From NCBI RefSeq assembly GCF_900106595.1, contig NZ_FNNC01000001.1, positions 434,001 through 498,000 of the forward strand: a DNA stretch of 64,000 bases, written 5' to 3'. This document shows positions 1 through 64,000 of the stretch, in pieces. Each line of letters starts with the position of its first letter. Within the stretch, counting starts at the first letter, position 1. Source of the stretch: Marinococcus luteus (lineage in GTDB: Bacteria; Bacillota; Bacilli; Bacillales; Marinococcaceae). A model generated the notes under the pieces. The model did no database searches, was not told where the DNA came from, and was given only the letters and a program-made list of their open reading frames with translations. The translations under genes and the position numbers were made by a program.

Positions 1-58
1 CTGGAGAATAATCTCCGGCTTCAGCTTTTTACTTGCCGCTGGACTTCGAAAAGTCATA

Positions 59-358
59 TTATTTTCCGAAAGCCTGTTGGTCGTCATCCCTGTTAAAAGC
101 GTTGCGCGTGTGAAAGCATGGCGGCTGAGGGCGGTGGCTTAAATCATAGGAAGCCCACGGAGCCTTCAACACACGGGCGTCAGCCAAAAAGCATATGGAG
201 GTGCCGTTCACCGCGAACGGATGAAGAGTCTGAAACAATTTGTCGATGCTTTCGAACATTTTTGCTTTTTGTCCCTGAAGATACGGTTCTAAGCTGGCCG
301 CTGTCCCGACGAGCAGTTCTTTATCATAAAAAGTATAGCCAAACACGATGGAAGACAT
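59..358 (-). CDS. hypothetical protein, 99 aa
   Basis: I do not recognise this protein. The start chosen is the second Met of the open frame, because AAAGGAG lies 11 bases before it; the upstream Met has no such site. The product begins MSSIVFGYTFYDKELL, is soluble-looking, has no signal peptide, and carries a Pro/His/Cys-rich patch (RPQPPCFHTR) near the C-terminus. A plus-strand frame overlaps it but lacks a ribosome binding site. The gene stands alone; the next gene on this strand is the acetyltransferase upstream. Whether it is expressed is uncertain. Confidence 0.5.
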   Translation of the reverse strand: MSSIVFGYTFYDKELLVGTAASLEPYLQGQKAKMFESIDKLFQTLHPFAVNGTSICFLADARVLKAPWASYDLSHRPQPPCFHTRNAFNRDDDQQAFGK

Positions 359-590
359 AAAATTAAATACTCCTTTAAATGCAAACAAAAAGGCAGTTTC
401 TACCCGGAAGACAGAAACCTCCTGAAAGCATTTTTCCTAAATCAGACGTATATAAAGCTTGTTCAGCTGGCTGTGATAACAAAAGTTTAAAGAGAAGGGT
501 CAATACCCATATCTGTATGTATACCCCTTTTTTCCAATAATTACTCATGCTAAAAGACCTAATATAAAGGAGCAGGCTGTAAGCTTGGTG

Positions 591-1151
591 CTAAGCAGTA
601 ATTGAATACACTGCTGAATGTATTAAATGAGTTCCGTCCGCGGATCGTTCGTCATTTTTCAGGATACCGTCCAGCTGAAAGCCGGCCCTGGCAAGCATTG
701 CCGTGCCTGGATAGTTTCGTTCGTCTGTCCAGGCTTCGATTCGGTTCATTCCCAGCTCCTCCAAGGCGTAACGGACGACTTCCGTGACAGCTTCGAGTGC
801 AAATCCTCTGCGCTGGAAAGGGTCCAGTATCCAGTAGCCCAGCTCACAGCGTGGCACGTGCCAGGCAATTTCCTGAATAACTATGCTTCCAACGAAGGTG
901 CCATACTGCTTTTCAAACAGTAAATAGCGGAGCTTCTGCCTGGTTGAAAATTGCTCACAGGCTTTCGTTAAAAAGGCTTCAGTGCCCGCAAGCGTGGGCT
1001 GGTCCTGAAAGGCGCTCATCCATGTTTTCAGGCTGGAATGGGAGAGCTTGATCCCCTGAAAAACGGTGCCTGTATCCTGAATAACGTCTGGAATTCTCAA
1101 CCGGAGACGCCCGGTTTCTAATTTCTCCTTCACGGAGTTTTCCTCAAACAT
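591..1151 (-). CDS. GNAT N-acetyltransferase, RimJ/RimL-like
   Basis: Predicted acetyl-CoA-dependent N-acetyltransferase, 186 aa, the usual length for the RimJ/RimL branch of the GNAT fold. Seen: N-terminal TGRLRLR strand, central beta-strand motif GYWILDPFQRRGFA with the Q-R-R-G-x-A acetyl-CoA pyrophosphate loop, then ALEELGMNRIEAWTDERN and an A-R-A-G-F motif typical of the family C-terminal half. AGGAGG lies 8 bases before the ATG. The substrate (ribosomal protein N-terminus, amino acid or small molecule) cannot be told from sequence. Monocistronic. Confidence 0.85.
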   Translation of the reverse strand: MFEENSVKEKLETGRLRLRIPDVIQDTGTVFQGIKLSHSSLKTWMSAFQDQPTLAGTEAFLTKACEQFSTRQKLRYLLFEKQYGTFVGSIVIQEIAWHVPRCELGYWILDPFQRRGFALEAVTEVVRYALEELGMNRIEAWTDERNYPGTAMLARAGFQLDGILKNDERSADGTHLIHSAVYSITA

Positions 1152-1383
1152 AATGCGACCTCCTGCACCGTGGTATTTAAACCAATTTTATCCAATAAAA
1201 GGAAATTGAATAAAATTATATCATGAAAATGAGTGCAATGGGTGAAAAGCTGAACAATATTAAAAAGTATTCATTTACAAATGTTTGCAGAAAAATCATT
1301 CAAGGAATTAGAACAAAGGAATTGATATAACAGACGGTGACCGGACAGCCAGAGGAATTTTTAACACACAGGGGGCTTTAACA

Positions 1384-2454
1384 ATGGAATATGTTTATTT
1401 AGGAAACTCCGGACTGCGCGTGCCGAAGTATATACTTGGGACCATTCCCTTCAGCGGCACGAACGGATTTGAAGCAACAGGAAATATCGATGAAAACGAC
1501 GCCCGGCGCATAGTGGATATATCACTTGAAGCAGGTATGAACATGTTTGATACAGCGAACCTGTATTCGAAGGGCGATGCTGAACGCGTGTTGGGCTCCG
1601 CGATTAAAGGACGCCGGAACGAAGTGCTTCTGACGTCCAAAACCGGCTTTCATTTTGACAACGACCCGAACGCTCTCGGCGCATCCCGCAGCAACATCGA
1701 AGCGTCCATTGACCGGACGCTCGAGCGGCTCGGCACCGATCACCTGGACGTATATTTTGTGCATCTGTGGGACGGGCGCACACCTATAGAAGAAACCGTG
1801 GAAACAATGACCAATCTGGTGAAATCCGGAAAAATCCGGTACTGGGGCGTCTCCAACTACAGCGGCTGGGCGCTCGCAAGAACATTTTCGGTCGCGGAGC
1901 GTCCGGGCTACATCCCGCCGGTTACCCAGCAGATCTACTACACGCCGGAGGCAAGGGAAGCAGAATACGAGCTGCTGCCGGCAGGCCGTGAGCTTGGCGT
2001 AAGCTCAATGATCTGGAGTCCGCTTGGCGAAGGACTTCTTAACGGCAAGATCGGCCGGAATAAAAAAGCCCCGGCCAATACCCGCCAGGGCGAAGGCTGG
2101 CCGGAGCCGTGGATTCAGGACGAAGAACGCCTGTATCAGGTCATCGACGCGCTTGAAGAAGTAGCTGAAGGACGGAGTGCAACCGTACCGCAAATTGCCT
2201 ACGCATGGGTCAAGGATCGCCCGAACGTCGGTCCGATCGTCATTGCGGCCCGCAACGAAGAGCAGCTGCGTGAAAACCTGGCGTCGGCAGATATGTACCT
2301 GACGCAGGACGAGCATGACCGGATTGAATCCGTCGCACGTCCGGCACCCCTTTACCCGTTATGGCACCGGACGATGGCCGGCTTTGAAATGGGAAGTCCG
2401 TCCGAAATGCCATATCTGGAAGGATACAGGAAGTCGATGGGAATGGACGAATAA
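1384..2454 (+). CDS. aldo/keto reductase
   Basis: NAD(P)H-dependent oxidoreductase of the aldo/keto reductase superfamily, 356 aa, TIM barrel. The catalytic tetrad is visible: Asp and Tyr in NMFDTANLYS, Lys in LLTSKTGFH and His in YFVHLWD. KIRYWGVSNYSGW and the C-terminal GPIVIAARNEEQLRENL segment (cofactor phosphate site) also fit, resembling the YajO/YghZ-like branch. AGGGGGC precedes the ATG. A strong terminator follows, so it is transcribed alone. The physiological substrate is unknown; sugar or aldehyde reduction is only a family inference. Confidence 0.88.
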   Translation: MEYVYLGNSGLRVPKYILGTIPFSGTNGFEATGNIDENDARRIVDISLEAGMNMFDTANLYSKGDAERVLGSAIKGRRNEVLLTSKTGFHFDNDPNALGASRSNIEASIDRTLERLGTDHLDVYFVHLWDGRTPIEETVETMTNLVKSGKIRYWGVSNYSGWALARTFSVAERPGYIPPVTQQIYYTPEAREAEYELLPAGRELGVSSMIWSPLGEGLLNGKIGRNKKAPANTRQGEGWPEPWIQDEERLYQVIDALEEVAEGRSATVPQIAYAWVKDRPNVGPIVIAARNEEQLRENLASADMYLTQDEHDRIESVARPAPLYPLWHRTMAGFEMGSPSEMPYLEGYRKSMGMDE

Positions 2455-2497
2455 ATTTTATAAAAAGAATCAGATTTGTTAAGCAAAACTGGTTAAA

Positions 2498-2532
2498 GAA
2501 GCCGCTTACGAATATAAGCGGCTTCTTTTTTA
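2498..2532 (+). terminator. rho-independent terminator
   Basis: Perfect 11-bp stem GAAGCCGCTTA / TAAGCGGCTTC with a 6-base loop followed by a T run. It ends the aldo/keto reductase transcript and insulates the glucarate operon. Confidence 0.93.
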
Positions 2533-2575
2533 TGCTTTTTAACGAAGGAATAATTTAATCATTCAGAAAATTTAT

Positions 2576-2586
2576 TTGTCTTACAA
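2576..2586. promoter_or_regulatory. FadR-type operator copy 1
   Basis: TTGTCTTACAA, a TTGT-N3-ACAA palindrome matching the TNGTnnnACNA pattern of FadR-subfamily GntR regulators. It lies in the long context ATTTGTCTTACA that recurs exactly 50 bp downstream. Confidence 0.65.
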
Positions 2587-2608
2587 TAAAATAATTTTAC
2601 AAAACAGA

Positions 2609-2637
2609 TTGACTTTTTTGTCTATTTGTCTTACATT
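2609..2637 (+). promoter_or_regulatory. sigma-A promoter of the glucarate operon
   Basis: TTGACT at 2609-2614, 17-bp spacer, TACATT at 2632-2637. The -10 hexamer overlaps operator copy 2, so binding there would block RNA polymerase. Confidence 0.7.
2626..2636. promoter_or_regulatory. FadR-type operator copy 2
   Basis: TTGTCTTACAT, an imperfect repeat of copy 1 in the same ATTTGTCTTACA context, overlapping the -10 box. Two sites 50 bp apart could allow looping or cooperative autorepression by the regulator encoded immediately downstream. Confidence 0.65.
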
Positions 2638-2671
2638 AAAATCACGAAATGAACAGAAAGGAGGGTAAACA

Positions 2672-3382
2672 TTGAAAGAGAACGATCCGTTACAAATAAA
2701 ATCAGTAAAAAGAAAAACGTTAGCCAATCAGGTCATTGAACAAATTATTGATTTACTGTTAAGCGAACAGTTAAAAGCGGGGGACAAGCTTCCTTCAGAA
2801 ATGGAACTGATGGAAATGCTTCACGTCAGCAGGCCGGTACTCCGGGAAGCGTTAAGCTCGCTGGAAGCCCTTGGTATTATCAACCGGAAAACGAAGGAAG
2901 GCACATTCTTTTCCACTAAAGTTGGCAGCGAGCCATTTAAGATTATGCTCGCTTTATCCGTAGGAGATATTGATAATGTCATAGAGATCCGTCTGACTCA
3001 TGAGCTGGGATTAGTGGGTCTGGCAGCAGAAAAAATATCAGAGCTGGAGCTTAAAAAGCTCAGCGAAAATATTGAAGAAATGGAACAAACGAATGAAGAT
3101 TACACGGAAATCGACCGGGAATTTCACCGCATCATTGCTTACAGTGGCAGCAATTCCTTAACAGAAGGCATGATTGATCCGATTCTGAATATGTATGACA
3201 AAACGCTCGAAAATATCGCTTTAAAGGATCGGAGCAAATCAAAAACGGTCCAGCAGCATAAAGACATCTACCATGCATTGCTAAACCGTGATCCGATTGA
3301 AGCTTACAGAAGCATGTATAACCATCTTGATCATGTGCGTGACCGCATAGGCCGATCGGTAGAAGACAGAAGAATTAACTAA
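2672..3382 (+). CDS. FadR-family GntR transcriptional regulator of glucarate operon
   Basis: DNA-binding regulator of 236 aa. N-terminal winged helix at about residues 10-80 (LANQVIEQIIDLLLSEQ, then GDKLPSEMELMEMLHVS and RPVLREALSSLEALGII), followed by an all-helical FCD ligand-binding domain (about 95-225). The start is TTG, 8 bases after AAAGGAGGG. It is the first gene of the operon and two FadR-type palindromes lie in its own promoter, so it very probably autoregulates and derepresses the pathway in response to glucarate or an intermediate (inference). Position resembles ycbG, the GntR gene of the Bacillus glucarate/galactarate cluster. Confidence 0.88.
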   Translation: MKENDPLQIKSVKRKTLANQVIEQIIDLLLSEQLKAGDKLPSEMELMEMLHVSRPVLREALSSLEALGIINRKTKEGTFFSTKVGSEPFKIMLALSVGDIDNVIEIRLTHELGLVGLAAEKISELELKKLSENIEEMEQTNEDYTEIDREFHRIIAYSGSNSLTEGMIDPILNMYDKTLENIALKDRSKSKTVQQHKDIYHALLNRDPIEAYRSMYNHLDHVRDRIGRSVEDRRIN

Positions 3383-3397
3383 AAGGAGGAAGAGAGT

Positions 3398-4327
3398 ATG
3401 CCAGCAGACCGTACCCCGCCGACTGGAATTTCAGGATTTCCGGTTACCCCCTATTTTGAAAGCGGTGCCATTGATGAACAGGCGCTGCAGGAAAACATAG
3501 AATTTTTGCTTGAAGAAGGATTAGAGTCCATTTTTATCGCCTGTGGGGCAGGAGAAATTACTAACTTAAGTACCGAAGAGTTTGATAAGGCAGCTCAATT
3601 AGCCATTTCAAAAGTAAACGGCCGGGTTCCGGTGTACACCGGGGTGGGTGGAAACCTGCTCGACGCAGTGGAAAAAGCAGAGATTTCCGAAAAACGCGGT
3701 GCAGACGGCTATCTGGTTCTTCCTCCGTATTTAGTTGAAAGTGAACAGGAAGGCCTCTATGAATACTACAAAGCTATCGTTACCAGTACAGATTTAAATG
3801 CGGTGTTGTATCAAAGAGCGAATGCCGTCGTGAATTTGAACACGCTGCAAAGGCTGACGGAATTTCCTCAGGTTGTAGGCTTGAAGGACGGCGTCGGGGA
3901 CATGGAGTTAAATGTGGAGCTCACGCAGGAAATTGGCGATCGCCTTGGGTGGCTGAACGGGATGCCGATGGCAGAAGTAACAATGCCGGCCTATCTGCCG
4001 CTTGGATATAACTGTTATTCCTCCGCCATTTCAAACTACATTCCGCACATTTCCAGAAGATTTTATGATGCCCTTCTGGAACAGGATCAGGCAACAGTAA
4101 ATGATATCTACCATAACATTATTCTGCCGATTAACCGTGTAAGAAGAAAAAGAAAGGGATACGCTGTTTCTTTAATCAAAGCCGGAATGGAAATTGTAGG
4201 ACTTCCTGTAAGGAACACGGTACGCCCGCCAGTCGTACCGGTGGAAAAAGAGCATTATGAAGAATTGAGGCAGATTTTAAAAACAGCACATGAAAAATAT
4301 CCGTCCAGCCGGAAAGTATCTATTTAA
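3398..4327 (+). CDS. kdgD: 5-dehydro-4-deoxyglucarate dehydratase
   Basis: Class I aldolase-fold enzyme of the DapA family, 309 aa, converting 5-keto-4-deoxy-D-glucarate to 2,5-dioxopentanoate (alpha-ketoglutarate semialdehyde) with loss of CO2 and water. Seen: [17 protein letters not shown] substrate loop (Gly-Glu-Ile replaces the usual DapA GTTGE), catalytic Tyr in VLYQRANA and Schiff-base Lys in [18 protein letters not shown] precedes the ATG, 15 bases after the regulator. The adjacent aldehyde dehydrogenase takes its product, which fixes the assignment among DapA paralogues. Confidence 0.9.
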
Positions 4328-4353
4328 TTTTTAAAAATGGAGGGGAAGCTTTT

Positions 4354-5814
4354 ATGCAGACAGCAGCAAAAAACGCATTTTCGAACTATATTAACGGTGA
4401 ATGGGTAAAATCCAGCACCAATGAAGTGAGCACGAACAAAAATCCGGCCGACCTTAATGATGTCGTAGGCACCATTCAAAAATCAGGAGAAGAGGACCTC
4501 AACCAAGCTGTGGAAGCAGCGGATCAGGCCAAAAAATCCTGGGGCAAATTAGCAGGAGCCGACCGGGGACAGTACTTATATAAAGTGGCGGAAATTGTCG
4601 AGCAGCGTAAGGATGAAATTGCCGAATGCATGACCCGGGAAATGGGAAAAACGCTTCCGGAGGCCAAGGGAGAAACGGCACGCGGAGTAGCGATTCTCAG
4701 ATACTATGCCGGCGAAGGCATGAGAAAGATTGGGGATGTGATTCCTTCGTCAGACAAAGATGCATTGATGTTTACGACCCGCGCTCCGCTTGGCGTTGTA
4801 GGAGTTATCACGCCCTGGAACTTCCCGGTAGCAATACCAATGTGGAAATCTGCGCCGGCGCTCATCTACGGCAACACTGTCGTTATTAAACCGGCAACGG
4901 AAGCCGCCTTAACGTGCGCGAAGCTGATGGAATGCTTTGCCGAAGCGGGAATGCCGGCAGGCGTCATTAATATGGTTACCGGCCCGGGCTCTGTGATCGG
5001 CCAGGGAATTGCTGAGCACAGTAAAGTAAACGCACTGACATTTACGGGCTCGAATACCGTAGGGAAGAAGCTTGGACAGATTGCTCTCTCCCGCGGAGCC
5101 AAGTACCAGTTGGAAATGGGCGGAAAAAACCCTGTCATCGTCGCAGAGGATGCAGACCTTGATTTAGCTGTCGACGCCACAATCAGCGGCGGCTTAAAAT
5201 CCACCGGACAAAAATGTACAGCCACAAGCCGCGTTATTGTTCATAGCAGTGTTTATGAAACATTTAAAGAAAAATTACTGGAAAAGACGAAAGAAATTAC
5301 TGTTGGAGATGGGCTGAAGGAAGGCATCTGGATGGGACCAAGTGCCAGTGAAGCTCAATTAAACACTGTACTTTCCTATATTGAGAAAGGAAAAGAGGAA
5401 GGCGGAGAACTCCTCTGCGGGGGAAACCGGATAAAAGAGAATGGCTTTGACCAGGGCTATTTTGTAGAACCAACCGTTTTTGACAATATTACTTCGGATA
5501 TGACCATCGCCCAGGAGGAAATATTCGGACCGGTGCTTGCGTTAATGAAAGTAGACGATCTTGAAGAAGGCATCGAGCTTGCAAATAACGTGGAGTACGG
5601 ACTAAGTGCATCGATTTTCACCTCCAATGTCCAGAAAATGCTTTCCTTTATTGATGATATGGATGCCGGACTTGTGCGGGTGAATGCCGAAAGTGCAGGC
5701 GTTGAACTGCAGGCACCGTTTGGCGGCATGAAGCAGTCCAGCTCACATACGAGAGAGCAGGGAGAGGCAGCGAAGGAATTTTTCACCGCCGTGAAAACGG
5801 TGTTTATCAAATAA
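4354..5814 (+). CDS. gucD: alpha-ketoglutarate semialdehyde dehydrogenase
   Basis: NAD(P)-dependent aldehyde dehydrogenase, 486 aa, oxidising 2,5-dioxopentanoate to 2-oxoglutarate, the last step of glucarate breakdown. Seen: [31 protein letters not shown] coenzyme loop, general base Glu in QLEMGGKNP, nucleophile Cys in [10 protein letters not shown], and [18 protein letters not shown] precedes the ATG. Specificity comes from context: it directly follows kdgD, as ycbD follows ycbC in B. subtilis. A hairpin terminator immediately after its stop may lower read-through into the transporter genes. Confidence 0.9.
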
Positions 5815-5837
5815 AAAGGGGGTCTCTCCCCTTTTTT
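5813..5837 (+). terminator. intra-operon terminator after gucD
   Basis: AAAAAGGGG / CCCCTTTTT stem with a GTCTCT loop and T tail. It sits between enzyme and transporter genes, so it probably attenuates rather than fully ends transcription, or marks the start of a second unit. Confidence 0.75.
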
Positions 5838-5846
5838 AAAGAAAAA

Positions 5847-5860
5847 TGAAAGCGTTTTAA
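5847..5860. promoter_or_regulatory. candidate CcpA cre site before tctC
   Basis: TGAAAGCGTTTTAA matches the cre consensus TGWAANCGNTNWCA at all but one position. Location just upstream of the transporter gene fits catabolite repression of uptake of a secondary carbon source. Confidence 0.5.
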
Positions 5861-5884
5861 TAAAAATTTGAAGAGGTGAATGCG

Positions 5885-6955
5885 ATGAAAAAAATGATGG
5901 CTTTAGTTTCTGTTGGTTCGATGGGATTTATGCTGGCGGCCTGCGGGACAGGAGATTCGGGAGGGCAAGGAGAACAAACGAGCGGCCAGGAGGGCAGCAG
6001 CACAACCATCGATCCCAACCGGGTACGTACCGTGATTGGTTCTTCCTCGACGGGAGGCGACACGTATCAGACTGCGGATGCTGCGACGAGGAATCTTGAA
6101 GAAGTCCTCGATACTAATATGCAGGTGGATGCGGTTGGAGCGGATCGGGCGTTCAGCGAAATGTCCGGAGCTCAGGATGATGGAAGCACTATCATGTATT
6201 TCCACGACATGGCTTATCTTGGGGTGGAATACGGAAGCTTTAGCGAAGATTACGAGCTGGAAAACTGGACGATTGGACCTATGGTGGCGACAAATCCAGG
6301 GAATGCATTTTTAACCTCTGCCGATGCCCCTTACGACACCATGGCAGAGTCGATCGAGTGGCTGGAGGACAATCCGGATGAAACGGTATCGGTAGCTCTG
6401 GAAGAGGGCGGCGTTTCTGAAATCGTATTCGACGGCTACTACTTGTGGGCTGAAGAAGAATACGGGTCAGAAATAACGGATCGGATTGAAGTGTACGTAA
6501 CGGGCTCTCAGGAGGATAAAAACCAGGCTCTGTGGGATGGTAACGCTGACATTATCCACGGCTCCATAGGGGCTAATAATGAATACACCGAAGACGGCGT
6601 GGAAGACGATATCAAAATGAAGTTCCTGGGTGTAACTACGGAGGAACGTGTAGATGGATTCGATATTCCGACCTTTGCGGAGCAGGGTATTACGGTTGAC
6701 GGAGAAGAATTCGTGTTTGAAAAAGAGTTTTTCTTCCTGCTTCCTAAAGACATTGATGAAAGTTACACCACGGCTTTGGATAACGCGATGGCAGAATTAG
6801 CAGAAGATGAAGAATTTGCTGAGGCTTTGAATAAAAATACGTATACAGTAAATCATATGCCTTCTGATGAAGCGGAAGAGCATCTCATGGAAAAACGTGA
6901 AAACATGCAAAGTATTATTGAACAAGCTCCTGATCTGAACGACCTGGCTAAATAA
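5885..6955 (+). CDS. TctC-type solute-binding lipoprotein (putative glucarate)
   Basis: Extracytoplasmic binding protein of a tripartite tricarboxylate transporter, 356 aa. The ATG chosen lies 7 bases after AAGAGGTG; an in-frame GTG nine bases earlier overlaps that site. Signal peptide with lipobox LAAC, then an acidic Gly/Ser/Gln linker and the Bug-type fold starting VRTVIGSSSTGGDTYQTADA. TctB and TctA follow. In B. subtilis the same enzymes sit next to an MFS permease (GudP), so here the tripartite system probably takes over glucarate or galactarate import; substrate is inferred from context only. Confidence 0.85.
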   Translation: MKKMMALVSVGSMGFMLAACGTGDSGGQGEQTSGQEGSSTTIDPNRVRTVIGSSSTGGDTYQTADAATRNLEEVLDTNMQVDAVGADRAFSEMSGAQDDGSTIMYFHDMAYLGVEYGSFSEDYELENWTIGPMVATNPGNAFLTSADAPYDTMAESIEWLEDNPDETVSVALEEGGVSEIVFDGYYLWAEEEYGSEITDRIEVYVTGSQEDKNQALWDGNADIIHGSIGANNEYTEDGVEDDIKMKFLGVTTEERVDGFDIPTFAEQGITVDGEEFVFEKEFFFLLPKDIDESYTTALDNAMAELAEDEEFAEALNKNTYTVNHMPSDEAEEHLMEKRENMQSIIEQAPDLNDLAK

Positions 6956-6970
6956 TAATAGAGAGAGGCT

Positions 6971-6996
6971 GGCTGTGCAGCTGAACCTGCACAGCC
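6971..6996 (+). other. intercistronic hairpin between tctC and tctB
   Basis: GGCTGTGCAG / CTGCACAGCC, a perfect 10-bp stem with loop CTGAAC and only a short TTT after it. Such structures often stabilise the binding-protein mRNA or cut distal expression, giving more binding protein than membrane subunits. Confidence 0.7.
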
Positions 6997-7020
6997 CTGC
7001 TTTAAAAGGGAGGCCGGCAG

Positions 7021-7428
7021 ATGACTATTGCTTTTTTCACTATGGATATATCGTTTAATGAATACCATTTGATTTTCCCCCGGATTATCATCGGCGCGCT
7101 GATTATTCTGGCGGTCGCATTGCTTCTACAGAAAGGAATACAGCTGCTAAAAAGAAAAGAAAAGCGCCCAAAGCCATTTCGTTTCTTTTCCGAAAACTAC
7201 GATGCAAAAAAGTTTTACGCCACGCTGGTTTTGCTTGTTCTGTATCCGCCAGCGCTCAGTTTATTCGGTTTTTTGCCAGCCAGTATTCTGTTTATGTTTT
7301 TAATTACGATTCTCTATGCGGGCCAATTTAATAAAAAGACCATCATTGTATCGATATCGAATTCGTTGGCTTCGTCCATTGCTGTATGGTATGTATTCGG
7401 CCAGTTATTCGATATAACTTTACCGTAA
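7021..7428 (+). CDS. TctB small membrane subunit of tripartite transporter
   Basis: Small integral membrane protein, 135 aa, with about four hydrophobic helices (IIIGALIILAVALLL; YATLVLLVLYPPALSLFGFLPAS; ILFMFLITILYA; IIVSISNSLASSIAVWYVF), the size and layout of TctB. AAGGGAGG precedes the ATG. TctB sequences diverge strongly, so assignment relies on size, topology and position between TctC and TctA. Confidence 0.85.
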   Translation: MTIAFFTMDISFNEYHLIFPRIIIGALIILAVALLLQKGIQLLKRKEKRPKPFRFFSENYDAKKFYATLVLLVLYPPALSLFGFLPASILFMFLITILYAGQFNKKTIIVSISNSLASSIAVWYVFGQLFDITLP

Positions 7429-7441
7429 GGAGGGGAGTCGA

Positions 7442-8938
7442 ATGCTGGCTTTTGAAATAATTACACCATTCACCGTTCTATTATGTTTCCTGGGTGTATT
7501 CATCGGCATTATTATGGGCGCGATTCCTGGCATGACGGCTACCATGGCGATCGCAATCTTTCTGCCGCTCACCTACGTACTGGAAATGGTGGATTCTATT
7601 GGGCTGTTGATAGGTTTATACGTTGGTGGTATCAGCGGGGGGCTGGTCCCAGCCATCCTGCTGAACATACCGGGAACACCTTCCTCGCTCTGTACGACAT
7701 TTGACGGTTATCCGATGACGCAGAAAGGCGAAGGAGAAAAGGCGTTAAAAGTAGGTATCACAGCTTCAATTATCGGAGGGTTTTTCAGTTTAACGGTTCT
7801 GTATCTCTTTGCTCCTTTTTTAGCTTCTGTGGCTATTGATTTTACCTCGGTGGATAAATTTTTGATTATTGTTTTTGCGCTCACCATTATCGCATCTATC
7901 TCTAAGGGAAGCCTTATTGGCGGATTGTTCAGCGGAGTACTGGGAATATTCATCAGTCTGATCGGCCGGTTTCCGGATAATAACGAAATGCGCTTAATGC
8001 CGCCAGGTTTAGAGGAACAGCTGGTTTATGGGTTTTCCCTGCTTCCAGTATTGATCGGCCTGTTTGCTGTAGGGCAGATTCTTCAGGAAGCGGAAGAGGG
8101 AATGAAACCAGCTTCCCATCAAAAATTAGATCTGAAGAAAACCGAAAAAAATAAATTCAGTCTGAAAATATTTAAAGGCCAGTATATCAACACCGCCCGC
8201 TCCTCCTTAATTGGTACGTTCGTCGGTATGCTTCCTGGTGTAGGCGGCAGTGCGGCCTCCATTACGGCCTACTCTCAGACGAAAAACTTTTCAAAGCATC
8301 CGGAGCGGTTAGGTACTGGAGAGCCGGAAGGGCTGATTTCGAGTGAATCGGCCAACAATGGGCTGATTGGCGGAGCATTAATTCCGCTGCTTACCCTCGG
8401 CATTCCAGGCGACAGCACGACCGCCATACTAATTGGTGCATTTTTACTGCAGGGAGTTCAAGTCGGGCCGCTATTTATTTCCTCAAATCCGGATTTATGG
8501 AGCGGTATCGTTATCACTCTGGTCGTGGCAAATATTGCGATGTTTATATTAATGTTTTTCTCTATTAAATATTTCGCGAAAATTGTTTTTATCCCCAAAT
8601 ACATCATCTTTCCTATCATTGTATTGATGTGTGTAGTTGGCTCCTACGCAATTAACAGCGGCATTATGTTTGACGTCTGGACGCTCCTGATATTCGGCGT
8701 ATTAGGTTATATTTTTCCAAAAATAGGAGTGCAGATTCCTGCATTTTTAATAGGCTTTATTCTGGGCATGGAAGCCGAAAAGTATTTTGTGGACAGTTTA
8801 AAGGGAAGCGGAGGCGACCTGACGGTATTTTTCACACAGGGACCGATCGCGATTGTGTTATGGATTTTGATCCTCGGTTCGCTCGTTTATGCGTTTATTG
8901 ACAGCCAGAAATCAAAGAAAAATCAGGCAAGCACGTAA
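7442..8938 (+). CDS. TctA large permease subunit of tripartite transporter
   Basis: Main channel subunit, 498 aa, about 11-12 membrane helices, presumably driven by the cation gradient. Family signatures visible: GAIPGMTATMAIAIFLPLT, VPAILLNIPGTPSSLCTTFD in the first half, and the repeat counterpart GMLPGVGGSAAS plus LTLGIPGDSTTAILIGA in the second. AAGGAGGGG precedes the ATG, 13 bases after tctB. With TctC and TctB it forms the uptake system of the glucarate operon. Confidence 0.93.
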   Translation: MLAFEIITPFTVLLCFLGVFIGIIMGAIPGMTATMAIAIFLPLTYVLEMVDSIGLLIGLYVGGISGGLVPAILLNIPGTPSSLCTTFDGYPMTQKGEGEKALKVGITASIIGGFFSLTVLYLFAPFLASVAIDFTSVDKFLIIVFALTIIASISKGSLIGGLFSGVLGIFISLIGRFPDNNEMRLMPPGLEEQLVYGFSLLPVLIGLFAVGQILQEAEEGMKPASHQKLDLKKTEKNKFSLKIFKGQYINTARSSLIGTFVGMLPGVGGSAASITAYSQTKNFSKHPERLGTGEPEGLISSESANNGLIGGALIPLLTLGIPGDSTTAILIGAFLLQGVQVGPLFISSNPDLWSGIVITLVVANIAMFILMFFSIKYFAKIVFIPKYIIFPIIVLMCVVGSYAINSGIMFDVWTLLIFGVLGYIFPKIGVQIPAFLIGFILGMEAEKYFVDSLKGSGGDLTVFFTQGPIAIVLWILILGSLVYAFIDSQKSKKNQAST

Positions 8939-8970
8939 ATGACAAGATAAATTGATAGGAGTGGATATCA

Positions 8971-10323
8971 ATGCATACGAAAAATGAAACGCAAACGCAG
9001 GCTCCAACGATCCGTGAAATACAGGTTTTTCCGGTTGCCGGCCGTGATAGCATGCTGCTTAACCTGAGCGGTGCTCACGGCCCGTTTTTCACAAGAAATA
9101 TTGTCATTCTTAAAGACAGCAACGGCAACACCGGCGTTGGGGAAGTGCCTGGCGGAGAAAAAATTACGCAGACGTTAAGAGATTCGGAGCAATTACTTTT
9201 AGGCGCCCCGATCGGAGACTACAAAAATATCCTGAAGCGGATCCAGGAATCTTTCGAGGACCGGGATTCCGGCGGTCGCGGGCTGCAGACCTTCGATTTG
9301 CGGGTGACCATTCATGCTGTCACCGCTATAGAATCGGCGCTTCTGGACCTGCTCGGCCAATTTCTGCAGGTTCCGGTAGCTGCGCTGCTTGGTGAAGGCC
9401 AGCAGCGGGAAAGTGTACAGACCCTGGGATACTTATTTTATGTAGGGGATCGCAGAAAAACGGATATGCCCTACGTACATGAACACGACGCCGAAGACGA
9501 ATGGTCGCGCCTGCGCCGCGAGGAAGCGTTGACCCCGGAAGCGATTGTCCGTCTAGCCGAAGCAGCATACGAGAAGTACGGCTTTCAGGACTTCAAGCTG
9601 AAGGGTGGGGTTTTGGAGGGCGACGAAGAAATGGCGGCTGTTCAGGCGCTGGCAGAAAGATTTCCGGAAGCCCGGATAACGCTGGATCCCAATGGGGCCT
9701 GGTCCCTGGAAGAGGCCATCCGTCTTTGCAAGGGCCAGCATGAAGTACTCGCTTACGCCGAGGACCCTTGCGGAGCAGAGAACGGCTTTTCGGCCAGAGA
9801 GGTTATGTCTGAATTCCGGACAGCTACCGGCCTGCCGACGGCGACGAACATGATAGCCACTGACTGGAGACAAATGGGGCATGCCATTCAGTTAAAAGCT
9901 GTCGACATTCCATTGGCCGATCCTCATTTTTGGACAATGCAGGGATCGGTTCGTGTAGCCCAGATGTGCCGGGACTGGGGCCTGACCTGGGGCTCCCACT
10001 CCAACAACCATTTTGACATCTCGCTTGCCATGTTCACACACGTAGCTGCTGCGGCTCCGGGAACGATTACACCTATTGATACGCATTGGATATGGCAGGA
10101 CGGGCAAGGCCTGACGAAAAATCCATTTCAAATCCATGATGGAAAAATTAAAGTGCCAGAAACACCTGGGTTGGGCGTGGAAATCGATATGGATAAGATT
10201 ATCGAAGGAAATGAGCTTTACGAGCAGCAGAACCTCGGTGCCCGGGATGATGCCGCCGCCATGCAGTATTTGATTCCTGATTGGTATTATGATCCAAAGC
10301 GTCCCTGTCTGGTCCGGGAATAG
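8971..10323 (+). CDS. gudD: glucarate dehydratase
   Basis: Enolase-superfamily dehydratase, 450 aa, turning D-glucarate (or L-idarate) into 5-keto-4-deoxyglucarate, the substrate of KdgD. Seen: [10 protein letters not shown] capping domain, base motif FKLKGGV (Lys-x-Lys), Mg ligands in [15 protein letters not shown] and ATNMIATDW, and the catalytic His in [25 protein letters not shown] precedes the ATG. Together with kdgD and gucD the operon encodes the complete route from glucarate to 2-oxoglutarate. No galactarate dehydratase (garD) is present here. Confidence 0.95.
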
Positions 10324-10356
10324 AATTAATGTTTCAGCGTGCAATTTCACTCCCAA

Positions 10357-10402
10357 AAAGCAAAAGGAGGAAGGTCTGCTATACCAGGCTTTCCTCTTTA
10401 TT
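10357..10402 (+). terminator. weak candidate terminator after gudD
   Basis: Imperfect inverted repeat AAAGGAGGAAG ... CTTTCCTCTTT followed by an AT-rich stretch, 30 bases past the gudD stop. It is the only candidate 3' end for the operon and is not strong. Confidence 0.35.
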
Positions 10403-10568
10403 ATTGGGTTAATAAATTCCTCTTTAAAAGAAAAAAATGAAAATCCCTTATTTTTAACAGAAATGATGATTTATTAACAGTTAATGGGATATAATTGATA
10501 GATCAAGCGCGTGTGTTGTAGTACGTTAAGAAAGGCAGGCCAATACATAAAACAAAGGAACGTCCGCG

Positions 10569-11318
10569 ATGAGTAAGGATTATGAACGATTCCGTTCGCT
10601 GTACGAACAGGAAATAGAGAAGATGGAACAGGCGGAAAATGAAGAGCTCGTGCAGCTGTATATGGCACAGAACCGTTTTTTCGACTGTATTTTCCGAAGT
10701 CGGAAACAGGAAGCCAAAAAAGAGCTGGCAACAATTTACCGGATTATTACGCTTGAGCCGGAAAATGACAAACGCCTGCAGGTGCTCAAGCAGTATTATT
10801 TCTTTTTGATCGGTGGTTTTCTGGACCGGTACACCCAAACCTTTTCATTTGATAAAAAAGCGCTCGCCGCCGCGGTAGCGCTGATCAATGTGATGGAAGA
10901 ATGGAAACGGGAAGAGGAGTTTTACGAAGGGATCCACGTGCTGGTCGACGGGATGCTCGATACCACCTGGAATGAAGATATTGATACCTACAATAATCCG
11001 ATTATTTCCAGGTTTATTACGCTTGTGGATCAGCAGCTCTATCAGGTGTTGAATACGGACGTTCTTGCAGGGCAGCTGGAGATTTCCCGCAGCCATATCT
11101 CCCGGCTCGTGAACGAAGAGCTTGGCACGTCCATTCCGAACTACGTGACCTATAAACGGATTCAGGAGTCGGCATATCTTCTGCAGACGACCATAAGTCC
11201 GGTGAAAGTAATCGCCGGACGGCTGGGGTTTTCAAGTGCCAGTTATTTCGGAGTGTGCTTTAAAAGCATCTATGGCTGCACCCCGAGGCAGTATCGTACA
11301 TTTACTTCCCAGCGGTAA
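10569..11318 (+). CDS. AraC-family transcriptional regulator
   Basis: Regulator of 249 aa. The C-terminal ~95 residues form the AraC/XylS double helix-turn-helix: NTDVLAGQLEISRSHISRLV (first), then SPVKVIAGRLGFSSASYFGV with CFKSIYGCTPRQYR (second, the conserved family signature). The N-terminal ~150 residues are helical and acidic with no recognisable cupin. AAAGGA precedes the ATG. It lies just downstream of the glucarate operon but upstream of a different small gene, so its target is unknown. Confidence 0.85.
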   Translation: MSKDYERFRSLYEQEIEKMEQAENEELVQLYMAQNRFFDCIFRSRKQEAKKELATIYRIITLEPENDKRLQVLKQYYFFLIGGFLDRYTQTFSFDKKALAAAVALINVMEEWKREEEFYEGIHVLVDGMLDTTWNEDIDTYNNPIISRFITLVDQQLYQVLNTDVLAGQLEISRSHISRLVNEELGTSIPNYVTYKRIQESAYLLQTTISPVKVIAGRLGFSSASYFGVCFKSIYGCTPRQYRTFTSQR

Positions 11319-11394
11319 TGCATACAGAAAACAGAGGGATAGGACCGGCTGCATGATTTACTGATAAACCACGAACAGGAAAGAGGAAAAAGAG

Positions 11395-11649
11395 ATGCAC
11401 GCTCAAAACTTGAAACAGGCGATATTAACCTGCCTGGGAGCTAATGATGGTGAAATGGAAATGTCTTCGTTAGTGAGGCATGTGACTCAGACGCTGCCGT
11501 TTCCAGTACATGCTAAAGAAATAAGTGATAGTATCAGCAATTTAGAGCAGAAAGACGCCGTGAAAAAAGTCAGATCTTCATCAGGATCGGTGACGGTCGT
11601 TTTGCAAAAGAAAGTCTCTCATGGTGCCGGTTTACTGCATAATGGCTGA
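11395..11649 (+). CDS. small winged-helix-like protein, 84 aa
   Basis: Not recognised. Helical N-terminal part (LKQAILTCLGAND, MSSLVRHVTQTL) then ISDSISNLEQKDAVKKVRSSSGSVTVVLQKK, a helix plus two-strand hairpin layout like a small winged helix. AAGAGG precedes the ATG; a terminator follows the stop. It may be cotranscribed with the AraC gene 76 bases upstream. Confidence 0.6.
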   Translation: MHAQNLKQAILTCLGANDGEMEMSSLVRHVTQTLPFPVHAKEISDSISNLEQKDAVKKVRSSSGSVTVVLQKKVSHGAGLLHNG

Positions 11650-11664
11650 TCTGAGTAAGAAAGA

Positions 11665-11696
11665 AGCCCTGGTTAGCAATGCAGTCAGGGCTTTTT
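11665..11696 (+). terminator. rho-independent terminator
   Basis: AGCCCTG / CAGGGCT stem and T5 tail after the 84-aa gene. Confidence 0.85.
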
Positions 11697-11830
11697 CGTA
11701 TTGGCAACTGCTGCCTGAACGCTCCGTATCTGCTAAACCTAATATTTGATTACTCAGGCACCAGCTCAAAGAACTAAAAATTACAAATAATATGAAATTT
11801 TAAGAAGAGATCTTTTTCTGCAAAAAAGAA

Positions 11831-11859
11831 TTGACACTTTTCAAAGGCAGGAGTACATT
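11831..11859 (+). promoter_or_regulatory. sigma-A promoter of the ktrAB riboswitch transcript
   Basis: TTGACA at 11831-11836, exact 17-bp spacer, TACATT at 11854-11859, directly upstream of the riboswitch. Confidence 0.75.
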
Positions 11860-11874
11860 ATGGCTTAGACAAAA

Positions 11875-12020
11875 CAAGCTATCCCTTTGAATCGCTGAAA
11901 CGGCCGGTTTTGGCCGTGCGGGGGACCCACACGTTTTCCCTATGGGGGTGAACCTTTTCAGGCGGAAGACTCTCGCTTCCGAACCCGACAGCTAACCTCG
12001 TAAGCGTTAAAAGAGAGAAA
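11875..12020 (+). ncRNA. ydaO/yuaA-type c-di-AMP riboswitch
   Basis: The 5' leader of ktrAB carries the conserved ydaO core: AATCGCTGAAAC, the GCGGGGGACCCA segment, GGGGGTGAACC, GGAAGACTCTCGCTTCCGAA hairpin and CCCGACAGCTAACCTCGTAA. In known members c-di-AMP binding switches expression off, so high c-di-AMP (high potassium) would reduce KtrAB. A GGTCTT/AAGACC hairpin follows at 12022-12038 but lacks a clear T run, so control could be premature termination or translation; I cannot decide. Confidence 0.93.
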
Positions 12021-12079
12021 GGGTCTTTTATTAAGACCATTGCTTTGTGATGCCATTATGCAGAGGAGTGGATTTTTTT

Positions 12080-12751
12080 ATGCGAAAAAAGATCAAAAAA
12101 CAACAGTACGCCGTCATTGGCCTCGGCCGCTTTGGAGGAAGCGTGTGCAGGCAGTTATATAATGACGGAAATGAGGTGCTGGCGATTGATAAAGACCTGG
12201 CAACGCTCGAGGGATACACCGAATATGCCACACAGGTGACGCAGATCGACACCACCGATGAAAAAGCCCTGCGCTCGATTGGAATATCGAATTTCGATCA
12301 CGTCGTGGTGGCGATTGGGGAAGACATTCAGGCAAGCATTTTGACGACGCTTCTGCTGAAGGACCTGGGGGTGGCCAAAGTGCACGTGAAGGCTCAGAAT
12401 CACTATCATCACCAGGTGTTGCAGCGGATTGGGGCCGACCATATCATTCATCCCGAGGTGGACACCGGGCGGAAGCTTGCCCGGCATTTATCGACCGACC
12501 GAGTGGTGGACTCCATCGAATTATCGAAGGATTACAGCATTGTGGAGCTGATTGCCACGCCGAAGTGGGATCACAAAAGCCTGCTGGACTTAAACGTGCG
12601 TCAGACGTTCGGGATTACGATTCTCGCGATCAAGCGGCAGGAGGAGCTGACGATTGCTCCGGAACCGGAAACTCCGTTTGTTACCGGGGACGTTTTAACC
12701 GTACTCGGACGGAATAAGGATATTCAGCTGCTGCAGGCAGAGGGCTTTTAA
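12080..12751 (+). CDS. ktrA: KtrA, RCK regulatory subunit of potassium uptake
   Basis: Cytoplasmic gating ring subunit, 223 aa, the normal KtrA length. N-terminal Rossmann RCK_N with YAVIGLGRFGGSV nucleotide-binding loop and acidic residue in VLAIDKD, then RCK_C (from about residue 135, IVELIATPKWDHKSL onward) that can bind c-di-AMP in other Firmicutes. The start chosen (MRKKIKK) follows GAGGAG by 11 bases; an earlier in-frame ATG has no ribosome binding site. Expressed behind a c-di-AMP riboswitch and one base-triplet upstream of ktrB. Confidence 0.95.
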   Translation: MRKKIKKQQYAVIGLGRFGGSVCRQLYNDGNEVLAIDKDLATLEGYTEYATQVTQIDTTDEKALRSIGISNFDHVVVAIGEDIQASILTTLLLKDLGVAKVHVKAQNHYHHQVLQRIGADHIIHPEVDTGRKLARHLSTDRVVDSIELSKDYSIVELIATPKWDHKSLLDLNVRQTFGITILAIKRQEELTIAPEPETPFVTGDVLTVLGRNKDIQLLQAEGF

Positions 12752-12753
12752 GC

Positions 12754-14085
12754 ATGCAGGGGCGATGGAAGCATATTAAAGCGCCGTTGAGTCCGGCGCA
12801 GACGCTGTCACTGGGATTTCTGATGACGATTGTTATAGGGACGTGCCTGTTAATGCTGCCGGTGGCGACGACGACCCCGATTAGCTTTATCGACGCGTTG
12901 TTTACGGCGACGTCGGCAACGACGGTGACCGGGCTGGTTGTCGTAAGCACCGGGCATGACTTCACCACCTTCGGACAGGTGGTAATTATGGTGCTGATCC
13001 AGATTGGCGGCCTGGGGCTGATGACATGCGCGATGCTGATTGTTATTCTGCTGGGCCGGAAAATCGGCCTCAAAAACCGGATTCTGATTCAGGAGTCCTT
13101 TAACCAGACCTCGGTCGGCGGCATTATCCGCCTAGTGAAAGTGTTATTTATTTTCGCCATTGCGATTGAAACCGTTGCAACCGCGGTGCTGGCGACCCAG
13201 TGGGTGCCGGAATATGGGTGGAGCGAAGGCCTGTACATCAGCATTTTTCACGCGATTTCGGCGTTTAATAATGCGGGATTTTCTCTTTGGGATGACAGCT
13301 TGATGGGCTACGCAGGCAATCCGGTTGTCAACCTGATCATTACAGCTTCGTTCATCATCGGCGGCATCGGGTTTACGGTGCTGTATGATGTATGGAAGAA
13401 CCGCCGGTTTAAGGACCTGGCGCTTCATTCCAAAATCATGATTACCGGCACGCTCGTCGTGAACGTGTTCAGCATGCTCCTGATTTTCGCGCTGGAGTTT
13501 CACAATCCGAATACGCTTGGCGCGCTGTCGTTTGGCGACAAGCTGTGGGCGTCTTATTTTCAGGCGGTTACACCGCGGACGGCCGGGTTTAATACGCTGG
13601 ATACGGCGAGCCTGGATCCGGAAACGACGGTGTTTCTTCTTGCATTGATGTTTATCGGGGCCGGCAGTGCCTCGACGGGAAGCGGCATCAAGCTGACCAC
13701 GTTTCTCGTGATTGTGTTGACCATGATCGCCTATTTGAGGGGGAGAAAGGAGCCGGTTGTTTTCAGCCGCTCGTTGTCTGTTCCATTGATTGAACGGGCG
13801 CTCACAATTGCGTTGATTAGCGGGCTGGCTGTGTTTGTCGGTATATTTTTTCTGACGATGACAGAGGAAGCACCGTTTAACGAAATTATTTTCGAAGTGT
13901 TTTCCGCTTTTGGCACGGTGGGGCTGTCGCTCGGCTTAACCGCTGATCTCAGCACGTGGGGGAAACTCGTGATCATTGTAATCATGTTTATCGGAAGGGT
14001 CGGCCCGGTGACGCTGGCCTTCGCGCTTGGGAAGCCGCGCGAGGACCGGGTGCGGTACGCTAAAGGCGATATCTTTACCGGTTAA
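12754..14085 (+). CDS. ktrB: KtrB, potassium translocating subunit
   Basis: Membrane channel subunit of the Na+-dependent Trk/Ktr/HKT family, 443 aa, with four membrane-pore-membrane repeats. Filter-like loops are visible: TATSATTVTGLVVVST, HAISAFNNAGFSLWDDS, AVTPRTAGFNTLDTAS and EVFSAFGTVGLSLGL, each with the conserved filter Gly. The third repeat has FIGAGSASTGSGIKLTTF, the family's gating loop. It starts 2 bases after ktrA, forming a translationally coupled pair that imports K+ during osmotic stress. Confidence 0.95.
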   Translation: MQGRWKHIKAPLSPAQTLSLGFLMTIVIGTCLLMLPVATTTPISFIDALFTATSATTVTGLVVVSTGHDFTTFGQVVIMVLIQIGGLGLMTCAMLIVILLGRKIGLKNRILIQESFNQTSVGGIIRLVKVLFIFAIAIETVATAVLATQWVPEYGWSEGLYISIFHAISAFNNAGFSLWDDSLMGYAGNPVVNLIITASFIIGGIGFTVLYDVWKNRRFKDLALHSKIMITGTLVVNVFSMLLIFALEFHNPNTLGALSFGDKLWASYFQAVTPRTAGFNTLDTASLDPETTVFLLALMFIGAGSASTGSGIKLTTFLVIVLTMIAYLRGRKEPVVFSRSLSVPLIERALTIALISGLAVFVGIFFLTMTEEAPFNEIIFEVFSAFGTVGLSLGLTADLSTWGKLVIIVIMFIGRVGPVTLAFALGKPREDRVRYAKGDIFTG

Positions 14086-14100
14086 ACCAGTCAGCAGGCA

Positions 14101-14137
14101 AAGAGCTGTCTCTACATAATAGAGGCGGCTCTTTTTA
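14101..14137 (+). terminator. terminator after ktrB
   Basis: 12-bp stem AAGAGCTGTCTC / GAGGCGGCTCTT with two G-U pairs and a T5 tail. Confidence 0.85.
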
Positions 14138-14308
14138 AGGTTCATGGCGGGAAAAGTGTAGTATTTCTGCGATGAATTGAAGAAGGGTTAAGCCTTTTTC
14201 TTGTTTTAAAGTGGACTTTAAGGGTTACACTGAATGCATCACTCATCCAGGGATCTTGGAGAAGTGAGGATAAGAACAAACATATTAAGGATAAGGTGGG
14301 ACTCAGTT

Positions 14309-15343
14309 ATGAAAGCAAACATTATGTACGAAGCGGGCGACGTCCGCGTGGAAGACGTACCGAAGCCACAAGTGCAGGAGCCGACAGACAGCGTGTTGAA
14401 GGTCGTCGCTGCCTGCATATGCGGAAGTGACCTGCATCCGTACCGCCATATGCATGCCCATGAACAAGGCGGAGGCGAACCGATGGGCCACGAAGTCATC
14501 GGTCGAATTGACGAAATGGGCTCCGGCGTGACGGACTTCAAAAAAGGCGATCTCGTCGTAGTGCCGTTTGCGTATGGGGACAATACGTGCCCGTACTGCC
14601 AGGAAGGGCTGCAGACGTCCTGTGTGAACGGCGGATTTATGAGCGGCTGCCAGGCAGAATACGTACGCATCCCGCAGGCGCAGGGAAGCATGTTTAAGCT
14701 TCCGGATGAAATCGGTGATGATTCGCCGCTGCTTCCGTCCCTGTTGACGATTTCGGATGTTTACGGTACCGGCTACCACGCAGCAGTCATGGGCGGCGTA
14801 AACGAAAATACGACCGTCACAGTAGTGGGCGACGGAGCTGTTGGACTGCTTGCTGTGCTGTCCGCGAAAAAACTCGGCGCGCAGAAAATTATTTTAATGG
14901 GACGCCACAAGGAGCGTACCGACCTCGGAGTGGAATTCGGTGCCACCGACGTTGTTTCCGAGCGTGGGGATGAAGGCATTGCCAGAGTCCGCGAGCTGAC
15001 GAACGGTGAAGGAACCCACGTTGTGCTTGAGTGTGTCGGGCTGATGCCGGCGTACGACATGAGTGTAGGAGCTGTCCGTCCTGGCGGCGTAATCAGCCGT
15101 GTGGGCGCGCCGCAGTATGAAGAGGCGGCGGTAGGTTTTGGAAGTCTTTTCAGACACAATATTACGCTCACGGGAGGTCCTGCGCCTACCCGTGCCTACA
15201 TGGAGGAGTTGCTGCCGGATATTCTGGACGGCTCTCTCAATCCGGGCCGTGTGTTTGACGTCACGATGGGAATCGAAGACGTTCCGGAGGGCTACCGGGC
15301 CATGAATGACCGCGAAGCGCTTAAAGTATTGGTCAAGCCGTAA
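14309..15343 (+). CDS. zinc-type alcohol dehydrogenase (MDR family)
   Basis: Medium-chain dehydrogenase/reductase, 344 aa. Catalytic zinc ligand Cys in ACICGSDLHPYR, GGGEPMGHEVIG (His-Glu), structural zinc segment NTCPYCQEGLQTSC has fewer Cys than the usual four, and the NAD(P) loop is TVVGDGAVGLLAVL. The start MKANIMYEAGDV follows AAGGTGG; the longer frame upstream has no ribosome binding site. The NADP-type branch (related to YjjN/YdjJ-like proteins) is likely; the substrate is unknown. Monocistronic, with a perfect terminator behind it. Confidence 0.88.
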   Translation: MKANIMYEAGDVRVEDVPKPQVQEPTDSVLKVVAACICGSDLHPYRHMHAHEQGGGEPMGHEVIGRIDEMGSGVTDFKKGDLVVVPFAYGDNTCPYCQEGLQTSCVNGGFMSGCQAEYVRIPQAQGSMFKLPDEIGDDSPLLPSLLTISDVYGTGYHAAVMGGVNENTTVTVVGDGAVGLLAVLSAKKLGAQKIILMGRHKERTDLGVEFGATDVVSERGDEGIARVRELTNGEGTHVVLECVGLMPAYDMSVGAVRPGGVISRVGAPQYEEAAVGFGSLFRHNITLTGGPAPTRAYMEELLPDILDGSLNPGRVFDVTMGIEDVPEGYRAMNDREALKVLVKP

Positions 15344-15362
15344 GATAAGCGAATAACTGCCA

Positions 15363-15400
15363 AAGGGAAAACACATTCATTTGTGTTTTCCCTTAATTTT
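15363..15400 (+). terminator. rho-independent terminator
   Basis: Perfect 13-bp stem AAGGGAAAACACA / TGTGTTTTCCCTT, followed by AATTTTTT. Confidence 0.9.
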
Positions 15401-15523
15401 TTCTATGAATAATTATTTTTACATAAAGAGTTTTAAAATACGTTTTGTCATTACTGAAGCTGATTGCGTATCTTTACCAGACGAGCTGCTGTCAAACCGC
15501 TCCTTATGATGGAATTAATCATC

Positions 15524-15540
15524 TTCACGTTTTCTTTACA
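15524..15540. promoter_or_regulatory. direct-repeat box A (OmpR/PhoB-type)
   Basis: TTCACG-N5-TTTACA, two hexamers exactly 11 bp apart, upstream of an AT-rich TATATAAG at 15553-15560. One of four such boxes between 15.5 and 22.5 kb, each in front of a different gene, near a response regulator gene at 17958. Confidence 0.55.
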
Positions 15541-15625
15541 TGTCGGTGTCAATATATAAGTACGTAGACAGTAAGGTTTAATCCGCTCACGAATTGGTGA
15601 AAATTCATTGCTTAAAAGTAAACCT

Positions 15626-15646
15626 ATATACCCATTAAGGGTATAT
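15626..15646. promoter_or_regulatory. CsoR-like palindrome over the -10 box
   Basis: ATATACCC-ATTAA-GGGTATAT, 8-bp arms. The right arm overlaps TATAAT at 15644-15649. TACCC-N-GGGTA palindromes are typical of CsoR-family copper repressors, though a regulator gene is not present in this window. It could instead be an attenuating hairpin. Confidence 0.45.
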
Positions 15647-15671
15647 AATGAAAGTAGGAGGAGGGATAGCT

Positions 15672-15899
15672 ATGATGAATGGAAGCATGGCAGTAATGTC
15701 TCTTGGCATGTGGATTTGGATGTTTTTTCTTATCGCGCTTGTAGCTGTGGGTATTTATGTTATTGTTCGATTAGCAGTAAAGTCACAAAACAGCAGCAAC
15801 GATCCTTCATTAAGTACGCTTCGGCAGCGTTTTGCCAACGGGGAGCTGACGGAGGAAGAATTTAAGCAAAAAAAGCGTGTGCTTCAAAACAATAAATGA
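15672..15899 (+). CDS. SHOCT-domain small membrane protein
   Basis: 75 aa. One hydrophobic helix (MWIWMFFLIALVAVGIYVIV) followed by a C-terminal SHOCT motif, LRQRFANGELTEEEFKQKKR, a short domain found at the ends of many bacterial membrane or oligomeric proteins. ATG chosen because GGAGGAGG lies 8 bases upstream; an earlier in-frame ATG sits inside the palindromic operator. Proteins like this often neighbour copper genes. It is followed by a hairpin and then a histidine kinase. Confidence 0.8.
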   Translation: MMNGSMAVMSLGMWIWMFFLIALVAVGIYVIVRLAVKSQNSSNDPSLSTLRQRFANGELTEEEFKQKKRVLQNNK

Positions 15900-15908
15900 A
15901 TGGTGCCC

Positions 15909-15941
15909 GGGAGCCTTCTTTCATCATTGAAGAGGGCTCCC
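15909..15941 (+). other. intercistronic hairpin (attenuator or terminator)
   Basis: 12-bp arms GGGAGCCTTCTT / AAGAGGGCTCCC with one G-U pair, without a real T run, between the SHOCT gene and the kinase. It probably reduces kinase expression relative to the SHOCT protein. Confidence 0.6.
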
Positions 15942-16016
15942 CCTCATTTCGCTGCGGGATATTGTTGTACCCGGGCCGGACTCAGTGCCCGTTACATAGG
16001 GAAGGGATGTGAAAAT

Positions 16017-17435
16017 TTGCGCAGGATGCTTCGAATGTTTTCCGGGCATATTACCATAAAATTAGCAGCTATTTTGTTCTCATTGTTTTTAGTAGTGTTG
16101 ATCCCTCTCGCTTTCGTTATCCATGAAGTGATTTCCGGTTTTTTCTTTGAGCATGAGGTGGAAGAAATGAAGCAGAGCGTGTCTCATTACGAATCGATGT
16201 ACGAAGAAAATGGCACGATTGCAACAGGGGTTCTGGAAACACTGACGAAAGAACACCAGGACGTTTATGTATTAAATGAATCCTTTCAACCGAACCGGCA
16301 CGTGGGCCAGAATACTGATGATTTCATTTCCGGCATTCCGGACGGGGAACGCGAGGAAATACAGTCAGGCGGGATGGTCGAGCGGGAATACACAGACGAA
16401 GCGACGGGGGAAAAATATTTTGTGGTCGGCAGTCTCCTGCAGGACGGCGGGGAGGAGTCAGAAAGCATTTATCTTTTTTCATCCCAATCTGCGATCGAAG
16501 CAGAAATCCAGGAGGTGCAGCGTCTCATTACGCTCGCGGTCGTCGGGGCATTCCTCCTTGCGTTTGCCTGTATCATTATTCTCGTCCGGCGGATCACTCT
16601 TCCTTTATTACAGATGGAACAGGCAACCCGGCAAATCGCAAAAGGAGAACTTGAGGTGAGGGTCCACCATCCGTCTAAAGACGAAGTAGGGTCACTCGGG
16701 ACGGCAATTAATGACCTGGCTGAAGATTTAAAACAGTACCGGGATGCCCGGAGAGCTTTTCTGGCGGATATCTCCCATGAGTTACGGACGCCAGTCACAT
16801 ACATTAAAGGCTATTCCCACATTCTGAAGGAAAAACTGTACGATCAAAAGGAGGAGGAAGATGCGTACCTTACGATTCTCTCCGACGAAGCTGAACGGTT
16901 AAATCGTTTGGTGGAGGAATTGTTCGATCTGGCGCAAATGGATGACGGTCATATGAAATTAACCAAAAAACATCTGGCGTTAGCTCCGATGCTCGAGCGG
17001 ATTGTCAAAGGGTTTGCTCTGCCGGCCCGCCAGCAGGGACTGGAACTGGACATAGACGTAGAGGAAGGACTGATTGTCTACGGAGATGAACTGCGGCTGG
17101 AGCAGGTATTCATGAACCTGATGACGAACGCCCTGCGTTACACGGAAAAAGGAAGCATCTCGATTCGCGGCGGCCGCAACTCCGCTCATCAGCCGGTCAT
17201 CACAGTAACAGATACAGGCATAGGAATCCCCCAAAAGGAACTGCCGTTTATTTTCGACCGGTTTTATCGTGTAGACAAATCCCGGTCGCGCGAAGGCGGG
17301 GGTACGGGCCTGGGACTCGCGATTGTGAAGCAATTAATGCATGCTCATGATGGCGATATTCAGGTTTCGAGTGTCCCGGGAGAGGGCACGTCATTTATAT
17401 TAACGTTTGCCCGACCCGAAAAAAATGCGCAGTGA
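16017..17435 (+). CDS. sensor histidine kinase
   Basis: Membrane-bound two-component kinase, about 472 aa. TM1 (IKLAAILFSLFLVVLIPLAF), an extracytoplasmic sensor of about 130 residues, TM2 (LAVVGAFLLAFACIIILV), HAMP linker, HisKA with phospho-acceptor FLADISHELRTPVTYIKGY, and HATPase with MNLMTNALRYT, TDTGIGIP and GGGTGLGLAIVK. TTG at 16017 is preferred (AAGGGA 8 bases before); ATG at 16026 is the alternative. Its partner is probably the OmpR-type regulator at 17958, although a copper-storage-like gene separates them, an unusual order. Confidence 0.9.
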   Translation: MRRMLRMFSGHITIKLAAILFSLFLVVLIPLAFVIHEVISGFFFEHEVEEMKQSVSHYESMYEENGTIATGVLETLTKEHQDVYVLNESFQPNRHVGQNTDDFISGIPDGEREEIQSGGMVEREYTDEATGEKYFVVGSLLQDGGEESESIYLFSSQSAIEAEIQEVQRLITLAVVGAFLLAFACIIILVRRITLPLLQMEQATRQIAKGELEVRVHHPSKDEVGSLGTAINDLAEDLKQYRDARRAFLADISHELRTPVTYIKGYSHILKEKLYDQKEEEDAYLTILSDEAERLNRLVEELFDLAQMDDGHMKLTKKHLALAPMLERIVKGFALPARQQGLELDIDVEEGLIVYGDELRLEQVFMNLMTNALRYTEKGSISIRGGRNSAHQPVITVTDTGIGIPQKELPFIFDRFYRVDKSRSREGGGTGLGLAIVKQLMHAHDGDIQVSSVPGEGTSFILTFARPEKNAQ

Positions 17436-17452
17436 GGAAAAAATTTAATGCT

Positions 17453-17470
17453 CTTCACAGTTTCTTCACA
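17453..17470. promoter_or_regulatory. direct-repeat box B before csp gene
   Basis: CTTCACA-N4-CTTCACA: two identical 7-mers with an 11-bp period, about 65 bases upstream of the csp start and just before an AT-rich -10-like ATAAAAC. Confidence 0.6.
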
Positions 17471-17535
17471 TCAAGTGGGCACAATAAAACCAGGCAGGCG
17501 GGAGAGGGAATATCAAAAAAGAGAGGATGGTTTCA

Positions 17536-17859
17536 ATGACCTACGAAGAATGCGTGCAAGAGTGCCTTCGTTGTATGGAACAATGCAACCGCTGTTTTGA
17601 TGACTGCCTGAAAGAAGACGATGTGAAGATGATGGCAGATTGTATCCGTCTCGACCGTGAATGTGCGGATATGTGTGCCTTTGCAGCAAAAGCAATGCAA
17701 AGCAACAGTCCTTTTGTGAAAGAAATCTGCGCCCTGTGCGCAAAAATCTGCCGCGCCTGCGGGGATGAATGTGCCAAGCATGAGCATCATCAGCACTGTA
17801 AAGATTGCGCTGACGCCTGCTACCGCTGTGCAGAAGCATGCGAACAGATGGCAAAATAA
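17536..17859 (+). CDS. four-helix-bundle copper-binding protein (Csp/DUF326)
   Basis: Cys-rich cytosolic protein, 107 aa. Cys residues recur along four helices in C-x3-C and C-x2-C spacing: CVQECLRCMEQCNRCFDDC, CIRLDRECADMC, CALCAKICRACGDEC, CKDCADACYRCAEACEQM. This layout and length match the Csp3/DUF326 copper-storage proteins, which line the bundle core with Cys-bound Cu(I). No signal peptide is visible, so storage would be cytosolic. GAGAGGA lies 9 bases before the chosen ATG. Its own direct-repeat promoter box and position between kinase and response regulator suggest it is a target of that pair. Confidence 0.9.
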   Translation: MTYEECVQECLRCMEQCNRCFDDCLKEDDVKMMADCIRLDRECADMCAFAAKAMQSNSPFVKEICALCAKICRACGDECAKHEHHQHCKDCADACYRCAEACEQMAK

Positions 17860-17875
17860 CATGAAGGTACAGGGA

Positions 17876-17903
17876 ACCGCTGGACCACGTCCGGCGGTTT
17901 TCT
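17876..17903 (+). terminator. terminator after csp gene
   Basis: ACCGCTGGA / TCCGGCGGT stem and TTTTCTTC tail. A TATAAT at 17911-17916 just beyond it may be the -10 of the response regulator gene. Confidence 0.75.
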
Positions 17904-17957
17904 TCTATTATATAATGAACGTACATAGACTACTGATGATAAAAGGAAGTGAAGGTA

Positions 17958-18662
17958 ATGAAACCTAAGGAAACCTACCACATTCTGGTAGTCGATGATG
18001 AGTTTCCGATGAGGCAGATGCTTCGTATCTACCTGCAGCACGGAGGCTATCAGGTCACAGAGGCTGCCGGAGGAGCAGAAGCGTTAAACCAGTGGCGAAA
18101 GCAGTCATACGACCTGGTGATACTAGATCTTATGATGCCTGGCACAGATGGATGGACGGTTTGTGAAACGATTCGTTCTTCCAGTGCTGTGCCGATTTTG
18201 ATGCTTACGGCACGCGCCGGCCTGGAAGACAGAGTGGAAGGTCTGGAGCTGGGAGCGGATGATTATCTGGCCAAGCCATTTGAAGCCAAAGAGCTGCTTG
18301 CCCGCGTGCAGGCGCTGCTCCGCCGGTCGTATGATTTTCCCGTATCATATGAACCGTCCCAGGAAATTGAACGGGGGGCGCTGCGGGTGAATCCGGAGAA
18401 ACGTTCGGTGTATGTATCGGAAGAAGAAGTTGTATTGACGCCGAAGGAATTTGAACTGCTTCATACACTGATCGCAAAGCCAGGGAGGGTCTTCAGCCGG
18501 GAATTGCTGCTCCAGCAGATTTGGGGCATGGATTACATGGGGGACGTTCGTACAGTAGATACGCACATGAAAAATCTCCGGCTCAAGCTGAACGCGTTCT
18601 ATCACGAAAAAAATCCTGTTCACACTGTATGGGGTGTCGGCTACAAGTTTGAAGAATCATAA
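17958..18662 (+). CDS. OmpR/PhoB-family response regulator
   Basis: 234 aa. Receiver domain with acidic pocket ILVVDDEF, phospho-acceptor Asp in LVILDLMMPG, switch Thr in ILMLTARAG and Lys in YLAKPFEAK; C-terminal winged helix ending RTVDTHMKNLRLKLN and HTVWGVGYKFE. AAGGAAG precedes the chosen ATG; a GTG nine bases upstream is less well placed. The tandem TTCACA repeats near genes in this neighbourhood are the kind of site that OmpR/PhoB proteins bind, so this is the likely regulator (inference). Confidence 0.93.
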   Translation: MKPKETYHILVVDDEFPMRQMLRIYLQHGGYQVTEAAGGAEALNQWRKQSYDLVILDLMMPGTDGWTVCETIRSSSAVPILMLTARAGLEDRVEGLELGADDYLAKPFEAKELLARVQALLRRSYDFPVSYEPSQEIERGALRVNPEKRSVYVSEEEVVLTPKEFELLHTLIAKPGRVFSRELLLQQIWGMDYMGDVRTVDTHMKNLRLKLNAFYHEKNPVHTVWGVGYKFEES

Positions 18663-18708
18663 TGCCACCCGCGCCAGGGCAGTCAGAAGCGGGAAGGGGG
18701 AAAGGACA

Positions 18709-18903
18709 ATGAAGTGGTTGGAATGGATAACGGCAGGAGTATTAATTATTGTTGGCCTGGGCTGCTTGACGATGTCTGCAGCATGGGCTGCGCCTTTTAC
18801 GAACGTGCATACGTTTATGCATCAATTGTTTCTGGTGTGCTCCTGGGTGTTTCTGCCGCTCGGTGCTTTTCTGCTTATTTATTACGCGCTGATGAAAAAG
18901 TAG
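18709..18903 (+). CDS. small two-helix membrane protein, 64 aa
   Basis: Not recognised. Two hydrophobic segments (ITAGVLIIVGLGCLTMSAAW and LFLVCSWVFLPLGAFLLIYY) with a short His/Phe-rich loop. GGAAAGGA precedes the chosen ATG; the longer frame overlaps the regulator gene. It is 46 bases downstream of the response regulator and probably cotranscribed. Confidence 0.7.
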   Translation: MKWLEWITAGVLIIVGLGCLTMSAAWAAPFTNVHTFMHQLFLVCSWVFLPLGAFLLIYYALMKK

Positions 18904-18928
18904 AGACTGTAGAAGGAGGCTGCACATA

Positions 18929-19771
18929 TTAAAGCGGATCTATCCATTGACTGATCCGGACGGTTTGATCGACAGGAAGATAAAAGGCTTCGTGTGTTTG
19001 TATGTCCCTAACAAGCGGCAGGGTGGGAAGATCTTCATCAATATCGGCGATAACTGCCGTGGCCCCGCTCGTTAATTGGACGGTGGCGCCTGTTGGAAAG
19101 ATCCCGAGAAATTCGCAGAAAACGCGAATATATTCAGGCTCCAGCGGCCCGGCTTCCTTTCGTAGCAGATGCACCGCCTGAAGCGGGGATACAGCTCGAA
19201 GGTAAGGCCGGTCCAGCGATAGAGCGGAATAGACGTCAAGCACAGATAACAACCGGACAGGATCTTCAAGCTTGGAGGCCGGGGCTCCATTTGGATAGCC
19301 GCTGCCATCCATGCGCTCGTGATGCCGGTAAGCCATGGATGAAATAAATTCAGAAAACCCGCGGTCTTTTAATATGCTGTACCCCTGCTTGGCATGGCTT
19401 TTTAACATTTTCCATTCCGCCAGCGTAGGGGTTTTTTGTTTTGTTAAAACAGTACGGGGAATCGCAGTTTTGCCAATATCATGAAGCAGCAGCCCGCAAG
19501 CTATTTCACGTATGTTCGGCCATTCCAGCTGCTGAGCAACCAGAGAGCCGAGAAGAAAGACGTCAAACGAATGCCGGTAGGTATACATATCCCAGGCTGC
19601 CAGCTGTTGAAATAATTGGCGCACGGCCTTGTCCTTCAGCAGCGAATGGAAAAGATGCTCGAGCCAATGATAATAGGCGGGCTGCTGTAACTTGCCTCCT
19701 AAACGAAAGCTGTTGTCGAGGCCTGATGTATTTTTCAAAAACAAGCGGCGGTCTTCAGGGCTGATCGGCAT
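18929..19771 (-). CDS. HD-GYP domain protein (putative c-di-GMP phosphodiesterase)
   Basis: 280 aa. HD-GYP metal-binding signature: LLLHDIGKTAIP, then HAKQGYSIL, YRHHERMDGSGYPNG and DVYSALSLDRPY, which would hydrolyse cyclic di-GMP (or another cyclic nucleotide). No sensor domain precedes it; residues 1-75 are unassigned, and the ~60-residue C-terminus contains a short beta-rich ATVQLTSGATAVIADID segment. AGAGGTGAG precedes the chosen ATG; the longer frame runs into an upstream terminator. Convergent with the small membrane gene. Confidence 0.85.
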   Translation of the reverse strand: MPISPEDRRLFLKNTSGLDNSFRLGGKLQQPAYYHWLEHLFHSLLKDKAVRQLFQQLAAWDMYTYRHSFDVFLLGSLVAQQLEWPNIREIACGLLLHDIGKTAIPRTVLTKQKTPTLAEWKMLKSHAKQGYSILKDRGFSEFISSMAYRHHERMDGSGYPNGAPASKLEDPVRLLSVLDVYSALSLDRPYLRAVSPLQAVHLLRKEAGPLEPEYIRVFCEFLGIFPTGATVQLTSGATAVIADIDEDLPTLPLVRDIQTHEAFYLPVDQTVRISQWIDPL

Positions 19772-19836
19772 GTTTGTCTCACCTCTTTTTTTATGGGATA
19801 TAAACATAATCGGAGCTGTGTTCGGCGGTTTAAAAT

Positions 19837-19873
19837 AAACCAAAAGCCCCTGGTTGAAGGGGACTTTTGGTTT
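19837..19873 (-). terminator. terminator of the PG-binding/YdhK gene
   Basis: AAACCAAAAGCCCC / GGGG-A-CTTTTGGTTT, a 14-bp stem with one bulge, T-rich on the minus strand, 33 bases past the stop of the gene at 19906. Confidence 0.85.
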
Positions 19874-19905
19874 GACGCCAGTGCAGCTGCTCCGTAAAAC
19901 GCCGG

Positions 19906-20979
19906 TTATTGGCTGCGTAGTTCGCTTTCCGTGAGCCATTTGTGATTTGTCACTTCTTCGCCGCCCGTCGTGGTAAAGTCCACCATGTAAACAGTAGTGC
20001 GTTCCGCTCTGTCAATGGTGGCGGTGGCACCTTCCATGCCCTCCATGTGAGTGGCATCAATTTCCGCTGTGTCTCCCGGCTGTAACGATCCCTCCCCTGC
20101 GTTGTTTAATTCTTCATGGATAACCCATTTGTGGTTCTCCACAGGTTCTCCGCCATCTGTAGGCTCGAAGGTAACTGCATAGGCGGTGGTATCGTAAGCA
20201 CCAGCGATAGTGGCGGTGGCACCTTCCATGCCTTTCATGTGGTCGGCTTCAATTATGGCTTTATCGCCTTCCCCGAATTTAGGATTTTCCTCTTGCTGGA
20301 GAGCCTCCGGCACCTCTCCCGAACTGGAATGATTCATACCGCCGTGGCCATCCATGGATTCGCTCATTTGGTGATGGGAATCGTTCCGGTCATTGTTCAT
20401 CATTTGCTGATGGTCTTGTTGATCCATGTTTTCCATCATGTGTCCCATAGTTTCCGGCCCAACGATGCCATCAGCCTGAAGGCCGTGTTCACGCTGGTAG
20501 TGCTTAACGTTCTCCTGCGTTTTTGGACCAAATATCCCGTCCGTTTTAGTTTCAATGTTCTGGTCGGTTAATAGGCGCTGAACATGGTATACGTGCATGC
20601 CGGAGTCTCCGGTGCGTAAAAGCTTCATGTTTTCGCTCATGTGGCTTTGAAACGCCATCATGGTTTGTGGACCAACGATGCCATCGGCAGTTATGCCTGC
20701 CTGTTCCTGAAAGCTTTTTACGCTTTGTTTCGTTTCAGGACCAAACAGGCCGTCTGCCCTGGTGAAAATCCCGTAGTCCTGCAGTGTTTGCTGGAGCATG
20801 TGTACCGTTGGTCCCTGCATGCCTTCGTCCATCATACCGGAAGAATGCATTTCTTCATGATGGTTTGACATGGAGCTTTCAGCATGCGGGCCATCACTTT
20901 GAGAAGCGTCCATCGTTGCCGGGGCAAACAAAAGGCCAAAAGCAGCTGCCGTTGCCGCCCATTTTGTGTGTTTTTTCAT
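19906..20979 (-). CDS. secreted peptidoglycan-binding protein with YdhK repeats
   Basis: 357 aa exported protein. Signal peptide (KWAATAAAFGLLFAPATMDA). Then a His/Met-rich stretch, two PG_binding_1 domains (VHMLQQTLQDYGIFTRADGL and VYHVQRLLTDQNIETKTDGI, both ending ADGIVGPETM/QTM), a His/Met-rich linker (DQQDHQQMMNNDRNDSHHQM), and two YdhK/DUF1541 repeats sharing GMEGATATI and NHKW. GGGAGG precedes the chosen ATG. The protein would be held in the wall and expose Met/His clusters suited to Cu or other soft metals (inference). Promoter carries direct-repeat box C. Confidence 0.88.
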   Translation of the reverse strand: MKKHTKWAATAAAFGLLFAPATMDASQSDGPHAESSMSNHHEEMHSSGMMDEGMQGPTVHMLQQTLQDYGIFTRADGLFGPETKQSVKSFQEQAGITADGIVGPQTMMAFQSHMSENMKLLRTGDSGMHVYHVQRLLTDQNIETKTDGIFGPKTQENVKHYQREHGLQADGIVGPETMGHMMENMDQQDHQQMMNNDRNDSHHQMSESMDGHGGMNHSSSGEVPEALQQEENPKFGEGDKAIIEADHMKGMEGATATIAGAYDTTAYAVTFEPTDGGEPVENHKWVIHEELNNAGEGSLQPGDTAEIDATHMEGMEGATATIDRAERTTVYMVDFTTTGGEEVTNHKWLTESELRSQ

Positions 20980-21049
20980 TGTATTGTTTTCCTCCCTGGC
21001 GTATAAAAGTGGGTACACTAATAGTTGTACCTCTTAGGTATGGAGAAAC

Positions 21050-21066
21050 TGTGAAGATTCTGTAAA
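21050..21066. promoter_or_regulatory. direct-repeat box C
   Basis: On the minus strand TTTACA-N5-TTCACA (11-bp period), about 70 bases upstream of the PG-binding/YdhK gene. The core CTTCACAGTTTCT is identical to box B. Confidence 0.55.
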
Positions 21067-21192
21067 AAACTTTATTGAAAGTGTTATCCATTCCGGAATT
21101 GTGTGCGGACGGCTTTCTGTAAACCACTCCTTAATACCTGGCCTGAAAGGGAAGCGTTGCTCAGTAGAGGTACTGCAGTGTTGTTATTAACG

Positions 21193-21228
21193 AAAAGCTG
21201 CTTCCAAAATTTTCTGGAAGCAGCTTTT
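21193..21228 (-). terminator. bidirectional-type terminator of DUF418 gene
   Basis: Perfect 14-bp arms AAAAGCTGCTTCCA / TGGAAGCAGCTTTT with A/T tracts on both sides, 29 bases past the DUF418 stop. Confidence 0.88.
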
Positions 21229-21256
21229 TTCGTATGCTGTTAGCTGTTGGCAGGTC

Positions 21257-22408
21257 TCAGGAGCGGTACTCCTGATTGCGGGGACGTTTGCGAATCATCG
21301 GCACCCATTTCATGTGCGTCCCGATCCGCCATACCCATTCCAGCGGGCCGTAGTAAAAGTATTTCAGCCACACCGGGCTGGCAAGTAGCTGGGCGGCAAA
21401 CACGAGCAGGCCGATGAATAACGCGAACACGTAGCCTGGTGGATCCCAAATGCCCATGCCGTTAAAAAACGTCCGTCCGCTCTCCCGGAACAGGCTCACG
21501 AAAATGACCGACTGCAGGAGATAATGGGTGAAGGTCAATTTCCCGACGGCGGTAAATGGTATAAGAAAGTTGGAGATGCTTTTGCGGCTGGTGCCGGCCA
21601 ACAGCAGTCCGAGACCTACGCCTAAGCTCACCAAAAACGCGTACACATCGTCGAGATGAGCGACAAGCGGGCTGCTGGCTCCGGCATACAGAGCGGCTTT
21701 TCCAAGAAGACCGGAAAGCAGAAAGACTGCGGCGATCCGCCATTTACGATCGCGATCATCCAGGGCTCTTGAAAAGATGCCGCTGCGGTAGGCGTACATC
21801 CCAAAAAAGAAATAGCCGAGGTGGTCGATCATCGACGACCATTCAATCAGCAGGTATTCCACACCGGTCGGATAGGTTTGATTCGGGGGCAGGGCGTCTT
21901 TCATCCACTGCTCCGGATTCATCTGTACGGACGTGTAGCCGTCCAGCAGGTCGACACCGGTGGAATAGCCGAGCCAGAACAGGAACGCAAGCCCGAGCAG
22001 CCAGTGGGTCGGGAGCCGGAGACAGGTGAGCAGCACGAGCCCCGCGCTGGCGTACATAAGCAGAATATCGCCCGCCCATATCACGTAGCCGTGCAGGCCC
22101 CCGACAAAAAACAGGATCACAAGCCGCCGGATAAGGGTCGGATAGGGATTTGTGCCCTTCGTATGCAGCCGGCTGTAAATCAGCACGAGGCTGATGCCAA
22201 ACATCATCGCAAACAGCGGCCGGGCGCTGTCCTCGAAGACGACGGCGACGGTCGTTTCAATGGCGGTGCCCAGCCAGGTCGGATTGGCCGGATTCACCAG
22301 CGCGAGGCCGAAGATATTCACGATAAAAATCGCAAACAGGGCGAAGCCGCGTATTTGATCGAGCATGCTGATGCGTTGAGCTTGATCGTTAGGATATGGG
22401 GTAGTCAC
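21257..22408 (-). CDS. DUF418-family membrane protein
   Basis: 383 aa, about ten membrane helices. Opening RISMLDQIRGFALFAIFIVNI and the C-terminal FTAVGKLTFTHYLLQSVIF and LASPVWLKYFYYGPLEWVWR segments are hallmarks of the DUF418 / YeiB family of putative transporters or acyl-transferase-like membrane proteins. GTG is chosen as start (AAGGA seven bases before); a longer TTG start lacks a site. Direct-repeat box D lies upstream, tying it to the neighbouring regulon. Biochemical role unknown. Confidence 0.85.
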   Translation of the reverse strand: MTTPYPNDQAQRISMLDQIRGFALFAIFIVNIFGLALVNPANPTWLGTAIETTVAVVFEDSARPLFAMMFGISLVLIYSRLHTKGTNPYPTLIRRLVILFFVGGLHGYVIWAGDILLMYASAGLVLLTCLRLPTHWLLGLAFLFWLGYSTGVDLLDGYTSVQMNPEQWMKDALPPNQTYPTGVEYLLIEWSSMIDHLGYFFFGMYAYRSGIFSRALDDRDRKWRIAAVFLLSGLLGKAALYAGASSPLVAHLDDVYAFLVSLGVGLGLLLAGTSRKSISNFLIPFTAVGKLTFTHYLLQSVIFVSLFRESGRTFFNGMGIWDPPGYVFALFIGLLVFAAQLLASPVWLKYFYYGPLEWVWRIGTHMKWVPMIRKRPRNQEYRS

Positions 22409-22461
22409 TGGAGATCCTTCTTTCTCGTTGGGAAGCTCTTTCTCTAAGACGTCGGTAAAAT

Positions 22462-22475
22462 ACAAAGCGTTTACA
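22462..22475. promoter_or_regulatory. weak candidate cre site
   Basis: ACAAAGCGTTTACA matches the palindromic cre consensus at 12 of 14 positions, between the DUF418 gene start and box D. Could be chance. Confidence 0.25.
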
Positions 22476-22503
22476 GCAAACCCTTATTATCATAAGCGAA
22501 AAA

Positions 22504-22520
22504 TGTGAAGAAAGTATGAA
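22504..22520. promoter_or_regulatory. direct-repeat box D
   Basis: Minus strand TTCATA-N5-TTCACA (11-bp period), then TATGATAAT 9-12 bases downstream as likely -10, in front of the DUF418 gene. Confidence 0.55.
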
Positions 22521-22641
22521 GTCTTTTATTTTACTGCCTGACAGTAAATAAATATCAATTAATGTTTATAAATGCACTTGGATAAAATTTCAATTTATAG
22601 GATGATTAAAGAAATGATGGATGAAGGAGGTGGGGAAGATA

Positions 22642-23046
22642 TTGTCTCCAAATACTACATTTTTATACTTTTTACTGCTGCTTTTTTCTATTTTAATTGT
22701 TATGGGAGTACTGGTTCCCTGGCTCGCCCGCAAGTGGTATGTCAGGCGAAACAGCCATCCGAGGAAGCGAAGGCACGCCAATGATACTCATCGGAAATTG
22801 ACATTTGGAGTCGTCACAGTAAGTATTTTCGTATCGCTGTTTGCGAATGTTCTGCAGCTGCTTCCTGCCTTGCCGGGTTTAACCCTGCTGCTTGGCTGCT
22901 TATTCATTTATGTCACAGGGAGCACGTATTTATGGAAGAAAGAGAGCAGCAATAAAGACGATTACCGCTATGAGCTGTTGGTGAACGTGGGAGCAGTGAT
23001 CGGGGGCGGCCTGCTTATACTGGTATGGGCCGTATTCATATTTTGA
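22642..23046 (+). CDS. uncharacterised membrane protein, paralogue of 34277 gene
   Basis: 134 aa, four hydrophobic segments. AAGGAGGTG lies 9 bases before TTG at 22642, so I reject the upstream ATG (22621), which is itself just ahead of that site. Contains RKWYVRRN after the first helix and WKKESSNKDDYRYELLVN between helices 3 and 4. The gene at 34277 has RKWYIKRN and WKQESDNPDDYRYEWFVQ at the same places, so both belong to one undescribed family. Function unknown; position downstream of the envelope-stress cluster. Confidence 0.75.
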   Translation: MSPNTTFLYFLLLLFSILIVMGVLVPWLARKWYVRRNSHPRKRRHANDTHRKLTFGVVTVSIFVSLFANVLQLLPALPGLTLLLGCLFIYVTGSTYLWKKESSNKDDYRYELLVNVGAVIGGGLLILVWAVFIF

Positions 23047-23100
23047 GGGAACAGCTTACATATATTGCTCAGCAGTAATCACCAGTAAAGGAGAGTACGT

Positions 23101-23316
23101 ATGGTTACCATTTTATTGCTCTGTATAGTGCTTGGAGGGATTGGGCTATGGATTCACGGCCGAAAGAAAAGCTCACGAATGACAGGGTTTACCGGAGGCC
23201 TGGGAGTGGCCGCGCCGCTGCTGTATGCCGCCGGGGTCGGGCTGCTGTTACCGTTCGCCCCGCTGCTGGCGCTTGGTGCTGCATATTGGATGGTAGAGAG
23301 CACAAACAACAGATAA
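23101..23316 (+). CDS. small membrane protein, 71 aa
   Basis: Not recognised. Two hydrophobic helices (ILLLCIVLGGIGLWI; GLGVAAPLLYAAGVGLLLPFAP) with a basic GRKKSSR turn. AAGGAGAG precedes the ATG. Probably cotranscribed with its neighbours on both sides, which are also small membrane proteins. Confidence 0.7.
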   Translation: MVTILLLCIVLGGIGLWIHGRKKSSRMTGFTGGLGVAAPLLYAAGVGLLLPFAPLLALGAAYWMVESTNNR

Positions 23317-23379
23317 AATTTTCGCAATTGAGCATGAAGGGTCTGGAAGGGCGAGCTTTATAGAAAGGAGGCAGTTATT

Positions 23380-23640
23380 ATGATAGAGAAGCTCGCTTAC
23401 ACCTTTTGCTGGCTATTGCTGGTGGCCGGGTTTTCTTTTTACACGCCGTGGGTGCCTTTTGGATGGTCCATCTACGAGGGCGGGATTGGCTTATTCATAC
23501 TAATTGTTATTAATTTCTGTTTGTTTGGCCTCTTTGCCTGCACGCTGGCTCTGGCTTTACAAAACAGACTGCTGGTTATGCTCAGCATCCTGCTTTTGCT
23601 GATGCCGTTTATTACCGTCGGCGTCTGGATGCTGCGGTAG
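23380..23640 (+). CDS. small membrane protein, 86 aa
   Basis: Not recognised. Three hydrophobic segments with very few charged residues (YTFCWLLLVAGFSFYTPWVP; IGLFILIVINFCLFGLFACT; LLVMLSILLLLMPFITVGVW). AAAGGAGG precedes the ATG. Third of a run of small membrane genes. Confidence 0.7.
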   Translation: MIEKLAYTFCWLLLVAGFSFYTPWVPFGWSIYEGGIGLFILIVINFCLFGLFACTLALALQNRLLVMLSILLLLMPFITVGVWMLR

Positions 23641-24080
23641 GTATCTGATTAATCACCTAGTTTACTGTATAAAAAATGTAATTAATCCTTTTACTGACTG
23701 AATTTTTCCATTTTTTATAGGTTGCGGATGTTTTTCAAGTGTGCGTTGTTGAAATCATCAACAGACCTGTGAGAGTATATAAAAATACTAAGCAGCAATC
23801 CTCCTTAGCCGGCAAATTATACCAGTAAATTCCCTGTCTGCCACTGGATAAGTACGCAATCATAATTATCATGTTTAGCAATATTCACAAGGGGTTATAT
23901 ATAAAGATATTAAAATGAGCAGACAGTGGGGCTGAAAGACGGAGGAAAATTAAGCAGGCGCACATAATCAAAATATAACTACGGGAGGAAGCAGAGAAGG
24001 CGTTACACAGAAAGGTAACGGAAAACAAGGAAGCATGCGAATCGTGCTGCAGCTTTGTCCTATTGAAAGGGGTATTTTTT
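23641..24080. other. 440-bp AT-rich intergenic region
   Basis: No convincing gene. It holds a short imperfect repeat TGTTGA-N5-TCAACA near 23747 and several stop-rich frames. A promoter for the downstream 94-aa gene is expected but I cannot point to it. Confidence 0.5.
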
Positions 24081-24365
24081 ATGCAGGAGCAATGCGAAAA
24101 TATCACGCTGGACGACATTATGTTAACGTGTGACGGATACTTACATGTAGTAATGGAGGGGGAGCGGTCGCTGCACTTAAAGGACAATGACGGCTTTCGT
24201 TACTACTACGATAAGAAAACCCAATGGATTTACGCGGAAAACGGCAGAGGCGGCTGGAATTTCCTTAGCGTTGTTGAAAAACCACAAACCGCTTCACATA
24301 GAAGCAATCTGCTTGAACGGGTGAAGCTGAGGCTCAAAAAGTGGAAATGGGCTTTTGATAATTAA
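24081..24365 (+). CDS. hypothetical protein, 94 aa
   Basis: Not recognised. Soluble, begins MQEQCENITLDDIMLTCDGY; has a Tyr-rich middle (DGFRYYYDKKTQWIY) and a basic C-terminal helix (LLERVKLRLKKWKWAF). AAAGGGG precedes the chosen ATG; a TTG 18 bases earlier overlaps that site. A terminator follows. Confidence 0.65.
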   Translation: MQEQCENITLDDIMLTCDGYLHVVMEGERSLHLKDNDGFRYYYDKKTQWIYAENGRGGWNFLSVVEKPQTASHRSNLLERVKLRLKKWKWAFDN

Positions 24366-24407
24366 TAAAAACTGAGCGCCGCACTAATGAAGATTTATGA
24401 CAGACAG

Positions 24408-24441
24408 GCAGAGGTTTCCTTTTTGGGAGCCTCTGCTTTTT
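24408..24441 (+). terminator. terminator after 94-aa gene
   Basis: GCAGAGG / CCTCTGC stem and T5 tail. Confidence 0.8.
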
Positions 24442-24447
24442 ATATGC

Positions 24448-24480
24448 CCAAAAAAGCGGCCCCCGTTTTGGAGGCCGCTT
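24448..24480 (-). terminator. terminator of the truncated phosphatase gene
   Basis: AAGCGGCC / GGCCGCTT stem; the minus strand reads into TTTTTT. It is intact although the gene it served is truncated. Confidence 0.8.
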
Positions 24481-24494
24481 CCGGAAAAGCAGTG

Positions 24495-24845
24495 TTATTT
24501 CATTGCCTGCTGCATGGCGTCAAATACTTCTGTATTCTGTAAATTTCCGGAGAAGGCTTCTTCGCCCGGTCCTTCAGCGTACACGGTAATATCCAAAGCC
24601 GTATGGTCGTTACTCGTCCAGTCAATGCCGGTGCGTTCGCTTAACACGTGGTTAAAGCCGCTTTCAAGCGTTTCGGCTTCTTCCACTGTCGTTTGTTCCC
24701 CGTCGATCATCGTCATGCCGGTATGTTCTTCAAATACTTCGGCGGGGGTCTTATCGCCGAGAAGGACCTGCTCCTGCATGGCCGCACCGGTTGCTTCCAC
24801 GTCCTTTTGCTTCATATTAAGAAGCTTTCGGCTGCCGGATTTCAA
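24495..24845 (-). pseudogene. alkaline phosphatase, C-terminal fragment
   Basis: 116 residues corresponding to the last quarter of a PhoA-type alkaline phosphatase. The zinc-ligand motif WTSNDHTALDITVYAEGP and the closing FSGNLQNTEVFDAMQQAM are characteristic (family pattern T-S-x-x-H-T). The N-terminal ~350 residues, including the nucleophilic Ser, are absent. The frame stops directly at the CadC-type operator, so the break coincides with the edge of the cad locus. Non-functional as an enzyme; it keeps its own terminator. Confidence 0.82.
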
Positions 24846-24869
24846 TTAAACGAATATTTGACTGTTTAA
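24842..24869. repeat. ArsR-type operator repeat, copy 1
   Basis: TCAATTAAACGAATATTTGA and following CTGTTTAA; 28 bp nearly repeated 45 bp downstream. AT-rich ATATTTG cores are typical of CadC/CzrA-class operators. Confidence 0.5.
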
Positions 24870-24886
24870 CCAAAGAAGCATAGAAT

Positions 24887-24914
24887 TCAATTAAACAAAT
24901 ATTTAATTGTTAAA
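24887..24914. promoter_or_regulatory. ArsR-type operator, copy 2 (cadC promoter)
   Basis: TCAATTAAACAAATATTTAA and following TTGTTAAA, an imperfect palindrome around AAATATTT, 18 bases before the cadC start. Probable autoregulatory site of the CadC-type repressor. Confidence 0.6.
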
Positions 24915-24931
24915 GTGAAAGGAAGATATAT

Positions 24932-25303
24932 ATGGCTAAAACAAACGACCAGTGTGACATATATTGCTTTGATCCGGAAAAAGTGGCGCGTGTTCAGAAT
25001 CAGGTGGGGCAGGTGGACGCACGCAGCGCTTCGCAGTGGTTTAAAGTGCTTGCCGATGAGACCCGGTACAAGGTAGCCTACGCACTCAGCGTCGAAGGCG
25101 AGCTCTGCGGCTGTGACCTGGCAAATATTCTGGGCACCTCGACGGCCACGGTTTCTCATCATCTGCGGATTCTGCGTCAGGCAGGTGCTGTCACCTACCG
25201 CCGCGAAGGGAAGCTGGTTTTCTATACACTCGCCGGAAATCAGATCACTCATCTGCTCGGAGGCATGGAACCGGGAATGGAGGAGAAGCCGCTTGGCATC
25301 TAA
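24932..25303 (+). CDS. cadC: CadC-type ArsR/SmtB metal-responsive repressor
   Basis: Winged-helix repressor, 123 aa. Metal-sensing Cys are present in the CadC positions: N-terminal DQCDIYCF and helix-3 GELCGCDLA. DNA-recognition helix is STATVSHHLRILRQAGAV, followed by wing YRREGKLVFYTL. AAAGGAAG precedes the ATG. Cd(II), Pb(II) or Zn(II) binding would release it from the operator repeats upstream and switch on the ATPase, whose start lies inside the last codons of this gene. Confidence 0.92.
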   Translation: MAKTNDQCDIYCFDPEKVARVQNQVGQVDARSASQWFKVLADETRYKVAYALSVEGELCGCDLANILGTSTATVSHHLRILRQAGAVTYRREGKLVFYTLAGNQITHLLGGMEPGMEEKPLGI

Positions 25304-27740
25304 AGAGGAAACGTTTGAACGAAAAACAGCGGAGAAAGGGTGCTCCTGCTGCAGTTCGGATAGTGAGAAAGAAGACTGCTGCACGCCGGAGGAGGATCAT
25401 GCAGACGAATCGGCTAATGATACTCCAGCCAACGCGTATACCTTCCAGGTGGAGGGGATGGACTGCCCGTCGTGCGCGTCCACGCTGCAAAAGGGGGTCT
25501 ACCGTTTACCGGGCGTCCAGGAGGCGAAGGTGCAGTACGCGACCGGCAGTATGCAGGTGTCCACCGACGGGACGCTGGCTCCGGCAATGATCAAGCAAAC
25601 GGTGCAGCGGCTCGGGTATAATACAGAGCTGCCGGCAGCGGATACCGGGGAAGCCTATAACATTTACGGGATGGACTGCGGCTCCTGCGCCGCGACTGTC
25701 AGCAAACACTTTGCGCAGCTCGACGGCGTGCGGGACGTCCAGGTGCAGTTCGCGACGGGGAAGATGACGCTCGACCACGAGCTGTCGCAGGAAAGGGTGA
25801 AAGGGGAGGTCCGCCGGCTCGGGTTTGAAGCGGCTCCGGTCACGGAGCGTCGTTCTTCCTCCAGCCAGCCGGAAACTTCCCCGCTCCGCGGAATGACGAA
25901 CACGATCATTTCCGGTGTGCTTCTGCTGGCCGGTATTGCCAGTTCGCTGACACCGGCTCCGGCGATCATTTCCATCATTCTGTATCTTTCCGTCATTGTC
26001 GTCGGAGGCTATAAGCCGGCGAAAAGTGCCTATTTTGCCATTAAAAGCCGGTCGCTTGATATGAACGTGCTCATGATGGGAGCTGCAATCGGGGCTCCGC
26101 TCATCGGGGAGTATTTTGAAGGGGCGCTGGTCGTCTGGCTGTTTGCACTCGGCAACGCGCTGCAGCAGTATTCGGTTGCTAAAACGCGCAAATCGATCAG
26201 CCATCTGATGGACCTGGCTCCGGCGGAAGCCTGGGTGAAGGCAGGAGACACATGGGTCCGGCGTCCGGTGGAGGACGTCGGCCTCGGACAGACGATGCTC
26301 ATTAAGCCGGGAGAAAAAATTCCTCTGGACGGTACGATTCGCGAAGGAAATTCGATGGTCGACCAGTCGCCGATCACCGGGGAATCGCTCCCGATCGATA
26401 AAGCATCCGGAGATAAAGTATATGCCGGCACGCTGAATGACTTCGGCAGCCTGGAGGTTGAAGTGACCGCGCGTCCGGAGGACACCACGCTTGCGCGGAT
26501 CATTCATTTAGTGGAAGAGGCGCAGGGACAGCAGGCACCGACCCAGAGCTTCGTGGACCGGTTTGCGGCTGTGTACACCCCGATTGTTTTTGCCGCTGCG
26601 ATCGCGGTGATTGTCGTACCGCCGGTAATTGGTATTGGCGGCTGGGCGGACTGGGTGTACCGGGGACTGGCGCTTTTAGTCGTGGCCTGCCCGTGTGCGC
26701 TCGTCATTTCGACCCCTGTCGCAATCGTGTCGGCTATCGGCAATGCGGCCAAGCAGGGTGTACTGATTAAAGGCGGAGCCTTTCTCGAGGCGGCCGGCAC
26801 CCTGAACGCCCTGGCCTTTGATAAAACCGGAACACTCACGGAAGGCAAGCCCGTCGTGGAAAAAGTATACGCGGCAGACGGCGATGCGGACCGGCTGCTT
26901 TCGATTGCGTCGACCCTGGAGGCGTACTCCAACCACCCAATCGCCCGCGCGATTACGGCGCATGCCGGGGAACAGAACGTATCGTCTTTTGAAGGGGTGA
27001 ACTTCTATGCGGAGCCCGGCAAAGGCGTATCAGGCACAATCGAGGGCAAAGCGTACGCTGCCGGAAAGCCCGAATGGCTGGAGGAGCAAGGCGTCGAGCT
27101 GAAACACGTCGAAGAAGAAATCCAACAGCTGCAAAACGAAGGCATGACCGTCGTTTTGATCGGAGACGGAGAGAGCGTTTTGGGCTACGTAGGCGTCGCC
27201 GACAAAATCCGGCCGGTGTCTTCGGAAGCGGTACAATCGCTTCACAAAAACGGCATCCGTGAATTGACCGTCCTCACCGGAGACAATGAAGGCACGGCCG
27301 CAAAAATTGCGGGTCAGGCGAACATTGACCGGTACATGGCCGGGCTGCTTCCGGAGGACAAGGCAAAAGCAGTACGCACTCTACAGCAGGAAGGCCGCCG
27401 GGTCGGCATGGTCGGCGACGGCATTAACGACGCGCCGGCGCTTGCCACCGCCGATATTGGCATCGCCATGGGAGGAGCCGGGGCAGACACGTCGATGGAA
27501 GCCGCCGACATCGTTCTGATGGCGGACAATCTCGAAAAGCTGCCGTATACGATCCGGCTCAGCCGCAAGGCGCTGCGCATCATTAAGCAGAACATCTGGT
27601 TTGCCGTACTGATAAAAGTGGCCGCACTGGCGCTGATCGTGCCGGACATGTTAACGCTATGGATGGCGGTATTGAGTGACACCGGAGCGGCACTCCTTGT
27701 AGTCGCAAACAGCCTGAGGCTGTTCCGGCTGCGTGGATAG
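25293..27740 (+). CDS. cadA: Cd/Zn/Pb-exporting P1B-type ATPase
   Basis: 815 aa heavy-metal efflux ATPase. TTG start at 25293 follows AGGAGA by about 9 bases and overlaps the end of cadC. Order: Cys-rich leader (KGCSCCSSDSEKEDCC), two HMA domains (VEGMDCPSCAS and IYGMDCGSCAA), actuator motif SPITGESLPI, channel motif VVACPCALVIST, phosphorylation site AFDKTGTLTEG, and hinge GDGINDAPALATADIGIAMG. The CPC motif places it in the P1B group; pairing with CadC argues for Cd/Zn/Pb rather than Cu. Confidence 0.95.
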   Translation: MASKEETFERKTAEKGCSCCSSDSEKEDCCTPEEDHADESANDTPANAYTFQVEGMDCPSCASTLQKGVYRLPGVQEAKVQYATGSMQVSTDGTLAPAMIKQTVQRLGYNTELPAADTGEAYNIYGMDCGSCAATVSKHFAQLDGVRDVQVQFATGKMTLDHELSQERVKGEVRRLGFEAAPVTERRSSSSQPETSPLRGMTNTIISGVLLLAGIASSLTPAPAIISIILYLSVIVVGGYKPAKSAYFAIKSRSLDMNVLMMGAAIGAPLIGEYFEGALVVWLFALGNALQQYSVAKTRKSISHLMDLAPAEAWVKAGDTWVRRPVEDVGLGQTMLIKPGEKIPLDGTIREGNSMVDQSPITGESLPIDKASGDKVYAGTLNDFGSLEVEVTARPEDTTLARIIHLVEEAQGQQAPTQSFVDRFAAVYTPIVFAAAIAVIVVPPVIGIGGWADWVYRGLALLVVACPCALVISTPVAIVSAIGNAAKQGVLIKGGAFLEAAGTLNALAFDKTGTLTEGKPVVEKVYAADGDADRLLSIASTLEAYSNHPIARAITAHAGEQNVSSFEGVNFYAEPGKGVSGTIEGKAYAAGKPEWLEEQGVELKHVEEEIQQLQNEGMTVVLIGDGESVLGYVGVADKIRPVSSEAVQSLHKNGIRELTVLTGDNEGTAAKIAGQANIDRYMAGLLPEDKAKAVRTLQQEGRRVGMVGDGINDAPALATADIGIAMGGAGADTSMEAADIVLMADNLEKLPYTIRLSRKALRIIKQNIWFAVLIKVAALALIVPDMLTLWMAVLSDTGAALLVVANSLRLFRLRG

Positions 27741-27759
27741 CTGGCAGCAATATAATTTT

Positions 27760-27789
27760 AAAAGCCAGGCGGGCGCCCGCCTGGCTTTT
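27760..27789. terminator. bidirectional terminator between cadA and adcA
   Basis: A perfect 30-bp palindrome (arms AAAAGCCAGGCGGGC / GCCCGCCTGGCTTTT) shared by the convergent cadA and zinc-binding-protein genes. Confidence 0.9.
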
Positions 27790-27794
27790 ACTGT

Positions 27795-28799
27795 TTACTG
27801 ATGTAACGCCTGCTCGAGGCTTTCAATGTTATCCTCCATTAAAGAGACGTAGGTGGCGTCATTTTCAATATCTTCTTCCATCACGGTGGAGAGGTTATGC
27901 AGGTAGGCAACATCCGCGCCAATTTCCTCCCGCACAGTTTCGGCTGTTTTCGATGGGATGTTTTGCTCGAGGAGCACCGTGTGAATATCATTTTCCTCCG
28001 CCGTGGCCACAATATCATTGATTTCCTGCACGGAAGGCTCATCCTGGGCGTTAATGCCGCTGACTGGGATTTGTTCAAAGCCGTACCGCTCCTCCCAGTA
28101 GCCGTAAGCTGCATGAGAGACTATGAATTGGTTTTGATCGCTGTCTTCGGCAACATCTGCGAATCCCTGGTCAATTTCTTCAAGGTCGGACACGAGTGCC
28201 TGGTAATTTTCCTCGAATGTTTCTTCCTGATCCGGCATTTGTTCCACTAATTCGTTTTTAATACTTTCAGCAGCCTCCTGGGCACGGACCGGATCGAGCC
28301 ATACGTGAGGGTCCACGCCGCCGTGGCTGTGGCCTTTTTCGTCATGGCCGTGATCGTGGCCTTCTTCCTCGTGGCTGGGATCGTGCTCCTCCGATGTTTC
28401 CAGAAGGTCCATATTATTTGTCAGCTCCAGTACTTCCACATGTTCGCCGTCTACCGTACTTTTCGCTTCATCAGCGAAGCCTTCCATACCACTGCCGGTC
28501 ATAATAAACATGTCACCCTCAGCGATATTGGTCAGGGTCTGGGGCGTCGGGTCAAAGGAGTGGGCGTTGGAGCCGGGCGGAACGACGTTTTCCACATTCA
28601 CGTAATCGCCGCCGATTTGTTTCGTGAAATCCTCCCAGGCAAACAGTGTGGTGTAGACGTCCAGCTTTTCGTTTTGCTTCTGCTGATCTTCATTACTGTC
28701 ACCGGAGGCGTTTTGCTGAGTATTGTTACTTGTGCTGCAGGCCTGGAGCATGAGAGCGCCGGCCACGATCGAGGCGCCTAAAGCAGCTTGTTTTTTCAT
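27795..28799 (-). CDS. adcA: zinc ABC transporter substrate-binding lipoprotein
   Basis: Cluster A-I binding protein (AdcA/ZnuA), 334 aa. Lipobox LQAC; zinc-ligand His in NAHSFDPTPQTL; His-rich loop EEEGHDHGHDEKGHSHGG then DPHVWLDPVRAQE; further ligand His in FIVSHAAYGYWEERYG; Glu/Asp in LLEQNIPSKTAETVREE. AAAGGA precedes the chosen ATG. The permease and ATPase genes are not in this window. Second gene after zinT, under the Zur box at 29684. Confidence 0.93.
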   Translation of the reverse strand: MKKQAALGASIVAGALMLQACSTSNNTQQNASGDSNEDQQKQNEKLDVYTTLFAWEDFTKQIGGDYVNVENVVPPGSNAHSFDPTPQTLTNIAEGDMFIMTGSGMEGFADEAKSTVDGEHVEVLELTNNMDLLETSEEHDPSHEEEGHDHGHDEKGHSHGGVDPHVWLDPVRAQEAAESIKNELVEQMPDQEETFEENYQALVSDLEEIDQGFADVAEDSDQNQFIVSHAAYGYWEERYGFEQIPVSGINAQDEPSVQEINDIVATAEENDIHTVLLEQNIPSKTAETVREEIGADVAYLHNLSTVMEEDIENDATYVSLMEDNIESLEQALHQ

Positions 28800-28842
28800 C
28801 GTATTCGTTCCTTTCGTAAGAAGCATGCTGTTGGAGGCGGGA

Positions 28843-29664
28843 TTAATGCGCAATCATTTCATGAGTAATTTCTTCGCCGTCCATGTCTGACGGATAGTAG
28901 GTTGGCCAGTTTTCCACTTCCTCGAGCAGTTCGCCGTTGTCATCGCCCCAGTAGAGGTGATAGTGGCCGGCATCGGTCGGATTGATATCGTGGTCGCTGA
29001 ATTGAATGTACTGCGGCATGCCTCCGTCTCCTTCATCAAGTTCAAAGATGTAGCGGACCCCGCGGTTGCCTGCTTCATATTCTAAAATTTCATGGCCGCC
29101 CGAAACGTATTCGCCGTTCATTTCTTCCCCGTCCTTAACAAAGGTAACGGTGCCATCCTCTTCAATGGAAATTTCACTTACGTCAGTCTGGTAGCCTTCC
29201 TCGTAGTATTCCTTATATTCGTCTTCCGACATTTCTTCGTCTTCCTCCGCCTTATGGGCGAACACTTCATCGAGCGTGCCGTCTTCCAAATAAGGATAAA
29301 CAGACTGCCAGTCACCGGTCCAATCGGAAAGAGGGCGATCTTCTACTTCATCATTATAGAAAAAGCCGTTATAAATGCGCTCGGATTCGGCGTCCTGGCC
29401 ATGGCTGTGATCGTGGCTGTCACTTTCTTCATCATGGCTGTGGTTGTGCTCATGCTCCTCGCTGCCATCACTGCCTGCGTCCTCATCGTCGCTCTGTTCC
29501 TGTTCATTGCTTTGGGATTCTTCGTCCGAATGCTCCTGATTCTGCTCCTCGGATTCCGAACCATTTTCGCTTCCCGAGCCTTCGTCAGAGGCGTTGCCGC
29601 ATCCTGTAATAATCATTGCGCTGACCGTGAGGGCACTTAGCCCTTTTATTGGAAATCTTTTCAT
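28843..29664 (-). CDS. zinT: ZinT/YodA-family zinc-binding lipoprotein
   Basis: 273 aa. Lipobox ITGCG, acidic Ser/Glu/Gln linker, His-rich stretch (EEHEHNHSHDEESDSHDHSH), then the ZinT lipocalin-like domain: RPLSDWTGDWQSVYPYLEDG, FVKDGEEMNGEY, HYHLYWGDD and WPTYYPSDMDGEEITHEM with the expected metal-site His. AAGGAG precedes the ATG. It probably hands zinc to AdcA, encoded 43 bases downstream. A Zur box lies 20 bases before the start codon. Confidence 0.93.
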   Translation of the reverse strand: MKRFPIKGLSALTVSAMIITGCGNASDEGSGSENGSESEEQNQEHSDEESQSNEQEQSDDEDAGSDGSEEHEHNHSHDEESDSHDHSHGQDAESERIYNGFFYNDEVEDRPLSDWTGDWQSVYPYLEDGTLDEVFAHKAEEDEEMSEDEYKEYYEEGYQTDVSEISIEEDGTVTFVKDGEEMNGEYVSGGHEILEYEAGNRGVRYIFELDEGDGGMPQYIQFSDHDINPTDAGHYHLYWGDDNGELLEEVENWPTYYPSDMDGEEITHEMIAH

Positions 29665-29683
29665 GAATACCACTCCTTGCAGT

Positions 29684-29704
29684 TAATCGTAGTCATTACG
29701 ATTT
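29684..29704. promoter_or_regulatory. Zur box of zinT-adcA
   Basis: TAATCGTAGTCATTACGATT(T) matches the Bacillus Zur consensus AAATCGTAATNATTACGATT(T) with two mismatches, directly in front of zinT. Confidence 0.85.
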
Positions 29705-29724
29705 ATTGGTTAAAAATATACAAA

Positions 29725-30897
29725 CTATATGAACACATGCCGGGCTTCCTGCTGAATGCAGGCAGCTGCCGTACGGGCTCCGGAAATGTTCCGGGCGGTG
29801 GGCCCAATCGCAAAGTCGGCAAGCGGTCCGCTCACGTACAGTCCTTCAGCCCATGCGAGCGAATGCGAAGCAAGCGCCGGGTAACCGCAGGGGGTGAGCG
29901 GCAGCCGGCACGAATCGATAAGCCGGGCGAGAAGGGGACTGCGGGACGGATGGTACTGGTCGCCGGTAGCGCAAAGAATGGCACGGGCTTCCCATGTCGT
30001 TTTTTCTCCGTGAATAAGCCAGTTCGCCGTGCCGGGGGCGACGCTTTGAACTGCTTCCTGTTTCACCTCAAGGTGTCCAAGGTTTTGCTCCCGCCGGACC
30101 TGCCGGTAAAGGTTTTTCGTAATCGATCCCGTCCGGCGGGCCCGGCTGATGACGTTTCTTCGTTCGGAAAATGTTGAAACCCGCCTGCACAGTTGTTTGT
30201 ATTTGCCGCCCATCCATTCGGGGGCAGAATCATATTCCCATACGCGGAGCGGGTGGCGGATAGCGAGCGTAACCTGGGACGGATAACGGCGCCCAAGCTC
30301 CAGAGCAGTCTGCACGCCGCTCATCCCGCCGCCGATAACGGTGGCGGGATGAGCAACGGATGAGAACTCCTGCTTTTGATGAAGGTGAAAAGCACGTTGA
30401 TCACCGTTAGAAGGAAGCCAAGACGGTAGCTGGCAGTGCTCTTTCGTTCCCGTCGCAAGCACCACTTGTCTCGTGAAGAAGATTCCCTGATCGGTTTCGA
30501 TTCGCCACCCATCCGCACAGCGGTCTATGTGGAAAGCGGAGGCCTGTTCGAAACAGGGCATAAGGTTCATCTCATCCAGTACTTTCGCACAATGACGGCG
30601 AAAGAGGGGGACCGAGGGCTTTCTGCTTGTACCGGAAAAATGATTCAAATCATAATCATTACGTTTTGCGAAGCGAAATAAATCCCTGGCATCGGGATGC
30701 AGGTGATGAACGCCAGGCGAGCGCAGGTATTTCATGCCTACCCGTTCGGTCAGCCTGTCCCAGGCCGAAAGCGGCTTGGCCTCGGAATCAATCAGCAATA
30801 GTTTTTTGTCGCGTGTCAAAGAGGGATCGGCATATGCCAGATGGGCGGCCGTCGTACATCCGTGGATGCCGGCACCGATAATGAGCCATTCAAGCAT
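29725..30897 (-). CDS. FAD/NAD(P)-binding oxidoreductase in Zur cluster
   Basis: About 390 aa. N-terminal FAD loop LEWLIIGAGIHGCTTAAHL, second dinucleotide loop PATVIGGGMSGVQTALELG, and VLATGTKEH / ILCATGDQ motifs, an architecture seen in lysine/ornithine N-monooxygenase-like flavoproteins. Starts near the stop of the CobW-type gene and overlaps it slightly, so the two are translationally coupled; the exact start is uncertain (other Met at 30918 and 30960). Zur control and zinc role are inferred from the operon; the substrate is unknown. Confidence 0.75.
   Translation of the reverse strand: MLEWLIIGAGIHGCTTAAHLAYADPSLTRDKKLLLIDSEAKPLSAWDRLTERVGMKYLRSPGVHHLHPDARDLFRFAKRNDYDLNHFSGTSRKPSVPLFRRHCAKVLDEMNLMPCFEQASAFHIDRCADGWRIETDQGIFFTRQVVLATGTKEHCQLPSWLPSNGDQRAFHLHQKQEFSSVAHPATVIGGGMSGVQTALELGRRYPSQVTLAIRHPLRVWEYDSAPEWMGGKYKQLCRRVSTFSERRNVISRARRTGSITKNLYRQVRREQNLGHLEVKQEAVQSVAPGTANWLIHGEKTTWEARAILCATGDQYHPSRSPLLARLIDSCRLPLTPCGYPALASHSLAWAEGLYVSGPLADFAIGPTARNISGARTAAACIQQEARHVFI
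30647..30667. promoter_or_regulatory. intragenic Zur-like sequence
   Basis: AAATCATAATCATTACGTTT(T), 19 of 21 positions of the Zur consensus, but inside the flavoprotein coding sequence. May be a real internal site or coincidence. Confidence 0.3.
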
Positions 30898-32116
30898 GAG
30901 GGTGTTCGTCCCCGGCATGTACATGATCGGGTGGAGAAACGAGCCAGGGGAAAGGATCATGAAAGGTGCTTTCGTCCAACTGCTGTTCCTCTTCAGTCAA
31001 CAGGCACGCCGTCAGCTCCCGGGTTACCTTCTGCTGATCCAGATGCTGGCCGATAATCACCAGCTCGGTGGACTTGTCACCGACTGCCGGGTCCCAATTG
31101 GCTTTTAACTCCGGCTGTTCGCCGAGCATGCGCTGCTGCTCGCCGGAAGGGAGAGAGGATACCCAGTACGACACCGGCTCAAGCTGTATGGACGTGCCGG
31201 CCTGCGAAAGCAAAAGCGCTGTATCATTGCGGGTGACGCACCAGATAATGCCCTTTGCCCGGATCACCTGCTGAGGGAAGGCTTCCAGATACTCCATCAG
31301 CCGACCCGAATGAAAGGGAAGGCGGCTACGGAAAATGAAAGAAGAAATATGGTACTCCTCCGTTTCCGGCTCATGCACCTGGTCGAGCTCCTGCAGCCAG
31401 CCCGGGGCCTGGAGAGCTTCATCAAATGAAAATTTTCCTGTTCCGAGCACCGTGGAAGAATCCACGCGGCCATACGCCGTTTCAATGATGTCTGCTTTCG
31501 GCTGAAGCGCCCGCAGCATGCTTGTTAAATGCTGGATCTGCTCCCGGGTAAGCAGGTCTGTTTTGTTTAAAATCAGCACATCGCAAAACTCGATCTGCTC
31601 AATCAGCAGGTCGGCAATTTCGCGCTCATCATCGTCTCCCGCACTTTGCTTGCGCTCCTGCAGCGTTTCGCCCGACGTGTAATCGGCCCAAAAGCGGGCT
31701 GCATCGACCATCGTCACCATCGTGTCGAGCCGGCAGCTGCCGGTAAGGTCGATCCCCGACGCCTCGTCCTGATATGTAAACGTCTGGGCAACCGGAATAG
31801 GCTCACTGATGCCGGTGGATTCGATCAAAATGTAATCCGCGCCGCCGCGCTCAGCAATCCGCTGGACTTCCTGAAGCAGGTCATCCCGAAGTGTGCAGCA
31901 GATGCAGCCGTTCGACATTTCCACCAGATTTTCCTCTGTGCGGGAAAGAGAGCTGCCGCGTTCAATCAGATCGGCATCGATATTGATTTCGCTCATGTCG
32001 TTGACGATCACAGCCACCTTCCAGTCGGACTGTTCGTGAAGCAGGTGATTCAGCAGGGTCGTTTTGCCTGAGCCCAAATATCCGCTCAGTACAGTCACCG
32101 GGATGGTTGAAGACAT
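30890..32116 (-). CDS. CobW/COG0523-family GTPase (YciC/ZagA-like zinc metallochaperone)
   Basis: 408 aa. G1 loop LSGYLGSGKTTLLNHLL, metal-binding C-x-C-C in MSNGCICCTLRDDLL, G4 motif ILNKTDLLT, and a C-terminal CobW_C domain ending in a His-containing tail. AAGGAGGAG precedes the ATG. A perfect 21-bp Zur box lies 27 bases upstream, so the gene is expected to be induced in zinc starvation, like B. subtilis yciC/zagA, delivering zinc to client enzymes. Confidence 0.92.
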   Translation of the reverse strand: MSSTIPVTVLSGYLGSGKTTLLNHLLHEQSDWKVAVIVNDMSEINIDADLIERGSSLSRTEENLVEMSNGCICCTLRDDLLQEVQRIAERGGADYILIESTGISEPIPVAQTFTYQDEASGIDLTGSCRLDTMVTMVDAARFWADYTSGETLQERKQSAGDDDEREIADLLIEQIEFCDVLILNKTDLLTREQIQHLTSMLRALQPKADIIETAYGRVDSSTVLGTGKFSFDEALQAPGWLQELDQVHEPETEEYHISSFIFRSRLPFHSGRLMEYLEAFPQQVIRAKGIIWCVTRNDTALLLSQAGTSIQLEPVSYWVSSLPSGEQQRMLGEQPELKANWDPAVGDKSTELVIIGQHLDQQKVTRELTACLLTEEEQQLDESTFHDPFPWLVSPPDHVHAGDEHPHA

Positions 32117-32142
32117 GGTTGACTCCTCCTTGTGTAAAATGT

Positions 32143-32163
32143 AAATCGTAATTATTACGATTT
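32143..32163. promoter_or_regulatory. perfect Zur box
   Basis: AAATCGTAATTATTACGATT(T), an exact match and perfect palindrome apart from the central base, upstream of the CobW-type GTPase and coupled flavoprotein. Confidence 0.93.
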
Positions 32164-32252
32164 GTATGCTTCACTTACTCTATAAAATATTTTTTCTGCT
32201 GTCAACGGCTGTTTATGTATTTTTTTACAGAAGCTTATCAGCTCAAAAAGAA

Positions 32253-32277
32253 AAAATCCCTGTACAAAAGGGATTTT
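32253..32277 (-). terminator. terminator of universal stress protein gene
   Basis: AAAATCCCT / AGGGATTTT stem, T-rich on the minus strand. Confidence 0.8.
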
Positions 32278-32319
32278 CGGAAGCTGTTCACGAATCAATT
32301 TTTTATCATGCAAGGAGAT

Positions 32320-33225
32320 TTACAGGTCGGACTCATGATGGTTCCGCACCACCAAAACATCACAGGAAGCCCGGCGGACAATGCTTTCAGACACGCTGCC
32401 GAGGATGAACCGCTGCGTGCGTCCCATTCCCGAAGCCCCGGCGACAATCAGATCCGTCTGATATTTACCGGAAGCATCGCTCGGGATGACTGTTTTTGGC
32501 GTGCCGTATTCGACGGAGTAGTGCACGGATTGGAGCCCGTGGTTTTCTGCGCCGCCTAACGTCTGATATTCCTGAAGCAGTTCATTGGCCCGTTCTTTAT
32601 ACTCGCTGACGAGGTCTTCGGTGTAGGGCTCGAGCGATGAGAGGGACCGGGTATTCAGCACGTAGATGATCTGCGTCCGGCTCTGGTTTTTTTTGGCCAT
32701 GTTCAGCCCGGCATAAAAGGCGCTTTTAGACACATCCGAGCCGTCGACGGCGATTAACACCGAATGGTAGACGGCTGCGACATCGCTGTTTTTAACGACC
32801 CAGACGTCGCAGGAGGCGCGCCGGACGATACCGGCAGACACGCTGCCGAACCGCTTTTTATCAGAAGTGCCGGCACCGGAGCCGCCGGTAATTACCAGGT
32901 CCGGCTGAAACGACTTTGCAATGTCCCCGGCAATGATCGTTTTTGGAATGCCTTCCTTAATAAAGATGCGTACATTCTGAATCCCTGCGTTTTCGGCTGT
33001 TTCCTTCCCCTCAGTGATGATGGCGCTTCCCTGCTTATTCAGGGCATGAAGCATCAGATCCGGGTACTGCTTCCGCAGTTCTTTAATGCCGTGGTAATCC
33101 ACGATATGGCAGAGGGCGAGCGTACTGTCATAAGCCAGGGCAGTCTCAATGCCTTTGGCGAGGGCAGCTTTCGATTCATCCGAGCCGTCGAGCGCGACGA
33201 GTATCCGCCGGTAAGGGAGGGGCAT
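32320..33225 (-). CDS. tandem universal stress protein (UspA x2)
   Basis: 301 aa, two Usp domains (residues ~4-147 and ~155-297). Each opens with ILVALDGSDESK or VLIAVDGSDVSK and ends with the ATP-binding pattern: GGSGAGTSDKKRFGSVSAG and GASGMGRTQRFILGSVSES, each followed by IVRRASCDV. Both halves therefore look ATP-binding. A close paralogue lies at 62319. Cytosolic stress protein; a half TGTGA site is found upstream but no complete Fnr/CRP box. Confidence 0.93.
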   Translation of the reverse strand: MPLPYRRILVALDGSDESKAALAKGIETALAYDSTLALCHIVDYHGIKELRKQYPDLMLHALNKQGSAIITEGKETAENAGIQNVRIFIKEGIPKTIIAGDIAKSFQPDLVITGGSGAGTSDKKRFGSVSAGIVRRASCDVWVVKNSDVAAVYHSVLIAVDGSDVSKSAFYAGLNMAKKNQSRTQIIYVLNTRSLSSLEPYTEDLVSEYKERANELLQEYQTLGGAENHGLQSVHYSVEYGTPKTVIPSDASGKYQTDLIVAGASGMGRTQRFILGSVSESIVRRASCDVLVVRNHHESDL

Positions 33226-33278
33226 ATGGCTTCTTCCTTTCTTAAATCCAGCATTTGTGAATCGATGGAAAGGCCTGC

Positions 33279-33506
33279 TTATTTTTCGTCCCTGTCGTCA
33301 CACATTTTGCGAAAGGTGGTGTAAAGAATGTAAAGGTAGGACGTGAGGGCAGTGGCCTGCACCAGCCGAAGCTCTGAGCGGAGAGGACGTGCGTACTTAA
33401 CACCGGTCCATAAACCAATTGAAAATAAGCAGATCTTCAACACGCCAAAATCTACAACGGAATACATGCGGGCAGCCTTGTGTACACGTTCGATCAACTG
33501 TTTCAT
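33279..33506 (-). CDS. small membrane-associated protein, 75 aa
   Basis: Not recognised. Amphipathic N-terminus (MKQLIERVHKAARM), one hydrophobic segment (FGVLKICLFSIGLWTGV) and a second weaker one (ALTSYLYILYTTF), basic/acidic tail. GGAGGA precedes the ATG. Lies 54 bases from the universal stress protein gene on the same strand, so it may be cotranscribed. Confidence 0.7.
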   Translation of the reverse strand: MKQLIERVHKAARMYSVVDFGVLKICLFSIGLWTGVKYARPLRSELRLVQATALTSYLYILYTTFRKMCDDRDEK

Positions 33507-33554
33507 TACGATCCTCCATCTTAAATGTAGTAAGAAACAAAAGCGCTTGCCAGA

Positions 33555-33878
33555 TTACATGAGGGGGAAATGCTCTGAGGCTAAATAGTACGTAATCAAT
33601 TTTTCATCTGCCGTGTACGAAGGGCAGGAGGAAAGTGGGACGGATTCAATCGCCACCACGTGCATGACCAGCTTCCGGAAACGAATTTCCTCCCCCAATT
33701 CGAAGCTGACCTCTGTGTAGTGCTCGAGAAAAAGTTCCTCCTGCAATTCCATGGCGCTGCCGATAAACCACAGTTTATTCGGCTGCTCCGTGTTTGCTGC
33801 AAGGTGGACAAACCGGACGAGAGAGTGCCGTTCTGCCTGAAAAGGCTCACCCGGATATTTTTGTTCCGAGACATTCAT
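33555..33878 (-). CDS. hypothetical protein, 107 aa
   Basis: Not recognised. Soluble, mixed alpha/beta: LWFIGSAMELQEELFLEHYT, SFELGEEIRFRKLVMHVVAI. AAGGAGTAGG precedes the ATG. First of three same-strand genes leading to the tandem universal stress protein. Confidence 0.7.
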   Translation of the reverse strand: MNVSEQKYPGEPFQAERHSLVRFVHLAANTEQPNKLWFIGSAMELQEELFLEHYTEVSFELGEEIRFRKLVMHVVAIESVPLSSCPSYTADEKLITYYLASEHFPLM

Positions 33879-34276
33879 TTAACCTACTCCTTCCGGTAGT
33901 TAATTAGCGGCCTGAACCAGCCAGTTCAGAAAATATGTAGAAGATAAACAGTAATAAAAGCCGGGGCCTTAATACCTCTGTAATTACCAGTATACACTTA
34001 AAATAGGCAATTGCATCGTTAAAAAGTCATTAAACAATTACTCACGACTAAATGCATATAAATAATATTTATTTTACCAGAATTAAGCTTTAATATAGAA
34101 GGGCATTTCATCGAAAAAACACTCGTACGAAAGAAAATCACAAGCAGTTACGGTCCGGGCGGGGCTCAAATGATTTAATTTCCGTGTAAAAATAATAACA
34201 GATGATAGTTGAAGGAATAATTTACCAGTAGTATTCTTGCTTTAAAGCGAAAGAATAAATGGAAAGAGGTGAGATG
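33879..34276. other. 398-bp AT-rich intergenic region
   Basis: Divergent promoter region between the 107-aa gene (minus) and a membrane-protein gene (plus). Contains CTGAAC-N6-GTTCAG at 33914-33931, spacing too long for LexA. No gene seen. Confidence 0.5.
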
Positions 34277-34690
34277 ATGCCATCTGAAGCAGCATTCAGT
34301 TTAAGAATACTGATCCTGGCCGTGGTCGTAACGATTGCCTTCATTGCTGCGATTTACTGGCTGAGCCGGAAATGGTACATCAAGCGCAACGGCTGCGAGA
34401 GAAAGAAAAGCTGCGCCAGCAGGAGGCACCTTATTATCCGGTACATCTTCTCCGGTTTGTTTTTAGCAGGAACCTTTCTGGTAAACGCCTTCCAGGATTT
34501 TTTTGAGCCTTCCATCTTTATTGTCTTTTTGTTGTTTTACGCGGTGTATACGCTAATAAGCGTGCATATGTGGAAGCAGGAAAGCGATAATCCCGATGAT
34601 TACCGGTATGAATGGTTCGTGCAGGGCGGGACGCTGGTCGTTGCCATCATTGGCCTTACTGCGACAATGCTGGCGCTGGAATATGTATAA
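34277..34690 (+). CDS. uncharacterised membrane protein, paralogue of 22642 gene
   Basis: 137 aa, four membrane helices. Shares RKWYIKRN and WKQESDNPDDYRYEWFVQ with the 22642 gene, in the same topological positions (first loop and third loop). The start is the second of two adjacent ATGs, best spaced from AGAGGTG. It keeps two Cys in the first loop (GCERKKSCAS) that the paralogue lacks. Function unknown. Confidence 0.72.
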   Translation: MPSEAAFSLRILILAVVVTIAFIAAIYWLSRKWYIKRNGCERKKSCASRRHLIIRYIFSGLFLAGTFLVNAFQDFFEPSIFIVFLLFYAVYTLISVHMWKQESDNPDDYRYEWFVQGGTLVVAIIGLTATMLALEYV

Positions 34691-34813
34691 AGACTTACCG
34701 GAGAAAATAAAAAGAAAGCCCGGCTGCGGCAGTCCCGCAGAGACTTTCCTGTCGAAAAGGTAATGAAACATCAGAAAACGGCTATCGTTAAGTTGCAAAA
34801 AAAAGCTGCCGGC

Positions 34814-35773
34814 TCAGCCGGCAGCTTCTTCGTTGACGTAGCGGATGTATTTGGTGAGCGTCAGCATGGACTGCAGCCCGAGCCGGTCCATCAGTTCTTC
34901 CGGTGACACGCCGCTTTCGAGCTCACGCACGATGTAGCTGTTGCGGAAATGGGTGGCGGAGATGGCCCGTTCGATGCCGGCGCGCTTGCGTTCCTCGCGG
35001 ATCATTTTCTGGATGGCTACTTCGGTTAAATTTTTCGGCTGGTCGTTTTCATAGCTCCAGCGGTACGTCTGGCGCTGAAAGTCAAAAGCCACAAACAGCG
35101 GCTCTCCGTCAAAGGACGGCCGTACCGCCTGCGGGATGACATCGAGGTAATAGTACAGCTGCTTCTGCAGCTCCTTCGTCAGCTTGAGCGTCCGCGGGTT
35201 GCCCTCGGTAATGTCGAGCTCCCCGCGGGTCAGGTGCAGGTGCTCAATCCGGATCGAGGCGAGCTCATGCATGCGGAGCCCGTAGTCGTAAAACAGCTTT
35301 AGGATCACGATGTTTCGCGGGGCGAGCATCGGGCGCACGGCCTGCTGCTTGTCCGACAGTCCGGAATCGGACTCCAGCGTGTCCATGAGCCGCTTCATTT
35401 CCTTCGGGGCAATCAGCTCTTCTTCCTTTAACACGTTCCAGACGCTGTCATCGACCGGAAGCTCCGCCATCGGGTTGGAGGCGATCCGTTTCGTGTCGCG
35501 AAGAAAACGGAAGTAGCGGACGAGCACGGTCTGGATGCGCTTCAGCGTCCGGAGCTGGTAGTGGCGCTCCTCGGCCAGAATATGAAAATAGGTGGTAATG
35601 TCGTCGGGAGTGACGGCCGCCTCCTCGCCGTCGAGCACCACATCGATAAACCGGTGAAAGTCGGCGAGGTCGTATTCGTAGCGCTTCAGGGTGCTCGGCT
35701 TGCGCCCCCGGGACTGCAGGAAGGAAAGAAAGGCCTGCATGCCGTCCGGAAGGAGCTCGGGTTGCAAATTCAT
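34814..35773 (-). CDS. tyrosine recombinase-like protein with atypical active site
   Basis: 319 aa with XerC/D architecture: SAM-like core-binding domain (residues ~10-95) and a catalytic domain. The first Arg (DYGLRMHELASIRI) and a candidate Tyr (TLTKYIRYV) are present, but box II reads ATHFRNSYIV instead of H-x-L-R-H, and the later G-H is replaced by LGLQSM. AGGAGG precedes the third Met, chosen as start. Divergent from hflX by ~110 bases. Either a divergent family with altered chemistry or an inactive DNA-binding protein. Confidence 0.8.
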   Translation of the reverse strand: MNLQPELLPDGMQAFLSFLQSRGRKPSTLKRYEYDLADFHRFIDVVLDGEEAAVTPDDITTYFHILAEERHYQLRTLKRIQTVLVRYFRFLRDTKRIASNPMAELPVDDSVWNVLKEEELIAPKEMKRLMDTLESDSGLSDKQQAVRPMLAPRNIVILKLFYDYGLRMHELASIRIEHLHLTRGELDITEGNPRTLKLTKELQKQLYYYLDVIPQAVRPSFDGEPLFVAFDFQRQTYRWSYENDQPKNLTEVAIQKMIREERKRAGIERAISATHFRNSYIVRELESGVSPEELMDRLGLQSMLTLTKYIRYVNEEAAG

Positions 35774-35882
35774 CATCATTCCTCCTGCTTTGGCTGTCGA
35801 TTAAGCATCGCGGCTTGTTTGTTTGGCACTTAACCCATATTATAGTATGTAGAGGACAGGAAAAACAGGAGGATCTAAACTA

Positions 35883-37172
35883 TTGCAGGATTTTGAGAAC
35901 CAACAGGTAGATAAAGAACGGGTGGTACTGGTTGCCGTCCACAAGGATGATACCGATGAAGCGACGTTTGAAGCGTCCCTCACCGAGCTCGAACAGCTGG
36001 TGGAAACAGCAGGGGGGACGGTCACGGCTGTCCTGACGCAGAACCGGCGTTCGCTCGATTCGAAGACGTACGTCGGCAAAGGCAAGCTTGAGGAAGCAGT
36101 GGCGACCGCCGAAGAGCAGGAAGCGGATCTTTTGATCTTTAACGATGAGCTCTCGCCGGGCCAGATTTCCACGATTACCAACCAGACCGGATTGTATATC
36201 ATTGACCGCACGCAGCTGATACTCGATATTTTCGCCGGCCGTGCAGCTTCAAATGAAGGGAAAATGCAGGTCGAGCTTGCGCAGCTGAACTACATGCTGC
36301 CGCGCATCCGCGGGCAGGGCGAATCGCTCTCCCGGCTCGGCGGCGGGATCGGCACACGTGGTCCGGGGGAGACGAAGCTTGAGACCGACCGGCGTCACAT
36401 CCAGAAGCGGATGGACGACGTGCGCAGCAAGCTCAAGCAGGTGAAAAACCGCCGCGAGCAGTACCGTGAACGGCGCAAGGAAAAGAACGTGCTGCAGTTT
36501 GCGCTCGTCGGCTACACGAACGCCGGCAAATCGACGATTTTAAACGCGCTCACCGAAGCGGATACGCTCGAAGAGAACGCGCTGTTTGCCACGCTTGACC
36601 CGCTGACGCGCCGGGTGGAGCTGCCGTCCGGCCTGGAAGTGCTCGTCACTGATACGGTCGGGTTTATTCAGGACCTGCCGACGGCACTGATTGCGGCGTT
36701 CCAGGCAACCCTGGAGGAAGTAAAGGAAGCCGACGTGCTGCTTCATGTGATTGACGGCTCGCACCCGAGGGCTGCCGAGCAGGCCGCCACGGTGCGCCGG
36801 CTGTTAAAGGAGCTCGAAGCAAGCCACATTCCGGCGCTTACGGTCGTTAACAAGCGCGACGCCGTTGAAGACGAGCCGGTCGTAGCGGCAGACAAGCCGT
36901 CGATTTCCATTTCGGCCCGCAAGGACGAGGACGTGGAGCTGTTGCGGGAGTCGATGGAGAACGTGCTGCTCGAGCAGCTTGAGCCGTACGACGTTGAAAT
37001 TCCGCTTGCCGATGGCCACGTGATGCAGCGGTTCAAGCATGAAACCGTGGTGCGCGAGGAAACGCTCGATGAAGAAAATGAAAGCTGGATTTTGTCCGGA
37101 TATGTGCAGAGCGACCAGGCGATCCACCGGGAAATCAAGCAGTATGCCAAAGGAGATGCCGGGGCCAAATGA
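35883..37172 (+). CDS. hflX: HflX ribosome-associated GTPase
   Basis: 429 aa. N-terminal HflX domain (SLDSKTYVGKGKLEE, FNDELSPGQ, IDRTQLILDIFA), the Gly-rich linker RLGGGIGTRGPGETKLETDR, then the G domain: G1 ALVGYTNAGKST, G3 VTDTVGFIQDLP, G4 VVNKRD, and C-terminal extension. It splits or rescues stalled ribosomes under stress in studied species. TTG start with AGGAGGA 12 bases upstream. Overlaps the next gene by four bases, as in Bacillus. Confidence 0.95.
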   Translation: MQDFENQQVDKERVVLVAVHKDDTDEATFEASLTELEQLVETAGGTVTAVLTQNRRSLDSKTYVGKGKLEEAVATAEEQEADLLIFNDELSPGQISTITNQTGLYIIDRTQLILDIFAGRAASNEGKMQVELAQLNYMLPRIRGQGESLSRLGGGIGTRGPGETKLETDRRHIQKRMDDVRSKLKQVKNRREQYRERRKEKNVLQFALVGYTNAGKSTILNALTEADTLEENALFATLDPLTRRVELPSGLEVLVTDTVGFIQDLPTALIAAFQATLEEVKEADVLLHVIDGSHPRAAEQAATVRRLLKELEASHIPALTVVNKRDAVEDEPVVAADKPSISISARKDEDVELLRESMENVLLEQLEPYDVEIPLADGHVMQRFKHETVVREETLDEENESWILSGYVQSDQAIHREIKQYAKGDAGAK

Positions 37173-38401
37173 CACGCGAGATGATGGAACAAAAGCAGCT
37201 GCAGCAGGCCGAGCGCCGGATTGCCCCGCAGCTCGAAGCAATTGCGGAGCGCGAGCTTGTGAACCAGCAGCGGGTGCTTGATATTTTCCGGAAGCACAAC
37301 GTGTCGGCGTTTCATTTTCAGCACTCCACCGGCTACGGCTATGACGACACCGGACGCGAGGTGCTGGACCGGGTGTACGCCGATGTGTTCGGCACCGAGG
37401 CGGCTGTCGTGCGCCAGCAGTTTATTTCCGGGACGCACGCGATCAGCACGGCGCTGTTTGCGGCGCTCCGACCGGGCGGCCGGCTTTTGTATGCGACCGG
37501 TACGCCGTATGACACGCTGAACACGGTCATCGGTCTCGACGGCAGCGAAGCGGGAACGATGAATGAATGGGGCATCGGCTGCGACGTGGTGCCGCTCGCC
37601 GGCGGGCATGTGGATATGGACGCTGTGCACGAGGCGGTTACGCCGGACACGCAGGTGATTGCGTTTCAGCGCTCGCGCGGCTATGACGATCGTCCGTCGA
37701 TCGGCCTCGAAGAAATGAAGGGGTACATGGCGGAGCTCAAAGCGGCGTATCCGAACGTCGTCCTGTTTGTGGACAACTGCTACGGGGAATTCGTGGAAAC
37801 CACCGAGCCGGGTCATATCGGAGCGGACCTGATGGCGGGCTCGCTCATTAAAAACCCGGGCGGCGGCATCACCCGCACCGGCGGCTACATTGCCGGCCGA
37901 AGCGACTTGATTGAAAAGGCAGGGGCAAGCTTTGCCGCGCCGGGGATCGGTCTTGAAGGCGGCGCGACGCTTGGCATGCTCCAGGAAATGTTTCAGGGGC
38001 TGTTTCTGGCGCCGCACGTTGTGGCGGAAGCCCATAAAGGGGCGGTGCTGACCGCGGCGCTGATGGAGGACGCCGGCCTGCAGGCATCCCCGGCCTCCGG
38101 GGAGGAGCGGACCGATCTGATCCAGTCCGTGCAGTTTGGCGACCGGGACAAGATGATCCGGTTCTGCCAGGCGGTGCAGCAGTATTCTCCGGTCGACTCC
38201 GGCGTAATGCCGCAGCCGAGTGCGATGCCCGGCTACAGCGATGAAGTGATCATGGCTGCCGGTGCGTTCATCCAGGGCTCAAGCATCGAGCTTTCCGCGG
38301 ACGGACCGATCCGTCCGCCTTATACAGCCTTCGTGCAGGGCGGATTAACGTACGCGCACGTGAAAATTGCCGTAAGCGAAGCGTTAAAAGCGATACAATA
38401 A
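37169..38401 (+). CDS. ynbB: methionine gamma-lyase-family protein (YnbB / aluminium-resistance family)
   Basis: PLP-dependent fold-type I enzyme, 410 aa. PLP-binding Lys in MAGSLIKNPGGGITRTGGYI, Asp/Asn contacts in VVLFVDNCYGEFVET, and SGTHAISTALFAALRPGG near the cofactor phosphate. Annotated in relatives as methionine gamma-lyase-like or aluminium resistance protein; the real substrate is not established. ATGA overlap with hflX indicates coupling. The hflX-ynbB-glnR-glnA order is conserved in Bacillus. Confidence 0.93.
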   Translation: MTREMMEQKQLQQAERRIAPQLEAIAERELVNQQRVLDIFRKHNVSAFHFQHSTGYGYDDTGREVLDRVYADVFGTEAAVVRQQFISGTHAISTALFAALRPGGRLLYATGTPYDTLNTVIGLDGSEAGTMNEWGIGCDVVPLAGGHVDMDAVHEAVTPDTQVIAFQRSRGYDDRPSIGLEEMKGYMAELKAAYPNVVLFVDNCYGEFVETTEPGHIGADLMAGSLIKNPGGGITRTGGYIAGRSDLIEKAGASFAAPGIGLEGGATLGMLQEMFQGLFLAPHVVAEAHKGAVLTAALMEDAGLQASPASGEERTDLIQSVQFGDRDKMIRFCQAVQQYSPVDSGVMPQPSAMPGYSDEVIMAAGAFIQGSSIELSADGPIRPPYTAFVQGGLTYAHVKIAVSEALKAIQ

Positions 38402-38413
38402 CCGACAGACAGG

Positions 38414-38443
38414 CAGGTCCTCCGGGAGAGGGCCTGTTTTTTC
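38414..38443 (+). terminator. terminator after ynbB
   Basis: CAGGTCCTC / GAGGGCCTG stem (one G-U) with T6 tail. Confidence 0.88.
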
Positions 38444-38503
38444 TGTACAATTGGCTGGAAATAGGCGAAAATAGAAAAAAACAATAAGTTCTGAAAATTT
38501 TGA

Positions 38504-38520
38504 TGTAAAAATAGCTTACA
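38504..38520. promoter_or_regulatory. GlnR/TnrA box
   Basis: TGTAA-N7-TTACA matches the TGTNA-N7-TNACA consensus. A degenerate second copy, TGACG-N7-TTACA, lies at 38527-38543 over the -35 box, resembling the two-site arrangement of B. subtilis glnRA. Confidence 0.85.
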
Positions 38521-38525
38521 TGAAC

Positions 38526-38554
38526 TTGACGGAAAAGCTTACATATTGTAGGAT
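38526..38554 (+). promoter_or_regulatory. sigma-A promoter of glnRA
   Basis: TTGACG at 38526-38531, 17-bp spacer, TAGGAT at 38549-38554, immediately downstream of the GlnR box. Confidence 0.75.
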
Positions 38555-38586
38555 GTACTTAGTTTCAATGAAAGGGGGCGTAACGC

Positions 38587-38982
38587 ATGAATGATCATGT
38601 ACGCCGGAATACCCCTTTATTTCCGATTGGTATCGTCCAGAAACTGACGGAGCTCACCCCAAGGCAGATTCGCTACTACGAAGAACACGGCCTGGTGTTT
38701 CCGACACGGACCGAAGGCAACCAGCGGTTGTTTTCCTTCCGCGACGTGGACCGTCTGCTTGAAATCAAAGCGATGATGGAGCGGGGCGTAAACCTTTCAG
38801 GCATCAAGGAAATCTATGAGTTAAAAACGTATTCAGAGGAACCGAAGCAGCCAAGTGCACCGAGAAGTCATGATATGACTGACCGTGAACTGCGCAAGCA
38901 CCTCCGCAAGGAAGTGATGATGGCAGGCAAATATTCGCGTCCGTCCATGATTCAGGGACAGCTGTCGCGGTTTTTCGACTAA
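38587..38982 (+). CDS. glnR: GlnR, MerR-family nitrogen regulator
   Basis: 131 aa. MerR winged helix: IGIVQKLTELTPRQIRYYEE, HGLVFPTRTEGNQRLFSFRD, then dimerisation helix and the C-terminal tail (REVMMAGKYSRPSMIQGQLS-like sequence ending RFFD) that in B. subtilis senses feedback-inhibited glutamine synthetase. AAAGGGGGCG precedes the ATG. Autorepresses glnRA through the TGTAA-N7-TTACA box upstream when nitrogen is plentiful. Confidence 0.95.
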   Translation: MNDHVRRNTPLFPIGIVQKLTELTPRQIRYYEEHGLVFPTRTEGNQRLFSFRDVDRLLEIKAMMERGVNLSGIKEIYELKTYSEEPKQPSAPRSHDMTDRELRKHLRKEVMMAGKYSRPSMIQGQLSRFFD

Positions 38983-39000
38983 CAGCAGGATTAACTTTTT

Positions 39001-39016
39001 CCCGGCTGCGGCCGGG
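39001..39016 (+). other. hairpin between glnR and glnA
   Basis: CCCGGC-TGCG-GCCGGG, a very stable stem-loop without T tail; probably an mRNA processing or stability element that raises glnA over glnR. Confidence 0.55.
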
Positions 39017-39068
39017 GGAAAGATCTAATAATTCACTATTCCAGTTTTAGAGAGGAGTCACAATTAAC

Positions 39069-40415
39069 ATGGCAAACACGAAAAAAGACATTTTAAAGTT
39101 TGCAGAAGAGGAAAACGTTAAGTTCATCCGTCTTCAGTTTACTGACTTGCAAGGAATTATTAAAAACGTAGAGATTCCGGTGGACCAGCTTCATAAAGCA
39201 CTGGACAACCTTATGATGTTCGACGGTTCTTCCATCGAAGGATTTGTGCGTATTGAAGAATCCGATATGTACCTCTATCCGGATCTTGATACGTGGATCG
39301 TCTTCCCATGGACGCCGGAAAAAGGCAAAGTCGCACGTTTAATTTGTGACATATATGAGCCGGGCAAGCCTGGCGAAGAGCCAACGCCATTTGAGGGTGA
39401 CCCTCGCGGTATTTTGAAGCGTGTACTTAAAGACGCAGAGAAATTAGGCTTCTCCGCCTTCAATATTGGACCGGAGCCTGAATTCTTCCTTTTCAAAAAC
39501 GATGAAAAAGGCGAGCCGACCACAACCTTGAACGACAAAGGCGGTTACTTTGACCTTGCGCCGACAGACCTCGGTGAAAACTGCCGCCGCGACATCGTGC
39601 TTGAGCTTGAAGACATGGGATTTGAAATCGAAGCTTCCCACCACGAAGTGGCGCCGGGGCAGCACGAAATCGACTTCAAATACGCAGACGCTATCACAGC
39701 CTGCGACAACATCCAGACGTTTAAGCTCGTTGTTAAAACAATCGCGCGTAAGCACGGCCTGCACGCAACCTTTATGCCGAAGCCATTGTTCGGTGTAAAC
39801 GGCTCCGGTATGCACTGCAACATGTCCCTGTTCAAAGGCAAAGAGAACGCCTTCTACGACAAGAAGACCGATTCTCAGCTGAGCACAACGGCTATGCAGT
39901 TCTTAGCAGGTACACTCGAGCACGCGAAGGCGTTCACGGCGCTGACGAACCCAATCGTCAACTCCTACAAGCGTCTTGTGCCAGGCTACGAAGCACCAGT
40001 ATACGTAGCATGGTCCCTGCGTAACCGCAGCCCGCTCGTACGTATTCCGTCTTCCCGCGGTATGAGCACGCGTATTGAAACGCGCAGCCCGGACCCATCC
40101 GCGAACCCGTATCTTGCCATCGCAGCAATGCTTGCTTCCGGCCTGGACGGCGTTAAGCGGAAACTTGAGGCTCCAGAGCCGACAGACCGCAACATCTACG
40201 TGATGGAAAAAGCAGAACGCGAAGAACTCGGCATCGAGGACCTTCCAGCAGACTTGAACGAAGCGCTTCAGCACCTGCTGAACGACGAAGTTCTTGTCAA
40301 CGCCATTGGCCCGCACGCCATCGAGCACTTCGCCGAAGCAAAAGAAATCGAGTGGGACATGTTCCGCAGCCAGGTACACCCTTGGGAACGCGAACAGTTC
40401 TTGTCCACGTACTAA
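39069..40415 (+). CDS. glnA: glutamine synthetase type I
   Basis: 448 aa, the standard GSI-alpha length. Seen: [34 protein letters not shown] latch/metal region, GPEPEFFLF (Glu ligands), [25 protein letters not shown] ammonium/glutamate site, [13 protein letters not shown] nucleotide site, and C-terminal [17 protein letters not shown]. No adenylylation Tyr loop, as expected for GSI-alpha. Feedback-inhibited enzyme also acts as signal for GlnR/TnrA in Bacillus. Second gene of glnRA; strong terminator behind. Confidence 0.97.
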
Positions 40416-40422
40416 AATGGAG

Positions 40423-40458
40423 AAAACCCTTCAGCCACAATGGCTGGAGGGTTTTTTG
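40423..40458 (+). terminator. terminator of glnRA
   Basis: AAAACCCTTCAGCC / GGCTGGAGGGTTTT stem with T6 tail. Confidence 0.92.
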
Positions 40459-40488
40459 TGTTTTATATTAGAACTTGAGTGCGCTTCA

Positions 40489-40517
40489 TTTTAGGGGTGC
40501 GCCCCTGATTCGCCCCT
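40489..40517. other. inverted repeats just after glnA
   Basis: TTAGGGG-TGCGCCCCTGATTCG-CCCCTAA with a nested AGGGG-TGCG-CCCCT. It marks the boundary between the conserved glnA end and the accessory region; an attachment-site role is possible but no second copy was found. Confidence 0.35.
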
Positions 40518-40569
40518 AACTAAAGAGAATCTACATCAAAAATACGTTTGGTGGATGCTTCGTATTTTT

Positions 40570-40725
40570 TCATATAATATCTTCATCCACGCACGAGACC
40601 GGCGCATTAAACTGAATATCTACCTGGAAGGCTTCCATGATCCGCCGATACGACGGCTTCCTTGTTAAATCCCCATACCGATATAACGCTTGTACAAACT
40701 CTTCCAGTGCCGAGTATTGATACAT
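40570..40725 (-). CDS. 51-aa mini-gene behind a LexA box
   Basis: Too short for ordinary gene calling but well supported: AGGGGTGAG lies 5 bases before the ATG, and the frame is intact (MYQYSALEEFVQALYRYGDL at the N-terminus, PVSCVDEDII at the end). A LexA-type palindrome, AGAACGTATGTTCT, lies 39 bases upstream. Sequence is not recognised; the size and SOS-type promoter recall small DNA-damage-inducible regulators, but no function can be claimed. Confidence 0.6.
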   Translation of the reverse strand: MYQYSALEEFVQALYRYGDLTRKPSYRRIMEAFQVDIQFNAPVSCVDEDII

Positions 40726-40763
40726 CACGCTCACCCCTATATCTCTATATTCGCCCTGTTATA

Positions 40764-40777
40764 AGAACGTATGTTCT
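40764..40777. promoter_or_regulatory. LexA (SOS) box
   Basis: AGAACGTATGTTCT, a perfect GAAC-N4-GTTC palindrome fitting the Bacillus LexA consensus CGAACatatGTTCG except at the outermost bases. On the minus strand it abuts TATAAC, a possible -10. Confidence 0.7.
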
Positions 40778-40795
40778 GTCTTTGGTTGTAAGAAA

Positions 40796-40815
40796 ACCCT
40801 GCTGGAAAGCAGGGT
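40796..40815 (-). terminator. terminator of lipoprotein gene
   Basis: ACCCTGC / GCAGGGT stem, minus strand continues into TTTTC. Confidence 0.75.
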
Positions 40816-40822
40816 ACATTTG

Positions 40823-41644
40823 TTAGTCCGTGACTTCGATCTCTTCATCAATGTCCTCGGCCCCGTCTACAGGTTCAAATGTTTCTTCGCTGAATGGTGC
40901 GTCGGTCGTGAATCGGATCGATTCAATGGCGTCTGCTTCTGCATCCGGAAGCAGGAAGTACACATAGCCTTCTTTTTCCGTTTCCGCTAAAAACTCCGTG
41001 CCAAACGAATTACTCATGAACATATTGGCATCCACCTGATCCCCTTCGCTCGTCGAAATGGTGGATTGATCCGGGTAAAAAGAAATATCTTCCTCCGATG
41101 TATTCTCTGCGGTCACACGGACCTGCACGTAGGTAATGTCTGCCGGCATCTCTAAGATTTGCTGATAGTCCGTGCTCAGGGTAGTATCCCAGGTGGATAC
41201 TTCCGATAAGGTCATATCAATCGGGCCGGAGGACGTTTCCACATCTTCCTCTCCTACTTTGGCGAGCGTGGTCTCGCCTAATTCATTGGTGTAGGTTTCC
41301 CCAATATTTTCCCGCAGATTCTCCGTGCTGGTCCCATCACTAGATCCATCGGCCGGCGCTTCTTCGGCGTCAGCACCTTCCTCTTCGGCTTCTGCTTCCT
41401 CCTGGCTCGCTTCTTCCTCTTCCAGGGCTTGCTCACGTTCTTCTAATTCCTGTTCCTGTTGTTCGAGTTCTTCTTGAGTCGGTTCGTCATCATTACTTTC
41501 TTTATTAGAAGAATCATTGCTTTCTTCGCTCGAACCACTTTCTTCGGAAGACGCTTCTTCATTCCCAGATGATTCGTCAGAACTGCAAGCAGATGTAACA
41601 AGAACAGCTGTCGCAACCCCCGTCGCCAGCAAATACTTTATCAT
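40823..41644 (-). CDS. acidic lipoprotein with DUF4352-like domain
   Basis: 273 aa. Signal peptide and lipobox (YLLATGVATAVLVTSAC), then a long Ser/Glu-rich and coiled Glu/Gln linker (residues ~20-115), and a C-terminal beta-sandwich like DUF4352 (YVQVRVTAENTSEEDISFYP; FLAETEKEGYVYFLLP). AAAGGGGG precedes the chosen ATG. Paralogue of the lipoprotein at 50690: signal peptides, 5' leader (GGATATTCCATG) and domain agree. Surface-exposed; role unknown, a type common on Bacillus prophages and mobile regions. Confidence 0.85.
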   Translation of the reverse strand: MIKYLLATGVATAVLVTSACSSDESSGNEEASSEESGSSEESNDSSNKESNDDEPTQEELEQQEQELEEREQALEEEEASQEEAEAEEEGADAEEAPADGSSDGTSTENLRENIGETYTNELGETTLAKVGEEDVETSSGPIDMTLSEVSTWDTTLSTDYQQILEMPADITYVQVRVTAENTSEEDISFYPDQSTISTSEGDQVDANMFMSNSFGTEFLAETEKEGYVYFLLPDAEADAIESIRFTTDAPFSEETFEPVDGAEDIDEEIEVTD

Positions 41645-41874
41645 GGAATATCCCCCTTTATATGTAAATGAATGAACCTTTTTCATTTTACCAACACATA
41701 GTCCTAGAAACAATTACGTGCAAAATTTTTATTATGTATTTTCCGTTCTAAAGTAATAGGAAATATTGTATTTATTTTGTCAGGTGGGGTTGGCGCATGG
41801 TGTTAGGAAAGCCTTTTGTGCATAAGTGTAAAAATACTTGAAAGCAAAAGTTCTAGCGTAAAGGGGCTGGGTGG

Positions 41875-42080
41875 ATGCATTACGAACCAGGTACAAGGGT
41901 GTTTAGCGAAGAGCGGCAAGTAGGGGCGTGGTGATGTTTCAGACGATGCACAAAGGACCGGAGATGTAATACTGCAAGTTTACGCCGCTCCGGTCTGGCT
42001 GGCATCACTTCAGCGATATATGGGAACCGGGCGAGTTGTTTGCGTATAGCTGGGATCGGCACAAGGCAGGGCAGATTTAA
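41875..42080 (+). pseudogene. decayed copy of the 68-aa gene at 59637
   Basis: Translating in two frames recovers the 59637 protein: frame 1 gives HYEPGTRVFSEERQ, then after a frameshift the sequence continues as VMFQTMHKGPEM, stop (TAA where the paralogue has TGG), YCKFTPLRSGWHH and FAYSWDRHKAGQI. So one frameshift and one nonsense codon destroy it. Shows that this accessory region once carried the same gene as the 59-kb region. Confidence 0.85.
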
Positions 42081-42092
42081 GGAGGGGAATCT

Positions 42093-42206
42093 ATGGAACG
42101 ATTCGGGAGTATACTCGGCGGAATACTGATCGCCATAATTTTTACGGTGCTTTTGGCGATTGTGGCTGGTTTAGGATGGAACGCGATTCAGTGGGCGTGG
42201 AGCTAA
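42093..42206 (+). CDS. 37-aa single-helix membrane peptide
   Basis: MERFGSILGGILIAIIFTVL then LAIVAGLGWNAIQWAWS: one membrane helix with short ends. GGAGGGG precedes the ATG, and the gene is tightly packed between the pseudogene and the next phage-like gene. Resembles phage small membrane proteins; no function assigned. Confidence 0.6.
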   Translation: MERFGSILGGILIAIIFTVLLAIVAGLGWNAIQWAWS

Positions 42207-42229
42207 AACACAGACAAAGGGGCGGTTTC

Positions 42230-42436
42230 ATGGGCGAACGCATGAAAGAAATTCACTGGGATAAAGTCACAGGGCAACTAAATTTTGATATACTTAGGAC
42301 AGAAGAACCAGTCGTCCTGGTGGTGTCGGAGGGGCGCGTTCGTTGCGCTCCTTTGCCTGCGCATGGGGAGACCAAGATTGTAACGCACCAGGGGAAAGTG
42401 AAGCGGGTGAAATGGGATGAGGGGGAAGAGTTCTGA
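42230..42436 (+). CDS. small phage-like protein, 68 aa (possibly DUF3954)
   Basis: Starts MGERMKEIHWDKVTG after AAGGGGCGG. The segments VVLVVSEGRVRCAPLPAHGE and TKIVTHQGKVKRVKWDEGEE recall the short Bacillus-phage family DUF3954, an identification I hold loosely. Part of a run of plus-strand phage genes. Confidence 0.65.
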   Translation: MGERMKEIHWDKVTGQLNFDILRTEEPVVLVVSEGRVRCAPLPAHGETKIVTHQGKVKRVKWDEGEEF

Positions 42437-42453
42437 ATGGATTTAGAGGGTAG

Positions 42454-42675
42454 TTGAGCGAAGCGTCCTTGGGGGAGAAATACACGATCCTGCGCGAAAA
42501 TAACATCCTGCCGGTGGAGACGACCGAAACGATGAGCCAATCGAAAAAAGAAGAAACCGTTACCGAACGATTGATGCACTGGGACCTGGAGCATTGGGAC
42601 GGCATGCCGCTCGAGCCGATTCATGCCGAAACCGTCGAAGAATACAACAAACGAAAGGGTGAGGAACATGAGTAA
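42454..42675 (+). CDS. hypothetical phage-type protein, 73 aa
   Basis: TTG start with AGAGGG close by; the start is uncertain. Acidic and Trp-rich (LMHWDLEHWDGMPLEP), ends with NKRKGEEHE overlapping the next gene's start by 8 bases, which supports real coding. Not recognised. Confidence 0.55.
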   Translation: MSEASLGEKYTILRENNILPVETTETMSQSKKEETVTERLMHWDLEHWDGMPLEPIHAETVEEYNKRKGEEHE

Positions 42676-43642
42676 GCATCGTATTGTCATGGAAGAAATC
42701 ATGCACGTCGTGGAGAAACGACCGGTGACGGTGGTGATTGAAGCGGAGACGGAAGAACGGGCAAAAGAACTCAGTGAACGGCTGCACCAGTATGGCATGC
42801 CAAGAGACGGCGACCCGGAATGTCCGTTTGTCCAATCGGAAGATGAATTGAAAGCCACATGGCTGGAAACGATTGAACATCCGGATGAAGACATGTACCG
42901 GGATGTGGTGAACACCGAAATCATGCGGTGGGAAGGACCGCCGACGGAACCGATGCCCCTGGAGGACGAAGACACCCGGAACGCGCAGATGGAGAAGGTG
43001 GTCTGGGATGAAAACCTGCCGACCAATCGGTTGTTGGTGCAGGCGTCGGAAGCGGTTGGCATCGACATTGACGACATCAAGCATATCAATGACATCGATC
43101 ACGTGGTGCCGGAAGAATGCCTGGTGGATGTAGAAACGGCGATGAAGCATGTGCAGGTGGCGGACGGTGCCCTGCTCGGCACGAGCGACGACGTGTATGA
43201 CTACAACGACAGCCGCGTCCGAGTGAGCGGCGTGTTGGTGAAAGACGAACAGAACATCCGGCGCCTGGCATTGGAACTGGTGGATGCGGACGACCCCAAG
43301 CTGGTGGTGGCGGAGTTGACGGTGCCGGACGAAAAGGCGGAACTGGGCGAAGTGCTGCTCACGCATAACCCGGAGGAAGAAGGCGGCAAGCAGTGGCTCG
43401 AAGCCCGCGACATCATTCCCAAGCAGATTGCCCGGGTAGAAATGGTGGCGGATCAGATGCTGCAGGCAGTGGTATGCCCCCGGCACTTTGGCATCACCCA
43501 CCAACTGGAAGAGGAATTTCGCAAGTGGAACAACATGCAACCGCCCAAGAAACCGAATCCGTTCTTCCCGTCTCTGGATTACGAAACGAGCAAGCGGGCG
43601 TACGAGGAAGACAAGAAACCATTAAGCGGAAAGGATGAATGA
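42668..43642 (+). CDS. hypothetical phage-type protein, 324 aa
   Basis: Not recognised. Acidic, no membrane segments; N-terminal KRPVTVVIEAETEERAKELS suggests a beta-alpha fold, middle rich in Asp (GIDIDDIKHINDIDHVVPEE), C-terminal Pro-rich stretch MQPPKKPNPFFPSLDY. AAGGGTGAGG precedes the chosen ATG; the longer frame upstream is a shadow of the preceding gene. Internal repetition of motifs such as W-E-G-P-P-T-E-P with the previous 73-aa product (HWDGMPLEPI) suggests the two share a short motif. Confidence 0.7.
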   Translation: MSKHRIVMEEIMHVVEKRPVTVVIEAETEERAKELSERLHQYGMPRDGDPECPFVQSEDELKATWLETIEHPDEDMYRDVVNTEIMRWEGPPTEPMPLEDEDTRNAQMEKVVWDENLPTNRLLVQASEAVGIDIDDIKHINDIDHVVPEECLVDVETAMKHVQVADGALLGTSDDVYDYNDSRVRVSGVLVKDEQNIRRLALELVDADDPKLVVAELTVPDEKAELGEVLLTHNPEEEGGKQWLEARDIIPKQIARVEMVADQMLQAVVCPRHFGITHQLEEEFRKWNNMQPPKKPNPFFPSLDYETSKRAYEEDKKPLSGKDE

Positions 43643-43718
43643 CGCACGAGAAAAACTAAGGGAAATACTGAAATATTTAAAAATTGAGCTACCGAAAGAT
43701 TTTGATCCAAAAAATTAA
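43635..43718 (+). CDS. 27-aa mini-ORF
   Basis: MNDAREKLREILKYLKIELP plus DFDPKN: an amphipathic helix, overlapping the stop of the 324-aa gene, with GGAAAGG nearby. Coding status unsure. Confidence 0.35.
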   Translation: MNDAREKLREILKYLKIELPKDFDPKN

Positions 43719-43743
43719 ATATATAAGTTCTACCAGCCCACTG

Positions 43744-43793
43744 GAGGACACTGAACGACAGCACAACGCTGTGGTTCAGTGTCCTCTTTTTTT
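43744..43793 (+). terminator. strong terminator in phage-like cluster
   Basis: GAGGACACTGAAC / GTTCAGTGTCCTC outer stem plus inner CAGC/GCTG and a T8 tail. Confidence 0.93.
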
Positions 43794-43807
43794 GTTAGGA
43801 GGCATCT

Positions 43808-43927
43808 ATGAAAAAGAAACCGCGGGAAAAGAAGCAGCAGCTGATGGAACGAGAAGTCAAAGAGTTGATGGGCATACACAAGCAAACATACAAACGAATC
43901 AAAGGCGGGGCACTGAGAGCAAAATAA
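43808..43927 (+). CDS. 39-aa basic phage-type protein
   Basis: MKKKPREKKQQLMEREVKEL followed by MGIHKQTYKRIKGGALRAK: highly basic, helical. AGGAGG lies 7 bases before the ATG. Not recognised; could bind nucleic acid. Confidence 0.6.
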   Translation: MKKKPREKKQQLMEREVKELMGIHKQTYKRIKGGALRAK

Positions 43928-43939
43928 AGGGGCGATTGG

Positions 43940-44101
43940 ATGGCGGCAGTTAGGGGCGAAGAACAGAAAAACAAAGAAGCAGCACCATCGGTAGCACAAG
44001 TGATGGAATGGATCCAATACTACAAAGCCAACAAGAAGAGCGTGGCCATCCTTCAGGGGAAATATCAGCACGCAGTGCAAGGAAAATTGATCTCGCAATG
44101 A
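43940..44101 (+). CDS. 53-aa phage-type protein
   Basis: MAAVRGEEQKNKEAAPSVAQ followed by VMEWIQYYKANKKSVAILQG; AAGGGGCG lies 7 bases before the ATG. Soluble, helical, not recognised. Sits between the 39-aa gene and the phage regulator. Confidence 0.6.
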   Translation: MAAVRGEEQKNKEAAPSVAQVMEWIQYYKANKKSVAILQGKYQHAVQGKLISQ

Positions 44102-44116
44102 GGATTAGGGGCGGTG

Positions 44117-44401
44117 ATGCCTAAACCACAGGGCGGCGGACATAGTGACCCCGTTTACGATTACGTGGAAAAGCAGGATTTTCGCAACTACCAGATCAGC
44201 AAGATGGAACGGGGCGTACGATACATTGAGCACCGCTGGCACCGCATCACGAATGATCGTCAGGCCATGGCGTTTATGCTTCGCCTGGAGGCTTATGATT
44301 ATGAAGAGATAGCTGTCGTGATGGGCGTGCGAAAGTCGCGTGTTCATCAGTTGATTGAAGAGTGTGCTATGACATTAATGGGAGGCGAAATGTATGTTTG
44401 A
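44117..44401 (+). CDS. ArpU/sigma-70 region 4-like phage regulator
   Basis: 94 aa. N-terminal DPVYDYVEKQDFRNYQISKM and WHRITNDRQAMAFM, then a helix-turn-helix: YDYEEIAVVMGVRKSRVHQL followed by IEECAMTLM. This pattern is usual for Bacillus-phage late regulators of the ArpU/sigma-factor-like group located before terminase genes. AGGGGCGG precedes the ATG. Terminase should follow; only a fragment of its small subunit remains 1.9 kb downstream. Confidence 0.8.
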   Translation: MPKPQGGGHSDPVYDYVEKQDFRNYQISKMERGVRYIEHRWHRITNDRQAMAFMLRLEAYDYEEIAVVMGVRKSRVHQLIEECAMTLMGGEMYV

Positions 44402-44627
44402 GAAAACAATGAATTGGAGCTTTGCAATTATGGCGTTAATGATATCGGTGATGAATGGGTTTTTAGGTGTCGGGCTTGCGTGGTTGGTTAATTTGATTCC
44501 TCAAGCCGAGTTTTCCATATGGTGGGGAATGGTTCTTGCAGCTCCAATATTGCTCATTGCTATTGTCCAGCAGGTAGTATTTCGGAAAGCACAGAAAGAC
44601 TTTGACTCTTTTTTCGATAGAAAATAG
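44394..44627 (+). CDS. two-helix membrane protein, 77 aa
   Basis: Hydrophobic segments FAIMALMISVMNGFLGVGLA and GMVLAAPILLIAIVQQVV, basic/acidic tail KAQKDFDSFFDRK. GGGAGGCG precedes the ATG; overlaps the regulator gene by 8 bases. Size and topology would suit a holin-like protein, but no such claim is made. Confidence 0.65.
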   Translation: MFEKTMNWSFAIMALMISVMNGFLGVGLAWLVNLIPQAEFSIWWGMVLAAPILLIAIVQQVVFRKAQKDFDSFFDRK

Positions 44628-44741
44628 TTATCCACAAAAATAGTGGAAAGACTGGAAGAACGTGCAGTGAAAAAATTCCATTGATACACTGGCGGTGGTA
44701 GGGCAATCTTTAGACCGTGCGCTACACCTACAAAACCCTCC

Positions 44742-44766
44742 GGCGCTCTTGCGAGCGTCCTTTTTT
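44742..44766 (+). terminator. terminator
   Basis: GGCGCTC / GAGCGTCC stem with T6 tail; it ends the phage-like run. Confidence 0.7.
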
Positions 44767-44784
44767 ATGAATTTATGTAAGGAA
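44756..44784 (+). repeat. 29-bp repeat, copy 1
   Basis: CGTCCTTTTTTATGAATTTA and TGTAAGGAA. A near copy is at 56710-56738 in front of another small gene. Confidence 0.6.
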
Positions 44785-44850
44785 TTTGCAGGGTTTCTCC
44801 CTAATGATGTGGAAGTTGGAAGAGCATCATAATTTAGGGAGGTATTCTAT

Positions 44851-45210
44851 ATGAGTGAAGCAGAACAGCAAGATAAGTACATTAGAGAATTAGTTGATGA
44901 ATTAGGTAAAGACGCACATAGCGTGCACGATGCTTTAGGTGGTAGTACTTCAGCGAGTCCTCGATTTGATGATAAATATGCAGTAGCCGCCAGTTTTTTA
45001 TCAATAGCGAACAACACGTATCTTGAGTTGCTGAAGTTTTATGAATTGAATCGAGAAGATCTGCTGAGACAAAGTACAGAGGAGTTGCTTGAAGAGTTTA
45101 GAGAATTTAAGCATGCTGCGAAGCGGACGATCATGGAGCACAGCGACCTTTATCAGAATAAGTTAGATGAAAAACATCGTAAAATTCACGAGAGAGTGAA
45201 CAATCAATAA
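44851..45210 (+). CDS. hypothetical protein, 119 aa
   Basis: Not recognised. Entirely helical, soluble: YIRELVDELGKDAHSVHDAL, SFLSIANNTYLELLKFYELN, EFREFKHAAKRTIMEHSDLY. AGGGAGG precedes the ATG. Terminator follows. AT content rises from here to 46.3 kb. Confidence 0.65.
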   Translation: MSEAEQQDKYIRELVDELGKDAHSVHDALGGSTSASPRFDDKYAVAASFLSIANNTYLELLKFYELNREDLLRQSTEELLEEFREFKHAAKRTIMEHSDLYQNKLDEKHRKIHERVNNQ

Positions 45211-45218
45211 GCAAACCA

Positions 45219-45246
45219 AGCATCTGCCTTCGGGTGGGTGCTTTTT
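45219..45246 (+). terminator. terminator
   Basis: AGCATCTGCC / GGGTGGGTGCT imperfect stem with T5 tail; similar in style to that at 60148. Confidence 0.6.
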
Positions 45247-45307
45247 AGCAAACAGTAAACATATTGAAAAACAGCCGATATAATAAATAAACTGGCTGGT
45301 GTGTCTT

Positions 45308-45415
45308 GTGATTACTGAAGAAGATGTGAATGAGTTATTGCAAAAATTGGATGAGTTATTGAATAAATGTAAGAATGTAACAGGAAACCTTCTAATATGT
45401 GTAGAAATTAAGTAA
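45308..45415 (+). CDS. 35-aa mini-ORF
   Basis: GTG start, MITEEDVNELLQKLDELLNK followed by CKNVTGNLLICVEIK. Helical; weak ribosome binding site. Doubtful. Confidence 0.3.
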   Translation: MITEEDVNELLQKLDELLNKCKNVTGNLLICVEIK

Positions 45416-45443
45416 GGCATTAAAATATTAGGAGGATTAATAA

Positions 45444-45869
45444 ATGGTGTTTACATTTGAAGAGTTTGCTACTGAAACAAAACAAAGCGTTAAAGCAGGG
45501 CAAAGTAACGAATTGAAATTTATTAATTATGTTATTAAAGAAGAAAAGAACTTTCCAAATGATTATACTTTCTATCCAAAGTATATATTTACAGGAGAAG
45601 CAACTGAGGCAGAAATTTACTTTATTTATCCTGAGAAAGTAATTGTTTGTTGGTCGGAAGAAAATCAAGATTTCAAACGTAATTTTTACACAAGAAGTAT
45701 ATATTCAAAATTAAGAGAGTCATTTTTTACCTCAGATACAGACTCTAAATTTGCTGGAAGTTTGATTTACGATAATTTTACTTTAGATTTAGATGCATAC
45801 ACAGATACAAATGAAGCACATGTGCCAAAAGCTCGTGAAGCAATAGAAAGAATTAGTTCAGAATTATAA
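45444..45869 (+). CDS. hypothetical protein, 141 aa
   Basis: Not recognised. Alpha/beta protein rich in aromatic and acidic residues (FTFEEFATETKQSVKAGQ; AEIYFIYPEKVIVCWSEENQ; LIYDNFTLDLDAYTDTNEA). AGGAGG precedes the ATG. AT-rich codon use unlike the flanking core genes, so recently acquired. Confidence 0.65.
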   Translation: MVFTFEEFATETKQSVKAGQSNELKFINYVIKEEKNFPNDYTFYPKYIFTGEATEAEIYFIYPEKVIVCWSEENQDFKRNFYTRSIYSKLRESFFTSDTDSKFAGSLIYDNFTLDLDAYTDTNEAHVPKAREAIERISSEL

Positions 45870-45892
45870 TTTAATGTACTAGTACAATAACT

Positions 45893-45921
45893 AAAGCACT
45901 CGCTCATTAAGCGGGTGCTTT
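45893..45921 (+). terminator. terminator
   Basis: AAAGCACTCGCT / AGCGGGTGCTTT stem followed by GTTTTG. Confidence 0.75.
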
Positions 45922-45997
45922 GTTTTGTCTACAGGGATTCTTCGAAGCGAACAGCTACGGCGGCTTCGTCCCTGTAGAGAGAATACAAATAATAAAC

Positions 45998-46237
45998 TTA
46001 ACCACGCTCTTCTAATTTTTGAATCAAGAATTTGATTCTTGCATCCACGTCTATATCTAAATCATTAGACAATTCATCCCTAACTTCATAAGGAGTTATG
46101 CGTTCGCGGCTTTGAATATCTTCAATTAGCATAATAGCATTGCGCGCTACTACTTTCTTATAGACCAAATATTGTTTTCCGCCTTCATCAACAATTGCAG
46201 TTTCAACCCGACTGTTTTGAAATCTAGTATCACTCAT
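45998..46237 (-). CDS. hypothetical protein, 79 aa
   Basis: Not recognised. Small, acidic, soluble: SRVETAIVDEGGKQYLVYKK, then NAIMLIEDIQSRERITPYEV and IDVDARIKFLIQKLEERG. AGGTGG precedes the ATG. Only minus-strand gene in this part; could be an antitoxin-like or regulatory protein but nothing confirms that. Confidence 0.55.
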   Translation of the reverse strand: MSDTRFQNSRVETAIVDEGGKQYLVYKKVVARNAIMLIEDIQSRERITPYEVRDELSNDLDIDVDARIKFLIQKLEERG

Positions 46238-46305
46238 AAAAAACCACCTATAAATAATAATATTGTAAAACTATTCCATTTTAACATGAAAGGTGGTGAT
46301 GGAAA

Positions 46306-46443
46306 GTGGCGAAGCGACAATTGACTCCCAAACAGAAGAAGTTTGCTGATGAGTACATCATCACAGGCAACGCGGAAGAGAGCGCACGACAAGCAGGTTA
46401 TTCGGCTAGAGGGAACACAAGCTTTGTGCTGTTACTGGTGTAG
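46306..46443 (+). pseudogene. phage terminase small subunit, N-terminal remnant
   Basis: GTG start after AAGGTGG. The first ~39 residues, MAKRQLTPKQKKFADEYIIT and GNAEESARQAGYSARGNTS, are the classic start of Terminase_2-type small subunits (L-T-x-K-Q-x-x-F-x-x-E-Y ... N-A-x-x-A-A-x-x-A-G-Y). After GNTS the sequence diverges (FVLLLV) and stops, so about 100 C-terminal residues and the large subunit are gone. It marks a prophage deletion junction near 46420. Confidence 0.85.
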
Positions 46444-46629
46444 AAATGGAAGAAGGAAGATGCAGTCAATCTATCGGGTGAATATGTATTGAAACCAGAG
46501 CTTGATGGAAATGACGGTAATAAAAAATACGGTAGATTATCTGTCGTTTTTATTGTTGTTCTTGTCAAAAATTGTGAATATAAAAGGAAAGTTAATGCTT
46601 TTCATCAAAAATTCACAGGGAGGTACAAC

Positions 46630-48171
46630 ATGAAAGTAAAAAAACCGACATCAGAACAATTAAAAATAATTGCCAACCAATATCATTTAAACTTGGAGGA
46701 GTCAGATATTGTAGCTTATCAGGATCTGATAGAAGGCACATTGGGTTCCTACGAGCGACTTAATGAATTATCAGAACCATCTCTCCCAGTTAAATATCCA
46801 CGAAAACCTGGCTACCGACCTTCCGATGAAGAGAACAAGTATAATGCATGGTATTGGAAATCAGAGGTAACGGGCGAAAAAGAAGGACCGCTTGCAGGAA
46901 AGAGAGTCGTTCTCAAAGACAATGTCAGTTTGGCAGGGGTCCCGATGATGAACGGATCCGCATTGTTAGAAGGATATGTCCCAAATGAAGATGCCACGAT
47001 CGTAACCGGAATATTGGAATCCGGGGGTACGATTGCGGGAAAAGCGGTCTGCGAAGATTTTTGCCTGTCGGGTGGCAGTCATACCTCTGCAACAGGCCCC
47101 GTATTAAATCCACACGATGAGAATCGATCTACCGGTGGATCTTCAAGTGGTTCCGCTGCGCTTGTTGCTTCTGGAGAAGTAGATATGGCCATCGGTGGAG
47201 ATCAAGGAGGTTCAATTAGAATGCCGAGCTCCTGGTGTGGTATTTATGGATTGAAGCCCACTCATGGACTGGTACCGTATACTGGCATTATACCGATTGA
47301 ACAAACGTTAGATCATACTGGGCCTATGGCTAGTAGTGTTGAAGATGTCGCTCTGCTGCTCGATGTACTTGCTGGGGAGGACGGACTGGACCCAAGATAA
47401 ACCGGACTGGAAAAGAAAAATTACAGCGATGTCTTTAAAGATGAAGTGTCGTTAAAAATAGGTGTAGTCAGTGAAGGATTTGAATGGGACATTTCTGAAG
47501 AGGATGTCAGTCGAAAAGTGAGAGAGACGGCCGAATCACTGAAAGAATTTGGAGTAACTGTTGAAGAAGTATCTATTCCAATGCACTTAGATGGAATTTA
47601 TATCTGGAATGGCATTGGTATTGAAGATTTGACGTCCATGACGATAAATGAAAATGGAATGGTTAAAAACTGGAAGGGTCATTACAGTACGTATTTGCTT
47701 GATTACTATGGAAAGTCAAAGAAAACAAGGGCGGATGAGTATTATGAAACGGTTAAGATGATTATGCTTCTTGGTGAGTACATGCGGACTCAGTACAAAG
47801 GGAAGTATTATGCGAAGGCACAAAATCTCGCTCGTACGTTGAAAGCGGCCTATGACAAAGCTTTTGAAGATTTCGACATTCTTGTTATGCCGACAACTCT
47901 TATGAAAGCGACGGAAATTCCTCCCGCAGACGCTGCTCGTGAAGAAGTGATCGGCAAAGCGCTAGGTATGATACAGAATACAGCGCCATTCAATATTACA
48001 GGCCATCCAGCGATGAACGTACCGTGTGGGACATCAAACAGCCTTCCAGTGGGAATGATGCTGGTTGGGAAAACTGGCATGGACGAGCAAGTTCTGCAGG
48101 CAGCCTATGCGTTTCAATCTAAACTGACATCGGTACAATCAACGCCCGTATATAATCATTTTACGAAATAG
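46630..48171 (+). pseudogene. amidase-signature enzyme interrupted by one stop codon
   Basis: A single 513-codon frame coding for an amidase-signature hydrolase with one in-frame TAA at 47398-47400 (probably a former CAA). Catalytic Lys in KRVVLKDNVSLAG, the Gly/Ser-rich signature STGGSSSGSAALVASGEVDM, cis-Ser/Ser in IGGDQGGSIRMPSSWCG, and the C-terminal half resumes as SLKIGVVSEGFEWDISEEDV and APFNITGHPAMNVPCG. GGGAGG precedes the ATG. No other lesion was found, so it is a very young pseudogene, a read-through gene or a sequencing error. Confidence 0.85.
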
Positions 48172-48210
48172 CTCTGTATGAGTTTTAAGTAGCTCACACA
48201 GGGCTTTTTT
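48170..48210 (+). terminator. terminator after amidase
   Basis: AGCTCTGTATGAG / CTCACACAGGGCT stem with one mismatch and T6 tail. Confidence 0.7.
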
Positions 48211-48532
48211 AGATTCCTCCGGCCGATTCGTTGTGCACGGGCTTCCAGCGTCCGTATAAACTAAGTGAATCAATCGTTATCATTTATTTTATCGTCTATC
48301 GTACTATAAAAGCTCAGTTCTAACACAAATTTCACAGACGTGATCTTGTTTGGAATAGATGGAATTAATACGATTGAAAATATCTTAAATAATACAAAAG
48401 TGATTTAGGAGTTTTTATGCATCTGAAAAGTACATAATCAAGCAGACTTTTGTAAGTATCTCTTCGCCGAAGCATTTTGCTCCTTCAGGCGAAATAAACT
48501 CATAAGCTTTGCGAGGATAAAAGGCTAAAAAA

Positions 48533-48561
48533 ACAGAGAAAGCTTCTTAAGCCTTCTCTGT
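48533..48561 (-). terminator. orphan minus-strand terminator
   Basis: ACAGAGAA-AGCTT / AAGC-TTCTCTGT stem; minus strand runs into T7. No minus-strand gene remains upstream of it. Confidence 0.65.
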
Positions 48562-48738
48562 ACGATATATTTTGAATGAAATTTGAATAAGTATTATCGA
48601 AACCACGAGTGGAGAAGACTAACCAAAAAAAGAGAACCCCGAATTGTCCTCATGCAGATCCCGGACTGAAAACAAGACGCTGCAGATTGAATGAAATAGC
48701 GCATTCAATCTCGAGAGCAAAATCCCAAAAGCTGTTCG

Positions 48739-48981
48739 ATTAAGATTATAATTAAAGAAATCGACAAAGCCAACATCATTCGACTAGCCATGGTGGTCTT
48801 TTTTGCTGCGGTCAAATTAAAGTAGAAACTTTTTCAAGTTGAGTCTCTGCGAGACATCACCGATGCGATTGCTAGCTCGGTTGGCTCTGATTTTGTAGTA
48901 TATGCAACTTACAAAAACGACTATTTATTTGGAAAAGGTAAAAAGCAAAAAGAGTTTCTACAGGAAAATAGCGTGAAGTAA
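48739..48981 (+). pseudogene. possible transposase (IS4-type) N-terminal remnant
   Basis: One frame, split by a TAG at 48823, reads IKEIDKANIIRLAMVVFFAA, then KLFQVESLRDITDAIASSVG. The L-x-x-V/F-F-A-A ... S-L-R-D-I pattern resembles the N-terminal domain of IS4-family transposases. No DDE domain or terminal repeats were seen, so the call is weak. Confidence 0.25.
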
Positions 48982-49139
48982 ATGAAAGTCTTACACTTTT
49001 GATATCGAAACCCGTATACTGGCAAACTTCCGGGTGAGTAAACAAAAATATTAAATCGTAGATGACTTATTAGATTTGTACGGGAAGTTTTTATTAGATA
49101 TAATTAAATAATAAAATTTATTTATACTGAGGTAATTAA

Positions 49140-49544
49140 ATGAGTCTAAAAGAAAAAGTGGAAAAAAATCTCAAAGCCGCCGAATTGTTAGAAAGTGAAG
49201 GATTGTACAATGCCAGCTGTAATAGGTTTTATTATCATGTATATCAAAAGTTTTTGCATTTGAACCAAGAGTATTTAGGATACAGTTATGATAAAGAAAG
49301 AGGAAGTTCACATGTAGCGCTAACAAATTATTATAAAAGTAAAATGCATAATTACGCTTTTAGTAATTTTAAAGAGAGAGCAAGGGTTAATGATTTACCT
49401 TCAACATTAAATGCTATAAAAAAGTATAGGGAAATTGCTGATTACGAAGAAGATGATATTTCGGCTAAAGATATTAATTCTCTCCGTAAAAAAGTGGCTA
49501 GATTTAATGAATTACATAATATTGTCTTAAAGAACTTAAAATAA
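49140..49544 (+). CDS. HEPN-domain protein, 134 aa
   Basis: All-helical HEPN protein. Helix 2 carries LYNASCNRFYYHVYQ (N-x3-N-R-x-Y-Y pattern of PF05168-type HEPN), followed by REIADYEEDD (the A-D-Y motif) and the last helix VARFNELHNIV, which contains R121-x4-H126, matching the R-x4-6-H RNase motif of toxin-type HEPN proteins. TGAGG lies 8 bases before the ATG. First gene of an AT-rich three-gene cassette; candidate RNase or adaptor in a defence or toxin-antitoxin module. Confidence 0.78.
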   Translation: MSLKEKVEKNLKAAELLESEGLYNASCNRFYYHVYQKFLHLNQEYLGYSYDKERGSSHVALTNYYKSKMHNYAFSNFKERARVNDLPSTLNAIKKYREIADYEEDDISAKDINSLRKKVARFNELHNIVLKNLK

Positions 49545-49556
49545 AATATAGGAGGG

Positions 49557-49979
49557 ATGATCATGCTAACTCATATTGCTACAGATACAGATTCAATAGT
49601 AAAAGTATTTATAGAAAAAGTGATAAATAGAGCAAATTTGTCTATTACCGATATAGCTTATTACTACGAACCGGAGTTAGATTGGTATTATATATATCAT
49701 AATTTTTCTGATCGAATATTTGACGATGATGACTTTGCGGAACTTATAGGCGAATTAACTTATAATAAGCTGATTTTGAAAGGAATTAAAAACTTTAGTA
49801 TCTATGAAAATATTGAAGAACTATCTAAACTAACTAAAAGCTATTTTGAAGATTCTTCAGAAGCTTTTGCGTATGAAGAAATGGGAAAAATAAATCAAAC
49901 TTTAAGTGGAGAATTTAATTCTATAGAAGATTATGATATGGAAAGTTTATCTAGTTCAGAAGATGAAAAAAGTAATTAA
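49557..49979 (+). CDS. hypothetical partner protein of HEPN cassette, 140 aa
   Basis: Not recognised. GGAGGGATG... places the ribosome site 5-6 bases before the start (MIMLTHIATD, either Met possible). Acidic with Tyr-rich core (LSITDIAYYYEPELDWYYIY) and an acidic tail (YDMESLSSSEDEKSN). Twelve bases after the HEPN gene, so coexpressed; acidic partner beside a basic HEPN protein would suit an antitoxin, which is inference. Confidence 0.68.
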   Translation: MIMLTHIATDTDSIVKVFIEKVINRANLSITDIAYYYEPELDWYYIYHNFSDRIFDDDDFAELIGELTYNKLILKGIKNFSIYENIEELSKLTKSYFEDSSEAFAYEEMGKINQTLSGEFNSIEDYDMESLSSSEDEKSN

Positions 49980-50139
49980 CGTTGGAGGGAATAAAGAGGG
50001 CAGATTTGAAATAAAAAAATTAAGATTAAAAAGCCTTAATTATGATGTAATTGATGAAGAAGTTTTAAATGAAAATAAAGGAAAGATAGATATACGGTTT
50101 AATATCGGTAGTACTAAAATAGTGATTATAGAAGAATAA
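49963..50139 (+). CDS. hypothetical third protein of HEPN cassette, 58 aa
   Basis: MKKVINVGGNKEGRFEIKKL ... RFNIGSTKIVIIEE: small beta-rich basic protein. Overlaps the end of the previous gene by 17 bases. No good ribosome site before this ATG (TCAGAAG only), so translation may be coupled or the start different. Followed by a strong terminator. Confidence 0.5.
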   Translation: MKKVINVGGNKEGRFEIKKLRLKSLNYDVIDEEVLNENKGKIDIRFNIGSTKIVIIEE

Positions 50140-50159
50140 AAACAAACACCACAAAAAAA

Positions 50160-50190
50160 CTTCTACCCTTTCTTTGGGAGTAGAAGCAAA
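50160..50190 (+). terminator. terminator of HEPN cassette
   Basis: CTTCTACCC / GGGAGTAGAAG stem with a one-base bulge; tail is A-rich rather than T-rich on the plus strand. Confidence 0.6.
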
Positions 50191-50307
50191 AGCTTATAAG
50201 GAAAAATATGTAATTGATATTGTTATGACAATAGAAGGCATCTTTTTAACTAGCAACAATGTTATAGACAAGGATGTTTATTCAATCCTTTTTTGATTAA
50301 AACGAAA

Positions 50308-50326
50308 GTCCTGCATAGTGCAGGAC
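50308..50326 (-). terminator. terminator of lipoprotein/membrane pair
   Basis: GTCCTGC / GCAGGAC stem; minus strand continues TTTCG. Confidence 0.7.
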
Positions 50327-50333
50327 AAAACGA

Positions 50334-50690
50334 TTAAGCAGTCACTGCTTTGTTTTTGCCGAGCTTGCGAACGACGAAAACATAATGCAGGACAGCAAAA
50401 ATAATACAGATAGTAGACCAAATGTTTAAATCGGTATAGTTGCCAGCAAGCATAAAGCCGAACAATCCTGCTAACAACCAGAAGATAGCGGCTGTCATAT
50501 GAGTACCTCGACTTTTCCCGCCGGCTAATGCGACAATACCGGCAACAAGCATTGCAATCGAGACCAATACACCAGCAAAACCACCAACGCCGCCGACGTT
50601 TTCTAGAGCATCACCGAGCATAGCGACTAGCGATTGAAAAAAGACAATGATCGACAAAATAATGGATAGAATACCTAGTATTAAACGCAT
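50334..50690 (-). CDS. four-helix membrane protein, 118 aa
   Basis: Four hydrophobic segments (LGILSIILSIIVFFQSLVAM; GFAGVLVSIAMLVAGIVALA; AAIFWLLAGLFGFMLAGNY; TICIIFAVLHYVFVV), Gly-rich. Its ATG overlaps the stop of the lipoprotein gene, so the two are translationally coupled and may form a surface complex. Not assigned to a family. Confidence 0.7.
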   Translation of the reverse strand: MRLILGILSIILSIIVFFQSLVAMLGDALENVGGVGGFAGVLVSIAMLVAGIVALAGGKSRGTHMTAAIFWLLAGLFGFMLAGNYTDLNIWSTICIIFAVLHYVFVVRKLGKNKAVTA

Positions 50691-51403
50691 TAGTTACCTC
50701 CAGTGAAATCAATTTCTTCTTCAACACTCTCGCCGACATCTTCAAAATCTTCATTGACGGGAGCTCCAATACGCAATGTAGCGGATTCAATTTCTTCAGC
50801 AGTAGAATTTTCCAAGATATAAATGCTATTACCTGTTTGGGTTACAGCGTCTAAAAACATTCCATCGATCGGCTCCCCAAAGAACATATCTGATTCTAAC
50901 TGCTCGCCTGTATTTGTTGTAATAGTCCCTTCAGTGGCGTAGAAATCCACAGGCGCTTCTTCTGTATTTTCAGCGGTCAAATCAAATTGAATATATGAAA
51001 TTTCGGCGCTCTCGCGTTCTAAAATTTCTTGATACTCACTATTTAATTCACCTTGGATAACTTTTGCTTCGTCAATGTCCAGGTTAATGGGCCCGGTTTC
51101 AACACTAGCTGCGTCATCTACCCGTTTAACTACTTCAAAGGTGCCTGCTTCATTTTCTACTGTATCACCTTCTTGATTTTCAACATCTCCGGCAGAGGCT
51201 TCTTCGGTATCAGAAGAATCGCTATTGTCGTCTGACTCTTCATTGTTGCTTTCATCAGAAGATTCTTCTCCAGATGGTTCTCCCTCGCTGGACTCCTCAG
51301 AAGAACTACTCTCTTCTCCGTCGTCAGAACTTTCTTCACTACCACAAGCGGTGGCGACTAGTGTGAGTGACGCTATCCCCGTAGCCAGCAAATACTTTTT
51401 CAT
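50690..51403 (-). CDS. acidic lipoprotein with DUF4352-like domain, paralogue of 40823
   Basis: 237 aa. Lipobox in YLLATGIASLTLVATAC, Ser/Glu-rich linker (residues ~20-85), then a DUF4352-like domain (TFEVVKRVDDAASVETGPIN; YIQFDLTAENTEEAPVDFYA; GNSIYILENSTAEEIESATL). Leader and signal peptide are nearly the same as those of the 40823 lipoprotein, pointing to duplication. AGGAGGG precedes the ATG. Confidence 0.85.
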   Translation of the reverse strand: MKKYLLATGIASLTLVATACGSEESSDDGEESSSSEESSEGEPSGEESSDESNNEESDDNSDSSDTEEASAGDVENQEGDTVENEAGTFEVVKRVDDAASVETGPINLDIDEAKVIQGELNSEYQEILERESAEISYIQFDLTAENTEEAPVDFYATEGTITTNTGEQLESDMFFGEPIDGMFLDAVTQTGNSIYILENSTAEEIESATLRIGAPVNEDFEDVGESVEEEIDFTGGN

Positions 51404-51825
51404 GGAATATCCCTCCTATATATGTAATTTATTGAATCCATTTCATTTTAACACCAAACATTTGTGCCTACAACTTTTTTTCTGCGTCATAAGTCCTTGA
51501 TTTCAATTCAAATTTTTAGATGAATTTATTATCTTTATCGGATTGTATTTTTCGCTAGGTGTACCTTGAAAAAATATCTATTTATTAAAGCCTCAGCAGC
51601 AAATATCTAATACTAGCTAGTTTTTAGTATATTTTTCTTTTCCTTCCGTTAGCAGTTAATTGATTTCAGCGGTTCGCAAAAGAAATTAAATCATTTTTTA
51701 AAGTCATATAAAAAGGAAGCTTCTAATTTTTATATGACTTTCATACCGAAATTGAATTGAGAAGTTTGCTTTCCCAGTATAAAGAGGTAGAGAGGAAGAC
51801 ATAAAAAAATAAGGGATGATAAAAA
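51404..51825. other. 422-bp AT-rich intergenic region
   Basis: Divergent promoter region between the lipoprotein and a 45-aa gene. Its main feature is the long hairpin at 51700-51741. Confidence 0.5.
51700..51741. other. long perfect hairpin
   Basis: 14-bp arms AAAGTCATATAAAA / TTTTATATGACTTT around a loop containing the palindrome GAAGCTTC. May be a terminator lacking a full T tail, or an operator. Confidence 0.6.
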
Positions 51826-51963
51826 ATGAATAAAGCACACTTGATTACGGAGAAACTGGCTCTGGAGGAAGAGTACGATAAGGGCGAGGTTCCGCACGAC
51901 GAATTTACCGAACGCATTGAGGAATTGCAGGAGCAATTGGAGCAGCCAAACGTTGTAAAATAA
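51826..51963 (+). CDS. 45-aa acidic coiled protein
   Basis: MNKAHLITEKLALEEEYDKG, then VPHDEFTERIEELQEQLEQP: helical, SHOCT-like or coiled-coil. AAGGGATG precedes the ATG by 9 bases. Below normal calling length but clean. Confidence 0.6.
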   Translation: MNKAHLITEKLALEEEYDKGEVPHDEFTERIEELQEQLEQPNVVK

Positions 51964-52018
51964 ATATAATTATAAAAAATTAGTATACTATGGTAATGTG
52001 TAAGCAGAAGGTGATAAA

Positions 52019-52258
52019 ATGAGTAACTTTGCTTACACTAAACGCGGAAAAGCCAATGAAATTCTCATCGGAGCGTACAAGGAAATTATTAATGCGTATT
52101 ACGGAGAAGAAATTTATTCGTTTGAAACCGAAGAGGAACTATTTCACAGCATTCAAACGTACCGCCAAAAAGAATATATTATTACCCGCCTAAGTGAATT
52201 GCCCATCATCGATATGATGTGGAAGAAGGAAGGAAGTGCCCGCTACAATACCGAGTAG
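52019..52258 (+). CDS. hypothetical phage-type protein, 79 aa
   Basis: Soluble helical protein (MSNFAYTKRGKANEILIGAY; YSFETEEELFHSIQTYRQKE). AGAAGGTG precedes the ATG. The stop lies inside the terminator stem. Located just before the replication genes; not recognised. Confidence 0.65.
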   Translation: MSNFAYTKRGKANEILIGAYKEIINAYYGEEIYSFETEEELFHSIQTYRQKEYIITRLSELPIIDMMWKKEGSARYNTE

Positions 52259-52269
52259 CGGGTTTTTTT
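52239..52269 (+). terminator. terminator overlapping the gene end
   Basis: CCCGCTA / TAGCGGG stem and T7 tail. Confidence 0.85.
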
Positions 52270-52436
52270 GTGTCCAATTGTAGGCTTGGTTAAATCAGTT
52301 CATCAACGCGAAAAAATTCGCCTTACATACATTAATTTTAATCATCCGAAAAGATAATTATGGGCAATGTACAAGATGGGGAAGACGAAAAATAGATTCG
52401 GCTTCTTTTTTTGAAATCTATATCGAGGTGAAAAGC

Positions 52437-53282
52437 ATGAGCAAGTATCAGGAACTGCGGGACATTATTAAGAAAATGAGCGGACAGGATCACATAATCA
52501 CGGTGCCGCGTATCTTTATCGAATTTTTGGACGGAGACTTGAATACGGCGCTGGTTTTAAACCAGCTGGTGTTTTATGCCGACAAGACCAAGCGCACTGA
52601 TGGCTTCTTTTATAAAAGCTACGGTGAATGGGAGGCGGAAACAGGCTTAACCCGGCGGAAAATTAAGGGGTCGATCGATAAGCTGATCAACAAAGAACTG
52701 GTGGCCACCAAGCTGAAAAAAGCGAACGGAGCGCCGACGCTTCACTATGCGCTGGATTACGACAAAATGCTCGCTTCCATTATGACAAAATGTGCAAATC
52801 CATCCGAACAACCTGTCACTAACCCGGATTCGGACAACGTGTCGGATTCCATAACAGATGATTTGCAGTTGAATTCGACAGATGAATTAAACAGTAGTCC
52901 CCGCGCTATCGGAAGCGTTGTTCAGTTTTATGACGAAAACTTTGACGGGACGATGACAGCCTATCACCGGGAACGGCTGGAGAATTGGTGCGAGGCTCTT
53001 TCCCCGGAGATTGTGCTGCGGGCCTTGGAGATTACCATTCTTCAGGATGGCCGCAGCCTGAAATACGCTGAGCGGATCCTGAATGATTGGCATCGGTTCA
53101 GTTGTCGCACGCTTGCCGATGTGGAGAAATACGAAGAAACGAAAAAACAGCAGAAGGAGGCACGTCGATATGGACGGAACAGCCAGAGGCATTCAGGAAG
53201 TACTCGCCAGTCTCGAAAAGAAATCAGTGGAAATGAAAAGCATTCCACTCTCGGCCGCGGATGGTTCCGGGCGGGAAACTGA
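52437..53282 (+). CDS. phage DnaD-like replication initiation protein
   Basis: 281 aa. N-terminal winged helix (LNTALVLNQLVFYADKTKRT, GEWEAETGLTRRKIKGSIDK) followed by an Asn/Ser/Asp linker and a C-terminal DnaD_2-type domain (VVQFYDENFDGTMTAYHRER; LRALEITILQDGRSLKYAER; ILNDWHRF), basic tail. GAGGTG precedes the chosen ATG. It would open or remodel a phage origin and recruit the loader encoded next, which overlaps it by 113 bases. Remnant of a prophage replication module. Confidence 0.88.
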   Translation: MSKYQELRDIIKKMSGQDHIITVPRIFIEFLDGDLNTALVLNQLVFYADKTKRTDGFFYKSYGEWEAETGLTRRKIKGSIDKLINKELVATKLKKANGAPTLHYALDYDKMLASIMTKCANPSEQPVTNPDSDNVSDSITDDLQLNSTDELNSSPRAIGSVVQFYDENFDGTMTAYHRERLENWCEALSPEIVLRALEITILQDGRSLKYAERILNDWHRFSCRTLADVEKYEETKKQQKEARRYGRNSQRHSGSTRQSRKEISGNEKHSTLGRGWFRAGN

Positions 53283-54039
53283 GCACCAATGCTCCATATG
53301 TAAAGATCGGACCGGCTGGCTGGAAAACGTGGAGGGGGTGGAGAAATGGGTCATCTGCCCATGTATTCGCGAGCGCCGGACGCAGCGGTTACTCCAATTC
53401 AGTGAAATTACCGAAAGCTTCCGCAACGTCACCTTCGGGCAGTTTCAGACCGACAACGTGGACCCGCAGGTAGCCAGTATGAAAAAAGCCGCGCTCGCCT
53501 ACTACAGCAATTACCAGGATCTCCGGAAGCAGCGGGAAAACAGCATGCTGATCATGGGCGTTCCGGGCTGCGGTAAAACGCATATTCTGACGGCGCTAAG
53601 CAACAATCTGATGCAGCGCAAAAAGATTCAGGACGAAAACGGGCAGCAAAGCGTATCCGTGCAGTATTTCCCTTATGTTGAAGGGTTCAACGACCTGCGG
53701 GACGACTTTACTCTCCTGGAGCGAAAAATGAAGCGCATGAAAAAGGCGGATGTGCTGTTTATCGATGATTTGTTCAAGCCGGTGAAGCAGTGGACGAAAG
53801 ACGGGTACCAGCGCATTCCGCGGGCAACCGCCTGGCAGATCGAGCAGATGTACGCAGTGATTAATCACCGGTATCTGAATCACCTGCCGATTCTCGTTTC
53901 CACGGAGCTGATTATGGAAGAGCTCGTTGATGTTGATGACGCGCTGGCGTCCCGAATCGTGCAGATGTGCAAATCCTTCCTGGTGACGATCACCGGCCCG
54001 AAGAATGACTTAAACTACCGACTCAAAGGAGTGTATTAA
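53170..54039 (+). CDS. phage DnaC/DnaI-like helicase loader ATPase
   Basis: 289 aa AAA+ protein. N-terminal zinc-binding segment (CSICKDRTGW ... WVICPC), Walker A IMGVPGCGKTHILT, Walker B VLFIDDLFKP, sensor region LPILVSTELIMEELVDVD and arginine-finger region ASRIVQM. AAGGAGG lies 9 bases before the chosen ATG inside the DnaD gene. Would load replicative helicase with the DnaD protein. No helicase gene follows, so phage replication is incomplete. Confidence 0.92.
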   Translation: MDGTARGIQEVLASLEKKSVEMKSIPLSAADGSGRETEHQCSICKDRTGWLENVEGVEKWVICPCIRERRTQRLLQFSEITESFRNVTFGQFQTDNVDPQVASMKKAALAYYSNYQDLRKQRENSMLIMGVPGCGKTHILTALSNNLMQRKKIQDENGQQSVSVQYFPYVEGFNDLRDDFTLLERKMKRMKKADVLFIDDLFKPVKQWTKDGYQRIPRATAWQIEQMYAVINHRYLNHLPILVSTELIMEELVDVDDALASRIVQMCKSFLVTITGPKNDLNYRLKGVY

Positions 54040-54189
54040 ATGGTGCCAGCGTGTGCGATAGTGATGCAGGGAAGAAAGCTGAACGAAGTGGAAGAGCAGC
54101 TGCGAAAGGAGCGGGTGCAGCGGAATTTGGAACGCTTTAAAGAAGCAGAACGGAATTTTGAAAAGCAAAAACTGGTGGTGGAAGGGTGA
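54040..54189 (+). CDS. 49-aa helical protein downstream of loader
   Basis: MVPACAIVMQGRKLNEVEEQ then LRKERVQRNLERFKEAERNF: charged coiled coil. AAGGAG precedes it and it begins right at the loader stop, so it is coexpressed. Function unknown. Confidence 0.6.
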   Translation: MVPACAIVMQGRKLNEVEEQLRKERVQRNLERFKEAERNFEKQKLVVEG

Positions 54190-54283
54190 AATTATGGTTC
54201 GAGAGATGATAGTTATTAAACATAAAATCGAGTTAGACCATCCAATAATTAGGGGATAGATTAATAAATAATGGGGTGGTTTC

Positions 54284-54694
54284 ATGAAAAGAAGACTCAA
54301 GCTCACGGCAATTTACGGCGGCACGTTTTTCGTTATTAGTATTATGATGGGTTACATATTCGACGGGGAGCTGGATGAAACGTTTGTGGCGGGTCAGACT
54401 ATCGCAGGAATTACGATCGGATTGTTCATAGCTCCGCATTTTCAGCAGCATTCCGGGGAGAAGACACAAAGGCTGGTGCGCATTAACAGGATTATCACCA
54501 ACATGATATATATTTTTCTGGTAATCTTTGTAATCATGTTCAGCTTAAGTTTTATATCCGGTTCTATCGATTGGAGAGCTGTATCGTTCTTTGCGCTTCC
54601 TCTAATCATAGCTATAGTCATCAAACTTATTTATCGATGGCGGGTGAAGAACGTTTTGGGTAGGGGAAATTGCCGCATGCATGCGTTAAAATGA
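54284..54694 (+). CDS. membrane protein, 136 aa
   Basis: Four hydrophobic segments (LTAIYGGTFFVISIMMGYIF; FVAGQTIAGITIGLFIAPHF; NMIYIFLVIFVIMFSLSFIS; VSFFALPLIIAIVIKLIYRW). GGGGTGG precedes the ATG. Not recognised. Convergent with the lipoprotein behind a shared terminator. Confidence 0.68.
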   Translation: MKRRLKLTAIYGGTFFVISIMMGYIFDGELDETFVAGQTIAGITIGLFIAPHFQQHSGEKTQRLVRINRIITNMIYIFLVIFVIMFSLSFISGSIDWRAVSFFALPLIIAIVIKLIYRWRVKNVLGRGNCRMHALK

Positions 54695-54736
54695 AGAACT
54701 CCCTGCAGTCATTACGGCTGCAGGGAGTTCTTGTTT
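54694..54736. terminator. bidirectional terminator
   Basis: Perfect 15-bp arms AAGAACTCCCTGCAG / CTGCAGGGAGTTCTT between convergent genes. Confidence 0.9.
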
Positions 54737-54756
54737 TCGCTTAAATTCGCATTCGT

Positions 54757-55320
54757 TTAATCTGAAGTTTCGAGTTGAACATCCTCTTCCGGCTCGTTCT
54801 CAACCTCAATGTCGCTATCCTCTGCAATGTCTCCTAAAACGAGCGGTACTTCCGTGTTTGGTGCAAACCCATCGAAGCCGCCATACAAAGCTATGGTTAA
54901 ACCAACCTTTAAATAACTATCCTCGGGGGCAGTGACTAAATAAGTATCTTTATCCTCTGAAGGTGCATGTATTCTGTAAACACGTTCTTCATAGGGATTA
55001 AGGTTCTCATGGGCTGAATATTCATGAGTGATCTCTCCCTCTACAACGATAGGGGCGCCTTCATGCATACCTTCATAATATGGTTCAGCCGCGTTCTTTA
55101 AATTCTCCTCAAAATCGATTTCTTCGGACGGCTGGGCAACTGATTCCTCCTGTGAAGAACTCTCCTCCGTATTTTCAGCGTTATTATTTTGTTGTGGTTC
55201 AGAGGTTGCCTGCTCGTTGTTTTCCTCATCGTCCGGGGAAGCATTCTCCCCCAAGCTACAGCCCGCTGAAAAAATGCCGAAAGAAACTCCCAGTGCGAGT
55301 AAGATAGTATTCTTTTGCAT
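54757..55320 (-). CDS. lipoprotein, 187 aa
   Basis: Signal peptide with lipobox FSAGC, acidic Asn/Gln/Ser/Glu linker to about residue 70, then a small beta-rich domain (YEGMHEGAPIVVEGEITHEY; YRIHAPSEDKDTYLVTAPED) and an acidic tail. GGAGGGG precedes the ATG. Unknown function; third lipoprotein of the accessory region but not an evident copy of the other two. Confidence 0.75.
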   Translation of the reverse strand: MQKNTILLALGVSFGIFSAGCSLGENASPDDEENNEQATSEPQQNNNAENTEESSSQEESVAQPSEEIDFEENLKNAAEPYYEGMHEGAPIVVEGEITHEYSAHENLNPYEERVYRIHAPSEDKDTYLVTAPEDSYLKVGLTIALYGGFDGFAPNTEVPLVLGDIAEDSDIEVENEPEEDVQLETSD

Positions 55321-55442
55321 CGAACCCCTCCAGCCTGTGCTAAATATAAAAGCATTCGTTTCATTTATAATACTACTGTTTAGATTTTCATGCTTTTTGC
55401 GTGGGTTGCTGTATTTAGGGCAACTGCTTGCAGGGCAAAAAA

Positions 55443-55468
55443 AAGCCCTGAGAAATTTGTCAGGGCTT
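55443..55468 (-). terminator. terminator
   Basis: AAGCCCTGA / TCAGGGCTT stem; minus strand continues T8. Ends the 322-aa gene upstream on this strand. Confidence 0.8.
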
Positions 55469-55598
55469 CTACATTCAGATATATTTGAGGACTATTCACA
55501 ACCTGTGCTAGAAGGATAAATCCATAACCGGGCGCATACGGAGCCCCGGGATTTGTTGATATCATCCATGCCTTTCGCTTATTACTGAGCCTCCTGGA

Positions 55599-56567
55599 TT
55601 ACTTCAATAATTTTGCTTTCTCGGCCTCGAATTCCTTTTCAGAAAGGATACCTTTTTCTTTTAAACTTTGGAGACGCTCGACCTCGGCATATTTATCAAA
55701 AGCTGGCGCCGCCAATTTTTTATGTCCGAATTTCAGGTAAGAACCCGTCTGAAATTCGGACAGTTTACTGAATTTTTTGCGGTTACATTTGGCAATGACC
55801 GCGTGTTTAGTATTATTTTCTTTACTGATAAGAAAAAGCACAGCCGTAGACAAATCCTTTCCTGAAGTGGAGCCGGTGGCCATAGCCATTGCTCTCTGAT
55901 TTCCTTCTAGAAATTTACTCAGGTTTGCATTTTCCAGCGCGTGATAGGTGCTTCTTTTGATGTTCTGGGTGCGGTCATAATCGTACAATTCAAAAAGGGT
56001 ACTGGTATTTCCCGTTTCTTTAAAATAAACGTCCCCGCTTTCCAGCTGAATCAATTCAGCAGTTTTATATTTAAGGCCGACTTCTTTATGACCGTTTACG
56101 AATTCCAGTGAAACCTTTTTAGAGATTTTTCCTTCGAGAGTGCTCGAAGGAGGGGAGTGAAGTTGAATTTCTTCGATCTCCGTTCTCGTTTTTTGAGCTA
56201 TAGTCTGAATAGATTGAAAATTTAACTTATTATTTGGAAAGGATAGTTGAACCCTTTCTGCATCATGGTTGAATTCAAATATAATCTTTTTCGAGTCTGT
56301 GCGTATGCCTGAAAATATTTCCCTAGAGGAAGAGTAATTAATTATTTTGGATTTTTTCAATCCCGACGAAATTACATAGATAAACCTCATGTCTGTCAAA
56401 GCGAGAAGCTTTAAATCATCCGTCATTTTAGCAGATGTACATAAAGCAATTAATGTTTCCTTCCTGTCCAGCTCTTTTGAAAGCAGTTTCGCTTCTTTTC
56501 CCAATGCTTTTGATGCGACCCTGCCATAAGGTGCCAAGGCCGTATCTATCGCTGCGTATCGAGCCAC
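55599..56567 (-). CDS. bacterial PH-like and SHOCT domain protein, 322 aa
   Basis: GTG start after GGGGTGA. N-terminal half resembles YokE-like bacterial PH domains (LLALTDMRFIYVISSGLKKS; IIFEFNHDAERVQLSFPNN), the middle is beta-rich, and the C-terminus is a SHOCT motif (RLQSLKEKGILSEKEFEAEK). No membrane segment. Such proteins are common on Bacillus prophages and plasmids; their role is unknown. Confidence 0.72.
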   Translation of the reverse strand: MARYAAIDTALAPYGRVASKALGKEAKLLSKELDRKETLIALCTSAKMTDDLKLLALTDMRFIYVISSGLKKSKIINYSSSREIFSGIRTDSKKIIFEFNHDAERVQLSFPNNKLNFQSIQTIAQKTRTEIEEIQLHSPPSSTLEGKISKKVSLEFVNGHKEVGLKYKTAELIQLESGDVYFKETGNTSTLFELYDYDRTQNIKRSTYHALENANLSKFLEGNQRAMAMATGSTSGKDLSTAVLFLISKENNTKHAVIAKCNRKKFSKLSEFQTGSYLKFGHKKLAAPAFDKYAEVERLQSLKEKGILSEKEFEAEKAKLLK

Positions 56568-56709
56568 TATTATTCACCCCGGTTTTTTTGATATTTCCTT
56601 ATTTATGGAGGGCGGTAATGATTTGAAATGTTCAACTTCTATGGTTAAATTTTACTATCTTAGAGGGAAAAAAGATAGTCATAAGAAACTCCGGAGAATG
56701 AGGTAAGTT

Positions 56710-56738
56710 CGTCCTTTTTTATGAATTAATGTAAGAAA
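56710..56738 (+). repeat. 29-bp repeat, copy 2
   Basis: CGTCCTTTTTTATGAATTAA and TGTAAGAAA; about 26 of 29 bases agree with copy 1 at 44756. In this copy the terminator stem that precedes copy 1 is missing. Confidence 0.6.
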
Positions 56739-56804
56739 GTAGAAGGAAATCCTCTGGAATTGGCGAAGATTATGGAGTGATACTACTATTCAAGGGGGAT
56801 TGAA

Positions 56805-56978
56805 ATGACAAAAACGATTCAAGTAGGAGACACGTATCGCGATAGGGACAGTGGAAAGGAATATAAGGTCACGAGTTTTAACGGTAATTCAGTCCTGCTC
56901 ACAAAAGAAGAAATGTCATTGGCTGTGATACCAGTTATAGACGAAGAGGTTCATTTACCAGGGTTTGTAAAGATATAA
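56805..56978 (+). CDS. 57-aa small protein
   Basis: MTKTIQVGDTYRDRDSGKEY then KVTSFNGNSVLLTKEEMSLA: compact beta-rich fold, perhaps SH3/KOW-like. CAAGGGGG lies 7 bases before the ATG and a terminator follows. Not recognised. Confidence 0.65.
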   Translation: MTKTIQVGDTYRDRDSGKEYKVTSFNGNSVLLTKEEMSLAVIPVIDEEVHLPGFVKI

Positions 56979-57003
56979 GTCACTATGATAATTCAACGTG
57001 TTG

Positions 57004-57027
57004 GCGCTCTACCAGGAGCGCTTTTTT
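57004..57027 (+). terminator. terminator
   Basis: GCGCTC / GAGCGC stem with T6 tail. Confidence 0.85.
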
Positions 57028-57267
57028 ATGTGTCCAAAGAAAAAATGCACCTCCATTAATCTGATCCCGGCTGATTACTGGCATAAAGATCCAGTTGCCA
57101 AGCTCCCTGAAAGTGTCGTTTTCCCAGAACCCGGTCGGCCAGTAACAATGAGTAAATTAGGCTTTTGACATGAATTTCACACCTTTAAGCAAAATTAAAA
57201 ACATAAAAGGTTTCCCCCTGACGATTAAAGGCTATAGGGACCACAAATAGCAGTGGGAGGGATTTAA

Positions 57268-57678
57268 ATGAATGAGAAAGAAACAACTGCAAAAATAGAG
57301 GAACTCGAAATTGGGCTGGATCGTTCAAGTGATACGCTGGAAAACGATCACGACGTGCCAGTGAATAAAACAAAGGCGGACGGCGGGGCGTCTGTAACTT
57401 ATGAATATGGGAACGGGGATAAAACCAGTGCCACGCAGGAGCAGACCAATCTTCACGTTAAATTTGACAGGGAGCAGACCGATGAATTCAACGCGAGGGC
57501 TGTTTTCCAGACGAACAGACATAACAAGGAAATTGCGGGCGGGGAAAAGCCGTTTGAAGCGTTATATTTAACAGAGACGGGCACATGGAACATCAATGCA
57601 GCTGACGGCAAAGAGTTGGAGCAGAATGATTTGGAAAAAATCATCGCCTACACCTTTCAAAGCTATTTACTGGAGTAA
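57268..57678 (+). CDS. hypothetical protein, 136 aa
   Basis: Not recognised. Acidic soluble protein: helical N-terminus (KETTAKIEELEIGLDRSSDT), Gly/Thr strand region (GGASVTYEYGNGDKTSATQE), C-terminal helix ending FQSYLLE. GGGAGGG precedes the ATG. Monocistronic. Confidence 0.65.
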   Translation: MNEKETTAKIEELEIGLDRSSDTLENDHDVPVNKTKADGGASVTYEYGNGDKTSATQEQTNLHVKFDREQTDEFNARAVFQTNRHNKEIAGGEKPFEALYLTETGTWNINAADGKELEQNDLEKIIAYTFQSYLLE

Positions 57679-57715
57679 GTAACTCCGGTTCGAGGTGCTT
57701 CTTTGTATAGGAATA

Positions 57716-57741
57716 AAAAAAGACCCTGTGCGCACACAGGG
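57716..57741 (-). terminator. minus-strand terminator 1
   Basis: CCCTGTG / CACAGGG stem, minus strand into T7. No minus gene directly upstream. Confidence 0.7.
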
Positions 57742-57825
57742 CAAGCTGAGGGAATATACCTTTGCAAACTACATCGTTTCCTTCCACCAGGGAGATTAGT
57801 GTGGGAAAGTGGTATATGCTTTATA

Positions 57826-57839
57826 TTAAAGCGCTTTCA
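57826..57839. promoter_or_regulatory. cre-like palindrome
   Basis: TTAAAGCGCTTTCA, one mismatch from the cre consensus and almost fully palindromic, in a stretch without protein genes. Confidence 0.35.
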
Positions 57840-57895
57840 TATAAAAATCACGAGGCAATAGTCCCTTTTCATGAAATGAGACTATTCTGCTGTAC

Positions 57896-57923
57896 AAAAA
57901 AAGCCCCGCGGGGAACACGGGGC
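57896..57923 (-). terminator. minus-strand terminator 2
   Basis: GCCCCG / CGGGGC stem, minus strand into T7; follows the 58058 gene by about 130 bases or a separate RNA. Confidence 0.75.
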
Positions 57924-58057
57924 CAGTCTCAGGAGCGGGATGAAATATCCATCCCACATGCACTTTAACGGATGAATGGTATTCACTAATGAGTCGTTGG
58001 ATAGAAATAATGTCAAAAATCTTAAAAAGGTCCTAGGCCTGCTGCCAAGTGGAGCTG

Positions 58058-58987
58058 TTAACGATGGCTCGCTTTTTGAATGGCCTGTTCGACCTTTTCT
58101 TTAGGGACATCAAATTTGTCAGCAGTCGTTTCCACCGGGCTGTTTTCCGAATCGCTGCTTTGTTCGTACGCCGGACCTGCCCAGTAAAAGTACATCTCCA
58201 GCTGTTTTTCAGTAGGGTAGTTTTCCTCCTGCTTTGGCAGTCCTGCATTGTTAATGGATCCGTACACGGTGCTGATCTCGTGGTCGCTGTAATCGCCGGT
58301 TTCATAATCTTCTGCTGCATTGATTTCCCCGTGAGGGAAGTAATCCGTTTTTCCGTAAATGTATCCGCCATATTCCATCGCTTCTTCTGCGTCGACAAAG
58401 CTGATTGTCAGCAGGTTAAATTCTTCTTTATCTTTTACGTTCATGATCACTTCGTCACTGATGGTATCAATATCCGTTTCGTCAATCGAGGTGGGTTCCA
58501 CGTCCGGAATCACATAATAATTTAAATAAACGCCATTATCGTAAGTCGTGTTTTTACCTTTGTGCAGGGTGTAGGAGGGAATGTCTGCTTCAGAAGCCTC
58601 GCCGGTCTGTTCCTTTTCATAAGCAGTGAATTCATGGCTCATGCCTTCAGATAAAACGGCGCAAGGCACCCCGTCATTATTCGCATCAAGACTGCTCGGA
58701 TCATTTTCAGAGCTGAATTCATTCTCTGTCCAGTAGTCATACAGCTGTTGATCGTCTTCGAAGTCACTGCAGTTTTTTAATGCTGTCACTTCATCCGCTG
58801 CTTCGGTCTCTGTAGAAGCATCCTCTTCACTGAGGTTTTCTCCCGTATTGTTTGACGGCCCCCCGCTAAATACGGCAGTGATGATGCCGATAAGCACCAG
58901 GGTGTAAACAAGTGACGCTGTCACAAGCTTCCACCTGGTGCCTGACCGGAACCCGGGCAAACGCCGCCATTTCCTTTTTTTCTGCAT
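58058..58987 (-). CDS. membrane-anchored Excalibur-motif protein, 309 aa
   Basis: Single N-terminal anchor (LVTASLVYTLVLIGIITAVF) after a basic leader (KKRKWRRLPGF). Outside the membrane, an Excalibur-like calcium-binding module: NCSDFEDDQQLYDYW then DPSSLDANNDGVPCAVL. The remaining ~200 residues are an unrecognised acidic alpha/beta domain. GGGGGG-AG precedes the chosen ATG. The nuclease at 61021 carries the same kind of motif, so the two may act together at the surface. Confidence 0.78.
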   Translation of the reverse strand: MQKKRKWRRLPGFRSGTRWKLVTASLVYTLVLIGIITAVFSGGPSNNTGENLSEEDASTETEAADEVTALKNCSDFEDDQQLYDYWTENEFSSENDPSSLDANNDGVPCAVLSEGMSHEFTAYEKEQTGEASEADIPSYTLHKGKNTTYDNGVYLNYYVIPDVEPTSIDETDIDTISDEVIMNVKDKEEFNLLTISFVDAEEAMEYGGYIYGKTDYFPHGEINAAEDYETGDYSDHEISTVYGSINNAGLPKQEENYPTEKQLEMYFYWAGPAYEQSSDSENSPVETTADKFDVPKEKVEQAIQKASHR

Positions 58988-59025
58988 GAAACTCCCCCCT
59001 GGATACATTGCCTGTACCAATGAAA

Positions 59026-59337
59026 CTATACGCGATTTGTCTGTTTAATCCTTTTTAAGAAATTCGCTTCTTTCGATTTGAATTCGAGTTCACTGACTTT
59101 GCTTAAAACAAAATGGTATTTAGAAATTTCGCCGCTGATTTTTAAGCCCCTTAAAAAAGCATCCGCTGCCTGTCTGATTTCTGCTGTTTCCCATAAGCTT
59201 TCAAACACGATGACGTTCCGGGTAACCTGTCTTGCTTTGTCGTGTGCGGATAAGTGCGTAATTAAATCAAGCAGATCGTCATAGTTGCTGGTTTTGGTGT
59301 TGTTGATTAAATCGACACTAATCAGAAAAACGCCCAC
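59026..59337 (-). CDS. small protein with possible Cas2-like fold, 103 aa
   Basis: GTG start after GGGGGGA. Begins VFLISVDLINNTKTSNYDDL, then VIVFESLWETAEIRQAADAF, then YHFVLSKVSELEF: the beta-alpha-beta-beta-alpha-beta order and the S-x-D-L start resemble stand-alone Cas2/VapD-like ferredoxin folds (SinR-like small proteins). No CRISPR array or cas gene is present. Function not assigned. Confidence 0.6.
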   Translation of the reverse strand: MGVFLISVDLINNTKTSNYDDLLDLITHLSAHDKARQVTRNVIVFESLWETAEIRQAADAFLRGLKISGEISKYHFVLSKVSELEFKSKEANFLKRIKQTNRV

Positions 59338-59397
59338 GAAGCATCCCCCCTGGAAAGAATGGGCCGGCTGATTGATGCCACTTCAATCGCCGTCCCT

Positions 59398-59423
59398 AAA
59401 AACCCCGTTTCCTTCAACGGGGT
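59398..59423 (-). terminator. terminator of 27-aa peptide gene
   Basis: ACCCCGT / ACGGGGT stem, minus strand into T5; overlaps the stop of the mini-gene. Confidence 0.8.
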
Positions 59424-59506
59424 CAGTCCTGCTTGGCCTTTTTCATTTTCGCGTACGCTGTCCAGCCGAGGTAAATGACAATCAAAGCGGCAATCATGGA
59501 AGCCAT
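59423..59506 (-). CDS. 27-aa single-helix membrane peptide
   Basis: MASMIAALIVIYLGWTAYAK followed by MKKAKQD. Excellent GGGAGGCGGG 5 bases before the ATG and its own terminator, so it is a discrete gene. One hydrophobic helix plus basic tail is the build of type I toxin peptides and of small regulatory membrane proteins; no antisense RNA can be shown here. Confidence 0.6.
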   Translation of the reverse strand: MASMIAALIVIYLGWTAYAKMKKAKQD

Positions 59507-59636
59507 CGTGTCCCGCCTCCCGTATTTTGTTAAGCCCATTGTACCACAGGAAAATAGAGGAGGGGGTTGTCAAATACGACTGCAGACTGCCTTTTGAACA
59601 TGCAGCTGAAAATAAGAATGCAAAGGGGCGGTTACT

Positions 59637-59843
59637 TTGAATTACGAACCAGGCACGCGGGTGTTCAGCGAAGCGAGGCAGCAGTGGGGAGTGGTAATGC
59701 TTCAAAATCATCATAAGGGACCGGAATGGTACTACGCTAAATTTACGCCGGTCCGCTCGGGATGGCATCATGAAAGCGACCTGTGGGAGGCGGAGGAGGT
59801 GTTCGCATACTGCTGGGACCGGCACCGGGCCGGACAGATCTGA
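59637..59843 (+). CDS. small protein, 68 aa (intact copy of 41875 pseudogene)
   Basis: TTG start after AAGGGGCGG. NYEPGTRVFSEARQQWGVVM, HHKGPEWYYAKFTPVRSGWH, FAYCWDRHRAGQI: Trp/His/Tyr-rich, compact beta-type protein, not recognised. The decayed paralogue at 41875 proves that the frame is a true, formerly duplicated gene. Confidence 0.75.
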   Translation: MNYEPGTRVFSEARQQWGVVMLQNHHKGPEWYYAKFTPVRSGWHHESDLWEAEEVFAYCWDRHRAGQI

Positions 59844-59935
59844 CCGCGGCAATACAATTTTTTCTTAATTGGTGGTCGTTTTCCCCGATTATATGTAAAA
59901 TAGATGGCGGTGCTTTAAATTTGGGAGGGATCGTT

Positions 59936-60142
59936 ATGTACACATCTATTATCTTTTTCATCGAAGACGGGGACCGGCTGATCGTGCCGAAGTCCAACGA
60001 GACCCCGAGCGTGGATGAAATTATTGAAAAGCTTAAAAAAGGCAAAAAGCAGGATCTGAAAATGTCCGAAGCATTCAGCGAATGGTTCAACACCGAAGTG
60101 GAATGCAAAAAAGTAACAAGCGTCAGCGTCAACTTCATTTAA
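59936..60142 (+). CDS. hypothetical protein, 68 aa
   Basis: MYTSIIFFIEDGDRLIVPKS then SVDEIIEKLKKGKKQDLKMS: strand-helix-helix. GGGAGGG precedes the chosen ATG; the longer frame is a shadow. Terminator follows. Function unknown. Confidence 0.68.
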   Translation: MYTSIIFFIEDGDRLIVPKSNETPSVDEIIEKLKKGKKQDLKMSEAFSEWFNTEVECKKVTSVSVNFI

Positions 60143-60147
60143 CAGCG

Positions 60148-60177
60148 AGCATCTGCCTGCGGGCGGATGCTTTTTTT
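60148..60177 (+). terminator. terminator
   Basis: AGCATCTGCC / GGCGGATGCT stem and T7 tail. Confidence 0.9.
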
Positions 60178-60302
60178 ATGGTTTTTGACAATTGATTAAA
60201 AAAATTTCGGCCGGTGGTTGTAAAAAAGAACGTTCAGGTTCCTTTACTGTGTAGGACGGCAAAAAGCCGGCACCTATTCGCTTCAGGAAAGGATGATGAG
60301 CA

Positions 60303-60947
60303 TTGGCACAAACATTGGGGCACCAGCTGATTACGTACGGGGAGGATCATCTCGGCACGCCGTATGAATTCGGCGGCGACGGCACGGACACCTTTGACTG
60401 CAGCGGCTTTGTCCGCTACGTGATTGAGTATGTAACCGGCGAGATTATTCCGCGGACTGCAGCCAGTCAATCGGAAACAGGGACAGAGGTTGCGGAGGAA
60501 GATCTCCGCACCGGCGATCTGCTGTTCTGGAAGGACACCCGCTCGGAGGATCTGAACCATAACGAAGTGACCCATGTCGGCTTCTACGTGGACAAAGAGA
60601 CGTTTTTAGGCGCACAGGCATCCACCGGGGTGGCGTTCGCCGATTCGACGCGCGACTACTGGCAGACCCGCTACGTCGGGGCACGGCGTGTCATCGACAG
60701 TACAGCAGATCCGCTCACTAATATAGGCGGAAAGGGAGATCTGCTCCGGGTGATCGCAAGCCAGGTGAATTACCGCAGCGAACCCTCCTGGGACAGCGAA
60801 GCCGTTGCGGGTAAAGTCACTGAGGGACAGGCGTTTACGATTGAGCGCCGCGTGCCGATGGAGGAACGCTCGGATCTGTTTGAGCTCCTTTCCGGCACGT
60901 ATATTACGACGCATGAAAATTATGTGGAAGTGGTGCCGCAGGGATAA
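60303..60947 (+). CDS. NlpC/P60-family cell-wall endopeptidase
   Basis: 214 aa. N-terminal NlpC/P60 domain: LGTPYEFGGDGTDTFDCSGF with nucleophile Cys, catalytic His in THVGFYVD, DLLFWKDT between. The C-terminal ~75 residues form an SH3-like domain (VNYRSEPSWDSEAVAGKVTE). TTG start with AGGAAAGG upstream. No signal peptide is visible, unlike most secreted family members, so it may be exported another way, act in lysis, or use a different start. Confidence 0.88.
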   Translation: MAQTLGHQLITYGEDHLGTPYEFGGDGTDTFDCSGFVRYVIEYVTGEIIPRTAASQSETGTEVAEEDLRTGDLLFWKDTRSEDLNHNEVTHVGFYVDKETFLGAQASTGVAFADSTRDYWQTRYVGARRVIDSTADPLTNIGGKGDLLRVIASQVNYRSEPSWDSEAVAGKVTEGQAFTIERRVPMEERSDLFELLSGTYITTHENYVEVVPQG

Positions 60948-60970
60948 GGGCATTACGCTCCCATGAATAG

Positions 60971-61006
60971 AAAGCAGGCCCGGCGTACACTGCCAGGGCC
61001 TGCTTT
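60971..61006. terminator. bidirectional terminator
   Basis: AAAGCAGGCCC / GGGCCTGCTTT arms between the convergent peptidase and nuclease genes. Confidence 0.85.
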
Positions 61007-61020
61007 TATTTTTATTCTGT

Positions 61021-62049
61021 TTACGTTTCGCAGCCGACGCCGTCCCCGTCACGGTCGAGGTGGCCGCCGTAGCCCGGGTCGCCTTCTCGGACCGGGTCAG
61101 CTCCGGCTTCGCGGGCAGCGTCGCAGTTTTCATAATACACGTCATCAGAGGAGTCTTCGCTGTCGGAAGAGTCAGAGTCTTCCGAAGAACCGGAATCCCC
61201 GGAGGACTCCTCCGGTTCCTCGTCCTGCTCCACGTAGCCGTCGTCGGTCACATAATCCTCCAGCGACCAGATGCCGATGCCGGCCGACCGGGCTTCTTCC
61301 TCCGCGGCTTCAAATTCATCGAGATACTCTGTGTTCGGCGGATAGACGGATACCCGGGCGAGGCCTTCCTCAATCAGCTGCTGGTTGAAGTTTTCCCCAT
61401 CAACGAACACGTAGGCAAGCAGCCGGTCGTAATAGTCCCGTTCTTCGACGCCGAGTTCGAGCCGTACGTCTTCGCCGTCCAGCTCACTTGTCGTGAATTC
61501 TGTAGCCTCCGGGCCGAACGGCTGCACGCCCATCTGCGGGTGCTTGGTCTCCGGGGTGTCGACGAGAATGAGGCGGATGCGCTCCTCGCCGCCTTCGTAG
61601 TCCACATCGATTGTATCGCCGTCGACAACGTTGGTTACTGTCGCGTTGGTGTCGTCGGCATCGGAGTCAGAATCGGACGACGTGTCTGCCGATGCTTTTT
61701 CCCCGGTGCTGCCGCTGTCTTCCTCTGACGCAGTGTCGCTGTCGTCAGAGGAATTCCCGGTAGACGCTTCTTCGCTGTCGCTGGCATCTTCCTCACTCGA
61801 AGTGTCTTCCTGCTGTTCTTCCCTCGTTTCGTCGTTTTCACTGTCGGAAGATTCCTCGTCTTCAGTGCTTTCGTTATGTTCTTCTGTCTGCTCTTCCGAG
61901 TCCGTGGCGCTTTCTTCTTCTGATGCTTGGTCGCTCGTCTGTTCTTCCGCGGCGTCACCGCCGCTTTCCTGGCCGGGCTCTTCACTGCATGCAGTCAGAA
62001 AGAGCGTGAGTGCCAGGGTGGAGGACAAAAGCCTGACTGGTTTTTTCAA
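61021..62049 (-). CDS. secreted thermonuclease-like lipoprotein with Excalibur motif
   Basis: 342 aa. TTG start after GGGGTGA. Lipobox LFLTAC, an extreme Ser/Glu/Asp linker (residues ~20-130), then a staphylococcal-nuclease domain: VDGDTIDVDYEGGEERIRLI (catalytic Arg and Asp), VDTPETKHPQ, ERDYYDRLLAYVFVDG, ARVSVYPPNTEY. It ends in an Excalibur motif, YYENCDAAREAGADPVREGD then DRDGDGVGCE. Probably degrades extracellular DNA at the cell surface in a Ca-dependent way (family knowledge). Confidence 0.92.
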   Translation of the reverse strand: MKKPVRLLSSTLALTLFLTACSEEPGQESGGDAAEEQTSDQASEEESATDSEEQTEEHNESTEDEESSDSENDETREEQQEDTSSEEDASDSEEASTGNSSDDSDTASEEDSGSTGEKASADTSSDSDSDADDTNATVTNVVDGDTIDVDYEGGEERIRLILVDTPETKHPQMGVQPFGPEATEFTTSELDGEDVRLELGVEERDYYDRLLAYVFVDGENFNQQLIEEGLARVSVYPPNTEYLDEFEAAEEEARSAGIGIWSLEDYVTDDGYVEQDEEPEESSGDSGSSEDSDSSDSEDSSDDVYYENCDAAREAGADPVREGDPGYGGHLDRDGDGVGCET

Positions 62050-62281
62050 TAGAATCACCCCGATGCATAATTGGTTAGCACATAGATAGGAAATAGATGG
62101 ACGTAATCTATGTAAAAAGTAGTGGTTATTAGAGTTATTAACAGTGTACAAGAAAGCATGTGAAAAGAAAATAACCAATCCGGCAGTGTTTCTCGTCGTC
62201 TGTCAGCAACTGAATATAACTACAATAAAAAGTATACATTTTAATGATATTTTTCCGTGAGGCCAAAAGTAAACAAAAAGA

Positions 62282-62306
62282 ACCCTGCGCTTCTGCAGCG
62301 CAGGGT
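62282..62306 (-). terminator. terminator of second universal stress protein gene
   Basis: ACCCTGCGC / GCGCAGGGT stem; minus strand into TTCTTTTTG. Confidence 0.85.
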
Positions 62307-62318
62307 CCGGCATCAATG

Positions 62319-63212
62319 TTATTTCGGGAGATAGTCGTTTCGGATAATCAACACGTCGCAGGCGGCCCGCCGTACAATTCCCTCCGACACGCTGCCGAGA
62401 AAGAGGCGCTCGGCGCGTCCCATACCGGAGGAGCCGGCCACAATCAGATCCGTTTCGAATTTTTTGGCTGCCTCGGTCGGAATCACTACTTTCGGTGCTC
62501 CGTATTCGACGGAAAAATCAATGGCCGATATATCTTCTGCGGCGCTCAAATTCCGGTATTCCTCAAGCAGTTCCTTTCCGCGTTCCCTGTACATCTGGAT
62601 AATATCCTCGGTATGGTATTCGGCCGAGGAAATAAACGGTGTATTAAGCACATATACGACATGTACCCGGCTTTTCTCCCGTTTGGCAATGTCAAGGCCG
62701 GCATACAAAGCGCTCGTGGAAACCTCGGAGCCGTCGACAGCGATTAAAACAGAGCTGTACGGCTTTGGCGGCTCTTCGTTTTTGACAATCCAGACATCAC
62801 AGGAGGCGTGGCGGACGATGCTTGCGGCAACGCTTCCAAAAATTCTTTTTTCAAACGTACCGGCCCCGGAGCCCCCGGACAGGATCAGATCGGCTCCAAA
62901 TTCATGGGCAATTTCGCCGGGAATTAATGCTTTGGGAGGCCCTTCCTTCATAAACGTCAGCACTTTTTTTACGCCCTGGTCTTCAGCATTTTTTTTGGCC
63001 CGATTCAAAATGTCGGTACCAATGTGCTCGGACGCGCTTAAAAGATCCGGAGACTCCTGGCGGAGCTCGCGGATATTGTGATAATCGATAATATAGCAGA
63101 AAGCAAGCGCACTTCCATAAGTGAGTGCGGTTTCAATCCCTTTTTGAAGCGCGTATTCGGCTTCATCCGAACCGTCGAGAGCGACGAGGATGCGTTCATA
63201 GTGCAGCGTCAT
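62319..63212 (-). CDS. tandem universal stress protein (UspA x2)
   Basis: 297 aa, two Usp domains, paralogue of the 32320 gene. ILVALDGSDEAE and VLIAVDGSEVSTS open the halves; GGSGAGTFEKRIFGSVAAS and GSSGMGRAERLFLGSVSEG are the ATP-binding loops, followed by IVRHASCDV and IVRRAACDV. AAAGGA precedes the chosen ATG. Its promoter carries a TGTGA-N6-TCACA box, so it probably responds to oxygen or redox/nutrient state through an Fnr/CRP-type activator. Confidence 0.93.
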   Translation of the reverse strand: MTLHYERILVALDGSDEAEYALQKGIETALTYGSALAFCYIIDYHNIRELRQESPDLLSASEHIGTDILNRAKKNAEDQGVKKVLTFMKEGPPKALIPGEIAHEFGADLILSGGSGAGTFEKRIFGSVAASIVRHASCDVWIVKNEEPPKPYSSVLIAVDGSEVSTSALYAGLDIAKREKSRVHVVYVLNTPFISSAEYHTEDIIQMYRERGKELLEEYRNLSAAEDISAIDFSVEYGAPKVVIPTEAAKKFETDLIVAGSSGMGRAERLFLGSVSEGIVRRAACDVLIIRNDYLPK

Positions 63213-63250
63213 GGCAATCAATCCTTTCTGGCTTTTGGTGGTGTATCTAT

Positions 63251-63256
63251 AGTTTA
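63251..63256 (-). promoter_or_regulatory. -10 box of universal stress protein promoter
   Basis: TAAACT on the minus strand, starting exactly 21 bases after the palindrome, the class II activator spacing. Confidence 0.55.
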
Positions 63257-63277
63257 CCGTATTTTTTCCTCCGGACG

Positions 63278-63293
63278 TGTGAGGAACCTCACA
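63278..63293. promoter_or_regulatory. Fnr/CRP-type box shared by divergent promoters
   Basis: TGTGAGGAACCTCACA, a TGTGA-N6-TCACA palindrome as bound by Bacillus Fnr and related CRP-family regulators. It lies 21 bases from a -10 box on each side. Confidence 0.75.
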
Positions 63294-63314
63294 TCCAACT
63301 GGGACTTTTCTATT

Positions 63315-63320
63315 TATACT
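63315..63320 (+). promoter_or_regulatory. -10 box of 151-aa gene promoter
   Basis: TATACT, exactly 21 bases after the palindrome, placing the box centre near -41.5. Confidence 0.6.
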
Positions 63321-63398
63321 GTCTCCATAAGCAGTTAAAAGTGAAAACTATTACAGCCTGAAGGGGGCTGCGAAAATACAGCACAAAGGAGTTTCGGT

Positions 63399-63854
63399 AT
63401 GATGGATGGATTAAAGCAGATTGTCTGGAAGGAAATGTTGAACGAATGCGGCCAGGCGATTCCGCAAACCTTGCCGGAATTAAACAGTAAAGCGGAAGAC
63501 AATCCGGAAATCGCCTGCCTGATGCCCTTTTACGTGTACTACTTTCATACGTATGAATGGCAGGAATACTCGTTAATGACAGAGCATGCGCTTCCGGGGA
63601 CGCTGAACCACGCTGCCTTTATAGCACTAGACACCCCGTCGCTGCAGGCCTCGGCGCAAATGAAACGGTACTTTTACGGGCTTTCTTTCATCAGCAGGAT
63701 ACCGGAAGAAGGAGAGACGGCGTTTACTCTGGAGGAATGGACACTGCATGTATTCCGGAAATACTATTACTTAACGACAAAAGCAGCCCTCCCGGCAGGG
63801 GACGCGAACGTAAAACAGAGGCGCTCCGGCACCTGGACCTTTCGGGTCATGTAG
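63399..63854 (+). CDS. hypothetical protein, 151 aa
   Basis: Not recognised. Soluble, aromatic-rich (IACLMPFYVYYFHTYEWQEY; MKRYFYGLSFISRIPEEGET; LHVFRKYYYLTTKAALP). GGAGTTTCGG precedes the ATG. Divergent from the universal stress protein and sharing its Fnr/CRP-type box, so probably part of the same oxygen or stress response. Confidence 0.7.
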   Translation: MMDGLKQIVWKEMLNECGQAIPQTLPELNSKAEDNPEIACLMPFYVYYFHTYEWQEYSLMTEHALPGTLNHAAFIALDTPSLQASAQMKRYFYGLSFISRIPEEGETAFTLEEWTLHVFRKYYYLTTKAALPAGDANVKQRRSGTWTFRVM

Positions 63855-63921
63855 GCACTGACGGCAAAAATGAGAACGTTTGCGAAGAAGCGCACAAGTA
63901 ATAAAGGGGGACTGCTTGAAT

Positions 63922-64000
63922 ATGCAGAAGCACCACTACGGATATGCCGGGAAAAGCACGGCAGAAGCGCGAGAAGAAGAGTATATACGGTTTGTATACA
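63922..64000 (+). CDS. partial gene cut by window end
   Basis: ATG 11 bases after GGGGG; MQKHHYGYAGKSTAEAREEE then YIRFVY and the window ends. TTG at 63916 is an alternative start. Too short to identify; it may be cotranscribed with the 151-aa gene. Confidence 0.5.
   Translation, partial: MQKHHYGYAGKSTAEAREEEYIRFVY

Follow-up and report, generated by a model that had tools for sequence, protein, structure and literature searches.

A shared direct-repeat promoter box marks a candidate copper-defence regulon of an LcoRS/CopRS-type two-component pair in Marinococcus luteus

Results

Four promoters with a common direct repeat

Four promoters in a window of DNA from the salt-loving bacterium Marinococcus luteus (the whole stretch analysed, 64 kb) very probably form a copper-defence regulon under a two-component pair of the LcoRS/CopRS type that is encoded among them. 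This conclusion builds on the observed sites, their spacing and conservation, the classes of their target genes and their co-occurrence with the pair. Copper is the likely metal, as far as sequence can tell. The four promoters share the box CTYCAYR-N-TTTC-TNCAYA, a direct repeat with a period of 11 bp that is sharper than the motif of the earlier note, and 9 nt separate it from a -10 hexamer.

On the forward strand, the locus encodes a small SHOCT-domain membrane protein (15675..15899; PF09851), an LcoS-like sensor histidine kinase with HAMP, HisKA and HATPase_c domain matches (16017..17435), a four-helix-bundle copper-binding protein of the Csp type (DUF326; 17536..17859; PF03860, E=2.7e-13; 48.1 bits against TIGR04401, under the cut-off of 100), an OmpR-family response regulator that we propose as the reader of the box (17958..18662; PF00072 and PF00486) and a membrane protein of 64 aa whose Cys and Met are conserved (18709..18903), found beside the same two-component system in relatives. 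The 522 bp that separate the kinase gene from the regulator gene contain csp. On the reverse strand lie the genes of a secreted protein with two PG-binding and two DUF1541 (YdhK/CopL) domains (19906..20979; PF01471, PF07563) and of a DUF418 membrane protein (21257..22408; PF04235). Pfam agrees with an earlier note on this DNA in its calls of the SHOCT, DUF326/Csp, PG-binding plus DUF1541, DUF418, kinase and regulator genes. A ZntA-like P-type ATPase gene behind an ArsR-type gene (24932-27740), about 2.5 kb from operator 4, has no box.

Operators 2 to 4 match the consensus exactly and operator 1 with one mismatch. Operator 1 (CTTCACGTTTTCTTTACA, 15523..15540, plus strand, 23.3 bits) lies upstream of the SHOCT gene and the kinase; its counterpart in the congener G015 is CTTCACGTTTTCTTCAAA. 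Operator 2 (CTTCACAGTTTCTTCACA, 17453..17470, plus strand, 28.1 bits) is upstream of csp and is kept in the congeners G013 and G015. The DUF1541 gene is preceded by three half-sites. The earlier note was right to see a repeat in this region and chose a different pair; the one that relatives keep and that is correctly spaced from the -10 element is operator 3 (CTTCACAGTTTCTCCATA, 21039..21056, minus strand, 25.8 bits), 11 nt further downstream, with an extra half-site upstream of it reaching 21066. Its counterpart in G013 and G015 is CTTCACAGTTTCTTCATA. Operator 4 (CTTCATACTTTCTTCACA, 22504..22521, minus strand, 26.9 bits) precedes the DUF418 gene.

The putative -10 elements of operators 1 to 4 are CAATAT (15550..15555, plus strand; weak, 9 nt downstream and placed by the spacing rule), CACAAT (17480..17485, plus strand), TACAAC (21024..21029, minus strand) and TATGAT (22489..22494, minus strand). 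Over 21 distinct sites, three coding ones included, the mean match to TATAAT was 4.14 of 6 at an offset of 9 nt and at most 2.86 at all other offsets from 0 to 24.

The four TTCACA-type repeats described in the earlier note are all present at the positions it gave: TTYAYR-N5-TTYACA occurs 4 times in the window vs 0.15 expected, a count reached in none of 100 shuffles. With a weight matrix made from ten Marinococcus sites, the four operators among them, operators 1-4 are the sole matches of at least 13 bits in the 64 kb. A genome scan of the kind that the earlier note had proposed gave a divided answer. The loose motif TTYAYR-N5-TTYACA is not enriched genome-wide (12 matches, eight of them outside the window, vs 11 for the reversed control), and was dropped as a genome-wide marker of the regulon. 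The pattern TTYAYRNNNTCTTYACA, with a spacer ending in TC and picked post hoc with the sites already known, has four exact matches in the 2.9-Mb genome (G000), all in the window cluster; with one mismatch, it gives 26 matches vs 15 for the control.

Conservation of the box and its targets

Orthologs of the kinase are found in two congeners (88% and 75%) and in other genera of the family (36-43%). In G013 and G015, the congeners with orthologous kinase and regulator, the sites are kept even where gene order differs: the box precedes csp, DUF1541 and DUF418 in both and SHOCT in one, and similar boxes precede DUF418 in G007 and G027. A box search in G012 and G014, congeners without the kinase/regulator pair, found none; since DUF1541 is absent there too, the whole cluster is missing from these two genomes.

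Across 29 family genomes there are 27 box matches vs 1 for the reversed control. Of the 27, 24 lie in promoters; the remaining three are within a single conserved coding gene, at G000:C14:32655 and in the orthologs of G013 and G015, and were judged chance matches because of their coding location and the lack of a -10 element. DUF1541 or Csp proteins lie downstream of 17 of the 24 promoter sites, several of these stretches being near-identical copies across genomes. Co-occurrence within the family is moderate, with the box in 10 of 18 genomes that have a close kinase vs 1 of 11 without (p 0.015).

In 398 Bacilli, the box followed by N9 and TANNNT has 40 matches, against 0 for the reversed pattern; all were inspected except G092:C56 and G123:1863136. 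Multicopper oxidases account for 15 of 29 downstream ORFs, and one genus contributes 12 of them (Pfam was run on seven of the 15). CueP and Lgt are further targets in relatives, and Lgt is present in 2 and 3 copies in G013 and G015 vs 1 in the other three Marinococcus genomes. Overall, copper proteins of the extracytoplasmic space (DUF1541/CopL, Csp, multicopper oxidases and CueP) make up most of what is encoded downstream of boxes, and an extra Lgt and DUF418 are also found there. For a minority of class-level targets, a connection to copper is not evident: PspA, S11 and M23 peptidases, PEPCK, two CW_binding_2 proteins, a cold-shock protein and a metallo-beta-lactamase/rhodanese protein. Of 14 hand-chosen class-level regions, nine have relatives of the regulator and of the kinase within the fetched stretch; the pair is not nearby in four, including the two regions taken from the genus in which 12 of the 15 oxidases occur.

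Genome comparison gives good support to a regulon in which the local OmpR-family regulator controls four or more promoters, in line with the earlier note. Of the signal that the note proposed, metal or envelope stress, the metal part holds, and copper acting at the envelope is its most likely form; the novelty claimed for its kind does not hold.

The kinase/regulator pair and known copper systems

LcoRS of Lactococcus lactis, encoded by the plasmid lcoRSABC genes, was reportedly described by Khunajakr in 1999. The kinase is 35.7% identical to LcoS over residues 131-462 (333 aa), both having HAMP domains, and the OmpR-family regulator (40.5% identity) is the best match of LcoR among eight in the genome, by a thin lead (168.6 vs 160.1 bits) in a one-way comparison with LcoR as query. 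The two systems also have in common a linked lgt and multicopper oxidase. Plasmid relatives of the pair are located in copper loci, namely lcoRSABC and beside enterococcal tcrYAZB. In eight plasmid regions, boxes were listed at up to three mismatches without a control, and one such site is quoted. At the lcoA promoter, a box with three mismatches is followed, after 9 nt, by an exact TATAAT; the expectation for sites of this kind over the 13-kb stretch is 0.2. Under the same criterion, the lcoB and lcoC promoters have none. Unlike LcoRS, the Marinococcus pair is split by csp and lies on a 1.05 Mb contig, and its targets are Csp, DUF1541, DUF418 and SHOCT, none of the four sites preceding a multicopper oxidase. 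The available text of PMC5152845 gives lcoRSABC on the Lactococcus plasmid as a copper resistance system.

In Corynebacterium glutamicum, CopR binds a direct repeat of 11-bp period, TGAAGATTTnnTGAAGATTT, and CopRS controls a multicopper oxidase and is proposed to act alongside CsoR (available text of PMC3140484). Compared by eye, the reverse complement of this repeat has TCTTCA-N5-TCTTCA in common with operator 2. The comparison covers the DNA repeat; in contrast to the four Marinococcus sites, CopRS has one genomic site in that text, and the phylum differs. E. coli CusRS, described in the same text, shares the copper-responsive two-component logic. The DUF1541 protein CopL of Staphylococcus aureus, which has been linked to copper resistance and is 51% identical to YdhK, belongs to copXL, which is repressed by CsoR; no two-component activator is named in the available part of PMC5947656. 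Among the literature matches listed, none named, in its title or the opening of its abstract, a two-component system for copper in Bacillaceae together with YdhK, DUF326 or DUF1541.

In the sensor domains of 17 aligned kinases, no His, Met or Cys column is conserved at a 75% threshold. The sensor thus has no widely conserved copper ligands, and direct copper sensing by the kinase is unsupported. The three Marinococcus kinases have a few His in common in this domain. Periplasmic His of the CinS/CusS type, as described in the available text of PMC3140484, are not conserved columns among the 17; by the same text, CopS of C. glutamicum has a loop of 31 aa with His and Met. A contig search for kinase relatives gave one useful case, Marinococcus halotolerans; six of seven loci match the catalytic half of the kinase only.

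The SHOCT leader contains a CsoR/CstR-like palindrome, ATACCCATTAAGGGTAT (15628..15644), possibly a candidate second control. The form TACC-N-GGTA occurs in this leader and at two other CsoR-family loci, and none of that form is at the csoR locus. CsoR boxes were rejected as a common control: TACCY-N4-RGGTA has 6 strand-counted matches vs 32 for the reversed control. These matches fall at two CsoR-family loci, which we take to be CstR-like, and one other place. The genome's csoR-copZ-copA operon has no copy of the direct-repeat box.

Discussion

PhoP half-sites have an 11-bp period and resemble TTYAYR-N5-TTYACA, so that the boxes could be read as PhoP boxes and the genes as a phosphate-limitation regulon. 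PhoR/PnpS indeed scores above the NCBIfam cut-off in this genome. However, it does so in 5 of 5 Marinococcus genomes, and the box is found in the three that have the pair and not in G012 and G014, which also lack DUF1541. Moreover, exact TTYAYRNNNTCTTYACA is confined to the window cluster, and targets in other genomes are mostly copper proteins. On this comparison of genomes and target genes, PhoP is unlikely to be what reads the box, and the phosphate regulon is highly improbable.

A general envelope-stress regulon, with the copper genes as part of its output, is unlikely. DUF418, the PG-binding domains, the class-level boxes before PspA and M23 and S11 peptidases, and a kinase sensor lacking conserved copper ligands would suit it; the linkage of the pair to known copper loci and the 17 of 24 family promoter sites that precede DUF1541/Csp (again with near-identical stretches) argue against it. 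That the signal is another soft metal (silver, gold, zinc or cadmium) seems quite improbable. Metal choice is unreadable from sequence, and the ZntA-like ATPase and ArsR-type gene are close to operator 4, yet the ATPase gene at 24932-27740 is boxless, multicopper oxidases, CueP and the CopL/Csp families indicate copper, and lcoRSABC is reported for copper resistance in the available text of PMC5152845.

For the copper-defence regulon we propose that excess copper at the outer membrane face would activate the kinase, and that the presumably phosphorylated regulator would bind head to tail on CTYCAYR-N-TTTC-TNCAYA. Because its end lies 9 nt before the -10 element, the repeat occupies the -35 position, as PhoB-type activators likewise do, and the bound regulator may stand in for -35 recognition. 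The outcome, probably activation rather than repression, would be to switch on the kinase and regulator genes themselves together with Csp, the DUF1541 protein, DUF418 and SHOCT, as copper-binding proteins of envelope and storage; for DUF418 and SHOCT, a copper role is a guess. A broader reading is tentative and rather doubtful: a single copper box, old enough for actinobacterial CopR to have its core and period in common, would govern how much of the Bacilli respond to extracytoplasmic copper, DUF418 and extra Lgt would be copper-induced envelope defences, and the 64-aa Cys/Met membrane protein would be the copper-sensing subunit, given that the kinase sensor has no copper ligands.

Textbook copper control in Bacilli is by the repressors CsoR and CopY. 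The regulon described here is new in its details and of an already known kind, since lcoRS and CopRS have been published as copper systems (available texts of PMC5152845 and PMC3140484). A kinase domain without conserved ligands raises the question of what the copper sensor is. The analysis sets out precisely how operator and promoter are arranged in a candidate copper two-component system of Bacilli. Through the box, the regulon becomes readable from sequence, plasmids included, and the box predicts candidate copper-response genes, namely DUF418, extra Lgt and a PCYCGC lipoprotein.

Four promoters share a defined operator

The four TTCACA-type repeats described in the earlier note are all in place: TTYAYR-N5-TTYACA matches four times in the window against 0.15 expected, and none of 100 shuffles reaches four. 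Genome-wide, this loose motif is ordinary (12 matches, 11 for the reversed pattern), a lack of enrichment that, taken alone, would have told partly against the regulon by the earlier note's own test of genome-wide frequency. When the spacer must end in TC, a criterion picked after inspecting the sites, four exact matches are found in 2.9 Mb, all within the same 7 kb; permitting one mismatch gives 26 matches versus 15 for the reversed control. With a weight matrix built on ten Marinococcus sites, operators 1-4 among them, these four are the sole matches in the 64-kb window (≥13 bits). The refined consensus, CTYCAYRNTTTCTNCAYA (hereafter the box), fits operators 2, 3 and 4 (upstream of csp, DUF1541 and DUF418) exactly and operator 1 (upstream of SHOCT) with one mismatch. 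Upstream of the DUF1541 gene, the window holds three half-sites; the two kept in relatives, TTCACAGTTTC-TYCATA, lie 11 nt downstream of those named earlier. An inverted repeat, GGTACA-N8-TGTACC (window 21012-21031, minus strand), spans the -10 of this promoter. It is kept in G013 and G015, two Marinococcus congeners with an orthologous kinase-regulator pair, and is possibly the site of another regulator.

On the plus strand, the genes run SHOCT, kinase (16017..17435), DUF326/Csp, OmpR-family regulator (17958..18662) and a 64-aa membrane protein; the minus strand encodes an HD-domain protein, a PG-binding protein with two DUF1541 domains, and DUF418. Operator 1 lies upstream of SHOCT and the kinase, and operator 2 upstream of csp and the regulator, so that the pair would control itself. 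The HD-domain gene (18932-19771, minus strand) lies inside the cluster and is conserved in both congeners. An ArsR-type gene and, behind it, one for a ZntA-like P-type ATPase that carries metal-binding domains (24932-27740) are without a box.

Conservation and promoter geometry

The kinase is 87-88% identical to its G013 ortholog. Both congeners retain the box upstream of csp, DUF1541 and DUF418, despite an altered gene order around DUF418 in G013, and G015 retains a one-mismatch version upstream of SHOCT. In 12 remoter family regions (L052-L063), where identities are 36-43% for the kinase and 45-57% for the regulator, the pair neighbors Csp, DUF1541, P-type ATPase or DUF418 in varying combinations, or, in some regions, none of them. 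There, the Marinococcus matrix gives 20 matches at ≥15 bits versus 2 for the reversed matrix; six fall in target upstream stretches, which account for 3.7% of the sequence (p = 6e-5), and the remaining 14 lie outside these rough masks.

Across 29 family genomes, the box, a pattern drawn after earlier family sites were known, has 27 matches in 11 genomes, against one for the reversed control of equal make-up. By translation of adjoining ORFs, 24 are promoter positions, preceding 13 DUF1541 genes (several not independent, since the stretches are near-identical between genomes), four Csp, three DUF418, two Lgt (one tested directly), one Acyl_transf_3 and one Met-rich 60-aa protein without Pfam family. 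The other three are internal to a single conserved coding gene. In Marinococcus, the genomes that encode the pair carry four, five and five matches, each total including one such coding-gene site; the two that lack the pair have none and also lack DUF1541. Under our own split from the kinase search, a close full-length kinase is present in 18 genomes, 10 of which have the box, and absent from 11, of which one does (Fisher p = 0.015).

Among 21 distinct sites, the three coding-gene sites included, the six bases starting 9 nt past the box match TATAAT at 4.14/6 on average, with all other offsets from 0 to 24 at ≤2.86; TANNNT occupies the 9-nt offset in 12. This fixed distance implies that the box occupies the place of the -35 element, as is the case for PhoB-type activators. 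The regulon proposed in the earlier note is well supported by sites beyond shuffles, kept in congeners and fixed in spacing: the four promoters form a real regulon with a well-defined operator.

Targets across the Bacilli

The box followed by N9-TANNNT matches 40 times in 34 of 398 Bacilli genomes (reversed pattern, 0). A downstream ORF was found at 29 of 30 fetched loci, with Pfam scans covering 20. Fifteen are multicopper oxidases, 12 of them from a single genus; two are DUF1541 proteins, and DUF418 (from the window itself), PCYCGC, a kinase, a regulator and a thioredoxin-like protein occur once each. Seven are off theme or without assignment (PspA, S11, M23, PEPCK, two CW_binding_2, one without family). 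Relatives of both regulator and kinase occur in 9 of 14 regions selected by us to spread over genera, the kinase alone in one and neither in four, including both regions from the oxidase-rich genus.

Eight of ten further matches were examined. Four precede genes for Lgt, a thioredoxin-like protein, the periplasmic copper-binding protein CueP and a Cu_amine_oxidN1-domain protein; the others precede a cold-shock protein, a metallo-beta-lactamase/rhodanese protein, an ORF without family and no ORF. The box stands before Lgt in three loci of relatives (L051, 9056-9073, minus; L050, 15609-15626, plus; L138, 8703). G013 and G015 have two and three Lgt genes versus one in each of the other three Marinococcus, which makes the Lgt behind the box an additional copy. 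CueP and this extra Lgt further support a copper function, whereas the cold-shock and rhodanese genes count against it.

Relation to known copper systems

Lactococcus is among the matches listed in a plasmid search for relatives of the pair. The pNZ712 region runs regulator, kinase, lgt, DUF2933, CHAP, multicopper oxidase; its published description names these genes lcoRSABC, with lcoABC regulated by lcoRS, and reports that the plasmid-bearing strain grew at copper sulphate concentrations of up to 4 mM (PMC5152845). The promoter of lcoA, an Lgt gene like the extra copies behind the box in G013 and G015, has one box with three mismatches, 9 nt ahead of a perfect TATAAT; by the same criterion (≤3 mismatches, -10 of ≥4/6), 0.2 sites are expected in the lco stretch, and lcoB and lcoC have none. 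In an Enterococcus faecalis plasmid (L148, 4610-18663), a related pair adjoins tcrYAZB together with lgt, a CopY-family gene, a multicopper oxidase, a small protein and YdhK; one two-mismatch box, a count without control, precedes the gene run holding oxidase and pair. Corynebacterium glutamicum CopR is reported to bind the direct repeat TGAAGATTTnnTGAAGATTT (PMC3140484); compared by eye, its opposite strand and operator 2 have TCTTCA-N5-TCTTCA in common.

The regulator would bind the boxes and activate transcription, with copper as the probable signal. In the kinase sensor domain, no His, Met or Cys column reaches 75% conservation among 17 sequences; the three Marinococcus domains have a few His in common. 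The 64-aa membrane protein (18709-18903), without Pfam family, adjoins the pair in many relatives and keeps Cys and Met positions at 75% (16 aligned); we would guess that it aids copper sensing. In the SHOCT leader, the palindrome ATACCCATTAAGGGTAT (15628-15644) resembles CsoR/CstR operators and, as a putative site of this type, may add repression; two genes of the CsoR family at other loci of the genome carry TACCC-GGGTA palindromes (L128, L129). A csoR-copZ-copA operon elsewhere (csoR by Pfam, copZ and copA by reading) is without a box. This fits the split proposed for C. glutamicum between cytoplasmic copper control by CsoR and envelope control by CopRS (PMC3140484); the pair here would take the envelope side.

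Of the "metal or envelope stress" suggested earlier, the metal half is supported: from the target genes and the lco/tcr linkage, the regulon most likely serves copper, and most likely belongs, as a new case, to the already-known LcoRS/CopRS kind.
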